DNA of 64,000 nucleotides from Ideonella aquatica (GTDB taxonomy: Bacteria > Pseudomonadota > Gammaproteobacteria > Burkholderiales > Burkholderiaceae_C), in the NCBI RefSeq assembly GCF_018069755.1, contig NZ_JAGQDE010000020.1, positions 1-64,000 of the forward strand. The letters are read 5' to 3'. Shown here one piece after another: positions 1-64,000 of this stretch. Made by a program: the position numbers and the translations under genes. Below the pieces are notes generated by a model that saw only the letters and a list, made by a program, of their open reading frames with translations, made no database searches and was not told where the DNA came from. How positions within the stretch are numbered: position 1 is the stretch's first letter; every line of letters starts with the position of its first letter.

Positions 1-538
1 CGGCCGGCACGGGGGCGGCCGGCGCCGGCACCGGGCCCAGGCGCTGGCCGCCGCGGTCGGCGCTGAGGTACCAGCCCAGCACCGCGGGGTGGCCGCGCAG
101 CGCGTCGGCCAGCGGCCGGTCACCGCCCAGCGCGGGCGCCAGCGCCTGGGCAGCCGCACGCAGCGGGCTGTGCGGCGGGACCTGGGCCAGCAGTTCAGCG
201 GCGTGGCCGTCGTCGGGCTCGGCAAACACCATGTCAAAGCCCAAGGCCGCGACACGCTGGCGGTCAAACAGCTCGTCGGCCAGCGCGGCCAGCCGCTGAC
301 GTGGCCAGGGCCAGCGGCCCAGGGCCTGCAGGCTGGCTTCGTCGATGTCGACGATGGCGATATCAGGGTGGGGGCCGGCGGGATCGGGGGCCAGCAGGCG
401 CAGGCGCAGGTCGTCGCTCAGCCATTCCAGGCGGTCCACCACCTGCCAGGGACCCTGGGCCGCACTGAGCAGCAGCGGAATCAGCCACAGCAGGGCCGCC
501 AGCCAGGGGCCGCTGCGGCGGGTCAGTCGGCGCAGCAT
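1..538 (-). CDS. CHASE2-domain protein, N-terminal part (cut by window edge)
   Basis: The 179 visible residues begin with a short cytoplasmic segment and a hydrophobic stretch (about residues 12-26), then a periplasmic domain with the CHASE2-type run DIAIVDIDEASLQALGRWPW. CHASE2 proteins are membrane receptors usually fused to an adenylate/guanylate cyclase, kinase or GGDEF output; the output domain lies outside the window. It follows the FHA gene by 34 nt on the same strand, so it probably belongs to the kinase-phosphatase-FHA operon. Cyclase is the likely output by analogy with other Burkholderiales, but this is inference. Confidence 0.75.
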   Translation of the reverse strand, partial: MLRRLTRRSGPWLAALLWLIPLLLSAAQGPWQVVDRLEWLSDDLRLRLLAPDPAGPHPDIAIVDIDEASLQALGRWPWPRQRLAALADELFDRQRVAALGFDMVFAEPDDGHAAELLAQVPPHSPLRAAAQALAPALGGDRPLADALRGHPAVLGWYLSADRGGQRLGPVPAPAAPVPA

Positions 539-572
539 GGGCGCAGCCGACGGGCGACAGGCGCGCGGGCTC

Positions 573-1208
573 TCAGCCCTGGATGAACTGCATCTGGGTG
601 CCCGCCAGGTCGATGACGTCGCCGTTCTTCAGTGGCGCCACGTCCTCGGTCAGCTGGCTGCCGTTGATGGAGGGCCGCGCCGTGCCCTCGACATGGGCCA
701 GCACATAGCCATTCGGGCGCTTGGAGATGGACGCCACCTGCATGCCCGGCTTGCCCACCGTGGTGACCACCTTGGTCAGCAGCACCTCGCGGCCGGCCGC
801 GCCGCCGTTGAGCACCTTGATCGAGGCAGGCAGCATGGACACCGAGGGCGGCACCGTGGCCGGGCCGCTGGCCGGGTGCTGACCGGGGCGCAACACCATG
901 GTCTTCTCGTAGTCGGCGACTTCTTCGGTCAGGTACTTGATGCGGTACTTGCCGATCTCGACGGTGTCGTTGTGCACCAGCAGCTGCTTCTTGATCGCCT
1001 TGCCGTTGATGTAGGTGCCGTTGGTGCTGTTGAGGTCTTCGATGTAGACGTCATCGCCCACCGCCAGCAGCACGGCGTGCTCGCCGCTGACCGCCAGGTT
1101 GTCGATCACGATGTCGTTGTAGGGACGCCGGCCAAGCGTGGTGCGGTCCTTGGTGATCTGGAACTCTTTGATCACCACGTTGTCGAGGGAGACGACCAGC
1201 TTGCTCAT
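573..1208 (-). CDS. FHA domain protein
   Basis: 211 residues. The N-terminal forkhead-associated domain (about residues 5-90) has the phosphothreonine-binding signature: GRRPYNDIVI, then SGEHA, then LNSTNGTYING. The C-terminal half (about 125-211) looks like a second, divergent FHA-like fold with GKPG and NGSQL. FHA proteins read out the product of Ser/Thr kinases; the kinase and phosphatase genes lie directly upstream. The ATG at 1208 is preferred over a longer frame to 1265 because the FHA fold begins at MSKLVVSLDN and the upstream residues are low-complexity. Confidence 0.9.
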   Translation of the reverse strand: MSKLVVSLDNVVIKEFQITKDRTTLGRRPYNDIVIDNLAVSGEHAVLLAVGDDVYIEDLNSTNGTYINGKAIKKQLLVHNDTVEIGKYRIKYLTEEVADYEKTMVLRPGQHPASGPATVPPSVSMLPASIKVLNGGAAGREVLLTKVVTTVGKPGMQVASISKRPNGYVLAHVEGTARPSINGSQLTEDVAPLKNGDVIDLAGTQMQFIQG

Positions 1209-1246
1209 GGGAATCCTTGTTTCGTGTCTTGTCACCGGGCGGACGC

Positions 1247-2071
1247 TCAGCGGCGGAAGGGCCACCAGCCGCGTCCGGCCCGGGTCAAACCTCCGCGCAC
1301 CCGGGCCAGCACGACGGCGATGTTATCCCGTCCACCCGCGGCGTTGGCGGCATCGACCAGGGCCTGGGCCATGGCCTCGAGCGACTCGTGGCTGCGCATC
1401 ACCTGGGCGATGACGACGTCTGGAAGCATGTCGGACAGGCCATCGGAGCACAGCAGCACGACGTCGCCGCCACGCAGGTCGTGGGCATGCACATCGGCCA
1501 CCACCTCAGGCTCCACACCCACCGCCCGGGTGACCAGGTTGCGGTGCATGGAGTAGCTGGCCTCCTCAGGGGTGAGCAGGCCGGCGTCAATTTGTTCCTG
1601 CAGCAGCGAATGGTCGCGGCCGAGCTGCTCGAACAGCGCCCCGCGCAGGCGGTAGGCGCGCGAGTCGCCAACGTGGGCGATCCAGACCGAGTCGGTGGCG
1701 AACAGCGCCGACACCAGCGTGGTGCCCATGCCGGCGTACTCGGCGCGGCTGCCGGCCGCCTCGTGCACCGCGTGATTGGCCTGCTGCGTGGCCTGGGCCA
1801 GGGCACGGCGGATGCTGTCGTCATCGTGCGGGCCGGGCGACTGGCGCAGCCAGGCGGACAGCTGCTCCAGCACGCGGCCAGCGGCCAGATCGCTGGCCAC
1901 CTCGCCGGCGTTGTAGCCGCCCATGCCGTCGGCCAACACGGCCAGGCCCAGCAGAGGGTCGAGCTTGACCGTGTCCTCGTTGTTGTGCCGGGCACGGCCG
2001 GTGTCGGTCAGGCTGGCAAATTCGAGCAGGGGGGGCACGTCAGCGGGTGCGGGGGAAGCGGAATCAGTCAT
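1247..2071 (-). CDS. PP2C-family Ser/Thr protein phosphatase
   Basis: 274 residues. All PP2C motifs are present in order: NNEDTV, the metal-binding ADGMGGYNAGE, GTTLV, HVGDSRAYRLR, LCSDGLSDML and the closing DNIAVVL. It should dephosphorylate targets of the adjacent kinase in a Mn/Mg-dependent reaction in the cytoplasm. The start codon overlaps the end of the kinase gene by 8 nt (kinase stop at 2064-2066), which fixes the start and implies translational coupling. There is no membrane segment. Family assignment is secure; targets are unknown. Confidence 0.93.
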   Translation of the reverse strand: MTDSASPAPADVPPLLEFASLTDTGRARHNNEDTVKLDPLLGLAVLADGMGGYNAGEVASDLAAGRVLEQLSAWLRQSPGPHDDDSIRRALAQATQQANHAVHEAAGSRAEYAGMGTTLVSALFATDSVWIAHVGDSRAYRLRGALFEQLGRDHSLLQEQIDAGLLTPEEASYSMHRNLVTRAVGVEPEVVADVHAHDLRGGDVVLLCSDGLSDMLPDVVIAQVMRSHESLEAMAQALVDAANAAGGRDNIAVVLARVRGGLTRAGRGWWPFRR

Positions 2072-3044
2072 TGTGCCTTGGGAGCCCGAGTGGTGGCGCA
2101 TCCGGCGTGTTCCGAGTGGGAGGCAGTGTGGCGGCAACGAGCCGAAGCTCCCGTGCCCAGTGCGATGCGTCACGCTGCCTGTCGGCGGGTGACTTGGACA
2201 GCCCGCGCTGCAGGATGTCGGACAGCAGCGGCGGCAGGTCGGGGCGCACGCTGCTGAGCAGGTCCGGCGGGCGGTGGACGATGGCCTGCAGCAGCTCGGC
2301 CAGCGAGGTCGCCTCGAGTGGCGGGCGTCCTGTGAAGAGCTGCCAGGCCAGGGCGCTGAGGGCGTAGAGGTCGCAGCGCCCGTCGATGGCGCCGCCCAGG
2401 ACCTGCTCCGGTGCCATATAGACCGGTGAGCCCAGCATCACGCCCGAGCGGCTGCGGTCGGCATCGCTGAGGCGGGCGCAGCCGAAGTCGGCGATCTTCA
2501 CCACGTTCTGCGCCAGGTTGACCAGGATGTTGCTGGGCTTGAGGTCGCGGTGGATCACGCCCTGGGCGTGCGCATGGGCCAGCCCGTCGGCCACGCGAGC
2601 CAGCAGCTCCAGGGCCAGTCGCTCGGGCAGCAGCCAGGGCGAGCTGGCGTAGCGACTCAGGTCGTGCCCGGAGACCCACTCCATGGCAATCCAGCCATAG
2701 GCCGCATCACCCAGGCCATCGATGCCTGAGGCGTAGGTGGCGACGATGGACTCGTGGCTGAGGCGAGCAGCGGCGGCTGACTCTGCCAGGAAGCGTTCTC
2801 GGGTGAGGTCGTGGCCCGCGAAGCGCACGGTCTTCAGGGCCACAGGCAGGCCCGAGGCCGGGTCGGTGGCCAGGTGCAGCTCACCGAAACTGCCCTGCGC
2901 CACGGTGCGCACCAAGGCGAAGCCGCCGATGCGGATGCCCGGCATCTCGCCGGGGATGGGCAGTTCGGGCTCAGGCTCGGTGTCCGGTGGCCGCTGCCAC
3001 AGGCGCAGCGCACGCTGCCAGAAGCCGGCGCCGGTCAAGGGCAT
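2064..3044 (-). CDS. Serine/threonine protein kinase (Hanks type)
   Basis: About 326 residues, almost all kinase domain. Visible are the glycine-rich loop AQGSFGELHLA, the ATP lysine in VALKTV, the catalytic loop HRDLKPSNIL, the DFG motif IADFGCARL and the activation-segment end YMAPEQ. Unlike PknB-type kinases it has no transmembrane or PASTA part, so it is a soluble kinase. It is the first gene of the kinase-PP2C-FHA-CHASE2 cluster. A GTG at 3053 (three residues upstream) is an alternative start. Confidence 0.92.
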   Translation of the reverse strand: MPLTGAGFWQRALRLWQRPPDTEPEPELPIPGEMPGIRIGGFALVRTVAQGSFGELHLATDPASGLPVALKTVRFAGHDLTRERFLAESAAAARLSHESIVATYASGIDGLGDAAYGWIAMEWVSGHDLSRYASSPWLLPERLALELLARVADGLAHAHAQGVIHRDLKPSNILVNLAQNVVKIADFGCARLSDADRSRSGVMLGSPVYMAPEQVLGGAIDGRCDLYALSALAWQLFTGRPPLEATSLAELLQAIVHRPPDLLSSVRPDLPPLLSDILQRGLSKSPADRQRDASHWARELRLVAATLPPTRNTPDAPPLGLPRHND

Positions 3045-3136
3045 CTCGCACACCTACCACTCGGGGATTCAGGTGGCGGGACCTTAACACAGGGGTGCGC
3101 CAGCGTTGGCGCCTTGGGCGTCCCCAGTTGGTGGGA

Positions 3137-3874
3137 TCAGGCCTCGGCGGCGGGCATGCGCGACTGCACCAGCTTGCCGATCAGATAGACCAGCAGTGCC
3201 CCTGCGATGCCGGCGCCGTAGCGGACCGTGGACACCACCTCGGGCGGCAGCTCCGGCCGGGCGGCCGGCGTGGTGGGCAGGTAGGCCATCACCGCCGGGT
3301 CGGACACGGCCATCGTGCCGGCGATCCAGCCCAGCAGCATGCCGCCCAGCACGATGATGGCGGGGAATCGGTCCATCAGCTTGATCACCATCTGGCTGCC
3401 CCAGACGATGATCGGGATGCTGACCAGCAGGCCAAAGATGACCAGCGGCATCTGGTGATCGCCCCCGGCGGACTGCGCAGCGCCGGCGATCGCGATGACG
3501 TTGTCGACGCTCATCACCAGGTCGGCCACGATGACGGTTTTCACGGCGCCCCAGAGCTTGTCGCTGCCCTCGATGTTGCCGTGCTCCTCCTCGTCGCCCG
3601 GCGCAATCAGCTTGACGCCGATCCAGATCAGCAGCGCGGCACCGGCGATCTTCAGGTACGGAATGGCCAGCAGCGCCAGCGCAAAGAAGATCAGCACCAC
3701 GCGCAGCACGATGGCACCGGCCGTGCCCCACAGAATGCCCTGGGTGCGCTGGTGGGCCGGCAGCTTGCGGCAGGCCAGCGCGATGACCACCGCGTTGTCG
3801 CCGCCCAGCAGGATGTCGATCATGATGATCTGGCCGACGGCGATCCAGAATTCGGCGTGCATGAACTGGTCCAT
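3137..3874 (-). CDS. TerC/YjbE family integral membrane protein
   Basis: 245 residues with six or seven predicted membrane helices. The two acidic family motifs are present: GGDNAVVIAL near residue 25 and MSVDNVIAIAG near residue 115. TerC-family proteins are linked to metal (notably Mn) export and tellurite resistance; YjbE members belong to this group. The frame stays open upstream to 3985, but the ATG at 3874 opens directly on the amphipathic start of the first helix. No yybP-ykoY Mn riboswitch was recognised upstream. It lies between the sucCD terminator and the kinase cluster. Confidence 0.88.
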   Translation of the reverse strand: MDQFMHAEFWIAVGQIIMIDILLGGDNAVVIALACRKLPAHQRTQGILWGTAGAIVLRVVLIFFALALLAIPYLKIAGAALLIWIGVKLIAPGDEEEHGNIEGSDKLWGAVKTVIVADLVMSVDNVIAIAGAAQSAGGDHQMPLVIFGLLVSIPIIVWGSQMVIKLMDRFPAIIVLGGMLLGWIAGTMAVSDPAVMAYLPTTPAARPELPPEVVSTVRYGAGIAGALLVYLIGKLVQSRMPAAEA

Positions 3875-3965
3875 GGGGTGTTCTCGTGGGGAGCTGGGTT
3901 CGGGCCGCAGTGTAGGTGCAGCAGGCTGGTGCGTCGTGCGTGGAACTACAGATCCGGCGCCGGCC

Positions 3966-3998
3966 GAAAAGCACACGGGCCGCATGCTGCGGCCCGTG
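3966..3998 (-). terminator. Rho-independent terminator after sucD
   Basis: An 11-bp perfect stem (3974-3984 with 3988-3998) closes on a 3-nt loop. On the minus strand it is followed within a few bases by a TTTT run (3967-3970). It lies about 26 nt past the sucD stop, so it ends the sucCD transcript and separates it from terC. Confidence 0.8.
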
Positions 3999-4023
3999 CG
4001 GGGTCAGGCGAAACGCCCGGGGA

Positions 4024-4917
4024 TCAGAGCAGGCCCTTGAGCAGGCGGCCCATTTCCGACGGGTTGCGGGTGATCGTGAAGCCGCACTCTTCCATGATGG
4101 CGAGCTTGGCATCGGCGGTGTCGGCGCCGCCCGAGATCAGCGCGCCGGCGTGGCCCATGCGCTTGCCCGGAGGGGCGGTGACACCGGCGATGAAGCCGAC
4201 CACCGGCTTCTTCATGTGGGCCTTGACCCAGCGGGCGGCTTCGGCCTCGTCGGGGCCGCCGATCTCGCCGATCATGATCACGGCGTCGGTGTCCGGATCG
4301 TCGTTGAAGGCCTTCATCACGTCGATGTGCTTGAGGCCATTGATCGGGTCGCCACCGATGCCGACGGCGCTGGACTGGCCCAGGCCGATCTCGGTCAGCT
4401 GCGCCACGGCTTCATAGGTCAGCGTGCCCGAGCGCGAGACCACGCCGATGCGGCCCTTGCGGTGGATGTGACCGGGCATGATGCCGATCTTGATCTCTTC
4501 CGGGGTGATCAGGCCGGGGCAGTTCGGGCCCAGCAGCAGCGTCTTCTTGCCACCGGCGGCTTCCTTGGCCTTCATCTTGTTGCGCACCTCCAGCATGTCC
4601 CGCACGGGGATGCCTTCGGTGATGCAGATGGCCAGGTCCAGGTCAGCCTCGACGGCTTCCCAGATCGCGGCGGCGGCGCCCGCGGGCGGCACGTAGATCA
4701 CCGACACGGTGGCGCCGGTCTGGCTGGCGGCTTCCTTGACGGTGCCGTAGATGGGGATCTCGGAGAACTTCTCGCCCGCCTTCTTGGGGTTCACGCCGGC
4801 AACGAAGCAGTTCTTGCCGTTGGCGTAGGCTTGACAGCCCAGGGTATGGAACTGACCGGTCTTGCCCGTGATGCCCTGGGTAATGACCTTGGTGTCCTTG
4901 TTGATGAAGATCGACAT
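4024..4917 (-). CDS. sucD: Succinyl-CoA synthetase (ADP-forming) subunit alpha
   Basis: 297 residues, the normal length. It makes ATP or GTP from succinyl-CoA in the TCA cycle as an alpha/beta complex with SucC. Visible are the N-terminal CoA-binding Rossmann segment ([12 protein letters not shown]), the central SRSGTLTYE loop and the phosphohistidine motif [10 protein letters not shown]. It follows sucC by 109 nt on the same strand and shares its transcript. The start ATG at 4917 matches the conserved [12 protein letters not shown]-terminus. Confidence 0.98.
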
Positions 4918-5026
4918 GGTGATGGTGCCCCTCGTTTGCGGGGTACCGCAACCGATCCCCCGGGGGGATCTCGCCCGTCTTGGGGCGGCCCGGCGACGGG
5001 CTCGGTGCGGTATCCGCGGTGGTGGA

Positions 5027-6187
<1,161 letters not shown>

Positions 6188-6229
6188 GGGAGGCTTGTCG
6201 TGGGTTCAGGACGAATGAGCAGGCGGAAA

Positions 6230-6246
6230 ATTTCGTATGACGAAAT
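6230..6246. promoter_or_regulatory. 17-bp palindrome upstream of sucC, candidate operator
   Basis: ATTTCGT-ATG-ACGAAAT: perfect 7-bp arms around a 3-nt centre, in an otherwise GC-rich leader 43 nt before the sucC start. Size and symmetry suit a dimeric regulator of the GntR or a similar helix-turn-helix family. No good -35/-10 pair was found next to it. The protein that binds it is unknown. Confidence 0.55.
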
Positions 6247-6420
6247 GCTGATGCACACTGCTCGCCGGCGCCGGATTGTGCGGCACTTTCCTGCCAATTG
6301 GCTGACGGACCGACCCGCGGGGCCGGCCTGCAGCTGCCCGGGAACAGGCAGGTTTCAGGGCGGTTTCAGACCGGCGGCGACTGTAGCACGCATGTTGCGA
6401 TGCAGCATCCTGCATGGTGA

Positions 6421-6439
6421 AACCCGGCGGGGCCGGGTT
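6421..6439 (-). terminator. Possible terminator at the recX stop codon
   Basis: AACCCGGC-GGG-GCCGGGTT is a perfect 8-bp stem whose right arm touches the recX stop codon. On the minus strand it is followed by TCACC rather than a long T run, so it would be a weak intrinsic terminator between recX and sucC. Confidence 0.5.
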
Positions 6440-6996
6440 CAGTCGTCGTCGCGGCCGCCGACAATGCGCCGGATCAGCGCCGGCGCAAAGCCCCGCGCGG
6501 CCAGAAAACGCATCTGGCGCGCGCGCTCGGCGGGGTCGGTGGCGGGTTCGCCAAAGCGCTTGCGCCAGACCGCGCGGGCGCGCTCGGCCTCGGAGTCTTT
6601 CAGCGCCTGCTGGGTGTCGGCATCGAGCTCGACACCATGGCGCGCCAGCTCCTGGCGGATGCGCGCCTGGCCCAGCTTGGGCGCGCGGGCGTGCACGCGC
6701 GACTCGATGAAGCGCGCGTCACTCTGGTGGCGGCGCTCGGCCAGCCAGTCGAGCACGGTGTCGACCTCGGCGGCCAGGGCTTCGGGGTCAGGTTCGGCGG
6801 CGGTGGCCGGCAAGGCGTCACCGTCGAAAAAGGCCTGCAGCGGATCGGCGGCGCCCCCCAACGGATCGGTGGCCGCCCACTGCGCACGCTTGCGCGCCTG
6901 GGTGATCAGGCGGCCGCGCAGCTCCTGCCGGCTGTACTCGCGCCGGGCCAGCAGCGACAGCGCATAGGCCTTCAGGCCCAGGGGCTCGCGGGCCAT
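6439..6996 (-). CDS. recX: Recombination regulator RecX
   Basis: 185 residues of three-helix RecX repeats, e.g. ALSLLARREYSRQELRGRL at the N-terminus, a middle repeat with RQELARHGVE, and RARQMRFLAARGF at the C-terminus. RecX binds RecA filaments and tunes their activity. It lies 21 nt downstream of recA on the same strand, the usual recA-recX operon, so it should be induced by DNA damage together with recA. There is an acidic DDD tail. Confidence 0.93.
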   Translation of the reverse strand: MAREPLGLKAYALSLLARREYSRQELRGRLITQARKRAQWAATDPLGGAADPLQAFFDGDALPATAAEPDPEALAAEVDTVLDWLAERRHQSDARFIESRVHARAPKLGQARIRQELARHGVELDADTQQALKDSEAERARAVWRKRFGEPATDPAERARQMRFLAARGFAPALIRRIVGGRDDD

Positions 6997-7017
6997 GCCA
7001 GCCGCGCCCAGCGGGGA

Positions 7018-8058
7018 TTACTCGGCGCTGACCGCGTTGGGCAGCAGGCGCACGCCCAGTTCGGCACGGACCTTGTTCTCGATCTCGTGGGCCAGGTCGG
7101 GGTTCTCTTTGAGGAACTCGCGGGCGTTGTCCTTGCCCTGGCCGATCTTCTCGCCGTTGTACGAGTACCAGGAACCCGCCTTCTCGACGATGCGGGCATT
7201 GACGCCCAGGTCGATGATCTCGCCCTCGCGGCTGACGCCTTCGCCGTAGAGGATGTCGAACTCGGCTTCCTTGAACGGCGGCGAGACCTTGTTCTTGACG
7301 ACCTTGACGCGGGTTTCGTTGCCGATGACCTCGTCGCCCTTCTTGATCGAGCCGATGCGGCGGATGTCCAGGCGCACCGAGGAATAGAACTTCAGCGCAT
7401 TGCCGCCGGTGGTGGTTTCGGGGCTGCCGAACATCACGCCGATCTTCATGCGGATCTGGTTGATGAAGACCACCATGCAGTTGGACTTCTTGATGGTGGC
7501 GGTCAGCTTGCGCAGCGCCTGGCTCATCAGGCGGGCCTGCAGGCCGGGCAGCTGGTCGCCCATCTCGCCTTCGATTTCGGCCTTGGGCGTGAGGGCGGCG
7601 ACCGAGTCGATGATGACCAGATCGACCGCGCCGGAGCGCACCAGCGAATCGACGATTTCCAGCGCCTGCTCGCCGGTGTCGGGCTGGCTGATCAGCAGTT
7701 CCTGAAGGTTCACGCCCAGCTTCTGGGCGTAGCCGGTGTCCAGCGCGTGCTCGGCGTCAATGAAGGCGGCGACGCCGCCGAGCTTCTGCATCTCGGCCAC
7801 CACCTGCAGCGTGAGGGTGGTTTTGCCGGAGGATTCAGGGCCGTAGATCTCGACCACCCGGCCGCGCGGCAGGCCACCCACGCCCAGCGCGATGTCCAGA
7901 CCCAGCGAGCCGGTGGAGACCACCTGGATGTCCTCGACCGCCTCGCCCTCGCCCAGGCGCATGATCGAGCCCTTGCCGAACTGCTTCTCGATCTGGGCCA
8001 GCGCAGCCTGCAGGGCCTTGGCCTTTTCGGGGTTGAGGGTCTTGGTGGGGGCGTCCAT
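7018..8058 (-). CDS. recA: Recombinase RecA
   Basis: 346 residues, typical length. Walker [10 protein letters not shown], the [12 protein letters not shown] Walker B segment and the [17 protein letters not shown]-binding loop are intact. It promotes strand exchange and LexA self-cleavage in the SOS response. The gene starts a recA-recX transcript; a LexA-type box and a CATAAT -10 element lie directly upstream. Confidence 0.99.
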
Positions 8059-8081
8059 GGTGATCTCCTGAGTTCGGCGCG

Positions 8082-8112
8082 ATTATGGCAGCAAAGCTGG
8101 ATATTCGTACAG
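8082..8112 (-). promoter_or_regulatory. recA promoter with LexA (SOS) box
   Basis: Read on the minus strand, CTGT-N8-CCAG (positions 8112-8097) matches the proteobacterial SOS box CTGT-N8-ACAG at seven of eight fixed positions. A CATAAT -10-like hexamer follows at 8087-8082, so a LexA dimer would cover the -35 region. The site lies about 40 nt before the recA start. Confidence 0.8.
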
Positions 8113-8209
8113 TACCGGGTGAGTGTCGACAGACAGGGGCCCAGGGCCTGCCTAAAATCAGCATACCGGCCCGCGCTGGACCATAACGAGAGCCCCGTGG
8201 AGACATGCC

Positions 8210-8881
8210 ATGCGCATCCTGATTGCGGAAGATGACCAGGTGCTGGCCGACGGCCTGCTGCGCACGCTGCGTGGCAACGGCTATGCGGTCGACCAGGTCG
8301 GCAGCGGTACTGAAGCCGACGCGGCGCTGGCCTCCCACGAGTTCGACCTGGTGATCCTGGACCTGGGCCTGCCGCGCATGCACGGCCTGGAGGTGCTGCG
8401 CAAGCTGCGTGGCCGCGGCTCGTCGATGCCGGTGCTGATCCTCACCGCTGCCGATTCGGTGGAGCAGCGCGTCAAGGGGCTGGACCTGGGCGCCGACGAC
8501 TACATGGCCAAGCCCTTCTCGCTGCAGGAGCTCGAAGCCCGCGTGCGCGCCCTCACCCGGCGCGGGCTGGGCACCGCCTCCAGCGTGATCAAGCACGGCC
8601 CGCTCACTTTTGACGCCACCGGCCGCGTGGCCTACATCAACGACCAGATGATCGAGCTCTCGGCGCGCGAGATCTCGCTGCTCGAGGTGCTGCTGCAGCG
8701 CGCCGGCCGACTGGTCAGCAAGGACCAGCTGGTGGCGCGCCTGTGCGAGTGGGGCGAAGAGGTCAGCAACAACGCGATCGAGGTCTACATCCACCGCCTG
8801 CGCAAGAAGATCGAGCAGGGCCCGATCCGCATCGCCACCGTGCGCGGCCTGGGCTACTGCCTCGAGAAGATCGCGGCCTGA
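8210..8881 (+). CDS. OmpR-family response regulator (TctD/QseB-like)
   Basis: 223 residues. The receiver domain has the acidic pair near residue 8 (AEDDQ), phosphoacceptor D51 in LVILDLGLPRMHG, and the switch lysine in YMAKPF. The C-terminal winged helix (about 125-221) ends in NAIEVYIHRLRKKI and RGLGYCL, the OmpR/PhoB DNA-binding signature. GTGGAGAC precedes the ATG. A TAAAAT -10-like element lies at 8153-8158. The partner kinase gene starts 30 nt downstream. The signal is unknown; organic-acid sensing is possible from the TctE-like partner. Confidence 0.93.
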   Translation: MRILIAEDDQVLADGLLRTLRGNGYAVDQVGSGTEADAALASHEFDLVILDLGLPRMHGLEVLRKLRGRGSSMPVLILTAADSVEQRVKGLDLGADDYMAKPFSLQELEARVRALTRRGLGTASSVIKHGPLTFDATGRVAYINDQMIELSAREISLLEVLLQRAGRLVSKDQLVARLCEWGEEVSNNAIEVYIHRLRKKIEQGPIRIATVRGLGYCLEKIAA

Positions 8882-8911
8882 GCCCGGGTCGGGCGGCGTG
8901 CGACTGAGAGC

Positions 8912-10396
8912 GTGAGAGTCTTCCCGCCCCTCGTCGCGCCCGGTCCGGCGCCGCGCGAACAGCACTCGCTGTTCGGCGAGATCCTCGACTGGATGCTCGC
9001 CCCGCTGCTGCTGCTGTGGCCGATGAGCGTGGCGCTGACCTGGCTGGTGGCGCAGAACATCGCCGCCCGCCCCTATGACCGCGACCTGGGCCAGCTGACC
9101 CGCATGATCGCCCAGCAAATGGCGGTGGAATCGGTGGCGGCAGCCCCCGACGCCCCGCTGAAGCTGCCCGAGTCGGCCGCCGCGCTGCTGCGCAGCGATG
9201 ATGTCGATCGCATCTACTTCCAGGTCCTGGGCCCGCGCGGCGAGCTGCTGGCCGGCGACCGCGAGCTGCCGCCTCCCGAGCTGGACCGGCTGGTGGTGGG
9301 CGAGCTGGCCTTTCGCGACGAATCGCTGCAGAACGAGACCGTGCGCATCGCCGCGCTGCGCCCCGGCAGCCACCCGCGGGTGCTGCTGGTGCAGGTGGCC
9401 GAGACCCTGGACAAGCGCTCGCGCCTGGCCACCGAGATCATCAAGGGCGTGATCCTGCCGCAGTTCGTCATCCTGCCGCTGGCGGTGCTGCTGGTGTGGT
9501 TTGCGCTGGCGCGCGGCATTGCCCCGCTGAACCAGCTGCAGCAGCGCATCCGCCAGCGCGAGAGCGGCGACCTCAGCCCGATCGACGAGCACGACGCCCC
9601 TGAAGAAGTGGCCCCGCTGGTGCGCTCGATCAACGACCTGCTGGCCAGGCTGGACCAGTCGATGGCCACCCACAAGCACTTCCTGGCCGATGCCGCGCAC
9701 CAGCTCAAGACGCCGCTGGCCGGTCTGCGCACCCAGGCCGAGCTGGCGCAGCGCGAGATCGACGCCGGCTCCGACCCCAAGTCGGTCAAGCGCTCGCTGC
9801 AGCAAATCTCGCTGAGCAGCCAGCGCGCGGCGCACATGGTCAACCAGCTGCTGTCGATGGCGCGCGCCGAGGACCAGGAGCAGGCCCGCCGCCAGCAGGC
9901 CTACAGCCTGGTGCGGCTGGCCACCGAGACCGTGCAGGACTTCGTGCCCAAGGCCATGGACAAGCGCATCGACCTGGGCTACGAGGGTCCCGACAGCGCC
10001 GACGGCGCACCGCGTCTGACCGGCCAGCCGCTGCTGGTGCGCGAGGCCATTCGCAACCTGGTCGACAACGCGCTGCAGTACACCCCCGAGGGCGGCACGG
10101 TCACCGTGCGCATCACGCCCGATCCGTTCGGCCAGGTGGTGGTGCTGGAGGTGGAAGACAACGGCCCGGGCATTCCCGAGGCCGAGCGCGAGCTGGTGCT
10201 GCAGCCCTTCTACCGCGCACTGGGCACCGAGGTCGACGGCAGCGGCCTGGGCCTGGCCATCGTCAAGGAGATTGCCGAGCGGCACGGCGCCGAGCTGAGC
10301 ATTTCAGCCGCGCGGCTGGCGCCCGCGAGCGAGCGGCCGGGGGCGCGCTTCACGCTGCGTTTTCCGGTCACCGTCGAGCCTAACCCGTCGGCTTGA
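8912..10396 (+). CDS. Sensor histidine kinase (TctE-like)
   Basis: 494 residues starting at GTG 8912. TM1 (about residues 27-46) runs into the 2CSK_N-type periplasmic sensor segment QNIAARPYDRDLGQLTRM, TM2 lies near 184-204, then HAMP. The H-box is FLADAAHQLKTPLAG, the N-box NLVDNALQYTP, with DNGPGI and GSGLGLAIVKEIAERHGA for ATP binding. It phosphorylates the response regulator encoded just upstream. The last codon directly abuts the rodA stop on the other strand (TGATCA at 10394-10399). Confidence 0.93.
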   Translation: MRVFPPLVAPGPAPREQHSLFGEILDWMLAPLLLLWPMSVALTWLVAQNIAARPYDRDLGQLTRMIAQQMAVESVAAAPDAPLKLPESAAALLRSDDVDRIYFQVLGPRGELLAGDRELPPPELDRLVVGELAFRDESLQNETVRIAALRPGSHPRVLLVQVAETLDKRSRLATEIIKGVILPQFVILPLAVLLVWFALARGIAPLNQLQQRIRQRESGDLSPIDEHDAPEEVAPLVRSINDLLARLDQSMATHKHFLADAAHQLKTPLAGLRTQAELAQREIDAGSDPKSVKRSLQQISLSSQRAAHMVNQLLSMARAEDQEQARRQQAYSLVRLATETVQDFVPKAMDKRIDLGYEGPDSADGAPRLTGQPLLVREAIRNLVDNALQYTPEGGTVTVRITPDPFGQVVVLEVEDNGPGIPEAERELVLQPFYRALGTEVDGSGLGLAIVKEIAERHGAELSISAARLAPASERPGARFTLRFPVTVEPNPSA

Positions 10397-11551
10397 TCAG
10401 CTCTGCATCAGCCGCCGGCTGCGGGCAATGGACATCAGCATCCCCAGTGCCAGGCCCAGCGTGGTCATCGCCGTGCCGCCGTAGCTGATGAAGGGCAGCG
10501 GAATGCCCACCACCGGCAGGATGCCGCTGACCATGCCCATGTTGACCATGGCGTAGGTGAAGATCGACAGCGTGATGGCCCCGGCCAGCAGCCGGGTGAA
10601 CAGGGTGGGCGCCTCGGCGGCGATCGTCAGGCCGCGCAGCAGCACGAAGCTGAAGGTGGCGATCAGTGTGAGAACGCCCAGCAGGCCGAACTCCTCGGCG
10701 AAGGCGGCGAAGATGAAGTCGGTGGTGCGCTCGGGGATGAACTCGAGGTGGGTCTGGGTGCCCTGCATCAGCCCCTTGCCGGTCAGGCCGCCGGAGCCGA
10801 TCGCGATCATGCCCTGGATGATATGGAAGCCCTTGCCCAGTGGGTCCTTGCTGGGGTCGAGCAGCGTGCACACGCGGTGCTTCTGGTAGTCGCGCAGCAG
10901 CGGCCATTTGACGTCGGGCTCGCAGATCGCATCGCCAAAGCTCACCAGCGCGCCGATGCCCACCGCGGCGGCCAGCACCACCGGCAGGATCAGGCGCCAG
11001 GACAGGCCGGCGAAGAAGATCACGTACAGCCCACCGCTGAGGATCAGGATCGCGGTGCCCAGGTCGGGCTGCTTGACCACCAGGCCCACCGGCAACAGCA
11101 GCAGGCCGGCGGCGGCGATGAAGTCCAGCGTGCGCAGCTGGCCCTCGCGCTTCTGGAACCACCAGGCCAGCATCAGCGGCATGGCCAGCTTCAGGATCTC
11201 GCTGGGCTGGATCACGATGCCCAGATTCAGCCAGCGGGTGGCCCCTTTCTTGGTGATGCCGAACAGCGCGGTGGCGATCAGCAGCGCCACGCCGAGGGTA
11301 TAGAGCGGCACCGCCAGCTGCATCAGGCGCTGCGGCGAGATCTGCGCCACCGCGAACAGCACCAGGCCCGCGATCAGCATGTTGCGCCCGTGGTCGACGA
11401 AGCGGGTGCCGTGATCGAAACCCGCGGAGTACATGGTCACCATGCCCAGCACCGCCAGCACCATCAGGCCCAGCATCAGCGGCAGGTCGAAGCCGCTGAA
11501 CACCGGCCGCAGCCGCTGCCACAGCGACGGCCGCTCGAACACCACGCTCAT
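10397..11551 (-). CDS. rodA: Peptidoglycan glycosyltransferase RodA
   Basis: 384 residues, about ten membrane helices, SEDS family. Conserved stretches include KKGATRWLNLG, PSEILKLAMPL, PERTTDFIFAAFAEEFG and PLPFISYGGTA. RodA polymerises glycan strands in the elongasome with PBP2. Its start overlaps the mrdA stop by 4 nt (11548-11551), so the two are translationally coupled at the end of the mre operon. Confidence 0.97.
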   Translation of the reverse strand: MSVVFERPSLWQRLRPVFSGFDLPLMLGLMVLAVLGMVTMYSAGFDHGTRFVDHGRNMLIAGLVLFAVAQISPQRLMQLAVPLYTLGVALLIATALFGITKKGATRWLNLGIVIQPSEILKLAMPLMLAWWFQKREGQLRTLDFIAAAGLLLLPVGLVVKQPDLGTAILILSGGLYVIFFAGLSWRLILPVVLAAAVGIGALVSFGDAICEPDVKWPLLRDYQKHRVCTLLDPSKDPLGKGFHIIQGMIAIGSGGLTGKGLMQGTQTHLEFIPERTTDFIFAAFAEEFGLLGVLTLIATFSFVLLRGLTIAAEAPTLFTRLLAGAITLSIFTYAMVNMGMVSGILPVVGIPLPFISYGGTAMTTLGLALGMLMSIARSRRLMQS

Positions 11552-13599
11552 CGCGCACCTCCACTGGCAGCGCTGGCCGCCGACGACGCCGCCGAGGCCG
11601 CAGGCACCGGCCCCGACGCCGCCGGTCCGGCCACCAGCAGCGTGGCGTTGCTGGCCGTGGGCAGCGGCACGCTGTCCACGGTCCGCGTCGGCCCGATCGG
11701 CGCCGCCGACTGGCCCTTCTGCGTGGCGGCAATGTCGTCGGCGTTGGGGTACTGGCCCAACAGCACGTAGTCGAACACGCGGCGGGCGATCGGCGCCGCG
11801 GCAGCCGCGCCCCAGCCGGCGTTCTCAACGACCAGCGCCAGCGCGATGCGCGGCTGATCCAGCGGTGCGAAGGCGACATACAGCGAGTGGTCGCGCAGGT
11901 GCTCGGCCAGGCGCGCGGCGCTGTACTTCTCGTTCTGGCGGATGCCCACGGCCTGGGCGGTGCCGGTCTTGCCGCCGCTCTGGTAGGGCGCACCGGCAAA
12001 GACCCGGGCCGAGGTGCCGCCCACCGTCACGCCGTGCATCGCCTGCAGCACGACCTGGGCGTGCTCGGGCTTGAGTGGCAGCGGCTCGAGCGGCTTCTTC
12101 TCGACGGGGTGGCGCTCGCGCGAGACCAGGTCCTCGACCTCGCGCACCAGGCGCGGCTCGAAGCGCTGCCCGCCCGAGGCCAGCGTGGCCATGGCGCTGG
12201 CCACCTGCAGCATGGTGAAGCTGTTGTAGCCCTGGCCAATGCCCAGCGAGATGGTCTCGCCGGCATACCACTTGCGCTGCTCGGGGCGCTTGTAGGTGCG
12301 GCGCTTCCACTCGGTGGACGGCAGGATGCCGGTGACCTCACCTTCCAGGTCGATGCCGGTGCGCCGCCCGAAGCCGAAGGGCGAGAGCTGCTCGTGGATC
12401 AGATCCACCCCCATCTCGTTGGCCAGCGTGTAGTAGTAGACGTTGCTCGACTCGACGATCGAGCGGCGCATGTCCATCGCGCCGCCGCGCTCGTTCTCGG
12501 GGCTGCCGTAGCGGTGGCCGCCGAACATGAAGTAGCCCGGGTCGTTGATGATGACCGAGGGGCTGCGCTTGCCGGAGTTCAGCGCGGCAATCGCCATGAA
12601 GGGCTTGTAGGTGGAGCCTGGCGGGTAGGTGCCGCGCAAGGCGCGGTTGAGCAGCGGCTTGTCGATCGACTCGTTGAGCTCGCGCCAGTTCTCGACATCG
12701 ATGCCGTCGACGAACAGGTTGGGGTCGAAGGTGGGTTTGCTGACGAAGGCCAGCACCTCGCCGTTGCGCGGGTCGATCGCCACCAGCGCGCCCCGGCGGC
12801 TGCCGAACAGCTCCTCGATCAGCGCCTGCAGCTTGATGTCGATCGACAGCACCAGGGTGTTGCCCGGCGTGGCGGGCAGGCTGTCGAGGCGGCGCACCGC
12901 GCGGCCGCCGGCCGAGGTCTCGATCTGCTCGAAGCCGGTGGTGCCGTGCAGCTGGCTCTCGTAGGCCTGCTCCAGGCCCAGCTTGCCGATGTACTCGGTG
13001 CCGCGGTAGTTGGCCTGGGCTTCCTCGTCCCAGTCTTCCATGGCCTGCTTTTCGGCCTGATTGATGCGGCCGATGTAGCCGATCAGGTGGCTGGCCAGCT
13101 CACCATAGGGGTAGTTGCGAAAGAGGCGCGCCTTCACGTCCACGCCGGGAAATCGGTAGCGCTGGGCCATGAAGCGCGCCAGCTCCTCGTCGGACAGGCG
13201 GTTGCGGATCGGCAGCGACTCGAAGCTCTTGCTCTCGTCGAGCTGGCGCTTGAAGCGACGGCGGTCGCGCGGCTGGATGTCGATGAACTCGGCCAGCGCG
13301 TTGATCGTGGCCTCCAGGTCATCCACCTTGGACGGCGTGATCTCCAGCGTGTAGGCGGTGTAGTTGGTGGCCAGCACCACGCCGTTGCGGTCGATGATGC
13401 GACCGCGGTTGGGCACGATGGGCACCACCGCAATGCGGTTGGCCTCGGCCCGCGTGGACAACTCCTCGTGGCGCAGCACCTGCAGGTAGACCAGACGCGC
13501 CACCAGCAGCGAGAAGCCGAGCAGCACGAAGGCCGCCGCCGCGAAGACGCGCAGCCGGAAGCGATCCAGCTCGCGCTCAAGATTGCGTAACTCCGTCAT
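11548..13599 (-). CDS. mrdA: Penicillin-binding protein 2 (peptidoglycan transpeptidase)
   Basis: 683 residues. It has one N-terminal membrane helix (about 16-36), a dimerisation domain, and a transpeptidase domain with the three active-site motifs: STYK in PPGSTYKPF, SSN in VESSNVYYY, and KTG in GGKTGTAQ. It crosslinks the side wall in the elongasome with RodA. The Ala/Ser-rich tail (last ~40 residues) is longer than in E. coli PBP2 and low-complexity. It sits between mreD (19 nt upstream) and rodA (4-nt overlap). Confidence 0.97.
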   Translation of the reverse strand: MTELRNLERELDRFRLRVFAAAAFVLLGFSLLVARLVYLQVLRHEELSTRAEANRIAVVPIVPNRGRIIDRNGVVLATNYTAYTLEITPSKVDDLEATINALAEFIDIQPRDRRRFKRQLDESKSFESLPIRNRLSDEELARFMAQRYRFPGVDVKARLFRNYPYGELASHLIGYIGRINQAEKQAMEDWDEEAQANYRGTEYIGKLGLEQAYESQLHGTTGFEQIETSAGGRAVRRLDSLPATPGNTLVLSIDIKLQALIEELFGSRRGALVAIDPRNGEVLAFVSKPTFDPNLFVDGIDVENWRELNESIDKPLLNRALRGTYPPGSTYKPFMAIAALNSGKRSPSVIINDPGYFMFGGHRYGSPENERGGAMDMRRSIVESSNVYYYTLANEMGVDLIHEQLSPFGFGRRTGIDLEGEVTGILPSTEWKRRTYKRPEQRKWYAGETISLGIGQGYNSFTMLQVASAMATLASGGQRFEPRLVREVEDLVSRERHPVEKKPLEPLPLKPEHAQVVLQAMHGVTVGGTSARVFAGAPYQSGGKTGTAQAVGIRQNEKYSAARLAEHLRDHSLYVAFAPLDQPRIALALVVENAGWGAAAAAPIARRVFDYVLLGQYPNADDIAATQKGQSAAPIGPTRTVDSVPLPTASNATLLVAGPAASGPVPAASAASSAASAASGGAR

Positions 13600-13618
13600 G
13601 CAGGCTCGCCGCTGGCGT

Positions 13619-14140
13619 TCACAGCGGCCGGTTCTCGTCCGGATCCGGCGGCCGGCGCTGCGGCGCCAGCAGCAGCCAGCTGGCCACCGGCCACAGCAGG
13701 GCCTCGGCCACCGGTGCCAGCAGCAGACCCCAGCCGGGCAGGCCGTCGCCAGCGGCCAGCCGCACCAGCAAGGTCACCAGGTGGGCGGCGGCGAACAGCG
13801 GCATCACGTGCAGCACCTGCTCGGCCAGGCTGAACCACAGCACCCGGCGGTGGATGGTGATGGCCAGGTAGGACAGCAGCGTGTAGGCCAGCGCATGCTG
13901 GCCCAGCAGCGCGCCCTGGTGCACGTCGACCAGCAGGCCAAAGACGAAGGCGGCGATCACGCCCACGCGGCGCGGCTGGTGCACGTTCCAGAACACCAGC
14001 ACCAGCGCCACCAGGTCGGGCAGCGCCGGGTGCGGGCCCAGCGGCACCATGTTCAGCAGCAGCGCCATCACCAGCGTGAACCACAGGAAGACGGGGTTGA
14101 CCGGCAGCAGCAGCTGGTCGGATCCGCGCGGCATGATCAT
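13619..14140 (-). CDS. mreD: Rod shape-determining protein MreD
   Basis: 173 residues, five or six predicted helices, with the MreD stretch VFGLLVDVHQGALLGQHALAY. It is the inner-membrane partner of MreC and RodA in the elongasome. The start ATG shares one base with the mreC stop (TGATG), so it is coupled; a second ATG two codons later is an alternative. MreD proteins are poorly conserved, but the position between mreC and mrdA settles the identity. Confidence 0.93.
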   Translation of the reverse strand: MIMPRGSDQLLLPVNPVFLWFTLVMALLLNMVPLGPHPALPDLVALVLVFWNVHQPRRVGVIAAFVFGLLVDVHQGALLGQHALAYTLLSYLAITIHRRVLWFSLAEQVLHVMPLFAAAHLVTLLVRLAAGDGLPGWGLLLAPVAEALLWPVASWLLLAPQRRPPDPDENRPL

Positions 14141-15063
14141 CAGCGGCGTCCTCCGCGGTGCGGCTTGGACGCGCCCCGCTCGGGCTCGGGCGGCTGCGGA
14201 CGGGGCGGCTGCTGCGCGGCCAGCGGCTCCAGCACCAGCACATGGCGCACGCCATCGGGCAGCGCGGTGGGTGCCAGCGTGATGCGGGCAAAGGCCGAGT
14301 CGCTGCGCCGATCCACCGCGGTGACGCGAGCCACCTGCAGGCCGGCGGGATAGACGCCGTCGACGCCGCTGGTGGTCAGCACGTCGCCAGTCTGGACGTC
14401 GTCATTGCCCGCCATGAAGCGCAACTCCATCGTGTGGCCGGACCCGCCGCCACCGAACGCTGCGCTGCGGTGCTCGGTGCGCGCATTGAGCACCGGAATG
14501 GCGGCGTCCTTGTCGACCAGCAGCGTCACCTCGGACGACAGCGGGTAGACGCGGGTCACCTGGCCCAGCACGCCGTCTTCATTGATGACCGGCGAGCCGG
14601 CGACGATGCCGTGCTGGCTGCCGCGGTCGAGAAAGACCTTGCGCGAGAAGGGATCGGGCGCCTCGTAGAGCACCTCGGCGGCCTGCGACTTGACGGTGAC
14701 CGCCGGCCGCAGCTCGAGCAGCGCGCGCAGGCGCTCGTTCTCCTGCGTCAGCCGGTCCACGCGCGACGAGCGCTCGGCCTGCTGCGCCAGCCGCGCCTCC
14801 AGCGACTGCACCTGGCTCAGCGCCGAGCGCAGGCCGCCGGCATAGTCCAGCGCGGCGCGCCAGCCGGCCACCGGCAGGTCGAGCAGGCGCACCGCCGGCA
14901 GCAGCAGCGTGGCCATGGCGGCGCGCAGCGGCTGGGTCATCGTGAAGCGGGCGTCGGCCGCCATCAGGAACAGCGCCAGCGCCGTGCACAGCACCAGCTT
15001 CGTCAGGGCCGAGGGGCCCTGGCGGAAGAAGGGTGGCGGGGTGCGGTCGAGGGTGCCGAGCAT
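14140..15063 (-). CDS. mreC: Rod shape-determining protein MreC
   Basis: 307 residues. A short cytoplasmic start is followed by one membrane helix (about 20-37), a coiled coil (about 75-115, LSQVQSLEARLAQQ...) and the periplasmic beta-barrel domains with FLDRGSQHGI, VYPLSSEVTLLVD and SGVDGVYPAGL. The C-terminal ~35 residues are a Pro/Arg-rich tail. MreC scaffolds PBP2 in the elongasome. It lies 82 nt downstream of mreB, with a small hairpin in the gap (15098-15125). Confidence 0.96.
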   Translation of the reverse strand: MLGTLDRTPPPFFRQGPSALTKLVLCTALALFLMAADARFTMTQPLRAAMATLLLPAVRLLDLPVAGWRAALDYAGGLRSALSQVQSLEARLAQQAERSSRVDRLTQENERLRALLELRPAVTVKSQAAEVLYEAPDPFSRKVFLDRGSQHGIVAGSPVINEDGVLGQVTRVYPLSSEVTLLVDKDAAIPVLNARTEHRSAAFGGGGSGHTMELRFMAGNDDVQTGDVLTTSGVDGVYPAGLQVARVTAVDRRSDSAFARITLAPTALPDGVRHVLVLEPLAAQQPPRPQPPEPERGASKPHRGGRR

Positions 15064-15097
15064 GGCGCCTCAGGCGGGGAGGGGTGGGAAGCGAAGA

Positions 15098-15125
15098 AGC
15101 CGGCCCCGTGTCGAAGGTGCCGGCT
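15098..15125 (-). terminator. Small hairpin between mreB and mreC, possible attenuator
   Basis: AGCCGGC and GCCGGCT form a 7-bp stem with a 14-nt loop, 20 nt past the mreB stop. The minus strand continues TCTTCGC, too poor in T for a strong terminator. It may trim transcripts so that mreB is made in excess over mreCD. Confidence 0.3.
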
Positions 15126-15145
15126 CCTGCATGGTGGCCCTGGCC

Positions 15146-16497
<1,352 letters not shown>

Positions 16498-16797
16498 ATG
16501 GCACTCTCTTCCGAGGACGTGGACCGCATCGCCCACCTCGCGCGGCTGGACCTCTCCGGCGCCGAGCAGCAGGCGATGCTCACGCAACTCAACGGCTTCT
16601 TCGACATCGTCGAGCAGATGGGCAAGGTCGACACCCAGGGTGTCGAGCCGCTGTTCACGCCGCTGTCGGCAGCGATGGACGTGCACCTGCGCCTGCGCGA
16701 GGACGCCGTGACCGAAAGCAACCAGCGTGAGGCCAACCAGCGCAGCGCCCCGGCCGTCGAGAACGGCCTGTTCCTCGTGCCCAAGGTGATCGAATGA
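16498..16797 (+). CDS. gatC: Asp/Glu-tRNA amidotransferase subunit GatC
   Basis: 99 residues with the family start [18 protein letters not shown] and the closing PLFTPL...LRLRED segment. GatC stabilises GatA/GatB in the complex that converts Glu-tRNA(Gln) and/or Asp-tRNA(Asn) to the amide forms. Its stop overlaps the gatA start by 4 nt (ATGA), so the operon is translationally coupled. Confidence 0.97.
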
Positions 16798-18284
16798 GCG
16801 CGCCGCTGCACACCCTGGGCGTGGCCGCCGCGTCGCGCGCGCTGGCCGCGGGAGAGGTCTCCAGCGTCGAGCTGACCGCCGCGCTGCTGGCCCGCGCCGA
16901 GGCCCACGCCGAGCTGGGCGCCTTCCTGCACCTGGACCGCGACAGCGCGCTGGCCGCCGCGCTGGCCGCCGACGCCGCCCGCGCCGCCGGGCCGGTGGGC
17001 CCGCTGTGCGGCGTGCCGATCGCCCACAAGGACATCTTCGTCACCGCCGACATGCCCACCACCGCCGGCTCGAAGATGCTGGCGGGCTACCGCAGCCCCT
17101 TCGATGCCACCGTGGTGGCCCGCCTGAAGGCCGCTGGCACGGTCAGCCTGGGCAAGCTCAACTGCGACGAGTTCGCGATGGGCTCGGCCAACGAGAACTC
17201 GGCCTTCCAGCCGGTGAAGAACCCCTGGGACACCACCCGGGTGCCCGGCGGCTCCTCGGGCGGCTCGGCCGCCGCGGTGGCCGCGCGCCTGATCCCGGCC
17301 GCCACCGGCACCGACACCGGCGGCTCGATCCGCCAGCCGGCCAGCTTCTCGGGCCTGACCGGCATCAAGCCCACCTACGGCGTGTGCAGCCGCTACGGCA
17401 TGATCGCCTTCGCCTCCAGCCTGGACCAAGCCGGGCCGATGGCGCGCAGTGCCGAGGACTGCGCGCTGTTGCTGTCGGCGATGGCCGGCTTTGACGAGCG
17501 CGACAGCACCAGCGCCGAGCGCCCCGCGCCCGACTACCTGGCGCTGATGAACACGCCGCGCGCCGAGGCCACCGCCTCGCAGCCGCTCAAGGGCCTGCGC
17601 ATCGGCCTGCCGGCCGAGTTCTTCCCGGCGGCGCTGGCGGCCGATGTGAACGGCGCCGTGCGCGCCGCGCTGGCCCAGCTGGAGCAGCTGGGCGCCACGC
17701 TGGTGGACGTGAGCCTGCCGCGCACCGAGCTGTCCATTCCCGTCTACTACATCATCGCCCCCGCCGAGGCCAGCTCCAACCTCAGCCGCTTCGACGGCGT
17801 CAAGTTCGGCCACCGCGCCGCCCAGTACGACGACCTGCTGGACATGTACCGCAAGACCCGCGCCGAGGGCTTCGGGCCTGAGGTCAAGCGCCGCATCATG
17901 ATCGGCACCTATGTACTGAGCCACGGCTACTACGACGCCTACTACCTGCAGGCGCAGAAGCTGCGCCGCATGATCGCCGACGACTTCCAGCGCTGCTTCA
18001 CGCAGTGCGACGTCATCGCCGGCCCGGTCGCCCCCACGGTGGCCTGGCACATCGGCGAGCAGGGGGGCGATCCGCTGCAGGCCTACCTGGCCGACATCTT
18101 CACGCTGCCTGCCAGCCTGGCCGGCCTGCCCGGCATGAGCGTGCCGGCGGGCTTCGGCGCCGGCGGCATGCCGGTCGGACTTCAGTTGATCGGCAACTAC
18201 TTCCAGGAAGGCACGCTGCTGCACGCCGCCCATGCACTGCAGCAGGCCACCGATGTCCACCTCCGCACCCCGGAGGGCTTTTGA
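16794..18284 (+). CDS. gatA: Asp/Glu-tRNA amidotransferase subunit GatA
   Basis: 496 residues. The amidase-signature Ser-cisSer-Lys triad is visible: the lysine in [11 protein letters not shown], and [13 protein letters not shown] followed by [10 protein letters not shown]. GatA releases ammonia from glutamine for the transamidation performed by GatB. The gene begins inside the gatC stop codon and ends 1 nt before gatB. Confidence 0.98.
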
Positions 18285-18285
18285 G

Positions 18286-19734
18286 ATGACAACGCCCCAA
18301 CTCGTGCGTGGCTACGAGGTCGTGATCGGCCTGGAGAACCACGTCCAGCTGTCCACCCAGTCCAAGATCTTCAGCGGCAGCGCCACCGCCTTCGGCGCCG
18401 AGCCCAACACCCAGGCCAGCCCGGTGGACCTGGCGCTGCCGGGCACGCTGCCGGTGCTCAACCGCGCCGCGGTGGAGCGGGCCATCCGCTTCGGCCTGGC
18501 GGTGGGCGCCAAGGTGGCGCCGCTCAGCATCTTTGCCCGCAAGAACTACTTCTACCCCGATCTGCCCAAGGGCTACCAGATCAGCCAGTTCGAGATCCCG
18601 GTGGTCCAGGGCGGGCTGGTGGAGTTCTTCGTCGGCGAGACCAAGAAAACGGTGCGCCTGACCCGCGCCCACCTGGAAGAGGACGCGGGCAAGAGCCTGC
18701 ACGAGGACTTCCACGGCCAGTCGGGGATCGATCTGAACCGCGCCGGCACGCCGCTGCTGGAGATCGTCTCCGAGCCCGACATGCGCTCGGCCCAGGAGGC
18801 GGTGGAGTACGCCAAAACGCTGCACGCGCTGGTGATGTGGCTGGGCATCTGCGACGGCAACATGCAGGAGGGCTCGTTCCGCTGCGATGTGAACGTGTCG
18901 GTGCGCAAGCCCGGCGCGCCTTACGGCACGCGGCGCGAGATCAAGAACCTCAACAGCTTCCGCTTCCTGGTGGATGCGGTCAACTACGAGGTCAACTGGC
19001 AGATCGACGAGATTGAGGACGGCCGCAGCATCCAGCAGGCCACGGTGCTCTACAACCCCGACAAGGGCGAGACCCGGGCGATGCGCAGCAAGGAGGACTC
19101 GGCCGACTACCGCTACTTCCCCGACCCCGACCTGCCGCCGCTGGTGATCGCCCCCGAGTGGGTCGAGCGCGTGAAGGGCGAGATGCCCGAGCTGCCGCGC
19201 GCCATGGCCGAGCGCTTCGTCTCGCAGGACGGCCTGCCGGCCTACGACGCGACGATGATGACGCAGAGCCTGGCCTTCGCCCGCTTCTACGAGGCCGCGC
19301 GCGACGCCTGCCGCCAGCCCAAACTGGTGGCCAACTGGCTGATGGGCGAGGTCTCCAAGCGCCTGAACACCGAAGGCCGCGACATCGCCGACGCGCCGGT
19401 GGCGCCCACCACGCTGGCCGCGCTGATCGGCCGCATCCAGGACGGCACGATCAGCAACAACGCCGCCAAGCAGGTGTTCGACGCACTGTGGTCGGGCGAT
19501 GCCTCGGGCGTGGACGCGATCATCGAGGCCAAGGGCCTCAAGCAGATGAACGACACCGGCGCGCTGGAAGCCATCGTCGCCGAGGTCATCGCCGCCAACC
19601 CGAAGTCGGTCGAGGAGTACAAGGCCGGCAAGGACAAGGCCTTCAACGCCCTGGTCGGCCAGGTCATGAAGGCCTCCAAGGGCAAGGCCAACCCGGCGCA
19701 GGCCAGCGAGTTGCTGAAGGCCAAGCTGAACTGA
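18286..19734 (+). CDS. gatB: Asp/Glu-tRNA amidotransferase subunit GatB
   Basis: 482 residues. GatB binds and phosphorylates the mischarged tRNA and transfers ammonia. Signature stretches: [55 protein letters not shown], plus the C-terminal YqeY-like tail ending in [12 protein letters not shown]. The frame is open upstream to 18232, but the ATG at 18286, one base after the gatA stop, is the natural coupled start. Confidence 0.98.
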
Positions 19735-20209
19735 ACGCGGGCGGCGGCAAGCTGCGCTGAGCGTCCGCTCGACGTCATTGACTGCGGAGGTGGTGGCGCA
19801 GCCAAGGCCCGAGCGGCCAGGGCCTGTCGTCGCAGACGGTGGCGGTCGGCTGCGCCGACTCCCCTGCGGTGCTCGAACTGCAGGGCGGCCCACAAACTCG
19901 CTCCGCTCGCCTGCGGCTCGCTGTGCTCAAACAGTGTGGGCCAGTCAGAAGGGATTGCCCTGCAGTCCTGCGCTCCTCGGCGCCCCCGACAGCGCCGCCA
20001 GTCCCTGGCCGCTCGTTCCTTGTCTGGGGCAGCGGTTGCGGGACTGCTCGCGCGAGCAGTGCGAGAACGTTGGCAGCGGGTGAGGGGGAGTTCGCTTGGC
20101 CGAAGTCAAGGAGGAGGCCGCAGGCCGGGGGACATGAGGACAAGCGAACTCCCCCTCGCCCGCCGCGCCACACCGCTGCAGTCAACCCTACGGCTGGTCA
20201 GGGCAGACT
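19735..20209. repeat. 475-nt non-coding block of nested inverted repeats
   Basis: Between the convergent gatB and pfp genes. (1) Outer arms 19810-19822 and 20003-20015 match perfectly (13 bp) and the pairing continues inward imperfectly. (2) Inside, 19878-19886 pairs with 19957-19965 (9 bp) and 19887-19894 with 19935-19942 (8 bp). (3) An 18-bp perfect palindrome lies at 20043-20060. (4) Arms 20078-20098 and 20141-20161 pair over 21 nt with one mismatch around a 42-nt loop. No plausible gene is present; short open frames here look like by-products. It resembles a dispersed intergenic repeat or a non-autonomous mobile element. Terminator function for both genes is also possible. Confidence 0.7.
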
Positions 20210-21424
20210 TCAGCCCTTCAGAATCCTCGCCACCTTGGCCCGCCGCAGCCGGAAGGCATCCGGCATGCCGGAGCCGAGCAGCGGGCGCAGGTACAGACGG
20301 AAGGCGTCGGTCACGTCGGTGCCGCTGGGGGCGATGAACTCGTCCTCCATCGTGCGGGTCTTGCCGGCCACGGCTTCCAGCGGCAGCAGCTCGTAGTCGG
20401 CCGAGTAGAAGCCGGTGCGCTTGATCGCCACCGAGCCATTGCGGTCGCCCCACATCGCGAACTGAACGGCCTTCTCGCCCACCTCGCGGGCCTCGCGCTG
20501 GTCCACGTCGGACACGCAGCCGACAAAGCTGCGCTGCAGGTAGCCGAAGGTGTCGCCGCGTACCCGCTTGATGCCCAGATTGCGCTTGATTTCCTCGCAC
20601 AGCAGGTCGGCCAGCGCGCCGCTGCCGCTGAGCTGCACATTGCCGTGGGCGTCGCGTTCCAGGTCCTTGGCCAGCTGGGCCAGGATGGGCTGGCCGCTGG
20701 CGTCGTGGATGCCCTCGCTGACGGCCACCACGCAGCGGCCGTAGCGCTCGTGCACGGCCTTGACGTCGGCCAGGAACTTGGGGATCTCGAAGGTGCGCTC
20801 GGGCACGTAGATCAGGTGCGGGCCGTCATCGGGGAACTTCTTGCCCAGCGCCGAGGCGGCGGTCAGGAAGCCGGCGTGGCGGCCCATCACCACGCCCACA
20901 TAGACGCCCGGCAGCGCCGCGTTGTCCAGGTTGGCGCCGGCAAAGGCCTGGGCCACGAAGCGCGCCGCGCTGGGAAAGCCCGGCGTGTGGTCGTTCAGCA
21001 CCAGGTCGTTGTCGATTGTTTTGGGGATGTGGATGCAGCGCAGCGGGTAGCCGGCCTTGGCGGCCTCCTCGGCGACGATGCGGATGGTGTCGGAGCTGTC
21101 GTTGCCGCCGATGTTGAAAAAGTGCTCGATCTGGTGCGCGCGCAGCACCTTGAACATCTCCTGGCAGTAGGCCAGATCGGGCTTGTCGCGCGTGCTGCCC
21201 AGCGCCGCCGCGGGCGTGCCGGCGACCAGCTCCAGATTGTGGCTGGTCTCCTGGGTCAGGTCGAGGAAATCCTCGTTCACGATGCCGCGCACGCCGTGCA
21301 TGGCGCCGTAGACGCGCTGCACCGCATGGTGGCGTCGGGCCTCCAGCACCACGCCGACGAGCGATTGGTTGATGACGGCGGTGGGGCCGCCGCCCTGGGC
21401 GACGAGAATCTTGCCTGAAGACAT
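20210..21424 (-). CDS. pfp: 6-phosphofructokinase, pyrophosphate-dependent type
   Basis: 404 residues. PFK-family motifs: QGGGPTAVINQS for the phosphoryl donor, IGGNDSSDT near residue 104, PKTIDND, MGRHAGF, and a C-terminal FGYLQRS segment. The lysine of PKTIDND and the aspartate after GGN are markers of PPi-using enzymes (ATP enzymes have PGTIDND and GGDGS). The family's usual GGDD is GGND here. It interconverts fructose 6-phosphate and fructose 1,6-bisphosphate, probably reversibly. It is divergent from the GGDEF-EAL gene. Confidence 0.88.
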   Translation of the reverse strand: MSSGKILVAQGGGPTAVINQSLVGVVLEARRHHAVQRVYGAMHGVRGIVNEDFLDLTQETSHNLELVAGTPAAALGSTRDKPDLAYCQEMFKVLRAHQIEHFFNIGGNDSSDTIRIVAEEAAKAGYPLRCIHIPKTIDNDLVLNDHTPGFPSAARFVAQAFAGANLDNAALPGVYVGVVMGRHAGFLTAASALGKKFPDDGPHLIYVPERTFEIPKFLADVKAVHERYGRCVVAVSEGIHDASGQPILAQLAKDLERDAHGNVQLSGSGALADLLCEEIKRNLGIKRVRGDTFGYLQRSFVGCVSDVDQREAREVGEKAVQFAMWGDRNGSVAIKRTGFYSADYELLPLEAVAGKTRTMEDEFIAPSGTDVTDAFRLYLRPLLGSGMPDAFRLRRAKVARILKG

Positions 21425-21539
21425 GGAAGGATCCGCAGAGTCGGTGATGAATGCCTCAGGTTAGCGCCGGCCCGGCGCGGACACAACCGGGCGACTCAAG
21501 CGCCACTCAGAGCGGCCGATATCCGACCGAGGCCCGTCC

Positions 21540-24221
21540 ATGCCCCGCTCCAACGCCCTTCTGTCCAAGCTGCTTGCCCGCCGACCCCGCACCGTGGTGT
21601 GGGGGGCGCTGGCGCTGCTCGCCTCGATGATCGCCAGTCTGGCGGTGATGGGTCTGTGGCAGAGCCGGCTGCAGCACCAGGCCCGGGCGGAGGCGCAAAG
21701 CCAAAACCTGGCCACCCTGACCGATGCCTACCTGGCCGCCCACCTGAACCAGCTGGACCAGTCGCTGCTGGGCGTGGTGCACGGTATCGAGGCCTCGCTG
21801 GCGCTGCGCGGCCGGATCGAGCCCGCCGAGGCCGCCAGCCTGATCGAGGCGGTGCAGGGCGAACGGCCCGACCTCAGCGGCGTCTACCTCGTGGACGCCG
21901 CCGGACGCATCGTCGGCGGCGGGCTGGGGGTGCAGGCCGCCGATCTGGACCAGTCCGACCAGCCCTGGTTCCAGGCCCTGCGCCAACAGGCGCACCCGGG
22001 TCTGCAGGTGGCCGCGCCGCGCCTGAGCCTGGTGGGTGATGGCTGGGTGCTGCCCTTTGGCCGTCGCGTCAACGGCCCGGACGGCCAGCCCGCGGGCGCG
22101 GTGCTGGCCACGATGCAGATTTCGCACCTGTCGCTGCTGCTCTCGCGCGTGGATGCCGGGCCCGGCGGCGTGGTGGTGCTGCGCAGCGCAGCGCTGCACC
22201 AGATCGTGCGCTATCCAGCGCTGGCCGGGGACTCCGGCCGCATCGGTCGCCAGAACGCCTCCCCGGAGCTGCGTGCCCTGGTGGCGCGTCCCGACTGGCG
22301 CGTGGTGAACTACCACACCGGCCAGACACCTGACGGCGTGACGCGCACCTACGCCGTCCGCCGCATGAGCGCCGCGCCACTGCTGGTACTGGTGGGCCTG
22401 GCCGAGCAGGACACGCTGGCGGGCTGGCAGCGCGAGCTGCGCACCACGCTGGCGCTGGTGGCGAGCTTTCTGCTGCTGCTGTCCGGTGCCGGCCTGATGC
22501 TGGTGCGCGCCCTGGCCCGTGGCGAGGAAGCGCGCCAGCGCGCCCGGCTGCTGACCGCGGTGTTCGAGCACAGCGGCGAGGCCATCGTGGTCACCGATGC
22601 CGACAACCACATCGTCGAGGTCAACCCCGCCTTTGTGCAGCAGACCGGCTACACCCCCGACGAGGTGGTGGGCCGCAACCCGCGGCTGCTGGCCTCCGGC
22701 CACACCCGGCCGGACGAGTACGAAGCCATGTGGGCCTCGCTGACCGAACGGGGCCAATGGCGCGGCGAGCTGCTGGACCGCCACCGCGACGGCCGCGTGT
22801 CGCCCAAGTGGATGTCGATCTCGGTGGTGCGCGACGCCCAGGGCGCCGTCACCCACCACATCGCGCAGACCATGGACCTCAGCGAGCTCAAGGCCGCCGA
22901 GCAGCGCATCCTGCACCTGGCCCACCACGACCACCTGACCGGCCTGCCCAACCGCGTGCTGCTGCGCGGCCGGCTGGAGCAGGCGCTGGCGGCGGCGCAG
23001 CGCGGCGACTCGGAGCTGGCGATGCTGTTCATCGACCTGGACCGCTTCAAGGACATCAACGACAGCCTGGGCCACCATGTGGGCGACGCCATGCTGGTCG
23101 AGGTGGCCCAGCGCCTGCAGGCCCTGGTGCGCGGCAGCGACATCGTCGCCCGCCTGGGCGGCGACGAGTTCGTGCTGGTGCTGACCGAGCTGGGCGACGA
23201 GGGCGCGCGCGCCAGCGCCCTGGTGGCGCAGAAGGTGCTGGAGGCGCTGCGCCAGCCGGTGAAGGTGGAAGGTCACGCGCTGCACACCTCGGCCAGCATC
23301 GGCATTGCCATGTACCCCAGCGACGGCGACGACATGGACGCGCTGATGAAGGGCGCCGACGCCGCGATGTACCACGCCAAGGCCGCCGGCCGCGATGGCC
23401 TGCACTTCTACACCGCGGCCATGAACCAGGACAACCAGGAACGCCTGGCGCTGGAACAGGGCCTGCGGGTGGCGATCGACCGCCAAGAGCTGTTCCTGCA
23501 GTACCAGCCGCAGATCGAGGCCGGCGGCCTGCGCACCGTCACCGTCGAGGCGCTGCTGCGCTGGCGCCATCCCAGCCTGGGCCTGGTGTCGCCGGTGCGC
23601 TTCATCCCGATCGCCGAAGACACCGGCCTGATCGCCAGCATCGGCCGCTGGGTGCTGCACGAGGCGCTGCGCCAGCTCGCGCTCTGGCGCGCCCAGGGGC
23701 ACACCAGCTTGCGGGTGGCGGTCAATGTGTCGGCCCAGCAGCTGCGCGACGACCAGTTCGCCGTGGCCGTGGCCGACGCCCTGGTGCAGCACGGCGTGCC
23801 CGGCGGCGCGCTGGAGCTGGAGGTCACCGAAAGCACCGCCATGCGCGACCCGCGCCGCACCATCGCCCAGCTGCAGCAGCTGCGCCAGCTGGGCGTGGGC
23901 CTGTCGATCGACGACTTCGGTACCGGCTACTCGTCGCTGGCCTACCTGAAGCAGCTGCCGCTCAACAGCCTGAAGCTCGACCGCAGCTTCGTCATGGACA
24001 TCGAGCACGACGCCAACGACGCCGCGATCTGCGCCGCCACGATCACGCTGGCCCACAGCCTGGGCCTGGAAGTGGTGGCCGAGGGCGTGGAGACCCGCGC
24101 CCAGCTCGACTATCTGCGCGGCCTGGGCTGCGACCTGGTGCAGGGCTACCTGTTCGCCAAGCCGCTGGACCCCGACGCCTGCCAGGGCTTCATCGAGGCG
24201 CAGCTGGCACCCACGCCCTGA
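21540..24221 (+). CDS. Membrane PAS-GGDEF-EAL protein (c-di-GMP turnover)
   Basis: 893 residues. TM1 at about 18-40; a periplasmic sensor of about 250 residues, dCache-like (QPWFQALRQ, LPFGRRV); TM2 about 303-323; PAS about 335-455; GGDEF about 460-620; EAL about 635-885. The cyclase site is intact (FIDLDRFKDIND, GGDEF at 540-544) with an RGSD inhibitory I-site five residues before it. The EAL domain has VEALLRWRHP, DDFGTGYSS, VVAEGVE and QGYLFAKPL. Both activities may work; the net direction cannot be told from sequence. A CCTGATC/GATCAGG hairpin covers its stop and that of the facing aldolase gene. Confidence 0.92.
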   Translation: MPRSNALLSKLLARRPRTVVWGALALLASMIASLAVMGLWQSRLQHQARAEAQSQNLATLTDAYLAAHLNQLDQSLLGVVHGIEASLALRGRIEPAEAASLIEAVQGERPDLSGVYLVDAAGRIVGGGLGVQAADLDQSDQPWFQALRQQAHPGLQVAAPRLSLVGDGWVLPFGRRVNGPDGQPAGAVLATMQISHLSLLLSRVDAGPGGVVVLRSAALHQIVRYPALAGDSGRIGRQNASPELRALVARPDWRVVNYHTGQTPDGVTRTYAVRRMSAAPLLVLVGLAEQDTLAGWQRELRTTLALVASFLLLLSGAGLMLVRALARGEEARQRARLLTAVFEHSGEAIVVTDADNHIVEVNPAFVQQTGYTPDEVVGRNPRLLASGHTRPDEYEAMWASLTERGQWRGELLDRHRDGRVSPKWMSISVVRDAQGAVTHHIAQTMDLSELKAAEQRILHLAHHDHLTGLPNRVLLRGRLEQALAAAQRGDSELAMLFIDLDRFKDINDSLGHHVGDAMLVEVAQRLQALVRGSDIVARLGGDEFVLVLTELGDEGARASALVAQKVLEALRQPVKVEGHALHTSASIGIAMYPSDGDDMDALMKGADAAMYHAKAAGRDGLHFYTAAMNQDNQERLALEQGLRVAIDRQELFLQYQPQIEAGGLRTVTVEALLRWRHPSLGLVSPVRFIPIAEDTGLIASIGRWVLHEALRQLALWRAQGHTSLRVAVNVSAQQLRDDQFAVAVADALVQHGVPGGALELEVTESTAMRDPRRTIAQLQQLRQLGVGLSIDDFGTGYSSLAYLKQLPLNSLKLDRSFVMDIEHDANDAAICAATITLAHSLGLEVVAEGVETRAQLDYLRGLGCDLVQGYLFAKPLDPDACQGFIEAQLAPTP

Positions 24222-24236
24222 TCAGGCCGGATCAGG
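24217..24236. terminator. Hairpin spanning two convergent stop codons
   Basis: CCTGATC (24217-24223) and GATCAGG (24230-24236) form a 7-bp stem with a 6-nt loop. It contains the TGA of the GGDEF-EAL gene and the stop of the class II aldolase gene. There is no T run on either side, so any terminator action would be weak or Rho-assisted. Confidence 0.4.
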
Positions 24237-24990
24237 TGTCATAGCCGGGCAGCTGCCGATCCAGCCGGCGCCGCAGCCCCGGCCAGACCAGGTCGGCGCC
24301 CTGGCCCACGCTGACCTCGCGCGCCTGCGCCAGCATGTCGGCGATGATGGGTTGGCCCACCCGGGTGAGGGCCGCGCCACCCGACTGCGCCAGGATCTGG
24401 ATGCGGCAGGCCATCTCCAGCAGGTACATGTTCTGGAAGGCCTCGCCCACCGTGCGGCCCACGGTCAGCAGGCCGTGGTTGCGCAGGATCATCCACATCG
24501 CGCCGCCCAGGTCGGCGGCCAGGCGCGGGCGTTCGGCGTCGCGCAGCGCCACGCCCTCGTAGTCGTGGTAGGCCAGCGCGTTGAGGATGAAGCCGCTTTG
24601 CTGCGACAGCGGCAGCAGGCCCTCGGCCTGCGCCGCCACCGCCACGCCGTGCGGCGTGTGGGTGTGCATCACGCAGGCCACCTCGGGCCGCGCCGCATGC
24701 ACGGTGCTGTGGATCACGAAACCGGCCGGGTTGACCGGAAAGCGCGTCTCCTGCAGCGGCCGCCCGGCGTGGTCCACCTTGATCAGGCTGGAAGCGGTGA
24801 TCTCCTCGAAGAACAGGCCGTAGGGGTTGATCAGGAAGTGATCGGCCTCGCCCGGCACGCGCATCGAGAGGTGGGTGTAGACCAGGTCGTCCCAGCCGAA
24901 CAGCGCGACCAGGCGGTAGGCGGCGGCCAGGTCCACCCGGGCCTGCCATTCGGTGGCGGACACCTGGTCCTTGAGCGAGGGGATCATCAT
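24232..24990 (-). CDS. Class II aldolase/adducin family protein
   Basis: 252 residues. Zinc-ligand histidines are visible in CVMHTHTPHG and in the later RNHGLLTVGRTVGEAF; YTHLSMRVPG marks the N-terminal part. The family includes fuculose- and ribulose-phosphate aldolases and decarboxylases; the substrate cannot be assigned. It is divergent from a LysR gene that is followed by the TRAP/5-oxoprolinase operon, so it may be part of the same regulon. A second ATG lies one codon in. Confidence 0.85.
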   Translation of the reverse strand: MMIPSLKDQVSATEWQARVDLAAAYRLVALFGWDDLVYTHLSMRVPGEADHFLINPYGLFFEEITASSLIKVDHAGRPLQETRFPVNPAGFVIHSTVHAARPEVACVMHTHTPHGVAVAAQAEGLLPLSQQSGFILNALAYHDYEGVALRDAERPRLAADLGGAMWMILRNHGLLTVGRTVGEAFQNMYLLEMACRIQILAQSGGAALTRVGQPIIADMLAQAREVSVGQGADLVWPGLRRRLDRQLPGYDT

Positions 24991-25102
24991 CGGGCTTCTC
25001 CGGTGGCTGTGCTGGTCAATCTAGGCCATCGTTCGCGCCTTGCCCATGCGGACCCACCCGCGTCCCCGACGCGACAGGCCCGGCGCTTGCTACGCTCCTG
25101 TC

Positions 25103-26026
25103 ATGAACACGCGCTTTCTCGAAACCCTGGTGGTGCTGGCCCGCGTCGGCAGCTTCCGCGAGACCGCGCAGGTGCTCAACGCCACCCAGGCGGCCATCTC
25201 GCAGCGCATCGCCAACCTCGAGGACGACCTGGGGGTGGAGCTGGTCGACCGCAGCCAGCGCCGCCTGACCCTGACCGCCGCCGGCGAGCAGGCGGTGCGC
25301 CAGGCCCAGCGCATGCTGGACCTGGAGCGCGAACTGCGCGCCAGCACCCGCCCCGAGGCGCCGCCGGCCGGCCGGGTGCGGCTGGGGGCGATCGAATCCG
25401 TGGTGCGCACCTGGCTGTCGCCGCTGGTGCGGTTGCTGGCCGAGCGCCACCCGCAGATCGAGCTGGACATCACGGTGGACACGGCGAAGAACCTGCACGA
25501 GGCGCTGCGCGGCCGCAAGCTCGACCTGATGGTGCAGAACGACCCCTACGCGCCCGCCGTGGGCAGCACCGAGCACCGGGTGACGCCGCTGTGCGAGTTT
25601 GCGCTGCACTGGATCGCCCGGCCCGAGCTGGCACCGCAGCGCGGCGCGCTGACGCTGGCGCAGCTGGAGCGGGTGCCGCTGCTGACCTTCTCGCGCACCT
25701 CCAGCCCGCAGGCCCATGTGCGTGCCCTGTTCGCCGACCGCGGCACCGAGCCGCGCATCTGCAATTTCCCCTCGGTGGAGTCGATCATCCAGCTGGTGCG
25801 CGACGGCTACGGCATCGCCGCCATCCCGCCGGTCTTCGTGCGGGCCGATCTGGACAGCGGCGCGCTGCGGCTGTGCGAGGGACCGGCACTGCCGGCGATG
25901 ACGATCAGTGCGATCAGCGAGCGCGATGCGACACCGGCGGTGCGCGCCACCCAGGCCTTGACGGCCGAGGTGGTGACGCACTACTGCGCCGAGCAGGACC
26001 CGGCCTGGGTGCGACCACTGCACTGA
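25103..26026 (+). CDS. LysR-family transcriptional regulator
   Basis: 307 residues. The N-terminal winged helix-turn-helix has the LysR pattern NTRFLETLVVLARVGSFRET, then TQAAISQRIANLEDDLG. The effector-binding domain (about 90-295) starts at GRVRLGAIES. It lies 155 nt before the TRAP transporter operon on the same strand and 112 nt from the divergent aldolase gene, so it most likely controls one or both. The ATG at 25103 matches the family N-terminus; the frame is open 63 nt further upstream. Confidence 0.92.
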   Translation: MNTRFLETLVVLARVGSFRETAQVLNATQAAISQRIANLEDDLGVELVDRSQRRLTLTAAGEQAVRQAQRMLDLERELRASTRPEAPPAGRVRLGAIESVVRTWLSPLVRLLAERHPQIELDITVDTAKNLHEALRGRKLDLMVQNDPYAPAVGSTEHRVTPLCEFALHWIARPELAPQRGALTLAQLERVPLLTFSRTSSPQAHVRALFADRGTEPRICNFPSVESIIQLVRDGYGIAAIPPVFVRADLDSGALRLCEGPALPAMTISAISERDATPAVRATQALTAEVVTHYCAEQDPAWVRPLH

Positions 26027-26181
26027 CCCCGGGGCAACCCTGAGCCGCGATCAGCAAAAGTTGTCGCGCGGCGCAAAGATTTCTCGTTGGACAGCCCCGG
26101 CCGATTGGCCCGACAGTCGGGACCATCCTGCCGGCCGCGCGCCAGGCAGGCCCCGACCCACCCTGTCCCACGAGGAAGCCG

Positions 26182-27156
26182 ATGAACCGTCGCCTGATGA
26201 TCGCCACCGCCGCGGCCGCCGCCGCGCTGGCCGCCCTGCCTGCCGCCGCCGCCACCAGCTGGAATGTGTCGGCCGAGCAGCCCGACGCCAACTACCTGAC
26301 GCAGAACGTGCGCCAGTTCGCCGAGGACGTGAAGGCGGCCACCGGCGGCGCGCTGGAGCTCAAGGTGCAGTCCAACTCGGTGCTGCTCAAGCGGCCTGAG
26401 GTCAAGCGCGGCGTGCAAGCCGGCATCGTGCCGGTGGGCGAGGTGCTGATGTCGGCGCTGGGCAACGAGGACCCGATGTTCGAGATCGACTCGATCCCCT
26501 TCGTGGCCACCAGCTTTGACGCCTCCGAGAAGCTCTGGAAGGCTGCGCGCGAGCAGATCGCCGCGCGCCTGGACAAGCAGGGCGTGGTGCTGCTGTACGG
26601 CGCGCCGTGGCCGCCGCAAGGCATCTACACCGAGAAGCCGGTCAGCTCGATGGCTGACTTCAAGGGCGTGCGCTTTCGCGCCTACAGCGCTTCCACGACC
26701 CGCATGGTCACGCTGATGGGCGCGGTGCCCACCACCATCCAGACCGCCGAGGTGCCGCAGGCCTTTTCCACCGGCGTGGTCGACATGATGATCACCTCGC
26801 CCGCCACCGGCGTGGACACCCAGGCCTGGGACTACGTCAAGCACTACTACGACGCCCACGCCTTCATCCCGCAGGCCATCGTCATCGCCAACAAGCGCGC
26901 GCTGCAGGGCCTGCCGGCCGACCAGCAGGCCGCCGTGATGGCGGCCGCGAAGAAGGCCGAGGCGCGCGGCTGGGCCACCGCCCGTGAGCGCACCGGTGTG
27001 CTGACCCAGACCCTGGCGACCAAGGGCATCAAGGTGCAGCCGGTGCCGCCGGCCATCGCCGCCGAGCTGACCAAGATCGGCCAGACCATGGCCGACGAGT
27101 GGCTGAAGAAAGCCGGTGCCGAAGGCGCCGCCGTGCTTGACGCCTTCCGCCGCTGA
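26182..27156 (+). CDS. TRAP transporter periplasmic solute-binding protein (DctP family)
   Basis: 324 residues. A signal peptide (MNRRLMIATAAAAAALAAL, cleavage near residue 23-24, AAA-TSW) precedes a DctP fold. The substrate-anchoring arginine region is GVRFRAYSASTTRM, followed by the family's QAFSTGVVDMMITSP. It should deliver an organic acid to the DctQM permease encoded next. The downstream pxpBCA genes suggest pyroglutamate or a related lactam; Bordetella TRAP receptors that bind pyroglutamate are known to me, which makes this plausible but not shown. Confidence 0.9.
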   Translation: MNRRLMIATAAAAAALAALPAAAATSWNVSAEQPDANYLTQNVRQFAEDVKAATGGALELKVQSNSVLLKRPEVKRGVQAGIVPVGEVLMSALGNEDPMFEIDSIPFVATSFDASEKLWKAAREQIAARLDKQGVVLLYGAPWPPQGIYTEKPVSSMADFKGVRFRAYSASTTRMVTLMGAVPTTIQTAEVPQAFSTGVVDMMITSPATGVDTQAWDYVKHYYDAHAFIPQAIVIANKRALQGLPADQQAAVMAAAKKAEARGWATARERTGVLTQTLATKGIKVQPVPPAIAAELTKIGQTMADEWLKKAGAEGAAVLDAFRR

Positions 27157-27163
27157 GCCCGCC

Positions 27164-27667
27164 GTGAAGCTGCTGCACCGACTGGCCACCGCGGCCGGCG
27201 TGGGCGCCGCCGTGGCGCTGGTGGCGATTGCGCTGGTGATCCTGGCGCAGATCGTCGCCCGGCTCGCTGGCACCCAGGTGCCGGCGGCCGACGACTTCGC
27301 CGCCTGGGCCATGGCCGCCTCGGCCTTCCTGGCCCTGCCCTACGCGCTGCACCATGGCGAGCACATCCGCGTCACGCTGATCCTGGGCCGCCTGCAGGGC
27401 GGCGCGGCGCATGCGGTCGAGACCCTGGCCACCGCACTGGGTCTGGGCCTGGCCGCCTGGGCCGCCTGGCAGGCCGGCGCCTTCGTGTTCGACTCCTGGC
27501 GCTACGACGAGGTGGCCCAGGGCGTGCTGCGCGTGCCAATGTGGATCCCGCAGCTGCCCATGCCGATCGGCCTGGCGCTGCTGGCCGCGCTGCTGGCCGA
27601 GCGTCTGTGGCGCTGCCTGAGCGGCCAGGACCTGAGCGACGGCGGCGAGACCGCCCGCACCGAATGA
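27164..27667 (+). CDS. TRAP transporter small permease subunit (DctQ)
   Basis: 167 residues from GTG 27164, 7 nt after the dctP stop. Four predicted helices carry the DctQ pattern: a first helix VALVALVILAQIVARL, then AADDFAAWAMAASAFLALPYAL, H-x-E-HIRV, and a C-terminal PQLPMPIGLALLAALL. Upstream in-frame codons overlap the dctP end and lack a helix, so GTG is preferred. It works with DctM. Confidence 0.88.
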   Translation: MKLLHRLATAAGVGAAVALVAIALVILAQIVARLAGTQVPAADDFAAWAMAASAFLALPYALHHGEHIRVTLILGRLQGGAAHAVETLATALGLGLAAWAAWQAGAFVFDSWRYDEVAQGVLRVPMWIPQLPMPIGLALLAALLAERLWRCLSGQDLSDGGETARTE

Positions 27668-27680
27668 GCAGGAGCGCCGC

Positions 27681-28979
27681 ATGACCGAACTGAGCCAGGC
27701 CGCCCTGCTGATGGTGGTCCTTTTCATTGCCCTGGGCCTGGGCCTGTGGGTGGCGCTGGCGCTGCTGGGCTGCGGCCTGGTGGGGCTGCTGCTGTTCACC
27801 TCCACGCCGCCGGGACTGCTGTTCGCCACCACGGTGTGGAGCGCCACCGCCAGCTGGGCGCTGACCGCGCTGCCGCTGTTCATCTGGATGGGCGAGATCC
27901 TCTACCGCACCCGCCTGGCCGAGGACATGTTCGCCGGCCTGGGCCCCTGGGTGCGCGGCCTGCCGGGGCGGCTGCTGCATGTCAACGTGATCGGCTGCGG
28001 CATCTTCGCGGCGGTCAGCGGTTCGTCGGCAGCCACCGCCGCGACCATCGGCAAGATCACGCTGCCCGAGCTGAAGTCGCGCGGCTACGACGAGGCCATC
28101 GCCGTGGGCTCGCTGGCCGGTGCCGGCACGCTGGGCCTGCTGATCCCGCCGTCGATCGTGATGATCGTCTACGGCGTGGCGGCGCAGGTGTCCATCGTCA
28201 AGCTGTTCACCGCCGGCGTGCTGCCGGGGCTGATGCTGATGGCGCTGTTCTCCGGCTACATCGCCTTCTGGGCCTGGCGCCACCCGGACCGCGTGCCCGA
28301 GGACGGCGAATCGGTGCCCATGGCCGAGCGCTTCAAGCGCCTGCGCCTGCTGGCGCCGGTGACGCTGCTGATCATCGCGGTGATCGGCTCGATCTACGCC
28401 GGCATCGCCACGGCCACCGAGGCGGCGGCGGTGGGCGTGGTGGGCGCGCTGGCGATTGCCGGCGTGGGTGGCTCGCTGACGCGGGCCTCGCTGGCGGCCA
28501 GCCTGATGGGCGCGGTGCGCACCTCCTGCATGATCGGCTTCATCCTGATGGGCGCGGCCTTCCTGACCAGCGCGATGAGCTTCACCGGCCTGCCGGCCAC
28601 GGTGGCCGGCTGGATCACCGGTCTGGGCCTGGCGCCCTGGCAGCTGCTGACGGTGCTGACCGCCTTCTTCGTGCTGCTGGGCTGCTTCCTCGATGGCATC
28701 TCGATCGTCGTGCTGACCACCGCGGTGCTGATGCCGGCCATCCAGGCTGCGGGCATCGATCCGCTGTGGTTCGGCATCTACCTGGTGCTGGTGGTGGAGA
28801 TGGCGCAGATCACGCCGCCGGTGGGCTTCAACCTGTTCGTGATCCAGGGCATCACCGGGCTGCAGCTGTTCACGCTGGCGCGCATGGCCCTGCCCTTCTT
28901 CCTGCTGCTGGTGGCGGCCACGGCGCTGATCACGCTGTTCCCGCAGATCGTGCTGGCGCTGCCGGCGGCGATGGGCTGA
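27681..28979 (+). CDS. TRAP transporter large permease subunit (DctM)
   Basis: 432 residues, about twelve helices. DctM family stretches: SGSSAATAATIGKITLPELK, GTLGLLIPPSIVMIVYG and QITPPVGFNLFVIQGI. It is the Na+-coupled channel component of the TRAP system. An AGGAGCG ribosome-binding site precedes the ATG. The stop shares one base with the pxpB start (TGATG). Confidence 0.95.
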   Translation: MTELSQAALLMVVLFIALGLGLWVALALLGCGLVGLLLFTSTPPGLLFATTVWSATASWALTALPLFIWMGEILYRTRLAEDMFAGLGPWVRGLPGRLLHVNVIGCGIFAAVSGSSAATAATIGKITLPELKSRGYDEAIAVGSLAGAGTLGLLIPPSIVMIVYGVAAQVSIVKLFTAGVLPGLMLMALFSGYIAFWAWRHPDRVPEDGESVPMAERFKRLRLLAPVTLLIIAVIGSIYAGIATATEAAAVGVVGALAIAGVGGSLTRASLAASLMGAVRTSCMIGFILMGAAFLTSAMSFTGLPATVAGWITGLGLAPWQLLTVLTAFFVLLGCFLDGISIVVLTTAVLMPAIQAAGIDPLWFGIYLVLVVEMAQITPPVGFNLFVIQGITGLQLFTLARMALPFFLLLVAATALITLFPQIVLALPAAMG

Positions 28980-29701
28980 TGCGCGACGCGCCCACCATCG
29001 AGCCGCTGGGCGACTGCGCCTTGCGCGTGGGCCTGGGCAGCGAGCCCGATGCCGCCACGGTGGCGCGCGTGCAGGCCGCCGCCCGCACGCTGCGCGAGGC
29101 GCCGCCCGCCGGCCTGCGCGAGGTGGTGCCCGCCTACACCACGCTCACGCTGCACTACCGCCCCGAGGCGGTGGCCGGCGAGCCCGACGATCTGCAGCCC
29201 CCGTGGCAGCGCCTGGCCGCCCAGGTGCAGGCGCTGCTGCGACGCCCCCGCCGCCGTGCGGCCGCGGCTGCGCGCGAGGTGGTGGTGCCCGTCTGCTATG
29301 GCGGTGAGCACGGACCCGACCTGGCCGCCGTGGCCGCCCACTGTGGTCTCAGCGAAGACGAGGTGGTGCGCCGCCATCTGGCGTCACCGCACCAGGTGGC
29401 GATGCTGGGCTTCGCGCCGGGCTTTCCGTTCATCACCGGCCTGGACAGCGCGCTGCGCACCGCGCGCCGCGCCACGCCGCGCACCCGCATTCCGCCGGGC
29501 TCGGTGGCCATCGCGCGCGAGCAGACCTGCATCTACCCGCTGGAAACCCCCGGCGGCTGGAACCTGATCGGCCGCACGCCGCTGCGTCTCTTTGACCCCG
29601 CTGCCAACCCACCCAGCCGGCTGCGCCCGGGCGACCGCCTGCGCTTCGAGCCGATCGATGCGGCCCGCTTCGCGGCGCTGTGGGCCCAGGAGCGCACATG
29701 A
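28979..29701 (+). CDS. pxpB: 5-oxoprolinase subunit PxpB (KipI-like)
   Basis: 240 residues. It starts with IEPLGDCALRVGLG, typical of the KipI/YbgJ family, and contains LGFAPGFPFITGLD, RIPPGSVAIAREQTCIYP and PGGWNLIGRTPL. PxpB and PxpC together form the ATP-dependent ring-opening enzyme for 5-oxoproline with PxpA. The ATG overlaps the dctM stop by 1 nt and the stop overlaps pxpC by 4 nt. Confidence 0.95.
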   Translation: MRDAPTIEPLGDCALRVGLGSEPDAATVARVQAAARTLREAPPAGLREVVPAYTTLTLHYRPEAVAGEPDDLQPPWQRLAAQVQALLRRPRRRAAAAAREVVVPVCYGGEHGPDLAAVAAHCGLSEDEVVRRHLASPHQVAMLGFAPGFPFITGLDSALRTARRATPRTRIPPGSVAIAREQTCIYPLETPGGWNLIGRTPLRLFDPAANPPSRLRPGDRLRFEPIDAARFAALWAQERT

Positions 29702-30648
29702 TCGAGGTGCTGGATCCCGGCTTGCAGACCCAGCTGCAGGACAGCGGCCGCTGGGGCTGGCAGGCCGACGGCGTGCCGGTGGGCGGCGCGATGGACGGCT
29801 GGAGCCACCGCGTGGCCAACCTGCTGGTGGGCAATGCCGGCGACGAGGCCACGCTGGAGATCCTGCTGCAAGGCCCGCGCCTGCGCTTTGCGCGCGCCGC
29901 CTACATCGCCCTGGTCGGCGCCGAGCTGCCATTGACGCTGGACGGCCAGGCCGTGCCCGCCGGCCGGCGCCTGCTGGTGCCCGCCGGCGCCGTGCTGGCC
30001 TGTGGCCGCGCCCGCGCCGGCCTGCGCGCCTACCTGGCGGTGCAAGGCGGCTTCGACGTGCCACCGGTGCTGGGCAGCCGCAGCACCTATGTGCGCGGCG
30101 GCTTCGGCGGCTGGCAGGGGCGCGCGCTGCAGGCCGGCGATCGGCTGCCCCTCGGGCCGGCGGCTGCCGAGCCACCCATCACGGCCGGTCTCGACACCAC
30201 GCCCACGCTGCCCGACCCCGCCCAGACCGAGCGCGTGCTGGTGGTGCCCGGCGAGCATTGGGAGGCCTTTCCCGCCGCAGAGCGCGCCGCCTTCCTGGCC
30301 ACCGCCTGGCGCGTCGGCCCGCAATCCGACCGCATGGGCTACCGCCTGCAAGGGCCCGCACTGGGCGCGCCGGCGCTGGGCGAGCTGCTCAGCGAGGGCG
30401 TGGCCTTCGGCACTGTGCAGGTGCCGCCCGACGGCCAGCCGATCGCGCTGATGGCCGAGCGGCAAAGCACCGGCGGCTACCCCAAGATCGCCCATGTCGC
30501 CGCGGTGGACCTGCCACTGCTGGCGCAGATGGCCCCGGGCCAGCGGCTGCGCTTCGAGCTGATCAGCACCGACCGCGCCCAGGCCCTGCTGGAAGACCGT
30601 GAACGCACGCTGGCGCAACTGCGCCGCACGCTGCTGGAGACACCATGA
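29698..30648 (+). CDS. pxpC: 5-oxoprolinase subunit PxpC (biotin-dependent carboxylase-like)
   Basis: 316 residues. The start IEVLDPGLQTQLQDSGRWG and the motifs GGAMDGWSHRVANLL, RAYLAVQGGFDVP, GPQSDRMGYRLQG and ERQSTGGYPKIAHV identify the YbgK/KipA family. Coupled by ATGA overlaps at both ends to pxpB and pxpA. Works with PxpB on pyroglutamate. Confidence 0.95.
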   Translation: MIEVLDPGLQTQLQDSGRWGWQADGVPVGGAMDGWSHRVANLLVGNAGDEATLEILLQGPRLRFARAAYIALVGAELPLTLDGQAVPAGRRLLVPAGAVLACGRARAGLRAYLAVQGGFDVPPVLGSRSTYVRGGFGGWQGRALQAGDRLPLGPAAAEPPITAGLDTTPTLPDPAQTERVLVVPGEHWEAFPAAERAAFLATAWRVGPQSDRMGYRLQGPALGAPALGELLSEGVAFGTVQVPPDGQPIALMAERQSTGGYPKIAHVAAVDLPLLAQMAPGQRLRFELISTDRAQALLEDRERTLAQLRRTLLETP

Positions 30649-31397
30649 GCACCCTCGACCTGAACTGCGACATGGGCGAAGGCTTCGGCGCCTGGACGAT
30701 GGGCGACGACCTGGCGCTGCTGGACCACGTCAGCTCGGCCAACATCGCCTGCGGCTTCCATGCCGGCGACCCCGCCACGATGCGCGGCGTGGTGGCCGCC
30801 GCACTGGCGCGCGGCGTGGCCGTGGGCGCCCACCCGGGCCTGCCCGACCTGGTGGGCTTCGGTCGGCGCGAGATGAAGGTGAGCCCGGCGGATGCCTACG
30901 CGATGACGCTGTACCAGGCCGGCGCGCTGGCTGCCTTCGCGCGCGCTGCCGGCGGCCGGCTGCACCACGTCAAGCCGCACGGCGCGCTCTACAACATGGC
31001 CGCCCGCGACCGCGCGCTGGCCGACGCATTGGCCCAGGCGGTGCACGACCTGGACCCGTCGCTGGTCTTCTACGGCCTGGCCGGCAGCGCGATGGTCGAC
31101 GCCGCCCGCGCCCGCGGCCTGCGCGTGGCCGAGGAGGTGTTTGCCGACCGCGCCTACGAGGACGACGGCCGCCTGGCCGCGCGCGGCACCCCCGGCGCGA
31201 TGATCGAGGACGCCGACGCCGCGCTGGCCCAGGTGCGGCTGATGCTGCAGGGCCAGGTGCGCGCGCGCAGCGGTGCGCTGGTGGCGCTGCGCGCCGACAC
31301 GCTGTGCCTGCACGGCGACCAGCCCGGCGCACTGCACTTTGCGCAGACGCTGCGCGCCGCGCTGGCCGCCGACGGGGTGACGGTGCGCGCGCCTTAG
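30645..31397 (+). CDS. pxpA: 5-oxoprolinase subunit PxpA (LamB/YcsF family)
   Basis: 250 residues. The signature start LDLNCDMGEGFGAWTMGDD, SSANIACGFHAGDP, GAHPGLPDLVGFGRREM and HVKPHGALYN are all present. It completes PxpABC, which hydrolyses 5-oxoproline to glutamate using ATP. It is the last gene of the TRAP-pxp operon. Its stop codon overlaps the end of the sulfotransferase gene on the other strand by 4 nt (31394-31397). Confidence 0.97.
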   Translation: MSTLDLNCDMGEGFGAWTMGDDLALLDHVSSANIACGFHAGDPATMRGVVAAALARGVAVGAHPGLPDLVGFGRREMKVSPADAYAMTLYQAGALAAFARAAGGRLHHVKPHGALYNMAARDRALADALAQAVHDLDPSLVFYGLAGSAMVDAARARGLRVAEEVFADRAYEDDGRLAARGTPGAMIEDADAALAQVRLMLQGQVRARSGALVALRADTLCLHGDQPGALHFAQTLRAALAADGVTVRAP

Positions 31398-33061
31398 GCG
31401 GCCGGCCCCAGCGCGTCGATCAGCGGCCCCAGCCAGGGCTCGAAGGCGCGCCAGTGCTCGACCGCGCCAGCGTGGATCGGCCGGCGCACCTGCTCGGAGC
31501 TGGGCGTGGTGACGCCGCGCGGGTTCTCGTGGAAGCGCAGGCAGGCGTCATCGAAGGGCAGGTTCAGCGCGGCCAGCAGGCGGCGCGTCTGGCCCTCGGG
31601 GTCGGCCACCAGGTCTTCGTAGTGCAGCCGGGTGATGGCGCCGGGCAGCACCGCCTGGAAGTGGTCCATCAGCGCCAGGTAGTCGCGGTGGTAGCGGCCC
31701 AGCTCGGCCAGGCCCAGGCGCCCCTTGCTGCTGAAGGACTTGAAGATCGACAGCGCGCTGGCCACCGGGGTGCGGCGCACCTCGACGATGCGCGCCTTCG
31801 GCAGGATCAGCCGGATCAGGCCCAGGTGGAAGAAGTTGGCCGGCTTCTTGTCCAGCACCACCGGCCGACCCAGGTGGCGGTGGCGCTGCAGCAGCGCCAG
31901 GTAGCGCTCGCCCAGGCCGCGCAGCCGCTCGGGCGGCAGCGCCACCAGCGCATCCAGCCAGGCGGTGCCCAGCGCGGTGTCCTTGCGGCCCGCCAGCTCG
32001 GCGGCGATCGCGCCGATGTAGGGCAGCTCGGCCGTGGCCTCGACCTGCGGGTGGCTGGCCAGGATCTGCTCGACCAGCGTCGAGCCCGAGCGCGGCCGGC
32101 TGACGATGAACACCGGCGCCTCGTCCAGGCAGCCGTAGCTGGCGCGTTCAGCGAAGAAGGCGGGCGTGAAGACCGCGCACTGGCGGGCCACGCCGCGGCT
32201 CAGCGTGTCGGGGTCGTAGTCGATGCGCGCGCGCAGCGCCGCGGCGCCCTGGGCGTACAGCGTGAACGCGCCCTCGGCATCGCCGGCGTCCTCGCGCGCC
32301 TTGGCCAAGGCGTACTGCAGCGCGGCGCGCTCGGGCACGGGCAGCTCGGGGCGGGCCAGCTGCTGCTGCATCGTCGCCAGCTCGGCCGGCTCGAAAACGT
32401 GGTTGCGCAGGTCAGCCAGTGCCCACCAGGCCCCGCCCAGGCCGGGGCGCAGGGTGCAGGCGCGGCGGTAGGCGGCCACACAGTCGTCGCGCCGGCCCAG
32501 CGCGCGCAGCGCGTGCCCCAGATCCAGCCACGACAGCGCGCGCGATGGGTGGGCATCGGCCAGCCGCTGGTAGATCGCCAGCGCCGCAGCGTGCTCGCCC
32601 AGCGCCAGGTGCAGGTGGGCCATCAGCTCGGCGAACAGCGGGTGGTCAGGCTCGGCCGCCAGCAGTCGGCGCGCTTCGGGCTCGGCCTCGGCGGGCCAGC
32701 CCTGCTGATCCAGCAGCTTGGCCAGGTTGTAGCGCGCGGCGCTGAAGTCGGGCTGCGCCGCCACGCAGCGGCGCAACGCGGCGATCGCCTGCGCCGGCCG
32801 GCCGGTGCGCAGCTGCGCGCGGGCCAGCAGGTACAGCGCGTCGGCATCGTCGGGGCGGCGCGCCAGGTGGGGGGCCAGCAGTGGCTCGACCAACGCGTCC
32901 CGGCCGGTTTGCAGCAGCTCGGCCGCCTGGCGCAGCAGCGGCGTGGCGGGCGGGCGCTGGGCGGCCAGCCGCTGCATCGCCCGGGCCCAGGGGTCCGGCG
33001 GGGAGGGAGGGGCGGCCGCAGGCATCCGGCCGAGTGTATCGATCCGCCCGCGGGTATTCAT
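31394..33061 (-). CDS. TPR-repeat sulfotransferase family protein
   Basis: About 555 residues from ATG 33061 (an ATG at 33025 is an alternative). The N-terminal half carries four or five tetratricopeptide units (e.g. [40 protein letters not shown]). The C-terminal half is a sulfotransferase-3-like domain with the PAPS-binding loop [18 protein letters not shown] and the later [12 protein letters not shown]. Such proteins are common in Proteobacteria; the acceptor is unknown. It is divergent from a hybrid histidine kinase, with no linked polysaccharide genes. Confidence 0.85.
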
Positions 33062-33156
33062 CAAGCCCGCCGCGCGCCGGCCGATATACCTTTGCGCCAT
33101 GCCCTCGCAAGGCGTCCGGCATCCACGGGCGCCACCGGCAGGCGGGTCCCGATCCC

Positions 33157-34978
<1,822 letters not shown>

Positions 34979-34983
<5 letters not shown>

Positions 34984-34994
34984 GCTGCCTCAGG
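34979..34994. terminator. Hairpin spanning convergent stop codons of the hybrid kinase and mnmA
   Basis: CCTGAG-CTGC-CTCAGG: 6-bp stem, 4-nt loop, containing the TGA of the kinase gene and the stop of mnmA. The genes are only 6 nt apart. No T run is present. Confidence 0.4.
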
Positions 34995-36096
34995 CCAGCT
35001 CGGCCGACGCGATCACGCCGCCGCCCAGGCAGACCTCGCCGTCATAGACCACCGCCGACTGCCCCGGCGTGACCGCCCACTGCGGCTGGGCGAACAGCAG
35101 CGACAGGCCGGCGGGCGAAGGGTCCAGCGCGCAGGCGGCATCGGCCTGGCGGTAGCGGGTCTTGGCGCCATAGCCACCGGCGCGCGGCGCCTGGCCGGCC
35201 ACCCAGCTGAGGTCATCGGCCACCAGGCGGCGGTACTGCAGCCAGGGGTGCTCGTGGCCCTGCACCACCACCAGCGCGTTGCGGTCCAGGTCCTTGCGCG
35301 CGACGAACCAGGGCAGGTGCTCGCCGCCGCCGCGCGGCGCCTTCTTGTCCTTCACGCCACCGATGCCCAGGCCCTGGCGCTGGCCCAGCGTGTAGAAGCT
35401 CAGGCCCACATGCTGGCCCAGCGTGCGGCCGCGCTCATCGACGATCGGGCCGGGCTCGTGGCTCAGGTAGCGGTTGAGAAACTCGCGAAACGGCCGCTCG
35501 CCAATGAAGCAGATGCCGGTGGAGTCCTTCTTCTTCGCATTGGGCAGGCCGATCTCCTCGGCCAGGCGGCGCACCTCGGTCTTGGGGAGCTCGCCCACCG
35601 GAAACAGCGTCTTGGCCAGCTGCGCCTGGTTCAGGCGGTGCAGGAAGTAGCTCTGGTCCTTCAGCGGATCCAGCCCCTTGAGCAGTTCATGCCGGCCATC
35701 GCGCTCGCGCACCCGGGCGTAATGACCCGTGGCGATCTTTTCGGCGCCCAGCCGCATCGCGTGGTCCAGGAAGGCCTTGAACTTGATCTCGGCGTTGCAC
35801 AGCACGTCGGGGTTGGGCGTGCGGCCGGCCTGGTACTCGCGCAGGAACTCGGCGAACACGCGGTCCTTGTACTCGGCCGCGAAATTGACGTGCTCGATCT
35901 CGATGCCGATGACATCGGCCACCGCTGCCGCATCGACGAAATCGACGTTGGACGAGCAGTACTCGCTGTCGTCGTCGTCTTCCCAGTTCTTCATGAAGAT
36001 GCCGACGACCTCGTGCCCCTGCTGCTTGAGCAGCCAGGCCGAGACCGCGGAATCGACGCCGCCGGACAGGCCGACGACCACGCGTTGCTTGTGCAT
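34990..36096 (-). CDS. mnmA: tRNA-specific 2-thiouridylase MnmA
   Basis: 368 residues. PP-loop [15 protein letters not shown] at the N-terminus; first catalytic cysteine in [12 protein letters not shown], second in [13 protein letters not shown]. It thiolates U34 of Lys, Glu and Gln tRNAs using sulfur relayed from cysteine desulfurase. A Nudix gene lies 89 nt upstream on the same strand, a common arrangement. Confidence 0.98.
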
Positions 36097-36185
36097 GGCG
36101 GGATTGTCGCCGGGCGTCCAGCGTCAATCATCCCGGGGCGGCTTTTCACATCATGCAACGACCGACAGGTCGGAAAACCCGGTGT

Positions 36186-36668
36186 TCACTTGTGGAGCAG
36201 CTTGACGCTGGGGTGCATGTGCAGCAAATCCAGCGCAAACCCGCGCCCCGCCGCGTGGTCCTCGATGCTGCATAGCAGCATCGGACTGCGGTGCCGGTCA
36301 GGGCAGGCGCGCAGCTCGTCCAGGCTCATCCACAGCGTGCGCTCGATGGGCTGGTCGTAGCCGCGGCCGGGCAGTTCATCGCCCACCGTGCCAGCGATCG
36401 CGAAGCGCAGGTAGGTGATGTCCTCGCCGGTGCTGGCGCGCTGCATTCGCCCCAGGTAAACCCCGACCACGTGGGTGGGCGTGAAGACGCGCGCGGTCTC
36501 CTCCAGCGCCTCGCGGATCACGGCCTCGATGAGGGATTCGCCAGGGTCCAGGTGGCCGGCCGGGTTGTTGAGTTTCAGGCCCTCGGGTGTGCGCTCCTCG
36601 ACCAGCAGATAGCGGCCCTCGCGCTCGATGATCGCGGCCACGGTGACGCTTGGTTTCCAACGTTCCAT
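36186..36668 (-). CDS. Nudix hydrolase (NudJ-like)
   Basis: 160 residues. The Nudix box runs from GHLDPGESLIEAV to REALEETARV; the catalytic REx2EE core is intact, while the usual glycine after EET is alanine, as I remember for betaproteobacterial NudJ relatives. Likely substrates are thiamin pyrophosphate precursors or nucleoside phosphates, as for NudJ. Upstream of mnmA on the same strand. Confidence 0.9.
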   Translation of the reverse strand: MERWKPSVTVAAIIEREGRYLLVEERTPEGLKLNNPAGHLDPGESLIEAVIREALEETARVFTPTHVVGVYLGRMQRASTGEDITYLRFAIAGTVGDELPGRGYDQPIERTLWMSLDELRACPDRHRSPMLLCSIEDHAAGRGFALDLLHMHPSVKLLHK

Positions 36669-36812
36669 CGGGCCATCTTAGAGCCCGGGCAAACCGCCGG
36701 ACGACAGCGCTCCGCGATTGGGTAAGCTAGGCGGCAAACGACGGGGGCGCCGAGGCGACCGCACGACAGCGGCGCCGCCGCCCCTGCACAGTGGACGTTG
36801 GAGAGGAGAGTC

Positions 36813-38399
36813 ATGGCTCTGTTGATCGGGGTGCCGCGCGAGACTGCGGCCGGGGAAAAGCGCGTCGCGACCGTGCCGGACGTGGTCGAGAAGCTCATCA
36901 AGCTGGGCTTCTCGGTGGCGGTGGAAACCGGCGCCGGTGACGCGGCCAACTGCGACGACGACAGCTACCGCGCCGCCGGCGCCAAGGTGGCGGGCAGCGC
37001 GGCCGAGTTGTTCGGCATGGCCGACATCGTCTTCAAGGTGCGCCCGCCCACGCTGGACGAGGTGGCGCTGCTGCGCCCCGGCGCCACGCTGATCGGCTTC
37101 GTCTGGCCGGCGCAGAACCCCGAGCTGATGGCCGCGCTGCAGGCCCGGCAGGTGACCGCGCTGGCGATCGACTGCCTGCCGCGCCAGCTCAGCCGCGCCC
37201 AGAAGATGGACGCGCTGACCTCGCAGGCCGGCGTCAGCGGCTACCGCGCGGTGATCGAGGCGGCCAATGCCTTCGGCCGCTTCTTCAACGGCCAGATCAC
37301 CGCCGCCGGCAAGGTGCCGCCGGCCAAGGTCTTCATCGCCGGTGCCGGCGTGGCCGGCCTGGCGGCCATCGGCACCGCCGCCAACCTGGGCGCCATCGTG
37401 CGCGCCAATGACACCCGCGCCGAGGTCGCTGATCAGGTGGTCTCGCTGGGCGGCGAGTTTGTCAAGGTCGACTACGAAGAAGAGGGCTCGGGCGGCGGCG
37501 GCTACGCCAAGGTCATGAGCGAGGGCTTCCAGGCCGCGCAGCGCGCGATGTACGCGCAGCAGGCCCGCGAGGTGGACATCATCATCACCACTGCGCTGAT
37601 TCCCGGCAAGCCGGCGCCCAAGCTGATCACCGCCGAGATGGTGGCGACGATGAAGCCCGGCAGCGTGATCGTCGACATGGCCGCCGAGCAGGGCGGCAAC
37701 TGCGAGCTGACCGTGCCCGGCCAGGCCGTGGTGCGCCATGGCGTGACCATCGTTGGCTACACCGACCTGGCCAGCCGCCTGGCCAAGCAGAGCTCCACGC
37801 TGTACAGCACCAACCTGCTGCGCCTGACCGAGGAGCTCTGCAAGACCAAGGACGGCGTCATCAATGTCAACTTCGAGGACGACGCGATCCGCGGCCTGAC
37901 GGTGGTGAAGAACGGCGAGCTGACCTGGCCCGCCCCGGCGCCCAAGCTGCCGCCACCGCCGCCGCCGAAGGCGGCCGTCGCTGCACCCAAGGCACCGGCG
38001 CACGGCCACGGCCCCGGCGAGCCGATGAAGGGCAGCACGCTGGCCATCGTGTTCGCGGTAGGCGCGGTGCTGTTCGCCTTGGTGGGCCTGTACGCACCGG
38101 CCGCCTTCCTGTCGCACTTCACGGTCTTCGTGCTGGCCTGCTTCGTGGGCTACATGGTGGTGTGGAACGTGACCCCGTCGCTGCACACGCCGCTGATGAG
38201 CGTGACCAACGCGATCAGCTCGATCATTGCCATCGGCGCGCTGATCCAGGTGGCGCCGCCGCTGGACGCCGCAGGTGCCACCGACCGCCCGCATGCGCTG
38301 ATCCTGGGCTGCGCGGTGGTCGCCCTGGTGCTGACCGCCGTGAACATGTTCGGCGGCTTTGCCGTCACGCGCCGCATGCTGGCCATGTTCCGCAAGTGA
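36813..38399 (+). CDS. pntA: NAD(P) transhydrogenase subunit alpha
   Basis: 528 residues, the fused E. coli-type PntA. The NAD(H)-binding domain I (about 1-380) has [29 protein letters not shown] and [13 protein letters not shown]; after a Pro/Ala linker (about 381-405) four membrane helices form part of domain II. With PntB it couples proton entry to NADP+ reduction. GGAGAGGAGAG precedes the ATG and the frame five codons further upstream adds only low-information residues. Confidence 0.97.
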
Positions 38400-38427
38400 T
38401 CGTCAGAACAAGAACAAGGAACCGGAC

Positions 38428-39843
38428 ATGACTTCCAGTCTCGCGACCGTGGCCTACATCGGCGCCACCATCCTCTTCATCCTCAGCCTGGGCGGGCTGT
38501 CCAACCCGGAAACCGCCCGCCGCGGCAACCTGTTCGGCATGGTCGGCATGACCATCGCGGTGCTGGCCACGGTGCTGGGCCCGCGGGTCACCGCGGCCGG
38601 CGTGCCCTACATCGTCGGCGCCCTGGTGGTGGGCGGCGGCATCGGCCTCTTCGCGGCGAAGAAGGTGCAGATGACGCAGATGCCCGAGCTGGTGGCGCTG
38701 ATGCACAGCCTGGTCGGCCTGGCGGCCTGCCTGGTGGGCTTCGCCAGCTATGTGGACACCTCCACCGTCTTTGCCACGCCGGCCGAGAAGGCCATCCACG
38801 AGGTCGAGATCTACGTGGGCATCCTGATCGGCGCGGTCACGTTCTCGGGCTCGATCATCGCGTTCGGCAAGCTCTCCGGCCGCATCGGCGGCAAGCCGCT
38901 GCTGCTGCCGGCGCGCCACTGGCTCAACCTGGCGGGCCTGCTGGTCGTCATCTGGTTCGGCCGCGAATTCATCAACGCGCACGATATTGCCTCGGGCATG
39001 ACGCCGCTGCTGGTGATGACCGTGGTGGCGCTGCTGTTCGGCGTGCACATGGTGATGGCCATCGGTGGCGCGGACATGCCGGTGGTGGTGTCGATGCTCA
39101 ACAGCTACTCCGGCTGGGCGGCTGCGGCCACCGGCTTCATGCTCAGCAACGACCTGCTGATCGTGGTGGGCGCGCTGGTGGGCTCGTCGGGCGCCATCCT
39201 CAGCTACATCATGTGCCGGGCGATGAACCGCAACTTCATCAGCGTGATCGCCGGCGGCTTTGGCGGCGGTGCGCCGGCGCCTAAGGCCGAGGGCGGTGCC
39301 GCCGAGCCGCAGGGCGAGGTCTCGCCGATCAGCGCCGCCGAGACGGCCGAGCTGCTGCGCGAATCGAAGAGCGTGATCATCGTCCCCGGCTATGGCATGG
39401 CGGTGGCCCAGGCCCAGCACACGGTGTTCGAGATCACCAAGCTGCTGCGCGAGAAGGGCGTGAACGTGCGCTTCGGCATCCACCCGGTGGCCGGCCGCAT
39501 GCCGGGCCACATGAACGTGCTGCTGGCCGAGGCCAAGGTGCCTTACGACATCGTGCTGGAGATGGACGAGATCAACGAGGACTTCCCGGACACCGACGTG
39601 ACCATGGTGATCGGCGCCAACGACATCGTCAACCCGGCCGCGCAGGACGACCCCAGCAGCCCGATCGCCGGCATGCCGGTGCTGGAGGTCTGGAAGGCCC
39701 GCACCAGCATTGTGATGAAGCGCTCCATGGCCAGTGGCTATGCCGGCGTGGACAACCCGCTCTTCTACAAGGACAACAACCGCATGCTGTTTGGCGACGC
39801 CAAGAAGATGCTCGACGAGGTGCTGGGCGCGCTGAAAGCCTGA
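38428..39843 (+). CDS. pntB: NAD(P) transhydrogenase subunit beta
   Basis: 471 residues. Nine or so membrane helices (domain II) are followed by the NADP(H)-binding domain III with [45 protein letters not shown] and [26 protein letters not shown] precedes ATG 38428, 28 nt after pntA. The frame is open upstream into pntA but the family N-terminus fits this start. Confidence 0.98.
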
Positions 39844-39869
39844 GCGCGGGGGCGGGAATCCAGCCGCCT

Positions 39870-39893
39870 TCGACCTGGATCAAGGTTTAAAAT
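39870..39893 (+). promoter_or_regulatory. FNR/ANR-like dyad with -10-like element after pntB
   Basis: TCGAC-CTGG-ATCAA (39870-39883) resembles the FNR/ANR half-site pair TTGAT-N4-ATCAA, with a perfect right half and a partly matching left half. TAAAAT (39888-39893) follows closely. If that is the -10, the site would sit near -24, a repressing position. Located 123-136 nt before the 73-residue membrane protein gene. Confidence 0.3.
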
Positions 39894-40005
39894 CAGGGTA
39901 AGTGCTAGGCCGCCTCCGCGGCGGACCCGGCAGGCCCGGTTCCTTCATCCTCCCGGAGATTGTCTTGAGCGTCCTGAGCTTCCCCCGCACCGCCGAGGTG
40001 TCCGC

Positions 40006-40227
40006 ATGACCCCCGCCCAACTCGCCCTGGGCGTCGCCGGCGTGGTTGGCGTCTTCAATGCCGCCTTCTTCAGCGTCGTGGCCTACGAGATCAGCGGCCA
40101 TTCGATGGCCGCCGGTGCTGCTGGCGCCCTGATCATCCTGGTGGCCGAAGCGCTGCTGGTGAAGAACCTGGGCCCCAAGATCGGCGCCAAGCTCAACGAG
40201 AGCATGGCCCCCGCGTCGGGCTCCTGA
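40006..40227 (+). CDS. Small membrane protein of unknown function (73 aa)
   Basis: Two predicted helices (about residues 5-27 and 34-53) around a short SGHSM loop, then a cationic/polar tail KNLGPKIGAKLNES. GAGGTG precedes the ATG by 6 nt. It has its own leader after pntB and a strong terminator behind it, so it looks like a dedicated transcription unit. I do not recognise the family. Codon choice is like its neighbours, which supports a real gene. Confidence 0.7.
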   Translation: MTPAQLALGVAGVVGVFNAAFFSVVAYEISGHSMAAGAAGALIILVAEALLVKNLGPKIGAKLNESMAPASGS

Positions 40228-40245
40228 GCGCCCAAGGCCACATCG

Positions 40246-40269
40246 AAGGCGCCCACCGGGCGCCTTTTT
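40246..40269 (+). terminator. Rho-independent terminator before mtnN
   Basis: GGCGCCC-ACC-GGGCGCC (40248-40264) followed by TTTTT; AA before the stem pairs with the first Ts. It closes the transcript of the 73-residue membrane protein (and possibly pntAB read-through). Confidence 0.9.
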
Positions 40270-40293
40270 CATGGCCGGCGCACAATCAAAGCC

Positions 40294-41025
40294 ATGACCC
40301 TCGCGATCGTCAGCGCCCTGCCCGACGAACTGGCCGCGCTGCAGGCGCGGCTGGATGTCGACCATGCCAGCACCCTGGCTGGCCGCACCCTGCACAGCGG
40401 CCGGCTGGCCGGGCACGAGGTGATCCTGGTGCTCAGCGGCGTCGGCAAGGTGGCGGCAGCCACCACGGCGGCGCTGCTGCTGGACCGCTTTGATGTGCGC
40501 GCCCTGCTGTTCACCGGTGTGGCCGGCGGCCTGGGCACTGGCGTGGCGGTGGGCGATGTGGTGATCGGCCGCCAGTTCCTGCAGCACGACATGGACGCCT
40601 CGCCGCTGTTTCCGCGCTGGGAGGTGCCAATGACCGGGCGCAGCCGCTTTGACGCGGATGCCGCCTGGTCCGACCGCCTGGTGGCCAGCGCGCACCAGGT
40701 GCTGGCCAGCGAGCACCCGGCGCTGGCCAGCTTCGGCATCACCGCGCCGCGGGTGCACCAGGGCCTGGTGATCAGCGGCGACCGCTTCGTCAGCTCAGCG
40801 GCCGAGTGCGCGCGTCTGCAGGCCGAGCTGCCCGACGCGCTGGCGGTGGAGATGGAAGGCGCCGCGCTGGCGCAGGTGGCGCACGACTTCGGCCGCCCCT
40901 GCGCGGTGCTGCGCACCATCTCCGACCGTGCCGATGACGCCGCGCATGTCGACTTCCCGCGCTTTCTGCGCATGGTGGCGGCCGAGTACGCGCGTGACAT
41001 CGTGCTGGCGGCGCTGACCGCCTGA
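40294..41025 (+). CDS. mtnN: 5'-methylthioadenosine/S-adenosylhomocysteine nucleosidase
   Basis: 243 residues. IVSALPDEL carries the catalytic glutamate position; VLSGVGKVAAA, FTGVAGGLG, VVIGRQFLQHDMD, AVEMEGAALAQVA and the catalytic aspartate in RTISDRAD follow the Pfs family. It cleaves MTA and SAH, recycling methyl-cycle by-products. It ends 6 nt before the facing secreted-protein gene. Confidence 0.95.
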   Translation: MTLAIVSALPDELAALQARLDVDHASTLAGRTLHSGRLAGHEVILVLSGVGKVAAATTAALLLDRFDVRALLFTGVAGGLGTGVAVGDVVIGRQFLQHDMDASPLFPRWEVPMTGRSRFDADAAWSDRLVASAHQVLASEHPALASFGITAPRVHQGLVISGDRFVSSAAECARLQAELPDALAVEMEGAALAQVAHDFGRPCAVLRTISDRADDAAHVDFPRFLRMVAAEYARDIVLAALTA

Positions 41026-41031
41026 AGCGGC

Positions 41032-41544
41032 TCAGCGCGGCAGCGCGCGTTGCTCGCCGCGACGCAGGGCGGGCGCGCCAGCGGTGGCCATCGGCACCAG
41101 CGACGCCGTGAAGCTGCGCTTGCCGCTGTCGCACAACTGGACCTGTTTGGTCGAGCTGTCGAGGTCGACAAACTCCGGCGTGCGGCCCAGGAAGCTGCCG
41201 CTGATCTGGTCGCCGGCGCCATTGAACTTCAGCGTCCAGCTCTGGTAGAGCGCATTGCCCCGCACCTCGAAGCTGGCCTTGCGGGCGACGATCGACTGGG
41301 ACACGCCAGCGCCCCAACCCACCCAGCGGCCCGGGCCGGACTTGGTGCAGCTGGCGATGTAGCCAATGCCGACCTCGTGCACCCGGGGCTGGCCGAATTC
41401 GTCGTGCTCGACCTTGATCGTCAGCGAGTCGCCGGCATCGGTGAGACCTTCGTAGGTGCCGACCTGCTGGGCCTGGGCGAGCGATGCCGTCAGGCCCAGC
41501 ACCAGCGCGGTAGGGGGCAGGAGAGCGTGCAGATGACAGGGCAT
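41032..41544 (-). CDS. Small secreted protein of unknown function
   Basis: 170 residues. A signal peptide (hydrophobic core PPTALVLGLTASLAQA, cleavage before QQVG near residue 26) precedes a beta-rich domain with two cysteines (IASCTKSG, VQLCDSG) that could form a disulfide. GGAGG lies 6 nt before ATG 41544, which decides the start over ATG 41580. It lies 72 nt downstream of the BTAD regulator gene on the same strand. No family recognised. Confidence 0.75.
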   Translation of the reverse strand: MPCHLHALLPPTALVLGLTASLAQAQQVGTYEGLTDAGDSLTIKVEHDEFGQPRVHEVGIGYIASCTKSGPGRWVGWGAGVSQSIVARKASFEVRGNALYQSWTLKFNGAGDQISGSFLGRTPEFVDLDSSTKQVQLCDSGKRSFTASLVPMATAGAPALRRGEQRALPR

Positions 41545-41616
41545 GGAAACCTCCGGATTCAGATTGAGTGACGCCGCCACGCGGCCGGCATGCCGATGCT
41601 GCAGCGCCAGCGTTCG

Positions 41617-44316
41617 TCAATCGTTAGCCAGCGCGCGCGCCACGGCCTCGTCGAGCGTCCAGCTCTCGGCGCTGGCCCACAGCCACCGGGCCTGACCTGG
41701 CTCGCCCTGGGCCGACGCCAGGCGCCGCACCCGCCGCACGAAGCGGCGCTCGGCGGCCGTGAGGCGGCCGTAGTGGCGGTCCCACCAGGCGGCGGCAAAG
41801 GCCAGCAACTGCAGCGCCAGCACGGCCTGACCGGGCAGGCGCGCCAGCGCCCGCGGCAGGTTCCACAGCGCGTAGGCCAGGTCCAGTCCGGAGCGCACCT
41901 CCCAGGCCTGGCGCACCGCCTCGCGCAGGCTGGCGGCGGCCTCGGCCGGGCGGCGCAGGCGCAGTTGAAGGTTGCCGCGGGTGTTGAAGACGCTGCTGAG
42001 CGTCTCGCGGTCGCCCAGGGCCTCGGATTGGCGCGCTGCCTCGTCCAGACCCGCCATCGCCTCGACCGCGTGCCCCCGGCGGGCCAGCCAGCTGGCCAGG
42101 CGGTAGCGGCAGGCCAGCTGCAGGTAGGCGTTGCCGCTGGCCTGCGCGGCGGCCAGCGCGTCCTGCAGGCGCTGGCCGCCGCGCGCGGGGTCGTGCCCAT
42201 GCACCTCGGCCACGGCGCCGTCGAGCTGCCGCAGCAGGCTGCACAGCGCGGGGGCATCCAGGGGCATCGCGGCCAGCGCGCGGTCCAGGTGTCGGCGCAG
42301 GCGCGGCGGGTCTTCACAGTCGCGCCAGTCGATCACCAGACGGGTCCAGCGGGCCAGGGCGCGGGCCGCAGGCGGGCCGCGCCGCGCCGCCTGCAGGGCG
42401 GTGCAGGCCCAGCGACGCGCCTCGGTCGGATCGCCGGCCAGATGCCATTGCCATGCCAGCGTGGCCAGCGCCACCGCCTCGGCCGGCACGCCGGCGCACA
42501 GCAGCGAGAGCCGGGCCAGCGTGGGCCGGTCCAGCCACAGGTGGTGCAGCACGGGCCGCCAGGCGCCCAGCCAGGCCTGCGCGAACGCAGCATCGGCACC
42601 GTCGAGCGCAGCGGCGAGGTGCGGCAGCCGTGCGCGCGCCTCGGCCAGCGGGGGCGTCGCCGACCAGCAGGCGGCCCAGGCCAGCAGTCCCTGGCGCAGG
42701 CGCTGGCGGTGCGTCTGGCGCAGCTCGGGTGTGCCCTGCAGCAGAGCGAACTGCTGCACCGGCACGGCCATCGCGTAGCGGGCGGGTTCGTCGGTGTGCA
42801 GCTCAGGCAGCCGCTGCAGCAGAGACTGGGCGACCAGTTCGTCCAGCGCGTCGGCCAACTCGGCGGGCGTCAGCGCAGGGTCGGCCAGGGTTTGTGCCAG
42901 GCCGCGGGTGAAGGGAGCGGACAGGCTGCCCAGCGCTGCCGCCAGCTCGGCCAAGGGCGGTGGCAGCAGGCGCCAGCTCCAGTCCACCACGGTGCGCAGG
43001 CTGGCCTGGCGCGGCGGCGCGCCCGGCTGCCGCGGCCGCCCCACCAGGTCCAGGTGCGGGGTCCCGGCGGCGCCGCTGAGCAGTGTCAGCAGCTCGGCCG
43101 GCGGCAGGCTGCGCACCCGGGCGGCAGCCAGCTCCAATGCCAGCGGCAGGCCATCCAGCGCCGACACCAGCGCGGCCACCGCTGCCGCATTGCCCGCATG
43201 CAGGTGGAAGTCCGGACGCACGGCGCGCGCGCGGTCGACGAACAGCGCCACCGCCGGGTGGCGGGCCAGCGCCTCGTGCGACAGCCCGGCACCCGGCACA
43301 GGCCCCAGAGGCGGTGGCGCCAGCTCCTGCAGGCCCGGCAGCGCCAGCGCCCGGCGCGAGGTCACCAGCACGCGCAGCCAGGGCGAGGCGCGCAGCCACT
43401 GACCCAGCAGCGCATCGGCGTCGGCCGGCAGCTGCTCGAAGTTGTCCAGCACCAGCCAGCCGTCGGTGGCCGCCAGGCGCTCGCAGAGCGTCCAGGCGGT
43501 GTCCGGCGCTGCCGGCATGGCGGTGGCCACCGCCTCGGCCATCGCCGCCGCATCGGTGCAGGCGCTGAGATCAACGAACAGCACCGGCAGGTCCTGCGGC
43601 AGGCTGCGCATCAGCTCCACCGCGCAGCGGGTCTTGCCCGCGCCGCCGGGCCCGCGCAGCACCAGCGCGGGTGCGCTGTCCAGCGCGGCGCGCAGGCGCG
43701 ACAGCGCGATGTCATCGGCGAAGAAGCGCGTCAGGTAGCGCGGCAGCGCGCCGCTGCGCGGGCGGGTGGTCAGGGCCAGCGGCACAGGCGGCGGCGGCGC
43801 GCCGGTGTGGCGGGCCTGCAGCCGCTCGTGCAGGGCCTCCAGGCGCAGCCGCTCGTCGGCCACCCAATCGTCGTAGAGGCCGGGCAGCAGCTCGCCACCG
43901 TACAACGCGGCCGCCTCGGCATCGCGCCGGCCGGCCAGCAGGCGCTCGAAGTCCTGGGCGTCGCAGCCCAGCGCGCCGGGCAGCAGGCGCAGCGCATGGC
44001 GGTCGGCCTGCAGCACCGCCGGCGCACCCACCGGCTCAAGCTGCGCGCGCAACGTGGACAGCACCTGGCGCAGCCGGTTGCGCCCCACCTCCTGCGCCAC
44101 GCCGGGCCACAGCAGCTCCACCAGCTCCTCACGCGGATGCACGCGCCGCGGCCACAGCGCCAGCCGCGCCAGCAGCAGCAGCGCGGCCCGGCTGGGCCAG
44201 CGGTGCCGCTCGCCGCCCTGGCCATCGTCCAGCGTTGCCGTGCCCAGCAGGCGCAGGTACCAGCGCGGCGAGGCGCTGGCGGGCCGATGAGACGCGGGGG
44301 GGTCGACGGGCTGCAC
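41617..44316 (-). CDS. SARP/BTAD-type regulator with NB-ARC-like ATPase and TPR region
   Basis: 899 residues. A winged-helix DNA-binding part (about 15-95; RHRWPSRAALLLLARLAL, REELVELLWPGV, RLRQVLSTLRAQL) is followed by a bacterial transcriptional activator domain (about 110-170, ELLPGLYDDW), an ATPase with Walker A RGPGGAGKTR (about 221-230) and Walker B WLVLDNFEQL, and a helical TPR-like C-terminus. This is the AfsR/SARP-LAL layout. GTG 44316 with TAGGGCGC before it is preferred to GTG 44343, which directly abuts the subtilase terminator. Targets are probably the flanking secreted-protein genes (inference). Confidence 0.85.
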   Translation of the reverse strand: MQPVDPPASHRPASASPRWYLRLLGTATLDDGQGGERHRWPSRAALLLLARLALWPRRVHPREELVELLWPGVAQEVGRNRLRQVLSTLRAQLEPVGAPAVLQADRHALRLLPGALGCDAQDFERLLAGRRDAEAAALYGGELLPGLYDDWVADERLRLEALHERLQARHTGAPPPPVPLALTTRPRSGALPRYLTRFFADDIALSRLRAALDSAPALVLRGPGGAGKTRCAVELMRSLPQDLPVLFVDLSACTDAAAMAEAVATAMPAAPDTAWTLCERLAATDGWLVLDNFEQLPADADALLGQWLRASPWLRVLVTSRRALALPGLQELAPPPLGPVPGAGLSHEALARHPAVALFVDRARAVRPDFHLHAGNAAAVAALVSALDGLPLALELAAARVRSLPPAELLTLLSGAAGTPHLDLVGRPRQPGAPPRQASLRTVVDWSWRLLPPPLAELAAALGSLSAPFTRGLAQTLADPALTPAELADALDELVAQSLLQRLPELHTDEPARYAMAVPVQQFALLQGTPELRQTHRQRLRQGLLAWAACWSATPPLAEARARLPHLAAALDGADAAFAQAWLGAWRPVLHHLWLDRPTLARLSLLCAGVPAEAVALATLAWQWHLAGDPTEARRWACTALQAARRGPPAARALARWTRLVIDWRDCEDPPRLRRHLDRALAAMPLDAPALCSLLRQLDGAVAEVHGHDPARGGQRLQDALAAAQASGNAYLQLACRYRLASWLARRGHAVEAMAGLDEAARQSEALGDRETLSSVFNTRGNLQLRLRRPAEAAASLREAVRQAWEVRSGLDLAYALWNLPRALARLPGQAVLALQLLAFAAAWWDRHYGRLTAAERRFVRRVRRLASAQGEPGQARWLWASAESWTLDEAVARALAND

Positions 44317-44344
44317 GCGCCCTAGCTTAGCGGCATGGCCCACG

Positions 44345-44374
44345 AAAAAAGGGCCCGCCGGTGGCGGGCCCTTT
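44345..44374 (-). terminator. Rho-independent terminator after the subtilase gene
   Basis: GGGCCCGCC (44351-44359) pairs with GGCGGGCCC (44363-44371) around a 3-nt loop; on the minus strand six Ts follow. It separates the subtilase transcript from the BTAD regulator gene. Confidence 0.9.
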
Positions 44375-44398
44375 CAGGACGGGTGAAGTGCCAGCCAC

Positions 44399-45733
44399 TC
44401 AGGGCTTGGGCACAGCCTTGGCGGCGTTGATGATGCCCGAGCCGCAGCTGGGGCAGGCGCCCGGGAAGGCGCGCGCGGTCGACTGCATCTTCGAAAGCAC
44501 CTGGGCCGGGGTCCAGTTCGGGCGGTTGGCCAGCATCAGCGCGGCCACGCCGGCCACGTGCGGTGCGGCCATCGAGGTGCCCTGGTAGTAGGCGTAGCTG
44601 TCAGCGCCCGGCGAGGAGACGCCAGCGTTCAGCGTGGAGCGCACGCCGTTGGCGGGGTTGCCGGTGGTGTCACCACCCGGGGCGGCGATTTCGACGACGG
44701 CGCCGGTGTTCGTGTACCAGGCCTTCGCGCCATTGCGGTTGACCGAGGCGACCGTGATCACGTTGGCGCAATTGGCCGGCGTGAAGTTGGCGGCGTTGGA
44801 GTTGCTGTTGCCAGCGGCCACGACCACCACGGTGCCACGACCGACCGCGTTGTTGATCGCGGTCTGCAACGTGGCCGGGCAGGCACCCGAGCCGCCCAGC
44901 GACATGTTGATCACCCGGGCCGGGTTGGTGTTGGCCGGCACGCCGGCGACGGTACCGCCCGAGGACCACTCGATGGCGTCGACGATGTCCGAGAAGGTGC
45001 CGCCACCGCAGCCCAGCACGCGCACCGGGACCACCTTGGCCTGCGGCGCCACGCCCGCGACGCCGACGCCGTTGTCGGTCACCGCAGCGATCGTGCCGGC
45101 CACGTGCGTGCCGTGCCAGGAGCTCTGGCCACCGCAGCCGTCGCCCGGGTCCTGGGCGTCGCTGTCGCGGCCGTTGCCGTCGTTGGCGGTGCCGGTGTTG
45201 GTGATGAAGTCGTAGCCCGGCAGGATGTTGGCCACCAGGTCAGCGTGCGGACGGTAGCCGGTGTCGATCACCGCCACCACCACGCCCGCGCCCATGGACT
45301 TGTTCAGCGCCTTGGGCAGGTTGATGCCGCCGGTGGCCTCGTGGTAGTGCCACTGGGTGGACCACATCGGGTCATTGGGCACCAGCTGGGTCGTGGCCCA
45401 CAGGTCGGCTTCGACCTCGGCGAAGGCCGGGTTGGCTGCCTTCAGTTCCTTCTCGAGTTTTTGCGCCTCGATGTTCGAGATGCGGCGGTCCAGGCGCAGG
45501 AACTTGCCCTCGACCGAGGCCAGCGACACGCCGTACTTGGCCAGCGTGGCCTGCACGCCGGCATGACGCGCCACGGCATCGGCAGCGGCGGCGTCGCGGA
45601 ACTTGACCACAAACTGGTCGGTGGTATCAGCCAGGGCCGACTTGGTGGCCATCGGGGCGCCACCGGCCAGGGCCGGTGCAGCCAGGGCAGCCAGGGCGGC
45701 GACGCAAAGCGTGGTGCGAATCTGAGCGAGCAT
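44399..45733 (-). CDS. Secreted S8 subtilisin-like serine protease
   Basis: 444 residues. Signal peptide (about 1-24, AAPALA-GG), I9-type propeptide (about 38-100), then the peptidase domain. Catalytic D157 (VIDTGY), H207 (HGTHVAG), oxyanion N309 (AAGNSNSN) and S387 (GTSMAAPH) are present. Cysteines in DGCGG, LGCGG, SGACP, ANCAN and FPGACPSCG could form three disulfides, as in extracellular aqualysin-type or Xanthomonas proteases. No C-terminal PPC domain. GAGGCC precedes ATG 45733. Confidence 0.95.
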   Translation of the reverse strand: MLAQIRTTLCVAALAALAAPALAGGAPMATKSALADTTDQFVVKFRDAAAADAVARHAGVQATLAKYGVSLASVEGKFLRLDRRISNIEAQKLEKELKAANPAFAEVEADLWATTQLVPNDPMWSTQWHYHEATGGINLPKALNKSMGAGVVVAVIDTGYRPHADLVANILPGYDFITNTGTANDGNGRDSDAQDPGDGCGGQSSWHGTHVAGTIAAVTDNGVGVAGVAPQAKVVPVRVLGCGGGTFSDIVDAIEWSSGGTVAGVPANTNPARVINMSLGGSGACPATLQTAINNAVGRGTVVVVAAGNSNSNAANFTPANCANVITVASVNRNGAKAWYTNTGAVVEIAAPGGDTTGNPANGVRSTLNAGVSSPGADSYAYYQGTSMAAPHVAGVAALMLANRPNWTPAQVLSKMQSTARAFPGACPSCGSGIINAAKAVPKP

Positions 45734-45795
45734 GAAAGGCCTCGTGATGAGAACTGCAAGGAAGGCCATGCTAGGCACCCGCCGCCCAGGCGAAC

Positions 45796-45882
45796 CTCCC
45801 TAGAGTGGGGGTCTTCAGCCAACGCAAAGGTAACTCCTTGTGCGGTCTCGGCGAAAAACCTAGGGAGAATCCCCGAGACCGC
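45796..45882. promoter_or_regulatory. Inverted-repeat cluster in the subtilase / fadD leader
   Basis: Two nested dyads lie between the divergent genes: CTCCCTAG (45796-45803) with CTAGGGAG (45860-45867), and the 10-bp GCGGTCTCGG (45842-45851) with CCGAGACCGC (45873-45882). Together with a third CTAG at 45770, this is a clear local excess of a tetranucleotide that is normally rare in high-GC proteobacteria. Likely operator sites; the regulator is unknown. Confidence 0.45.
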
Positions 45883-45951
45883 GCTATCGAATCCCCCGAT
45901 GCCCCGGCTCGATGGCCCCAGGGACAATCGCCCGTCGAGCTCGGAGAGAAG

Positions 45952-47637
45952 ATGGATCGGACCTGGCTGAAGAACTACCCTGAAGGCGTGCCCGCCGAGA
46001 TCGATGTCTCGCTCTACCCCTCGCTGGTGGCGCTGATCGACGAGAGCCTGCGCCAGCATGCCGCCCGGCCCGCCTACAAGTTCATGGGCAAGGCCTACAG
46101 CTTTGCCCAGATCGACGAGGCCTCGCGCGCCTTTGCCGCCTACCTGCAGGGCCTGGGCCTGCAGCCGGGTGACCGCGTCGCGGTGATGATGCCCAACCTG
46201 CCGCAGTACCCGGTGGCGGTGGCCGGCATCCTGCGCGCCGGGCTGGTGGTGGTCAACGTCAACCCGCTGTACACGCCGCGCGAGCTGGAGCACCAGCTCA
46301 AGGACTCGGGCGCCAAGGCCATCGTGATCGTCGAGAGCTTTGCGTCCACGCTGCAGCAGGTGGCGCGCGAGGTGCCCACCAAGCACGTGATCATGGCCGC
46401 GATGGGCGACATGCTGGGCCTGATCAAGGGCGCCGTCGTCAACCACGTGGTGCGCAAGGTCAAGAAGATGGTGCCGCCCTTCGAGCTGCCCCAGGCGGTG
46501 CGCTTCAATGCCGCGCTGGCCCGCGGCCGCGGCCAGACCTGGACGCCGCCGGCCACCGGCCCCGACGACATCGCCGTGCTGCAGTACACCGGCGGCACCA
46601 CCGGTGTCAGCAAGGGCGCGGTGCTGCTGCACCGCAACCTGGTGGCCAATGTGCTGCAGTGCGAAGCCTGGTACCAGCCGGCGCTGCGCCTGATCCCGCC
46701 CGGCGAGCAATACACGGCGATCTGCGCGCTGCCGCTCTATCACATCTTTGGCTTCAACACGAACATGATGCTGGGGATGCGCCTGGGCGGGTGCAACATC
46801 CTGATCCCCAACCCGCGCGACATTCCGGCGGTGCTGAAGGACCTCTCGCGCGAGCGTTTCCACAGCCTGCCGGCGGTCAACACCCTGTTCGGTGCGCTGG
46901 CCAACCACGCCGATTTCTCCAGTGTCGACTGGAGCCACCTGAAGATCTCGGTGGGCGGCGGCATGGCGGTACAGCAGGCCACGGCGCGGCTGTGGCTCGA
47001 GAAGACCGGCTGCCCGATCTGCGAAGGCTACGGCCTGTCCGAGACCAGCCCGGTGGCCACCTGCAACCCGGTCGACACCAAGGCCTTCACCGGCACCATC
47101 GGCCTGCCGGTGCCCAACACCGAGCTGGCGCTGCTGGATGACGACGGCCACGAGGTGCCCGCCGGCCAGTCCGGTGAGATCGCCATCCGCGGCCCGCAGG
47201 TCATGGCCGGCTACTGGCAGCGCCCCGACGAGACCGCCAAGGTCATGACCGCCGATGGCTATTTCCGCACCGGCGACGTCGGTGTGGTCGACGAGCGCGG
47301 CTTCTTCCGCATCGTCGACCGCAAGAAAGACATGATTCTGGTCTCGGGTTTCAACGTCTACCCGAACGAGGTCGAGGACGTCATCACCCAGATGCCGGGC
47401 GTGCTGGAGTGCGCCGCGGTGGGCATCCCCGACGAGAAGGCCGGCGAGGCCGTCAAGGTGGTGCTGGTCAAGAAGGACCCCGCCGTCACCGAGGCCGATG
47501 TGCGCGCCTGGTGCGAGGCCAACCTGACCGGCTACAAGCGGCCCAAGCTGATCGAGTTCCGCACCGAGCTGCCCAAGACACCGGTGGGCAAGGTGCTGCG
47601 TCGGGAATTGCGCGACAAACCGGCGGCACGCGCATAA
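45952..47637 (+). CDS. Long-chain fatty acid-CoA ligase (FadD-like)
   Basis: 561 residues. AMP-binding superfamily motifs: A3 loop QYTGGTTGVSKGAV, YGLSETSPVATCN, the YFRTGDVGVVDERGFF hinge, KDMILVSGFNVYPNEVEDV and the catalytic lysine in KTPVGKVLRREL. The N-terminus MDRTWLKNYPEGVPAEI is that of FadD-type enzymes, fixing ATG 45952 (GGAGAGAAG before it). It activates fatty acids for beta-oxidation. Divergent from the subtilase gene. Confidence 0.95.
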   Translation: MDRTWLKNYPEGVPAEIDVSLYPSLVALIDESLRQHAARPAYKFMGKAYSFAQIDEASRAFAAYLQGLGLQPGDRVAVMMPNLPQYPVAVAGILRAGLVVVNVNPLYTPRELEHQLKDSGAKAIVIVESFASTLQQVAREVPTKHVIMAAMGDMLGLIKGAVVNHVVRKVKKMVPPFELPQAVRFNAALARGRGQTWTPPATGPDDIAVLQYTGGTTGVSKGAVLLHRNLVANVLQCEAWYQPALRLIPPGEQYTAICALPLYHIFGFNTNMMLGMRLGGCNILIPNPRDIPAVLKDLSRERFHSLPAVNTLFGALANHADFSSVDWSHLKISVGGGMAVQQATARLWLEKTGCPICEGYGLSETSPVATCNPVDTKAFTGTIGLPVPNTELALLDDDGHEVPAGQSGEIAIRGPQVMAGYWQRPDETAKVMTADGYFRTGDVGVVDERGFFRIVDRKKDMILVSGFNVYPNEVEDVITQMPGVLECAAVGIPDEKAGEAVKVVLVKKDPAVTEADVRAWCEANLTGYKRPKLIEFRTELPKTPVGKVLRRELRDKPAARA

Positions 47638-47703
47638 TCAAACGCTTCCGGGAAGTCGCGCCAGTGAAGCGCACCAGGGCCGTCACAGGTTCATCGTTGG
47701 GAC

Positions 47704-48195
47704 ATGCACACGCGATTTGTCCGCACCACCGCGGGTCAGGACGAGATCCGCTCTCGCGCGCTGGGTCTGCCACGCCACCAGCGCAATCTGCTGCTCGTCA
47801 TCTCGCCGGACAAGCCGGCGGGCTTCTGGCTGTCGCAGGTCAAGGGCTGCGAAGCGGCCGACCTGGAGCAGCTGGTCGAGGCGGGCCTGCTGGCCCCGGC
47901 CTCAGCGCCAGCGCCGGCCGCCGCGCCTGCGGCGCCGCCGTCGGACGCCGGGGCTCCCGCTGATCTGGCCCGCTTGCGCCAGCGCCTGCGCGAGAGCAGC
48001 TACAGCCGCCTGTACGACGCACTGAACGCCCATGGCCGCGAAACCCTGGGCCTGGTGGCCTCGTACCGTTTCGCGCTTGAGCTGGAACGCTGCGCCGGTG
48101 CGCCTGAGCTGCAGGCGCTGGCGCTGGACTACCTGGACCGCATCGCCGATCACCACGGCCTGGCCGCGGTGCGCCGCCTGAACGAGCTGCTCTGA
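47704..48195 (+). CDS. Protein of unknown function (163 aa)
   Basis: The N-terminal 60 residues (FVRTTAGQDEIRSRALGLPR, then QRNLLLVISPDKPA) resemble a short winged-helix-like module I associate with unnamed betaproteobacterial proteins. An Ala/Pro linker (about 65-85) precedes an all-helical C-terminus (LARLRQRLRESSYSRLYDAL...). No signal peptide or membrane segment. It lies between fadD and rsmE, 66 nt after the former. Function unknown. Confidence 0.75.
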   Translation: MHTRFVRTTAGQDEIRSRALGLPRHQRNLLLVISPDKPAGFWLSQVKGCEAADLEQLVEAGLLAPASAPAPAAAPAAPPSDAGAPADLARLRQRLRESSYSRLYDALNAHGRETLGLVASYRFALELERCAGAPELQALALDYLDRIADHHGLAAVRRLNELL

Positions 48196-48243
48196 GCGCC
48201 CCCAGGGCCGGGCGGCGGCCGGGCCATCGGGCACACTCGCGCC

Positions 48244-48975
48244 ATGTCCACGCGTCACCATGTCGCGCTGCCGCTGCAGGCCGGCGCCACCCTCGATCTG
48301 CCGCCCGAAGCGGCCCGCCATGTGCAGGTGCTGCGCTGCCAGCCCGGCGACACCCTGGCCCTGTTCAACGGCGACGGCCACGAATGGCAGGCCGAGATCA
48401 CCGCGATGGGCCGGCGCGAGGTCAGCGTGCGTGTGCTGGCCGAGCGGGCCGCGCCCGACACCGAACTGCCCTGCGCCGTCACACTGGCGCTGGGCATGCC
48501 GGCCAACGAGCGCATGGACGCGCTGGTCGAGAAAGCCACCGAGCTGGGCGCTGCGGCCATCCAGCCGCTGCACACCGAGCGCTCGGTGCTGCGCCTGAGC
48601 GGCGAGCGCGCCGAGCGCCGCCGGGCGCACTGGCAGGGCGTGGCGGTGGCCGCCGCCGAGCAGTGCGGCCGCCGCCGCGTGCCCGAGGTGGCGCCGGTCG
48701 GCGCGCTGGCCGAGTGGCTGGCCACGCTGGCCCCCGATGCGACCGTGCAGCGCCTGGTGCTGAGCCTGGGGCCGGATGCGCGGCGATTGGCCGACCGGCT
48801 GGCCGATCTGCCCGCCGCGGTGCTGCTGCTCAGCGGCCCCGAAGGCGGCCTCAGCCCGGCCGAGGAGGCGCTGGCCCGCGGCGCCGGCTTCGCCCCAGTG
48901 ACGCTGGGCCCGCGCACGCTGCGCGCCGACACCGCGCCACTGACGGCCTTGGGCTGGATCGCGCTGCGGGGCTGA
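48244..48975 (+). CDS. rsmE: 16S rRNA (uracil-1498-N3)-methyltransferase
   Basis: 243 residues. An N-terminal PUA-like fold (RHVQVLRCQPGDTLALFNGDG) and a SPOUT domain with the knot motifs MDALVEKATELG, LLSGPEGGLSPAEE and LGPRTLRADTAPLTAL. It methylates N3 of U1498 in 16S rRNA. It lies 48 nt after the unknown 163-residue protein gene. Confidence 0.95.
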   Translation: MSTRHHVALPLQAGATLDLPPEAARHVQVLRCQPGDTLALFNGDGHEWQAEITAMGRREVSVRVLAERAAPDTELPCAVTLALGMPANERMDALVEKATELGAAAIQPLHTERSVLRLSGERAERRRAHWQGVAVAAAEQCGRRRVPEVAPVGALAEWLATLAPDATVQRLVLSLGPDARRLADRLADLPAAVLLLSGPEGGLSPAEEALARGAGFAPVTLGPRTLRADTAPLTALGWIALRG

Positions 48976-49018
48976 GGCGCTTCAGCTACGCTTGCGGTCT
49001 TTCAGACCCGGCACCCTC

Positions 49019-50845
<1,827 letters not shown>

Positions 50846-50946
50846 CCGACTGCACGCCGCCGGCTCAAGACCGCCGCGCCGCTGCCGACACCAGAGAGTC
50901 CGGCCCTGCGCGGCTGTGTTACTTTCAGTCACATCAAGGATCCGCC

Positions 50947-51804
50947 ATGTCGTTGCGCCTGCTTCTGCCCCTTGCCGCCCTGGCGCTGAGTGCCTGCAGC
51001 CTGATGCCCCAGGTCGCCCCGATCGCCGCGGCCCGCCCCGCCACGGGCGAGTTTGTGCGCGCCCTGACGCCGGACAACCGCCTGCTCGGCCTGGACGCCG
51101 CCGCGCCGCAGACCCTGGTCAGCCAGTGCGCGATCAGCGGCCTGAAGCCGGGCGAGCAGCTGCTGGGCATGGATTACCGCGTCGCCCGCGGCCAGCTCTA
51201 TGCGCTGGGCCGCAGCGGCCAGCTCTACACGATCGACACCGCCCAGTGCGCCGCCAGCCCGGTGGGCAGCGGCATCGGCTGGCCGCTGCTGGGCGCGCGC
51301 GTGGGCATCGACTTCAACCCCGTGGTCGACCGCCTGCGCGTGGTCACCGAAGCCGGCCAGAACCTGCGCGTGCACCCCGACACCGGCCGCGTGGTCGACG
51401 GTGCCCCCGACACGCTGCTGGGCTACGTCAACACCGACCGCCACGCCGGCCGCACGCTGCGCGTGGTGGCCGCCGGCTACACCTACAACCAGGACAACGA
51501 CAAGCTCACCACCAACTACGCGATCGATGTGGGCCTGGCGCAGCTGGTGATGATGGGCTCGCACGAGAGCAAGGTGCCGCCGGTCTCGCCCAACACCGGG
51601 CGGGTGATGAGCGTCGGCCCGCTGGGCGTGGACGGCCTGGTCGAGGCCGATCTGGACATCTCCGATGTGAAGAACCAGCCGCTGGCGATGCTGCGCACCG
51701 ACCAGAGCCGGCTGTACCGAGTTGACCTGACCACCGGCCGCGCCACGCTGATCGGCGCCATCGGCGACGGCGGGCCGATCCGCAGCATCGCGATCGAACC
51801 ATGA
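50947..51804 (+). CDS. DUF4394 lipoprotein
   Basis: 285 residues. A lipoprotein signal (lipobox LSAC, lipid cysteine at residue 17) is followed by a DUF4394 beta-propeller-like domain with repeated motifs: LLGMDYRVARGQLYALGRSG, VGIDFNPVVDRLRVVTEAGQ, LGYVNTDRHAG and RLYRVDLTTGRATLIGAI. Probably anchored on the periplasmic side of a membrane. CAAGGATCC precedes the ATG. Its stop overlaps the cupredoxin gene by 4 nt. Function of the domain is unknown. Confidence 0.85.
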   Translation: MSLRLLLPLAALALSACSLMPQVAPIAAARPATGEFVRALTPDNRLLGLDAAAPQTLVSQCAISGLKPGEQLLGMDYRVARGQLYALGRSGQLYTIDTAQCAASPVGSGIGWPLLGARVGIDFNPVVDRLRVVTEAGQNLRVHPDTGRVVDGAPDTLLGYVNTDRHAGRTLRVVAAGYTYNQDNDKLTTNYAIDVGLAQLVMMGSHESKVPPVSPNTGRVMSVGPLGVDGLVEADLDISDVKNQPLAMLRTDQSRLYRVDLTTGRATLIGAIGDGGPIRSIAIEP

Positions 51805-52403
51805 CCGGCCGCGCCACGCTGCTGCTGATCGCCGCCGCCGTCCTGGCGGACGCGGCGGCCGCGGCCAGCGTGCGTGTGACGGTGCTGAACCCGGCTGGCA
51901 ACCTGCTGTCCGACGCGGTGGTGATGCTCGAGCCCACCGGCGCGCGCGTGGCGCCCAAACCGCTGGCCAGCGCCGAGGTGGGCCAGCAGGACAAGCGCTT
52001 CCAGCCGCAGGTGGCGGTGGTGCCGGTGGGCACGCGGGTGGACTTTCCCAACCGCGACACGGTGCGCCACCATGTCTACTCGGTGTCCGAGGCCAAGCGC
52101 TTCGAGATCAAGCTCTATGTCGGCCGCCCCGAGAAGCCGGTGCTGTTCGACAAGCCCGGGGTGGTGGTGCTGGGCTGCAACATCCACGACAGCATGCTCG
52201 GCTGGATCGTCGTCGCCGACACGCCCTGGTACGGCCGCAGCGGCGCCGACGGCGTGGTGCAGCTGAGCGAGGTGCCGGCCGGCAGCTACCGGCTGCGCAC
52301 CTGGCACCCGGTGCTACCGGCCGGCGGCTTTGGCGTGGAGCAGGCCCTGGTCGTGGCGGGAGACGCCGAGGTCCTGGTGCGCCTGCCGGGAGCAGCGCGG
52401 TGA
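51801..52403 (+). CDS. Periplasmic amicyanin-like cupredoxin
   Basis: 200 residues. A signal peptide ends near residue 22 (AAA-SVRV). The type-1 copper ligands are recognisable: H90/H91 in VRHHVYS and the C-x2-H-x2-M loop C126-NI-H129-DS-M132, the short loop spacing of amicyanin; such proteins are often labelled methylamine-utilisation proteins. No methylamine dehydrogenase genes are here. The extra C-terminal part (about 150-200) has a carboxypeptidase-regulatory-like strand pattern (VPAGSYRLRTWHPVL). Overlaps both neighbours by 4 nt. Confidence 0.88.
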   Translation: MTGRATLLLIAAAVLADAAAAASVRVTVLNPAGNLLSDAVVMLEPTGARVAPKPLASAEVGQQDKRFQPQVAVVPVGTRVDFPNRDTVRHHVYSVSEAKRFEIKLYVGRPEKPVLFDKPGVVVLGCNIHDSMLGWIVVADTPWYGRSGADGVVQLSEVPAGSYRLRTWHPVLPAGGFGVEQALVVAGDAEVLVRLPGAAR

Positions 52404-54754
52404 AGTCGCGGCCCTTCTGGCGCAGCCTGGGTGGGCGCATCGTGATGGTCTTCGTCGCACTGCTGCTGGCGGTGCAGGGCGTGTCGCTGCTGCTGACGCG
52501 GCTGGGCATCGAGCGCAGCGCACGCGAGCAGATCGACGTGCGGCTCTCGCATGGCGAGGCCCTGCTGCGCGAGCAGCTCAGTCAGCGCGGCGAGCTGCTG
52601 CAGGCTGGCGCCGCCACGGTGGGCGCCGACTATGGGCTGCTGTCGACACTGCAGGGCGAGGTCGACGCAGACACCGTGCGCTCGACGCTGGAAGACAAGC
52701 TGGGCCGCCTGCGGCCGGCGCGCCTGGCCGCGGTGCTGGACCGCCAGGGCCGCCTGCTGGCGGCGGTGGGCCCGCAGGCCGCCGCGCTGGCCCAGCAAGC
52801 TGCCCGGCACGACGACGGCCGCTGGCAGGAAGCCCGCCTGGTGCGGCTGGGCGATCTGCCCTGCCAGGTGGTCAAGGTGCCGATCGGCCAGCGCGGCGAG
52901 GCGCCCAGCGGCTGGCTGCTGGCCGCCGTGCCGCTGGCCGACCTGCTGCCCGAGCTGGCCCGGCTGGCCCAGGCCGAGCTGAGCCTGATCGGCCCGCAGC
53001 AGGTGCTGGCCAGCACGCTCAGCCCGGCCCGCGGCACCGCCGCGCTGGCGCCGCTGCTGCAGGCCGGCCCGGCAGCGCAGGAGCTGACGCTGGCGGGCGA
53101 CGCCCTGGAGGTGCGCCGGGTCGAGCTGCCGGCGCTGGGCGAGGCGGGCGTGCCGCTGGTGCTGTCGCTGTCGATTGACGAAGCGGTACGCCCCTACGAA
53201 GGCCTGCAGGGCAGCCTGCTGCTGGTCAGCGGACTGGGCCTGGGCCTGTTCGCGCTGGGCAGCCTGCTCACCGCGCGCCGGCTGACCGCGCCGATGCAGG
53301 GCCTGGTCGATGCCACGCGCCGACTGGGCCGCGGCGACTACGCCACGCCCGTGGCCACCGTCGCCAGCCAGGACGAGATGGCCGAGCTGGCCCAGGCCTT
53401 CGAGGGCATGCGCCAGGGCATCGCCGAGCGCACCGAGCACATCCGCCAGCTGGCCTTCTGGGACACGCTGACCGGCCTGCCCAACCGCAGCCAGTTCGAG
53501 GACGAGGCCGCGCGCCTGGTCAGCGGCGAGGCGGGCGCAGCCCTGCTGATGCTCAACATCGACCGCCTGGAGCGCGTCAACCAGGTGCTGGGCCGCGCGG
53601 CCGGCGACCAGGTGCTGCGCCAGGTGGCCCAGCGCCTGCGCGCGCTGGCCCTGGACCTGCCCGAGCGCCAGCCGCTGGTGGCCCGCCTGGGCGGGGACGA
53701 GTTCGCGCTGCTGCTGCCCGGCGCCGACCTGGGCCGGGCGCGCGAGGTGGCGCGCCTGGTGCAGCGCCAGCTGACCGAGCAGGCGCTGGTGCTGGACGGC
53801 TCCACGGTGGACCTGTCGGCCGGCGTGGGCATCGCCGTGGCACCGCTGCACGCCAACGACACCGAAGCCCTGCTGGCCCGCGCCCTGCTGGCGCTGACCG
53901 AGTGCAAGCGCCGCACCGCCGGCATGCTGGCCTACGACCCGTCGATCGACGCCGGCAGCGCGCAGACGCTGTCGCTGCTGGGCGAGCTGCGCCAGGCCAT
54001 CCGCGGCCAGGAGCTGCGCCTGTACCTGCAGCCCAAGCTGCGCCTGGCCGATGACCAGGTGCTGGCCGCCGAGGCCCTGGTGCGCTGGCAGCATCCGCAA
54101 CGCGGCCTGGTGCCGCCGGTGCAGTTCATCCCCTTTGCCGAGGAAACCGGCTTCATCCACGAGCTGACGCTGTGGGTGGTCGACGAGGCCGCGCGCCAGG
54201 CCGCGCTGCTGCGCGCGCAGGGGCTGGCGCCGCGCATCTCGGTCAACCTGTCGGCCCATGACCTGATGAAGCCCGAGCTGCAGCAGCGCCTGCGCACCGC
54301 ACTGCAGCGCCACGGCGCCGAGCCCGGCTGGCTGTGCCTGGAGATCACCGAAAGCGCGATCGCCCACGACCCGCAGCGCGCGCTGCAGACCCTGCATGCG
54401 CTCAAGGCCGAGGGCTTTCGCCTGTCGATCGACGACTTCGGCGCCGGCCAGACCTCGCTGGCGCAGCTGATCGACCTGCCGGTGGATGAGCTCAAGCTGG
54501 ACATGCTGTTCGTGCGCACCATGGACCAGGATGCCGACAAGGCCTCGATGGTGGGCGCGCTGGTGCGCATGGGCCACGACCTGCGCCTGAGCGTGGTGGC
54601 CGAGGGCGTGGAGAACGCCGCCATCCTGCAGCGCCTGCGCGCGCTGGGCTGCGACGAGGCCCAGGGCTGGCACATCGGCAAGCCGATGCCGGCCGAGGAG
54701 CTGCCGTCCTGGCTGCAGGCGCGGGCGCTGCTGGCCTCAGTCCAGCGCGCCTGA
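52400..54754 (+). CDS. Membrane HAMP-GGDEF-EAL protein with altered cyclase site
   Basis: 784 residues. TM1 about 12-34, periplasmic domain about 35-270 (one cysteine, C155), TM2 about 271-291, HAMP about 290-345, GGDEF about 350-510, EAL about 520-775. GGDEF is intact at 431-435, but the usual D-x-D-x-F-K metal motif reads NIDRLERVNQ (386-395), so the first metal aspartate is asparagine, and no RxxD I-site is seen. The EAL domain keeps EAL (558-560), ITE, DDFGAG (678-683) and AEGVE. Hence probably a phosphodiesterase or c-di-GMP receptor with a GTP-sensing GGDEF. Third gene of the DUF4394-cupredoxin operon. Confidence 0.9.
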   Translation: MKSRPFWRSLGGRIVMVFVALLLAVQGVSLLLTRLGIERSAREQIDVRLSHGEALLREQLSQRGELLQAGAATVGADYGLLSTLQGEVDADTVRSTLEDKLGRLRPARLAAVLDRQGRLLAAVGPQAAALAQQAARHDDGRWQEARLVRLGDLPCQVVKVPIGQRGEAPSGWLLAAVPLADLLPELARLAQAELSLIGPQQVLASTLSPARGTAALAPLLQAGPAAQELTLAGDALEVRRVELPALGEAGVPLVLSLSIDEAVRPYEGLQGSLLLVSGLGLGLFALGSLLTARRLTAPMQGLVDATRRLGRGDYATPVATVASQDEMAELAQAFEGMRQGIAERTEHIRQLAFWDTLTGLPNRSQFEDEAARLVSGEAGAALLMLNIDRLERVNQVLGRAAGDQVLRQVAQRLRALALDLPERQPLVARLGGDEFALLLPGADLGRAREVARLVQRQLTEQALVLDGSTVDLSAGVGIAVAPLHANDTEALLARALLALTECKRRTAGMLAYDPSIDAGSAQTLSLLGELRQAIRGQELRLYLQPKLRLADDQVLAAEALVRWQHPQRGLVPPVQFIPFAEETGFIHELTLWVVDEAARQAALLRAQGLAPRISVNLSAHDLMKPELQQRLRTALQRHGAEPGWLCLEITESAIAHDPQRALQTLHALKAEGFRLSIDDFGAGQTSLAQLIDLPVDELKLDMLFVRTMDQDADKASMVGALVRMGHDLRLSVVAEGVENAAILQRLRALGCDEAQGWHIGKPMPAEELPSWLQARALLASVQRA

Positions 54755-55114
54755 GTGCTGCAGCGCCAGCACGGCGCGCGCCAGCGCCTGGGGACCGGCA
54801 CCGGCCAGCGGCGGTAGCGCGGCGCGGGCGGCCTCGGCCAGCAGGCGCTCGACCACCGCCGCATGCGGCAGCACGGTGCCGAAGAAGCGTGGCTGGCCGT
54901 CCTGCAGCAGCAGCAGCGTGGGGAAGTTCTGGATGTCGGGCGCGTGGCCGGCATCGTCTTCGAGCGCATCGGCATGGTCCTCGATGTCGACCCAGACGAA
55001 GTCGGCCAGCGGATGGCGCGCGGCCAGCGCATCAAAGGTGGCGCGGTAGGCGTCGCAGGTGGTGCACCAGCCGGCACACAGGCAGGCCACGAGCAGGGGC
55101 GGGGCGGCGGTCAT
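54737..55114 (-). CDS. Thioredoxin-family protein
   Basis: 125 residues, thioredoxin fold with active site GWCTTC (C17, C20) and two further cysteines just before it (C11, C13: ACLCAGWC). The cis-proline segment is NFPTLLLLQDG. No signal peptide, so cytoplasmic. It follows the rhodanese gene by 25 nt. Its 3' end overlaps the end of the facing GGDEF-EAL gene by 18 nt. Reads as a reductase accessory to sulfur-transfer functions (inference). Confidence 0.88.
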   Translation of the reverse strand: MTAAPPLLVACLCAGWCTTCDAYRATFDALAARHPLADFVWVDIEDHADALEDDAGHAPDIQNFPTLLLLQDGQPRFFGTVLPHAAVVERLLAEAARAALPPLAGAGPQALARAVLALQHSGALD

Positions 55115-55139
55115 GCCGCCCAGTGTGCCGCAGCTCAGG

Positions 55140-55520
55140 TCAACCGAAGTTGGGCTGCTCCGGTTTGGCCACGGCCTGACCGGCGGCCACCCAGGCGTCA
55201 AAGCCGCCGGCGATCGAGCGCACGTTGAGGTAGCCCATCTCCTGCATCGCCACCGCCGCCAGCGCGGCGCGGCCGCTGGTCTTGCAGTAGACCAGCACCT
55301 TCAGGTCGCGCGCCTGCAGCGCCGGGTTGGCGCTGAGCTTGAACTCCAGCATGCCGCGCGAGGCGTGGATCGCGCCGGGGATGTGGCCGGCGGCGAACTC
55401 GCTCTCCTCGCGCACGTCGATCAGCACGTCGGCCTCGCGCACCGCGGCGGGCGCGTCGGCAGCAGGCACTTCGGTGATGCGGGCCTTGGCGGCCATCACC
55501 AGGTCCATGGCGTTCTTCAT
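55140..55520 (-). CDS. Rhodanese-like sulfurtransferase
   Basis: 126 residues, single rhodanese domain. DVLIDVREESEFAAGHIPGA and the active-site loop with C79 (YCKTSGRAAL) are intact; the C-terminus GGFDAWVAAG is typical. It transfers sulfane sulfur between thiols. It lies 12 nt after the SLAC1-type channel gene and 25 nt before the thioredoxin gene on the same strand. Confidence 0.93.
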   Translation of the reverse strand: MKNAMDLVMAAKARITEVPAADAPAAVREADVLIDVREESEFAAGHIPGAIHASRGMLEFKLSANPALQARDLKVLVYCKTSGRAALAAVAMQEMGYLNVRSIAGGFDAWVAAGQAVAKPEQPNFG

Positions 55521-55532
55521 GCGGGGGTCTCC

Positions 55533-56534
55533 TCAGGCGGCAGTGACAGGGATGATCGGGGCGACCGGCTCAGGCGCCAGCAGGCTGCCGTCGCGCAGGC
55601 CGCGCACCGTGCCCATGGCCAGTCCCAGGATGATGATGCTGGTCAACGCCAACAGCACCGGGCCGGCCACCGCCATCGGGCTGCCGGCCTCAGCCAGTCG
55701 CAAGGTCAGCGCGGTGAAGGCGGCCAGGGGGAAGCTCATGCCCCAGTGCGGCAGCGCGAAAGGCAGGTTGCGGATGCGCCCGGCCAGCGCGTAGCCCACC
55801 CAGGCGAAGGTGAACGCGGCCATGCCCCAGCAGGCCCAGGCGACGGTGAGCGAGCCGCCCAGCTGCAGCGCGCCCAGTCCGGCCAGGGCGGGCGGCGCGA
55901 TCAGGATGAAGGCGGTGGGCAGCAGGCGCTCGGGCACCGGGCCCTGCACCACCAGCCGCGCCAGCAGCAGCACCAGCACCACCGGCCAGAACAGCAGGCC
56001 GATGCCGAACTGCGCCGCCGCCCAGTGTTCGTAGCCCAGCGGCACGCCGCCCAGCGGCGCGATGATGTTGCCCACCACTGGAATGAACAGCGCCGGCGTC
56101 ACCGCCATCCAGGACAGACCGCCCTGGGTCGCCGGGCGCCACCAGCGCGCCATCACCCACAGCGTGGTGAACAGCTGGCCCAGCGAGCCGGCCCACCACA
56201 GCGCGTCCACGGCCGGGTGCGCCAGGCCCAGTTGCGCGGCCAGCGAGCCCAGCAGCATGGCCGAGACCGGCAGCGTGGCGATGAAGGCATGGCGCACCGG
56301 GTGCTTGCGGTCCTCGGCCCAGGCCTCGGGGTGGCGCTGGCCGCGCAGCACGGTGAAGACCAGCAGCACGGCAAACACCGCGGCCGCCAGCGCCCCCAGC
56401 ACCAGCGCAAAGCCGGTGGCCATCTCGCCCATCAGCGAGGTGGCGCGCAGCCAGGCCAGCGCCAGGCCGGTCAGGCCCATCGGAATGGCATACCAGCCGG
56501 GCTGCAGGAACTTCAGGGGGTGCGCTTGCGCCAT
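55533..56534 (-). CDS. SLAC1/TehA (TDT) family anion channel or exporter
   Basis: 333 residues, about ten helices: FLQPGWYAIPMGLTGLALAW at the start, then GSLGQLFTTLWVMARW, ALFIPVVGNIIAPLG, and FALPHWGMSFPLAAFTALTL. The family includes TehA, Mae1 dicarboxylate carriers and SSU1 sulfite exporters. With rhodanese, thioredoxin and TauE around it, sulfite export is the best guess. ATG 56534 fits the family start; the open frame upstream crosses the operator. Confidence 0.88.
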   Translation of the reverse strand: MAQAHPLKFLQPGWYAIPMGLTGLALAWLRATSLMGEMATGFALVLGALAAAVFAVLLVFTVLRGQRHPEAWAEDRKHPVRHAFIATLPVSAMLLGSLAAQLGLAHPAVDALWWAGSLGQLFTTLWVMARWWRPATQGGLSWMAVTPALFIPVVGNIIAPLGGVPLGYEHWAAAQFGIGLLFWPVVLVLLLARLVVQGPVPERLLPTAFILIAPPALAGLGALQLGGSLTVAWACWGMAAFTFAWVGYALAGRIRNLPFALPHWGMSFPLAAFTALTLRLAEAGSPMAVAGPVLLALTSIIILGLAMGTVRGLRDGSLLAPEPVAPIIPVTAA

Positions 56535-56604
56535 GGGACAGCAGGTGGGGAGATGGGGTGGCACCGATTGTGCGGCGTCGGCGATGGCCCCGTGCAGGCT
56601 TGGG

Positions 56605-56623
56605 ACTATACCCTGTTGGGTAT
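56605..56623 (-). promoter_or_regulatory. CsoR/CstR-type operator overlapping a -10-like element
   Basis: ATACCC-TGTT-GGGTAT (56608-56623), a perfect 6-bp dyad, has the half-sites of CsoR-family operators (e.g. the B. subtilis copZA site). TATAGT on the minus strand (56610-56605) could be the -10 of the SLAC1-rhodanese-thioredoxin operon, which starts at 56534. The dyad touches the stop codon of the upstream TauE gene. No csoR/cstR gene is in the window. Confidence 0.6.
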
Positions 56624-57417
56624 CAGCCGCGCAGCACTCGCCACAGCAGCAGCACGGCCACCAGCACACAGACGGCGGCGAACAGCCGGCGCAGCGTGCG
56701 CGAGGGCAGCTGACCGGCCACGCGCCGACCCAGCAGCAGCGCCAGGATCGCCGCGCCGCTGAAGACCAGCGCCTGCCCGGCATCCAGCTGGCCGAACTGC
56801 AGCGCCCCCGCCAGACCGCCCACCGCCGACAGCGCCACCGCGCCCAGCGAGGTGGTGGTGACGCTGCGTGTGTCCAGGTCGGTGGCACGGGTCAGCGCCG
56901 GCACGATGACAAAGCCGCCGCCCACACCCAGCAGACCGCCAACCAGGCCTACCGCCACGCCGGTGGCCGCCAGCACACGGAAACAGGGCGCGGTCCAGCG
57001 CAGCCGGCCCTCGGTGGGGTCGAGGTGGCAGGGGCGGTCGTCGCCGCGTTCGCTGCCGTCGCGCACCGGGTCGCGTCGCGCCATGCGGCGCGCCGTCAGC
57101 AGCATCACCGCAGCAAAGCCCAGCAGCAGCGGCGCCTGCGGCAGGCGCTGCGCCAGCCACACGCCCAGCGGCGCGCTCAGCAGGCCCAGCCCACCCACCA
57201 GCGCGGCCGCACGGTAGCGCAGCACGCCCTCGCGCCAGCCCAGCCAGGCACCGGTGCCGGCCGCCACGCCCACCGCCAGCAAGGCCAGTGGCGCCGCCTG
57301 CTGCACCGTCAGGCCAGTGGCAAACACCAGCAGCGGCACCGCCAGCACGCCGCCGCCGGCGCCGGTCAGGGCCAGCACCGCGCCCACCACCGCGCCGACC
57401 AGCGCCAGTGTCTCCAT
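56623..57417 (-). CDS. TauE/SafE family sulfite/anion exporter
   Basis: 264 residues, seven or eight helices, with the two inverted-repeat glycine motifs ALTGAGGGVLAVPLLVF and GLLGVGGGFVIVPAL. A hydrophilic loop with CHLDPTEGRLRW separates the halves. Members export sulfite, sulfoacetate or other anions. The start ATG shares one base with the DUF3422 stop (TGATG). Confidence 0.93.
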   Translation of the reverse strand: METLALVGAVVGAVLALTGAGGGVLAVPLLVFATGLTVQQAAPLALLAVGVAAGTGAWLGWREGVLRYRAAALVGGLGLLSAPLGVWLAQRLPQAPLLLGFAAVMLLTARRMARRDPVRDGSERGDDRPCHLDPTEGRLRWTAPCFRVLAATGVAVGLVGGLLGVGGGFVIVPALTRATDLDTRSVTTTSLGAVALSAVGGLAGALQFGQLDAGQALVFSGAAILALLLGRRVAGQLPSRTLRRLFAAVCVLVAVLLLWRVLRG

Positions 57418-58775
57418 CAGTGGGCGTCGCCCATCAGTCGCGCGTGCACCCGCTGCGTGGCTTTCCAGACCACCCACAGCACCACCGGGATCAGTGCGCC
57501 GGCAGCCATCTCGGGATTGATCGGCAGGCCCATCGACTTCAGCGCCTTGCCGCCGTACAGCAGCAGGCTGACCACGTAGTACGAGATCGCCGCGATGGAG
57601 AGCCCTTCCACCGTGGACTGCAGGTTCAGCTGCAGCTGCTGCCCGCGCGTCAGCTTGGCCAGCAGCTGCTGGTTCTGCGTCTCGGTGGCGATGTCCACCC
57701 GCGTACGCAGCAGCGCGCTGGCGCGCTCGGTGCGCTGGCTCAGCAGGCTCAGGCGACGTGCGGTGGAGGCCACGGTGGCCATCGCCGGCGACAGCCGCCG
57801 CTGCATGAACTCGCCGATGGTCTGCGTGCCGGGGATGGGCCGCTCGCGCAGCTCGGCGATGCGCTGACGCACCAGCGCGTCGTAGGCCTCGGTGGCCGAG
57901 AAGCGGAAGGCGTGCTCGGCGTGCGCCCGCTCGATGCGGGCGGCCACGTGGATCAGCGCATCGAGCAGCTCGGCCTCGGACGCATCGCGCGCCTCCAGCC
58001 GGGCGGTGACCGCCGCCAGCTCGCCCTCGCTGTGCGCCAGCAGCGGCGCCAGCTGTTTGGCCAGCGGCAGGCCGCGCAGCGCCATCAGGCGGTAGATTTC
58101 CAGCTCCAGCAGGCGCTGGGAGATGCGGCCGGCGCGCGTCTCGCTGGTGCCCGGCGGGGCGATCACCAGCATGCGCTCGAAGCCGTCGTCGGCCAGGCGG
58201 AAATTGGTCACCGCGATCGAGTGGCCCGGCCCGGCCTCGCCATTGCCCATCAGCGAGGCCACCACGGTCTTGCCACCAAACCAGCGCTGACCCAGCGCCA
58301 GCGCGGCATGCGGGTCCTCGATCGGGTGGTTGACCATCACCAGCTGCACCGCCGCCACCGTGCGGCCCGGGATGGACTGCCACCAATCGGCGGCAATGCG
58401 CAGATCGGGCAGCAGCGCCGGCTGCACCGCGCCCAGCGCAGCATCCTCGGGCAGCGGCTGCACCAGCGCGTAGCGGGTGAATTCGGTGTGGCGCTCCCAC
58501 TTCAGCGTGTGGTCGGCAAAGCGCAGGCGCAGGAAGTTGGCGGCCAGGTCGGCCGGACTCAGGTGGGCGTGGCCGGGCAGGCGCTGCAGATGGGCGCACT
58601 CGTCGTCGCGGCTGACGCCGTCGTTGAGCACCGCGACGAAGACCACCAGCGCCGGCAGGCGGATGCGCGCCGACGGCCGGGCGTGCACCTCGTCGTGCAG
58701 CATGGCGCGCAGCGGATCATCGGGCGGCAGCGCGCGCGGGGCGCGGTCGGTGTCGGCTTCTGGGGTGTCGCTCAT
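57417..58775 (-). CDS. DUF3422 family membrane protein
   Basis: 452 residues. A soluble N-terminal region (HDEVHARPSARIRLPALVVF, HTEFTRYALV, NFRLADDGFERMLVI), a helical middle and two C-terminal helices (about 380-400 and 420-440; GLPINPEMAAGALIPVVLWV between and in them). Uncharacterised family common in Burkholderiales. Upstream of and coupled to tauE. ATG 58775 is chosen over 58823 because the latter adds only low-information residues. Confidence 0.88.
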   Translation of the reverse strand: MSDTPEADTDRAPRALPPDDPLRAMLHDEVHARPSARIRLPALVVFVAVLNDGVSRDDECAHLQRLPGHAHLSPADLAANFLRLRFADHTLKWERHTEFTRYALVQPLPEDAALGAVQPALLPDLRIAADWWQSIPGRTVAAVQLVMVNHPIEDPHAALALGQRWFGGKTVVASLMGNGEAGPGHSIAVTNFRLADDGFERMLVIAPPGTSETRAGRISQRLLELEIYRLMALRGLPLAKQLAPLLAHSEGELAAVTARLEARDASEAELLDALIHVAARIERAHAEHAFRFSATEAYDALVRQRIAELRERPIPGTQTIGEFMQRRLSPAMATVASTARRLSLLSQRTERASALLRTRVDIATETQNQQLLAKLTRGQQLQLNLQSTVEGLSIAAISYYVVSLLLYGGKALKSMGLPINPEMAAGALIPVVLWVVWKATQRVHARLMGDAH

Positions 58776-58853
58776 GGGCAGTGCGGCCAAAGGGGCTCGG
58801 TGGTGCGCAGTATGACCCGACAATGCACGCTGGACCGATCACCCGAGCCCGCC

Positions 58854-59465
58854 ATGCAAGACCAATGGAACGACCGCTTCGCCGCCCCCGGCCACAAGTA
58901 CGGCACCGAACCCAACGACTTCCTGCGCCGGCAGGCCGCGCTGCTGGCCCCGCACTCGCAGGTGCTGGTGCCGGGCGATGGCGAAGGCCGCAACGGCGTC
59001 TGGCTGGCCAGCCAGGGCCACCAGGTGCTGGCGCTGGACTATGCCGAGAACGGCCTGGCCAAGGCCCGCGCGCTGGCGGCCGAGCGCGGCGTGGCGCAGC
59101 GATACACCGCCCAATGGGCCGACCTGTCAGCCTGGACGCCGCCCGAGCAGCGCTTTGACGCGCTGGTGCTGATCTACTGCCACCTGCCGGCGGCCGTGCG
59201 GCGCGTGGCCCACGCCCAGCTGGCCGGCCTGCTGTCGCCGGGCGGCTGGTGCATCGTCGAAGGCTTTCACCCGCGCCAGCTGCAGGGCTACACCAGCGGC
59301 GGCCCGAAGGACGCCGACATGCTGCTGACGCTCGCCGACCTGCGCGCCGAGATGGGCAGCGTGCTCGACGAGATCGAATCCTTTGAGGGCGAGGTGCCGC
59401 TGTTCGAAGGCACCGGGCACCAGGGCCCGGGCTTCGTCACGCGCTGGGTGGCGCGGCGGCGCTGA
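58854..59465 (+). CDS. Class I SAM-dependent methyltransferase (TehB-like)
   Basis: 203 residues. WNDRFAAPGHKYGTEPNDFL, the SAM loop VLVPGDGEGRNGVWLA, acidic loop ALDYAENGLAKA and LIYCHLP. Most like small-molecule methyltransferases of the TehB/thiol methyltransferase type. It is divergent from DUF3422 by 78 nt. CGCTGAG-C-CTCAGCG at 59460-59474 spans its stop and that of the facing gene. Confidence 0.88.
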   Translation: MQDQWNDRFAAPGHKYGTEPNDFLRRQAALLAPHSQVLVPGDGEGRNGVWLASQGHQVLALDYAENGLAKARALAAERGVAQRYTAQWADLSAWTPPEQRFDALVLIYCHLPAAVRRVAHAQLAGLLSPGGWCIVEGFHPRQLQGYTSGGPKDADMLLTLADLRAEMGSVLDEIESFEGEVPLFEGTGHQGPGFVTRWVARRR

Positions 59466-59468
59466 GCC

Positions 59469-59957
59469 TCAGCGGCCCGGCCCGCGCGGCGGGCGGGCGC
59501 CGGGCCCCTGGCGGTCAAACACCGCGCGCTGCTCGGTGCTGAGCGACGCATACAGGGCCGTCATGGCCGGCTGGCTGGCCTCCAGCGTGGCGGTGCGGCG
59601 CTTGAGCGCAGAGATGTGCGCGGCCAGGCGGTCCGGCGCCGTGGCACTGTTGCCCAGCTTGTCCATCTCGTCGCGCTCAGCGCGCGCCGCCTTGGCCTGC
59701 TCCAGCGCCTGGGTGGCGAAGGCGCTCCAGGCGGCTTCCTGGGTCGGCTGCAACTTGAGTTCGGTCTTCAAGCGCTCGAGGTGGCGGGCCGCATGGTCGG
59801 CCGGATCGCCGTTCATGCGGGCGTGCTGGGCGCGCGCAGCGCTGCGGTCACAGGGGCGCGCGCCGTCAGGACAGGCCGGTGCGGCCAGCGCGGCGCCGGC
59901 CAGGCCCAAGGCGAACAGGCTGGCTGCACCAGCCTTGAGTGCGGAGGAGCGAAGCAT
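59469..59957 (-). CDS. Spy/CpxP (LTXXQ-type) periplasmic protein
   Basis: 162 residues. Signal peptide (about 1-25, GAALA-APACP), then an all-helical domain with two LTxxQ-like boxes: a first degenerate one (LQPTQEAAW) and LSTEQRAVFD near the C-terminus. Spy-like proteins are periplasmic chaperones or metal/envelope-stress responders. Basic Pro/Gly-rich tail. The gene ends 3 nt after the facing methyltransferase gene. Confidence 0.82.
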   Translation of the reverse strand: MLRSSALKAGAASLFALGLAGAALAAPACPDGARPCDRSAARAQHARMNGDPADHAARHLERLKTELKLQPTQEAAWSAFATQALEQAKAARAERDEMDKLGNSATAPDRLAAHISALKRRTATLEASQPAMTALYASLSTEQRAVFDRQGPGARPPRGPGR

Positions 59958-60063
59958 GGTGGGGTCCTTTCGTCATCGACGGGCCGATCGGCACCGTCCA
60001 ACGCCATTCCAACCGGGCGATGTCAAGCCCGTGTGTCCCGCCCGCTTCGCCGTGTGCGCCAGA

Positions 60064-60321
60064 TCAATGCAGCGGCCGCTGGCTCAGCCAGGTCCACAAG
60101 CGGTGGCCCTGGATGCTGCGCCCGCCCACTTGCTGGCGCAGCCGCTCGGCGAGGCGCAGGTCGGTGCCGATGCTGAGCACCACCACCGACTCGCCCGGCC
60201 CACCCGCCGACTCATGCACATCCAGCCGCGCCCCGCCGCACGGCGCCATCAGGTCCTCCAGGACCCGCCTGTCCAGACCACTGGGCACGCCGCCCACGAT
60301 CAACCGCCACGTTGCGCTCAC
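60064..60321 (-). CDS. Small RRM-like protein of unknown function (85 aa)
   Basis: From GTG 60321, set by the Shine-Dalgarno GGGAGG 6 nt upstream. The order WRLIVGGVPSGLDRRVLEDLMAP, then GESVVVLSIGTDLRLAERLRQQ and GRSIQGHRLWTWL, matches beta-alpha-beta-beta-alpha-beta of an RNA-recognition-motif fold (RNP2-like LIVGGVP), but the aromatic RNP1 residues are missing. It might bind RNA or protein. Family not recognised with certainty. Confidence 0.6.
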   Translation of the reverse strand: MSATWRLIVGGVPSGLDRRVLEDLMAPCGGARLDVHESAGGPGESVVVLSIGTDLRLAERLRQQVGGRSIQGHRLWTWLSQRPLH

Positions 60322-60456
60322 CACGAACCTCCCTGGTCCTGACCTTCCGGTCACACCCGCGATCCGGCCATGGCCTCGTATCGGCCGCAGCGGGCGGGCG
60401 TTCAGGGGGCGCGTTTGTGGTGGATCAAAGAGGGGCGAAGGACCGCCTTCTGCCCC

Positions 60457-61044
60457 TCAATCCGCCGCGAAGTCGCGCCCGCGCACCTTGGCGCGGAAAG
60501 CCTCGACCAGGCCCACCTCGCGCGGGCCGGGTTCCAGCTCGAAGGGCTGGCCGGCCTGCACGCTGCCGGGGTTCAGCACCGCCAGGTAGGTGCCGCACCA
60601 GCCGGACTCGGCCATCAGCTTGGCGGCCTTGTTGAAGCCCATGGCGGCGTTGAACTTGAAGCAGGGGAAGCGCGGTTCGCTGACCACCAGCACGCCGCCG
60701 TCGGCGAAGCGCAGGCGGTCGCCCAGCCACAGGTCTTTCTCCAGCAGGCCTTCGAGGGTGAGGTTCTCGCCCATCAGGCCGGGCGGGAGGTCGTCGACCC
60801 AGTCGCCGGCGCGGGCCTGGGCGCGCATGGTGCGCCAGATGGGCAGGTGCTCGCTGGGGTAGGCGTAGAGGGCCTTGGACAGGCCGCCGTGGACGCTGGG
60901 GTCGGCCTGCTCGTCGCCGTCCAGGCCCAGTGGGCCGTAGGCCACGGCACCGCTGCGCGGCCGCTTGGCGATCGCGGTAGCAACTTTGCGGCCGTTGATC
61001 AGACGGTGCTCGACACGGGCGGTGTTGACACTGAGGATGCGCAT
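60457..61044 (-). CDS. MOSC-domain protein (YiiM-like)
   Basis: 195 residues. MOSC features: GLDGDEQADPSVHGGLSKAL, YPSEHLPIW, GENLTLEGL and the conserved cysteine in SEPRFPCFKF. MOSC proteins handle molybdenum-cofactor sulfur or use the cofactor to reduce N-hydroxylated compounds (YiiM). Its start lies inside the 3' end of the P450 gene (46-nt overlap, different frame), so the two are likely co-transcribed. Confidence 0.92.
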   Translation of the reverse strand: MRILSVNTARVEHRLINGRKVATAIAKRPRSGAVAYGPLGLDGDEQADPSVHGGLSKALYAYPSEHLPIWRTMRAQARAGDWVDDLPPGLMGENLTLEGLLEKDLWLGDRLRFADGGVLVVSEPRFPCFKFNAAMGFNKAAKLMAESGWCGTYLAVLNPGSVQAGQPFELEPGPREVGLVEAFRAKVRGRDFAAD

Positions 61045-62435
61045 GGCGCCGATTGTGGCGGCAGGACGGCGCGGCGACGCAAGCGCAGCCGCAATGGCGC
61101 ATCCGGGCGCAGGGTGACGTACATGCGCGGCTGCGGCGGTGGCTCGTGGGGCAGGGTCTCCAGCGTGCAGCGCTGCAGCAGCAACGCCGCCACCAGCGTC
61201 ATCTCCAGCATCGCGAAGTGCTGGCCGATGCACACCCGCGGGCCGACACCGAAGGGCATCCAGGCGCTGCGCGGCTGGGCGGGCTCGTCCACCAGGAAGC
61301 GCTCGGGGTGGAAAGCCTGGGGCTCGGGGAACCAGCGCGGGTCGTGCTGGATGACCCAGGGCGTGACGCGCAGCAGGGTGCCGGCGGGCACCGTGCGGCC
61401 GGCCAACGCAAAGGGGCGCTTGACGCGCCGTGTCAGCAGCGCCGCGATGGGCGGGTACAGGCGCATCGCCTCCTTCAGCGTGGCGCCCAGGTAGGGCAGC
61501 GACGCCACATCGGTCGCGGCCGGATCACGGCCCGCCAGATGCCGATCCACCTCGTCGCGGGCACGCTCGGCCACCGCGGGGTGGCTGGCGATCAGCCAGC
61601 TCCACCACAGCAGCGCGGTGGCGCTGGTCTCGTGGCCGGCCTGGAACATCACCATGCACTGGTCGTGCAGCTCGGTCGTGCTGAGCGCGCTGCCGTCCTC
61701 GTCGCGCACAGCCAGCAGCATGGCCAGCAGGTCGTCGGTGGGGCGCTCGCCCAGCGGCAGCGCCTGGCGCTGCGCAATCTGGCCATCGACCAGCCCGGTC
61801 AGCACCCGCATCGCGCGGCGCTTGGCGCGCTTGTGCGGCAGCGGCAGCCAGTCGGGCAGCGAGGCGGGCCAGAACATCTCCTGCATCGCCGCCTGCGACA
61901 GCACCTGGGTGGCCTCGGCGGCCGCCGCCGCCTGCGCGGGTGCGCGGCTGCTGAACAGCGTGCGCATGATGACGTCCATCGTCAGGCTGTTGAACAGCGA
62001 TTCGACCGGCCGCTCCACCTGGTCGACGCCCGGCGGCAGCATCTCGTCCAGCGCGCTGCGGGCCGCATCCACCATCAGCGCGGCATAGCCCTGCACGCGG
62101 CGCGGCAGAAAGCCCGGCGCCAGCATGCGGCGCTGGCGCCGCCAGGCCTCGCCCTCGGCCACCAGCAGACCCTGGCCGAAGGCCTGCGAGAAGACCTCGG
62201 TGCCGCGCTCCCAGCGCACCAGGTGGTCAGCGTGGTCGACCATCGCCGTGCGCACATCGTCGGGGTGGAACAGGTCCCAGCTGTGCTCCCAGCCCAGGCG
62301 CAGCGCCACCACATCGCCGTGGTCGCGCTGCAGGCCCGCCGTGAAGCCCAGGTAGTCGCGGTACATGGCTTGCAGCAGCGGCAGGCCCCACCAGGGGCAG
62401 GCGGGTCCGGGGGGCATCGCGGTGGCCTGGCTCAT
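60999..62435 (-). CDS. Cytochrome P450
   Basis: 478 residues. I-helix oxygen motif MFQAGHETSATAL, K-helix E-x-x-R in LKEAMRLYPP, meander FHPERF, and the haem-cysteine loop FGVGPRVCIGQHF with C402. No N-terminal membrane anchor, so soluble. Closest in style to the bacterial CYP4/CYP102-like fatty acid or alkane hydroxylases; substrate unknown and no ferredoxin gene is adjacent. The last ~15 residues are encoded in the overlap with the MOSC gene. Confidence 0.95.
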   Translation of the reverse strand: MSQATAMPPGPACPWWGLPLLQAMYRDYLGFTAGLQRDHGDVVALRLGWEHSWDLFHPDDVRTAMVDHADHLVRWERGTEVFSQAFGQGLLVAEGEAWRRQRRMLAPGFLPRRVQGYAALMVDAARSALDEMLPPGVDQVERPVESLFNSLTMDVIMRTLFSSRAPAQAAAAAEATQVLSQAAMQEMFWPASLPDWLPLPHKRAKRRAMRVLTGLVDGQIAQRQALPLGERPTDDLLAMLLAVRDEDGSALSTTELHDQCMVMFQAGHETSATALLWWSWLIASHPAVAERARDEVDRHLAGRDPAATDVASLPYLGATLKEAMRLYPPIAALLTRRVKRPFALAGRTVPAGTLLRVTPWVIQHDPRWFPEPQAFHPERFLVDEPAQPRSAWMPFGVGPRVCIGQHFAMLEMTLVAALLLQRCTLETLPHEPPPQPRMYVTLRPDAPLRLRLRRRAVLPPQSAPCASSVSTPPVSSTV

Positions 62436-62812
62436 GCGACGCCCGCCTGCCAGCGGCCCAGCGCGATCAGCACCGCGGTGGCCAGCATCGCCGTGCCGCC
62501 CTGGTGTCGCCCCCGGGTGGCCACGGCCACCAGCGCGCCGCAGGCGCCGATAGCCAGCGCCAGGGCCGCCAGCATCGCTGAGCGCAACGCGGGCGCGCCG
62601 CCTGCCGCCAGCAGCGCCAGCACCGCCGCCAGACCCAGCCCGAGCAGCGTGGGCAGGTGCCAGCTGGCGCGCAGGATCACCTGGTGGGCGCGCGAGACGT
62701 CGCGCGGCGGCGACGCCTGCCAGGGTGTAAAGATGCGGCGCTCACCCATGACGGAATGGGTCAGGCCGATGCCAATCAGCGCCACGCAAGCGCTCGCAAG
62801 CCAATGGTTCAT
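62432..62812 (-). CDS. Small integral membrane protein of unknown function (126 aa)
   Basis: Four predicted helices: about 5-20 (ACVALIGIGLTHSVMGE), 48-65, 72-92 and 100-118. Its stop overlaps the P450 start by 4 nt, so it leads the P450-MOSC operon. ATG 62812 opens on MNHWLASACVALIG; an ATG at 62863 would add 17 polar residues. Family not recognised. Confidence 0.75.
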   Translation of the reverse strand: MNHWLASACVALIGIGLTHSVMGERRIFTPWQASPPRDVSRAHQVILRASWHLPTLLGLGLAAVLALLAAGGAPALRSAMLAALALAIGACGALVAVATRGRHQGGTAMLATAVLIALGRWQAGVA

Positions 62813-62911
62813 GGGTGGCAGCCTAGGGCCGGCGGCGCCCACCGTCTTGAACGTTCCCGACATCGGCGGGACTTGGGCCCGCTCAGGCCGACATCTGCCT
62901 ACACTGCGGGC

Positions 62912-63799
62912 ATGGCAACGCTCGCGCCCCCCCTGCAGCCGGAGCTGGCCCAGCGCAACCGCGCGCCGGCCCAGTTGTGGCTGCCGCACTGGTCGCTGAG
63001 CCACTGCGTGCGCGCCATCGTCTCGCGCAGTACGCTGGGCATCGGGCGACACTGGCCGGCCGAGTGGCACCACAACCACTTCCCGGCCTCGCCGCTGTGC
63101 ACGATCAGCTGGTTCTTCGCCGGCCACTCCGAACTGCTGGAGCCCGGGCAAGCGCCGCAGCGGCTGCCGCCGGTCTCATTGGCCGGCCCGTTCACCCGGC
63201 CCACGCAGTCGCGCAACAGCCCCGAGGGCCACGGCATGATGCTGATGTTGATGCCCGACGCGCTGCAGGCGCTCACCGGCATCGACCCGGCGCGCTTCCT
63301 GAACCGCTTCGTGCCCTTGGATGAAGCGCTGGACGCCTCGTGGCAGGCGATGGCCGAGGCCGTGCTGGCCGCGCCCGACGATGCGGCACGGGTGGTGCTG
63401 ATCGAAAGTTTCCTGGGCCCGCGCTGGCGCGCCCTGCGGCGCGATGCCGACCACCCGCACCTGCTGCGCCTGCAGGACTGGCTGCAGGGCCTGGCGCTGC
63501 AGGCCGCGGCCTCGGGCGTGGGCCGCAGCCTGCGGCAGTTCGAACGGCGCATCAAGGGCTGGACCGGCCTGCCGATGCGCGAGCTGCGCGGCCTGGGCCG
63601 CGCCGAGCAGGCGTTCTTTCGCACCCTGGCCGAGGGCGAGGGCCCGGTGCGCTGGGCCGAGGTGGCCGCCGACACCGGCTACGCCGACCAGTCGCACCTG
63701 TGCCGCGAGACGCGCCGCGTCACCGGCTTTGCGCCGCAGGCGCTGCGCGAGCTGATTGCCGAGGACGAGCGCTTCTGGATTTACCGGATCTGGAGTTGA
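62912..63799 (+). CDS. AraC-family transcriptional regulator
   Basis: 295 residues. The N-terminal ligand part (VRAIVSRSTLGIGRHWPAEW, GPFTRPTQSRNSPEG) is followed by a C-terminal double helix-turn-helix: VGRSLRQFERRIKGWTGLP, then WAEVAADTGYADQSHLCRET and FAPQALRELI. It lies 99 nt from the divergent membrane protein-P450-MOSC operon and probably controls it. Confidence 0.9.
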   Translation: MATLAPPLQPELAQRNRAPAQLWLPHWSLSHCVRAIVSRSTLGIGRHWPAEWHHNHFPASPLCTISWFFAGHSELLEPGQAPQRLPPVSLAGPFTRPTQSRNSPEGHGMMLMLMPDALQALTGIDPARFLNRFVPLDEALDASWQAMAEAVLAAPDDAARVVLIESFLGPRWRALRRDADHPHLLRLQDWLQGLALQAAASGVGRSLRQFERRIKGWTGLPMRELRGLGRAEQAFFRTLAEGEGPVRWAEVAADTGYADQSHLCRETRRVTGFAPQALRELIAEDERFWIYRIWS

Positions 63800-63841
63800 A
63801 CCGGTCCCCGAGCCGCCGGGCAACTCCGAGGCGGCTGCCGA

Positions 63842-64000
63842 TCAATCGTTGATGGTGATCGAGGCATCACCGCCAAACATCGCATTGAAGTCGGTGTCCC
63901 AGATTTCGTAGTAGCGCGAATTGCCCTGGACGTCATAGACCCGCACGCTGTACACCGTGTAGCGGTTCGACGGCGTCCAGCTGTCAAGCGTTCCACCAAC
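63842..64000 (-). CDS. 3' end of an unknown gene (cut by window edge)
   Basis: 52 residues to the TGA at 63842-63844. The tail NRYTVYSVRVYDVQGNSRYY and the closing GGDASITIND look like beta strands of an extracellular or lipoprotein domain. Too little is present to assign a family. It converges on the AraC gene with 42 nt between. Confidence 0.55.
   Translation of the reverse strand, partial: VGGTLDSWTPSNRYTVYSVRVYDVQGNSRYYEIWDTDFNAMFGGDASITIND

Follow-up and report, generated by a model that had tools for sequence, protein, structure and literature searches.

For most GGDEF-EAL receptors we know of no input, and the locus described here raises the question whether a copper protein encoded directly upstream of such a receptor could be what it senses. 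The window, i.e., the whole stretch of 64,000 nucleotides of Ideonella aquatica DNA that was analyzed, carries on its forward (+) strand, at positions 50947–54754, a three-gene operon for a DUF4394 lipoprotein, a type-1 cupredoxin and a dCache-HAMP-GGDEF-EAL receptor. The parts of this system, their conservation, their linkage and co-occurrence and the swapping of receptor outputs were computed by comparative genomics, which names a candidate protein input together with its metal ligands and places the same kind of pair in front of several outputs. We consider it fairly probable that the operon serves periplasm-to-cytoplasm signaling, with the state of the cupredoxin being read by the dCache-HAMP receptor. 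Searches of the open-licence part of PMC returned no description of such a system.

The Operon and Its Exported Cupredoxin

The genes are joined by 4-nt overlaps, ATGA between genes 1 and 2 and GTGA between genes 2 and 3, exactly as in the initial annotation, the coordinates of which are likewise exact. Gene 1 (50947–51804, +; 285 aa) had been named a DUF4394 lipoprotein, and it matches PF14339 with 226 bits (cut-off 29.6), as the sole match in its own genome, while a lipobox (LSAC, with Cys17) can be read from its sequence. Gene 2 (51801–52403, +; 200 aa) has an export-type N-terminus and indeed carries the proposed amicyanin-type C-x2-H-x2-M loop, its copper ligands being His90 (52068–52070, +) and Cys126, His129 and Met132 in the motif CNIHDSM (52176–52196, +). 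All four ligands are invariant in 67/67 aligned cupredoxins, and the C-x2-H-x2-M spacing, which we take to be that of amicyanin, was found in all 168 cupredoxin places scoring ≥100 bits with the profile built here. Copper binding and redox activity of the protein are predictions.

The AlphaFold2 model of gene 2 (pLDDT 91.2) has a cupredoxin fold, for which the best Foldseek hits were amicyanin, the Nitrosopumilus purple cupredoxin (5fc9) and pseudoazurin, while a sequence-profile comparison with the PDB put two Cu nitrite reductases and the type-1 copper domain protein 5fc9 first, followed by amicyanin; the Pfam Cupredoxin_1 match lies below the cut-off. The description of gene 2 as a single-domain cupredoxin has to be revised, as matches to the Ig-like CarboxypepD_reg family, also below the cut-off, flank the cupredoxin core on both sides and the model has flanking strands at residues 22–45 and 144–194. 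The protein is therefore probably not single-domain, and it seems that an Ig-like (CarboxypepD_reg-like) domain is interrupted by the cupredoxin. No fusion of cupredoxin and receptor was seen among the called genes, the longest cupredoxin genes (376 and 347 aa) carrying N-terminal extensions.

Linkage and Co-occurrence of Cupredoxin and Receptor

The main cupredoxin tally is based on a six-frame search, because the gene caller missed some cupredoxin genes, while the position counts rest on gene calls. The gene at +1 encodes a dCache protein in 132/153 called neighborhoods, and none of 889 positions four to nine genes away is occupied by one; the profiles behind these linkage counts had been trained in part on these very loci. 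Same-strand next genes follow the cupredoxin at ≤50 nt in 117/129 cases. Of 397 Pseudomonadota genomes, 57 have the receptor domain and 56 of these encode the cupredoxin as well (Fisher p 3e-54, kinship ignored), and 55 of 65 receptor places in these Pseudomonadota genomes are ≤3 kb from it. A gene arrangement of this kind is far above chance by both the position counts and the genome co-occurrence.

Exceptions to the pairing count against the preferred explanation set out below. At 18/168 cupredoxin places no dCache receptor was found within 1.6 kb, and these 18 include one with a dCache gene 2.1 kb away, one with an EAL domain nearby, one at a contig edge and one with an ECF/RskA pair. Six genomes have the receptor at a site apart, with none of their cupredoxins linked to it. 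In one genome (G471) only the receptor passes the threshold, and in 13 genomes only the cupredoxin does.

The initial annotation had left it to be checked whether the linkage extends outside the genus, and it does: records with beta-, gamma- and alphaproteobacterial titles show it, as do one Desulfobacterales MAG and one Acidobacteriota MAG, which rules out a genus-specific oddity. Together, the conserved linkage and the co-occurrence bear out the partnership of cupredoxin and receptor that had been proposed. Related genomes share ancestry, so that the counts are not independent, and one could ask whether chance or an inherited gene order without functional meaning is enough to explain them. 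Besides being contradicted by the position counts and the co-occurrence, this has to contend with a link that spans classes, persists in convergent and divergent strand arrangements and on plasmids, and outlasts swaps of the output, and we give it practically no credence.

Whether the cupredoxin follows the dCache domain in particular is less clear-cut. Across 85 pairs, cupredoxin distances correlate better with those of the dCache domain (Spearman 0.56) than with those of the GGDEF (0.43) or EAL domain (0.36) of the same receptor, but in a control of 58 loci the correlation with an accessory globin (0.52) nearly equals that with dCache (0.55), and much of the specificity of this mirror-tree comparison is lost in the globin control.

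The Receptor and Its Exchangeable Outputs

Gene 3 (52400–54754, +; 784 aa, GTG start) had been taken for a membrane c-di-GMP protein with a periplasmic domain, and this stands, as HAMP, GGDEF and EAL all score over the Pfam cut-offs and the model has a periplasmic dCache fold, i.e., a double PAS-like domain between two transmembrane segments, followed by HAMP. The dCache profile match covers 52505–53218 (+), and Pfam dCache_3 was over the cut-off in a relative (L047), without a report for the window receptor itself. The best crystallographic match of the model is the periplasmic domain of LuxQ (3c38; Foldseek TM 0.67 by target, 0.45 by query). In the EAL domain (53984–54685, +), all eight catalytic residues that were checked are intact; across the family, the set is complete in 122/125 receptors, and the other three are gapped without substitution. 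The GGDEF motif is intact in the window receptor and exact in 39/125 family receptors, while an RxxD I-site occurs in 14/125 and is absent from the window receptor as read from its sequence. The output here would be a c-di-GMP phosphodiesterase, with the GGDEF domain as its likely regulator.

Receptors adjoining the cupredoxin mostly end in GGDEF-EAL, yet others carry a class III cyclase, a histidine kinase or a Ser/Thr kinase (Pfam Guanylate_cyc, HisKA/HATPase_c or Pkinase, respectively), and once (locus L133) an ECF sigma/RskA pair replaces the receptor. At least eight output changes were counted on the cupredoxin tree. A dCache profile made from EAL receptors only still scores 136–230 bits with the cyclase and histidine kinase receptors, whereas Ser/Thr kinase receptors reach only 31–46 bits. 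This is the pattern to be expected of a constant input in the periplasm combined with interchangeable outputs, and the swaps suggest that the input lies with the periplasmic pair.

According to the preferred explanation, the exported type-1 copper protein would be a dedicated partner of the dCache-HAMP receptor, and the state of its copper site (oxidized, reduced or empty) would be read by the dCache domain. The signal would then pass through HAMP to control how active the cytoplasmic output is, in this case the phosphodiesterase with GGDEF as likely regulator, while a periplasmic pair of this kind may drive a class III cyclase, a histidine kinase or a Ser/Thr kinase in other lineages. Physical contact, the direction of signaling and copper redox state or occupancy as the signal are what we infer. 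Counting against this mechanism, type-1 copper sites usually serve electron transfer, and small molecules are the usual ligands of dCache domains.

Accessory Proteins and Competing Explanations

The lipoprotein had been suggested as a scaffold or ligand binder; a role as general scaffold is not borne out, as DUF4394 lies within 3 kb of the cupredoxin in 2/25 places and their co-occurrence is not significant (p = 0.09). It was dropped as a core partner and is a minority accessory of the system; ECF sigma genes neighbor DUF4394 in 9 of the 19 loci read. The usual accessories are DUF3034 and an exported truncated globin, found together in 90/168 loci, with DUF3034 alone in one locus and the globin alone in another. 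DUF3034 (91 loci), BARREL6 (27) and BARREL29 (5) are three barrel-like families, one of which lies ≤4.5 kb away in 123/168 loci; we read their sequences as those of putative outer-membrane barrels. These accessories, or DUF4394 here, probably feed or modulate the cupredoxin, and the analysis offers leads on two uncharacterized families, DUF3034 and DUF4394.

The accessories are tied to the cupredoxin as well (it is present in 44/45 DUF3034 genomes, and 39/46 DUF3034 places are ≤3 kb from it), and many of the receptor's Foldseek matches are small-molecule chemoreceptors. Both points would suit a shared pathway without contact, in which dCache senses a small molecule that concerns a periplasmic machinery made up of cupredoxin, barrel-like protein and globin, and the genes are kept together by one process. 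Since the cupredoxin is constant while accessories and outputs vary, and the receptor domain lacks a cupredoxin in only 1/57 genomes, we regard this as unlikely.

In sequence, the globin resembles HbN most closely (E 6e-13), keeps the His aligned to HbN His81 in 79/79 cases and has two Cys conserved in 99%; 65/84 globins have an export-type N-terminus, compared with 724/2331 genes overall in this crude test with its high background. Given these features and the frequent pairing with DUF3034, the exported globin may bind O2 or NO and trade electrons with the cupredoxin, the copper redox state of which would be read by the receptor. Such a relay refines the preferred explanation rather than fully rivaling it, and we regard it as rather unlikely: no globin was found within 4.5 kb in the window operon or in 77/168 loci, and upstream boxes for FNR (1/154 vs. 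16/1220 controls) and NsrR (5/154 vs. 20/1220) are not clearly enriched. Neither are FliA boxes (7/154 vs. 21/1220), and a sigma-70 scan gave no promoter-like site.

The barrel-like proteins might instead be channels for copper or another metal, with the cupredoxin as their acceptor in the periplasm and its loading as the state that is signaled. The frequency of these families near the cupredoxin speaks for such copper uptake or homeostasis, but their outer-membrane identity is our own reading, CueR-like boxes are not enriched upstream (1/154 vs. 5/1220) and, by eye, no copper-resistance gene stood out next to the window operon, which makes this explanation distinctly improbable.

Returning to the reading of cupredoxin state by the receptor, the pairing points to an unstudied route by which outside copper or redox conditions are reported to the cell interior. 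In its boldest form, which we offer as possible but doubtful, this would be a widespread, undescribed signaling class with an exported blue-copper protein as fixed input, the copper redox state of which is set by the globin (O2/NO) in many lineages, and with a dCache receptor that passes it on as c-di-GMP, cyclic nucleotide, phosphorelay or Ser/Thr kinase signals.

Comparison With Known Systems

Amicyanin and pseudoazurin share the cupredoxin fold with gene 2, which differs in its extra Ig-like segments and its receptor linkage. A role as the amicyanin of a methylamine pathway was rejected, if on weak grounds, as the methylamine dehydrogenase families PF06433 and PF02975 had no match in the genome, in keeping with the initial annotation, and the controls were equally silent, which leaves the absence unproven. 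Plasmid relatives of the cupredoxin are annotated "methylamine utilization protein"; if the signaling reading is true, such genes need new names, and blue-copper proteins would be sensors besides electron carriers. The accessory globin of the relatives matches the group-1 truncated hemoglobin HbN but differs from it by its mostly export-type N-terminus, its two conserved Cys and its being encoded with DUF3034 and the cupredoxin, and it is absent from the window operon. ECF sigma/RskA modules, which adjoin the cupredoxin in L133 and of which at least the ECF is found near DUF4394, are not part of the window operon either.

Copper-linked sensing joined to GGDEF-EAL is described for the MHYT family, with the MHYT-GGDEF-EAL proteins MucR and NbdA and the MHYT regulator CoxC, in which copper is needed for CO sensing (PMC11347149), but MHYT is a transmembrane domain within the same protein, whereas the present system has its copper site in an exported cupredoxin separate from the receptor. 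A metal-regulated Cupriavidus phosphodiesterase was rejected as an already described case, the main text of its report containing neither "methylamine" nor "cupredoxin" (PMC6629876). The closest parallel is LuxP-LuxQ, where LuxP, a soluble AI-2 binding protein of the periplasm, is read by the dCache-type receptor kinase LuxQ, much as a soluble periplasmic protein is proposed here as the input of a dCache-type receptor. The partner in the present system is a cupredoxin by model and Foldseek instead of having the periplasmic-binding-protein fold of LuxP, the outputs are mostly EAL, and contact between the two proteins is, in our case, a prediction.

Composition of the Operon

The operon encodes a DUF4394 lipoprotein of 285 aa (50947-51804), an exported cupredoxin of 200 aa (51801-52403) and a HAMP-GGDEF-EAL membrane protein of 784 aa with a GTG start (52400-54754), as the initial annotation had placed them, and the overlaps reported there are exact, the sequence at the two junctions being ATGA and GTGA. 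Because the upstream same-strand neighbor stops 101 nt short of the lipoprotein gene, and the gene downstream of the membrane protein is convergent with an 18 nt overlap, the operon probably consists of these three genes only.

AlphaFold2 models the cupredoxin with confidence (pLDDT 91.2, pTM 0.86), and Foldseek matches this model to amicyanin, Nitrosopumilus purple cupredoxin and pseudoazurin, while the top sequence-profile matches are two copper nitrite reductases and a type-1 copper domain protein, followed by amicyanin. The ligands H90, C126, H129 and M132 are unchanged in 67/67 aligned relatives. The earlier description of the protein as single-domain is probably wrong, as the segments on either side show a sub-cut-off match to a carboxypeptidase-regulatory Ig-like domain, so that the cupredoxin seems to sit as an insert within that domain. 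Relatives in plasmid records are labeled "methylamine utilization protein"; in one locus (L142), a weaker cupredoxin relative adjoins a gene resembling a c-type-heme peroxidase (MauG-like), and such a neighborhood is possibly the source of the name.

The N-terminal part of the membrane protein, hereafter the receptor, adopts a dCache fold in the predicted model (pLDDT 90.2, pTM 0.79). Its best crystallographic Foldseek match is the periplasmic domain of LuxQ (3c38; E 3e-8, TM 0.67 by target and 0.45 by query), outranked by three integrative models of other receptors, and the LuxP-LuxQ complex (2hj9) is also among the matches. Pfam reports no dCache_3 in the window receptor and places it above cut-off in a relative (L047). 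All eight EAL catalytic residues are present in 122 of 125 EAL receptors, the remaining three being gapped with no substitution, whereas the GGDEF motif is exact in 39/125 and the RxxD I-site occurs in 14/125; the window receptor, as read from its sequence, keeps both the EAL and GGDEF motifs and lacks the I-site. Since the EAL residues are intact and the GGDEF motif and I-site often are not, the conserved activity is most likely c-di-GMP hydrolysis. In L127, the receptor and DUF3034 genes seem broken across frames, perhaps through sequencing error or decay.

Linkage of Cupredoxin and Receptor

At least 180 cupredoxin relatives were confirmed in a contig survey, of which the best 80 were kept (L033-L112). 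A class sample of 369 genomes, of which 84 were matched at E 1e-3, gave 103 listed places, 60 of which were taken by reading-frame length and E-value; a phylum sample of 397 Pseudomonadota genomes, of which 69 were matched at E 1e-15, gave 76, of which 60 were added, the remainder being 10 already taken, the window and 5 weak ones. In a six-frame search, 168 places reached at least 100 bits on our own cupredoxin profile (the best 80 contig loci, 29 from the class, 58 from the phylum and the window), and C-x2-H-x2-M is present in 168/168, a constancy that is partly a matter of selection, the profile having been trained on such proteins.

A dCache receptor lies within 1.6 kb of 150/168 places (75/80 contig, 25/29 class, 49/58 phylum and the window), and in gene-called neighborhoods the dCache gene is at position +1 in 132/153 and -1 in 7/152, at other positions within three genes in 4/579 and four to nine genes off in 0/889; the receptor profile behind these counts was partly trained on receptors of these very loci, and kinship among the genomes means that they are not independent samples. 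Same-strand next genes are at most 50 nt away in 117/129 cases, with 67/129 overlapping or touching. According to record titles, the relation reaches across beta-, gamma- and alphaproteobacteria and includes one Desulfobacterales MAG and one Acidobacteriota MAG.

In the reciprocal direction, a profile of the receptor's periplasmic domain alone (A4) matched 57 of the 397 phylum-sample genomes at E 1e-20, and 56 of those 57 hold the cupredoxin (Fisher p 3e-54, kinship ignored). A cupredoxin lies within 3 kb of 55/65 receptor places. Counted from the cupredoxin side (76 places), a receptor lies within 3 kb of 53, is confined to another part of the genome for 10 (three of the genomes concerned hold a further, linked copy) and is lacking at the A4 threshold for 13, one in each of 13 genomes; the latter include weak cupredoxins, two loci with Ser/Thr kinase (STK) receptors (G119 and G367), an ECF locus (G107) and G583, which nevertheless has a visible receptor. 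The ten unlinked receptor places comprise one with DUF3034 and globin (L264), three GGDEF-only proteins (L260-L262) and six beside other genes. Genes named from sequence as TonB-receptor-like and PKHD-type-hydroxylase-like adjoin the cupredoxin of L124, which is unlinked, as well as the receptor of L263, from the single genome lacking a cupredoxin; judging by gene lengths only, L187 and L190 may share these neighbors.

Exchange of the Output Domain

Pfam was run on fourteen receptors of unusual kind. Guanylate_cyc was found in five (L116, L119, L126, L049, and L189), HisKA with HATPase_c in L122 and L050 (the latter on the opposite strand and with a receiver), Pkinase in L134, L135, L141, and L137, PAS-GGDEF-EAL in L165, and PAS-HisKA-HATPase-receiver in L226 and L227. 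dCache_3 is above cut-off in 8/14, a Cache family is below cut-off in L122, L141, and L165, and none is reported in L126, L226, and L227; HAMP is above cut-off in 10, just below in L122, L137, and L226, and absent in L227. Against a dCache profile whose training set comprised EAL receptors only, the cyclase and histidine kinase (L122, L050) receptors score 136-230 bits and the STK receptors only 31-46 bits, which makes the STK group the least sure sharer of the input domain.

A quick cupredoxin tree (n = 135; 60/132 inner branches weak) requires at least eight changes of output; the STK loci form nearly one group, and histidine kinase locus L050 is sister to EAL locus L052 (SH-aLRT 97). The cupredoxin thus retains one receptor kind across changing outputs, a pattern that fits a dedicated input. 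In L165, where a weaker cupredoxin relative (5897-6610; 56 bits) stands beside the PAS-GGDEF-EAL receptor, the ligand-loop His is seemingly lost, while a relative in L160 retains it, and this distant cupredoxin is possibly a copper-free partner. In L133 (4452-8015), whose genome belongs to the window's family, the genes after DUF3034, globin and cupredoxin encode an ECF sigma factor and an anti-sigma factor of RskA type, with no dCache receptor near the cupredoxin.

Accessory Genes

Accessory genes were tallied up to 4.5 kb from each of the 168 places: DUF3034 with globin occurs at 90, BARREL6 at 27, DUF4394 at 12, BARREL29 at 5, globin alone at 1, DUF3034 alone at 1 and none at 32, with two kinds at no place, although short contigs may hide some. 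The identities of DUF3034 and Bac_globin are each borne out by Pfam in two loci, and NCBI annotation of a Caballeronia plasmid gives the order DUF3034, group 1 truncated hemoglobin, methylamine utilization protein, EAL. BARREL6 and BARREL29, named as barrels from sequence, gave no Pfam match with one protein of each. The globin is nearest to HbN; the His aligned to HbN residue 81, which we take to be the proximal ligand, is kept in 79/79, and two Cys, kept in 99% of 79 globins of DUF3034 loci, possibly form a disulfide.

DUF4394 is found in 23/397 genomes, within 3 kb of a cupredoxin in only 2/25 places, and its co-occurrence is not significant in this sample. An ECF sigma gene lies within two genes of DUF4394 in 9 of 19 other loci read (phylum-sample DUF4394 loci such as L234-L242; four left out), accompanied in 8 of 9 by an RskA-type gene (own profile or Pfam), which offers a lead on its function. 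The DUF4394-cupredoxin-EAL trio also occurs next to pilV on a plasmid of Comamonas aquatica (L253; NZ_CP104280.1, 44347-48301) and in Marinomonas, suggesting that it travels between lineages.

Proposed Mechanism and Comparison With Known Systems

Computation establishes the components, the copper ligands, the linkage, the co-occurrence and the exchange of outputs, and from there we infer the signal, a contact between cupredoxin and receptor and signaling from the former to the latter; the best model would be a LuxP-LuxQ-like arrangement, the copper protein standing where LuxP does. To our knowledge, the type-1 copper site of known proteins has no free coordination place, so that redox state or copper loading would be a likelier signal than ligand binding, and the presence of globin in 91/168 loci suggests that O2 or NO may set the copper redox state there. 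Cupredoxin distances correlate best with those of dCache (0.56, against 0.43 for GGDEF and 0.36 for EAL; 85 pairs). However, over 58 loci globin (0.52) comes near dCache (0.55), followed by DUF3034 (0.44) and EAL (0.41), so that this correlation is weak evidence and the globin value counts against the model, as do the 18/168 places without a dCache receptor within 1.6 kb, where the accessories are DUF3034 with globin (7), BARREL6 (7), DUF4394 (1) or none (3).

Open-licence PMC literature, judged mostly on title and start of abstract, yielded no description of a cupredoxin-receptor system. The available part of one article lists globins and GGDEF/EAL genes without a link between them (PMC3770913). 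The nearest copper precedent is MHYT, which differs in architecture from the cupredoxin-receptor pair (PMC11347149).
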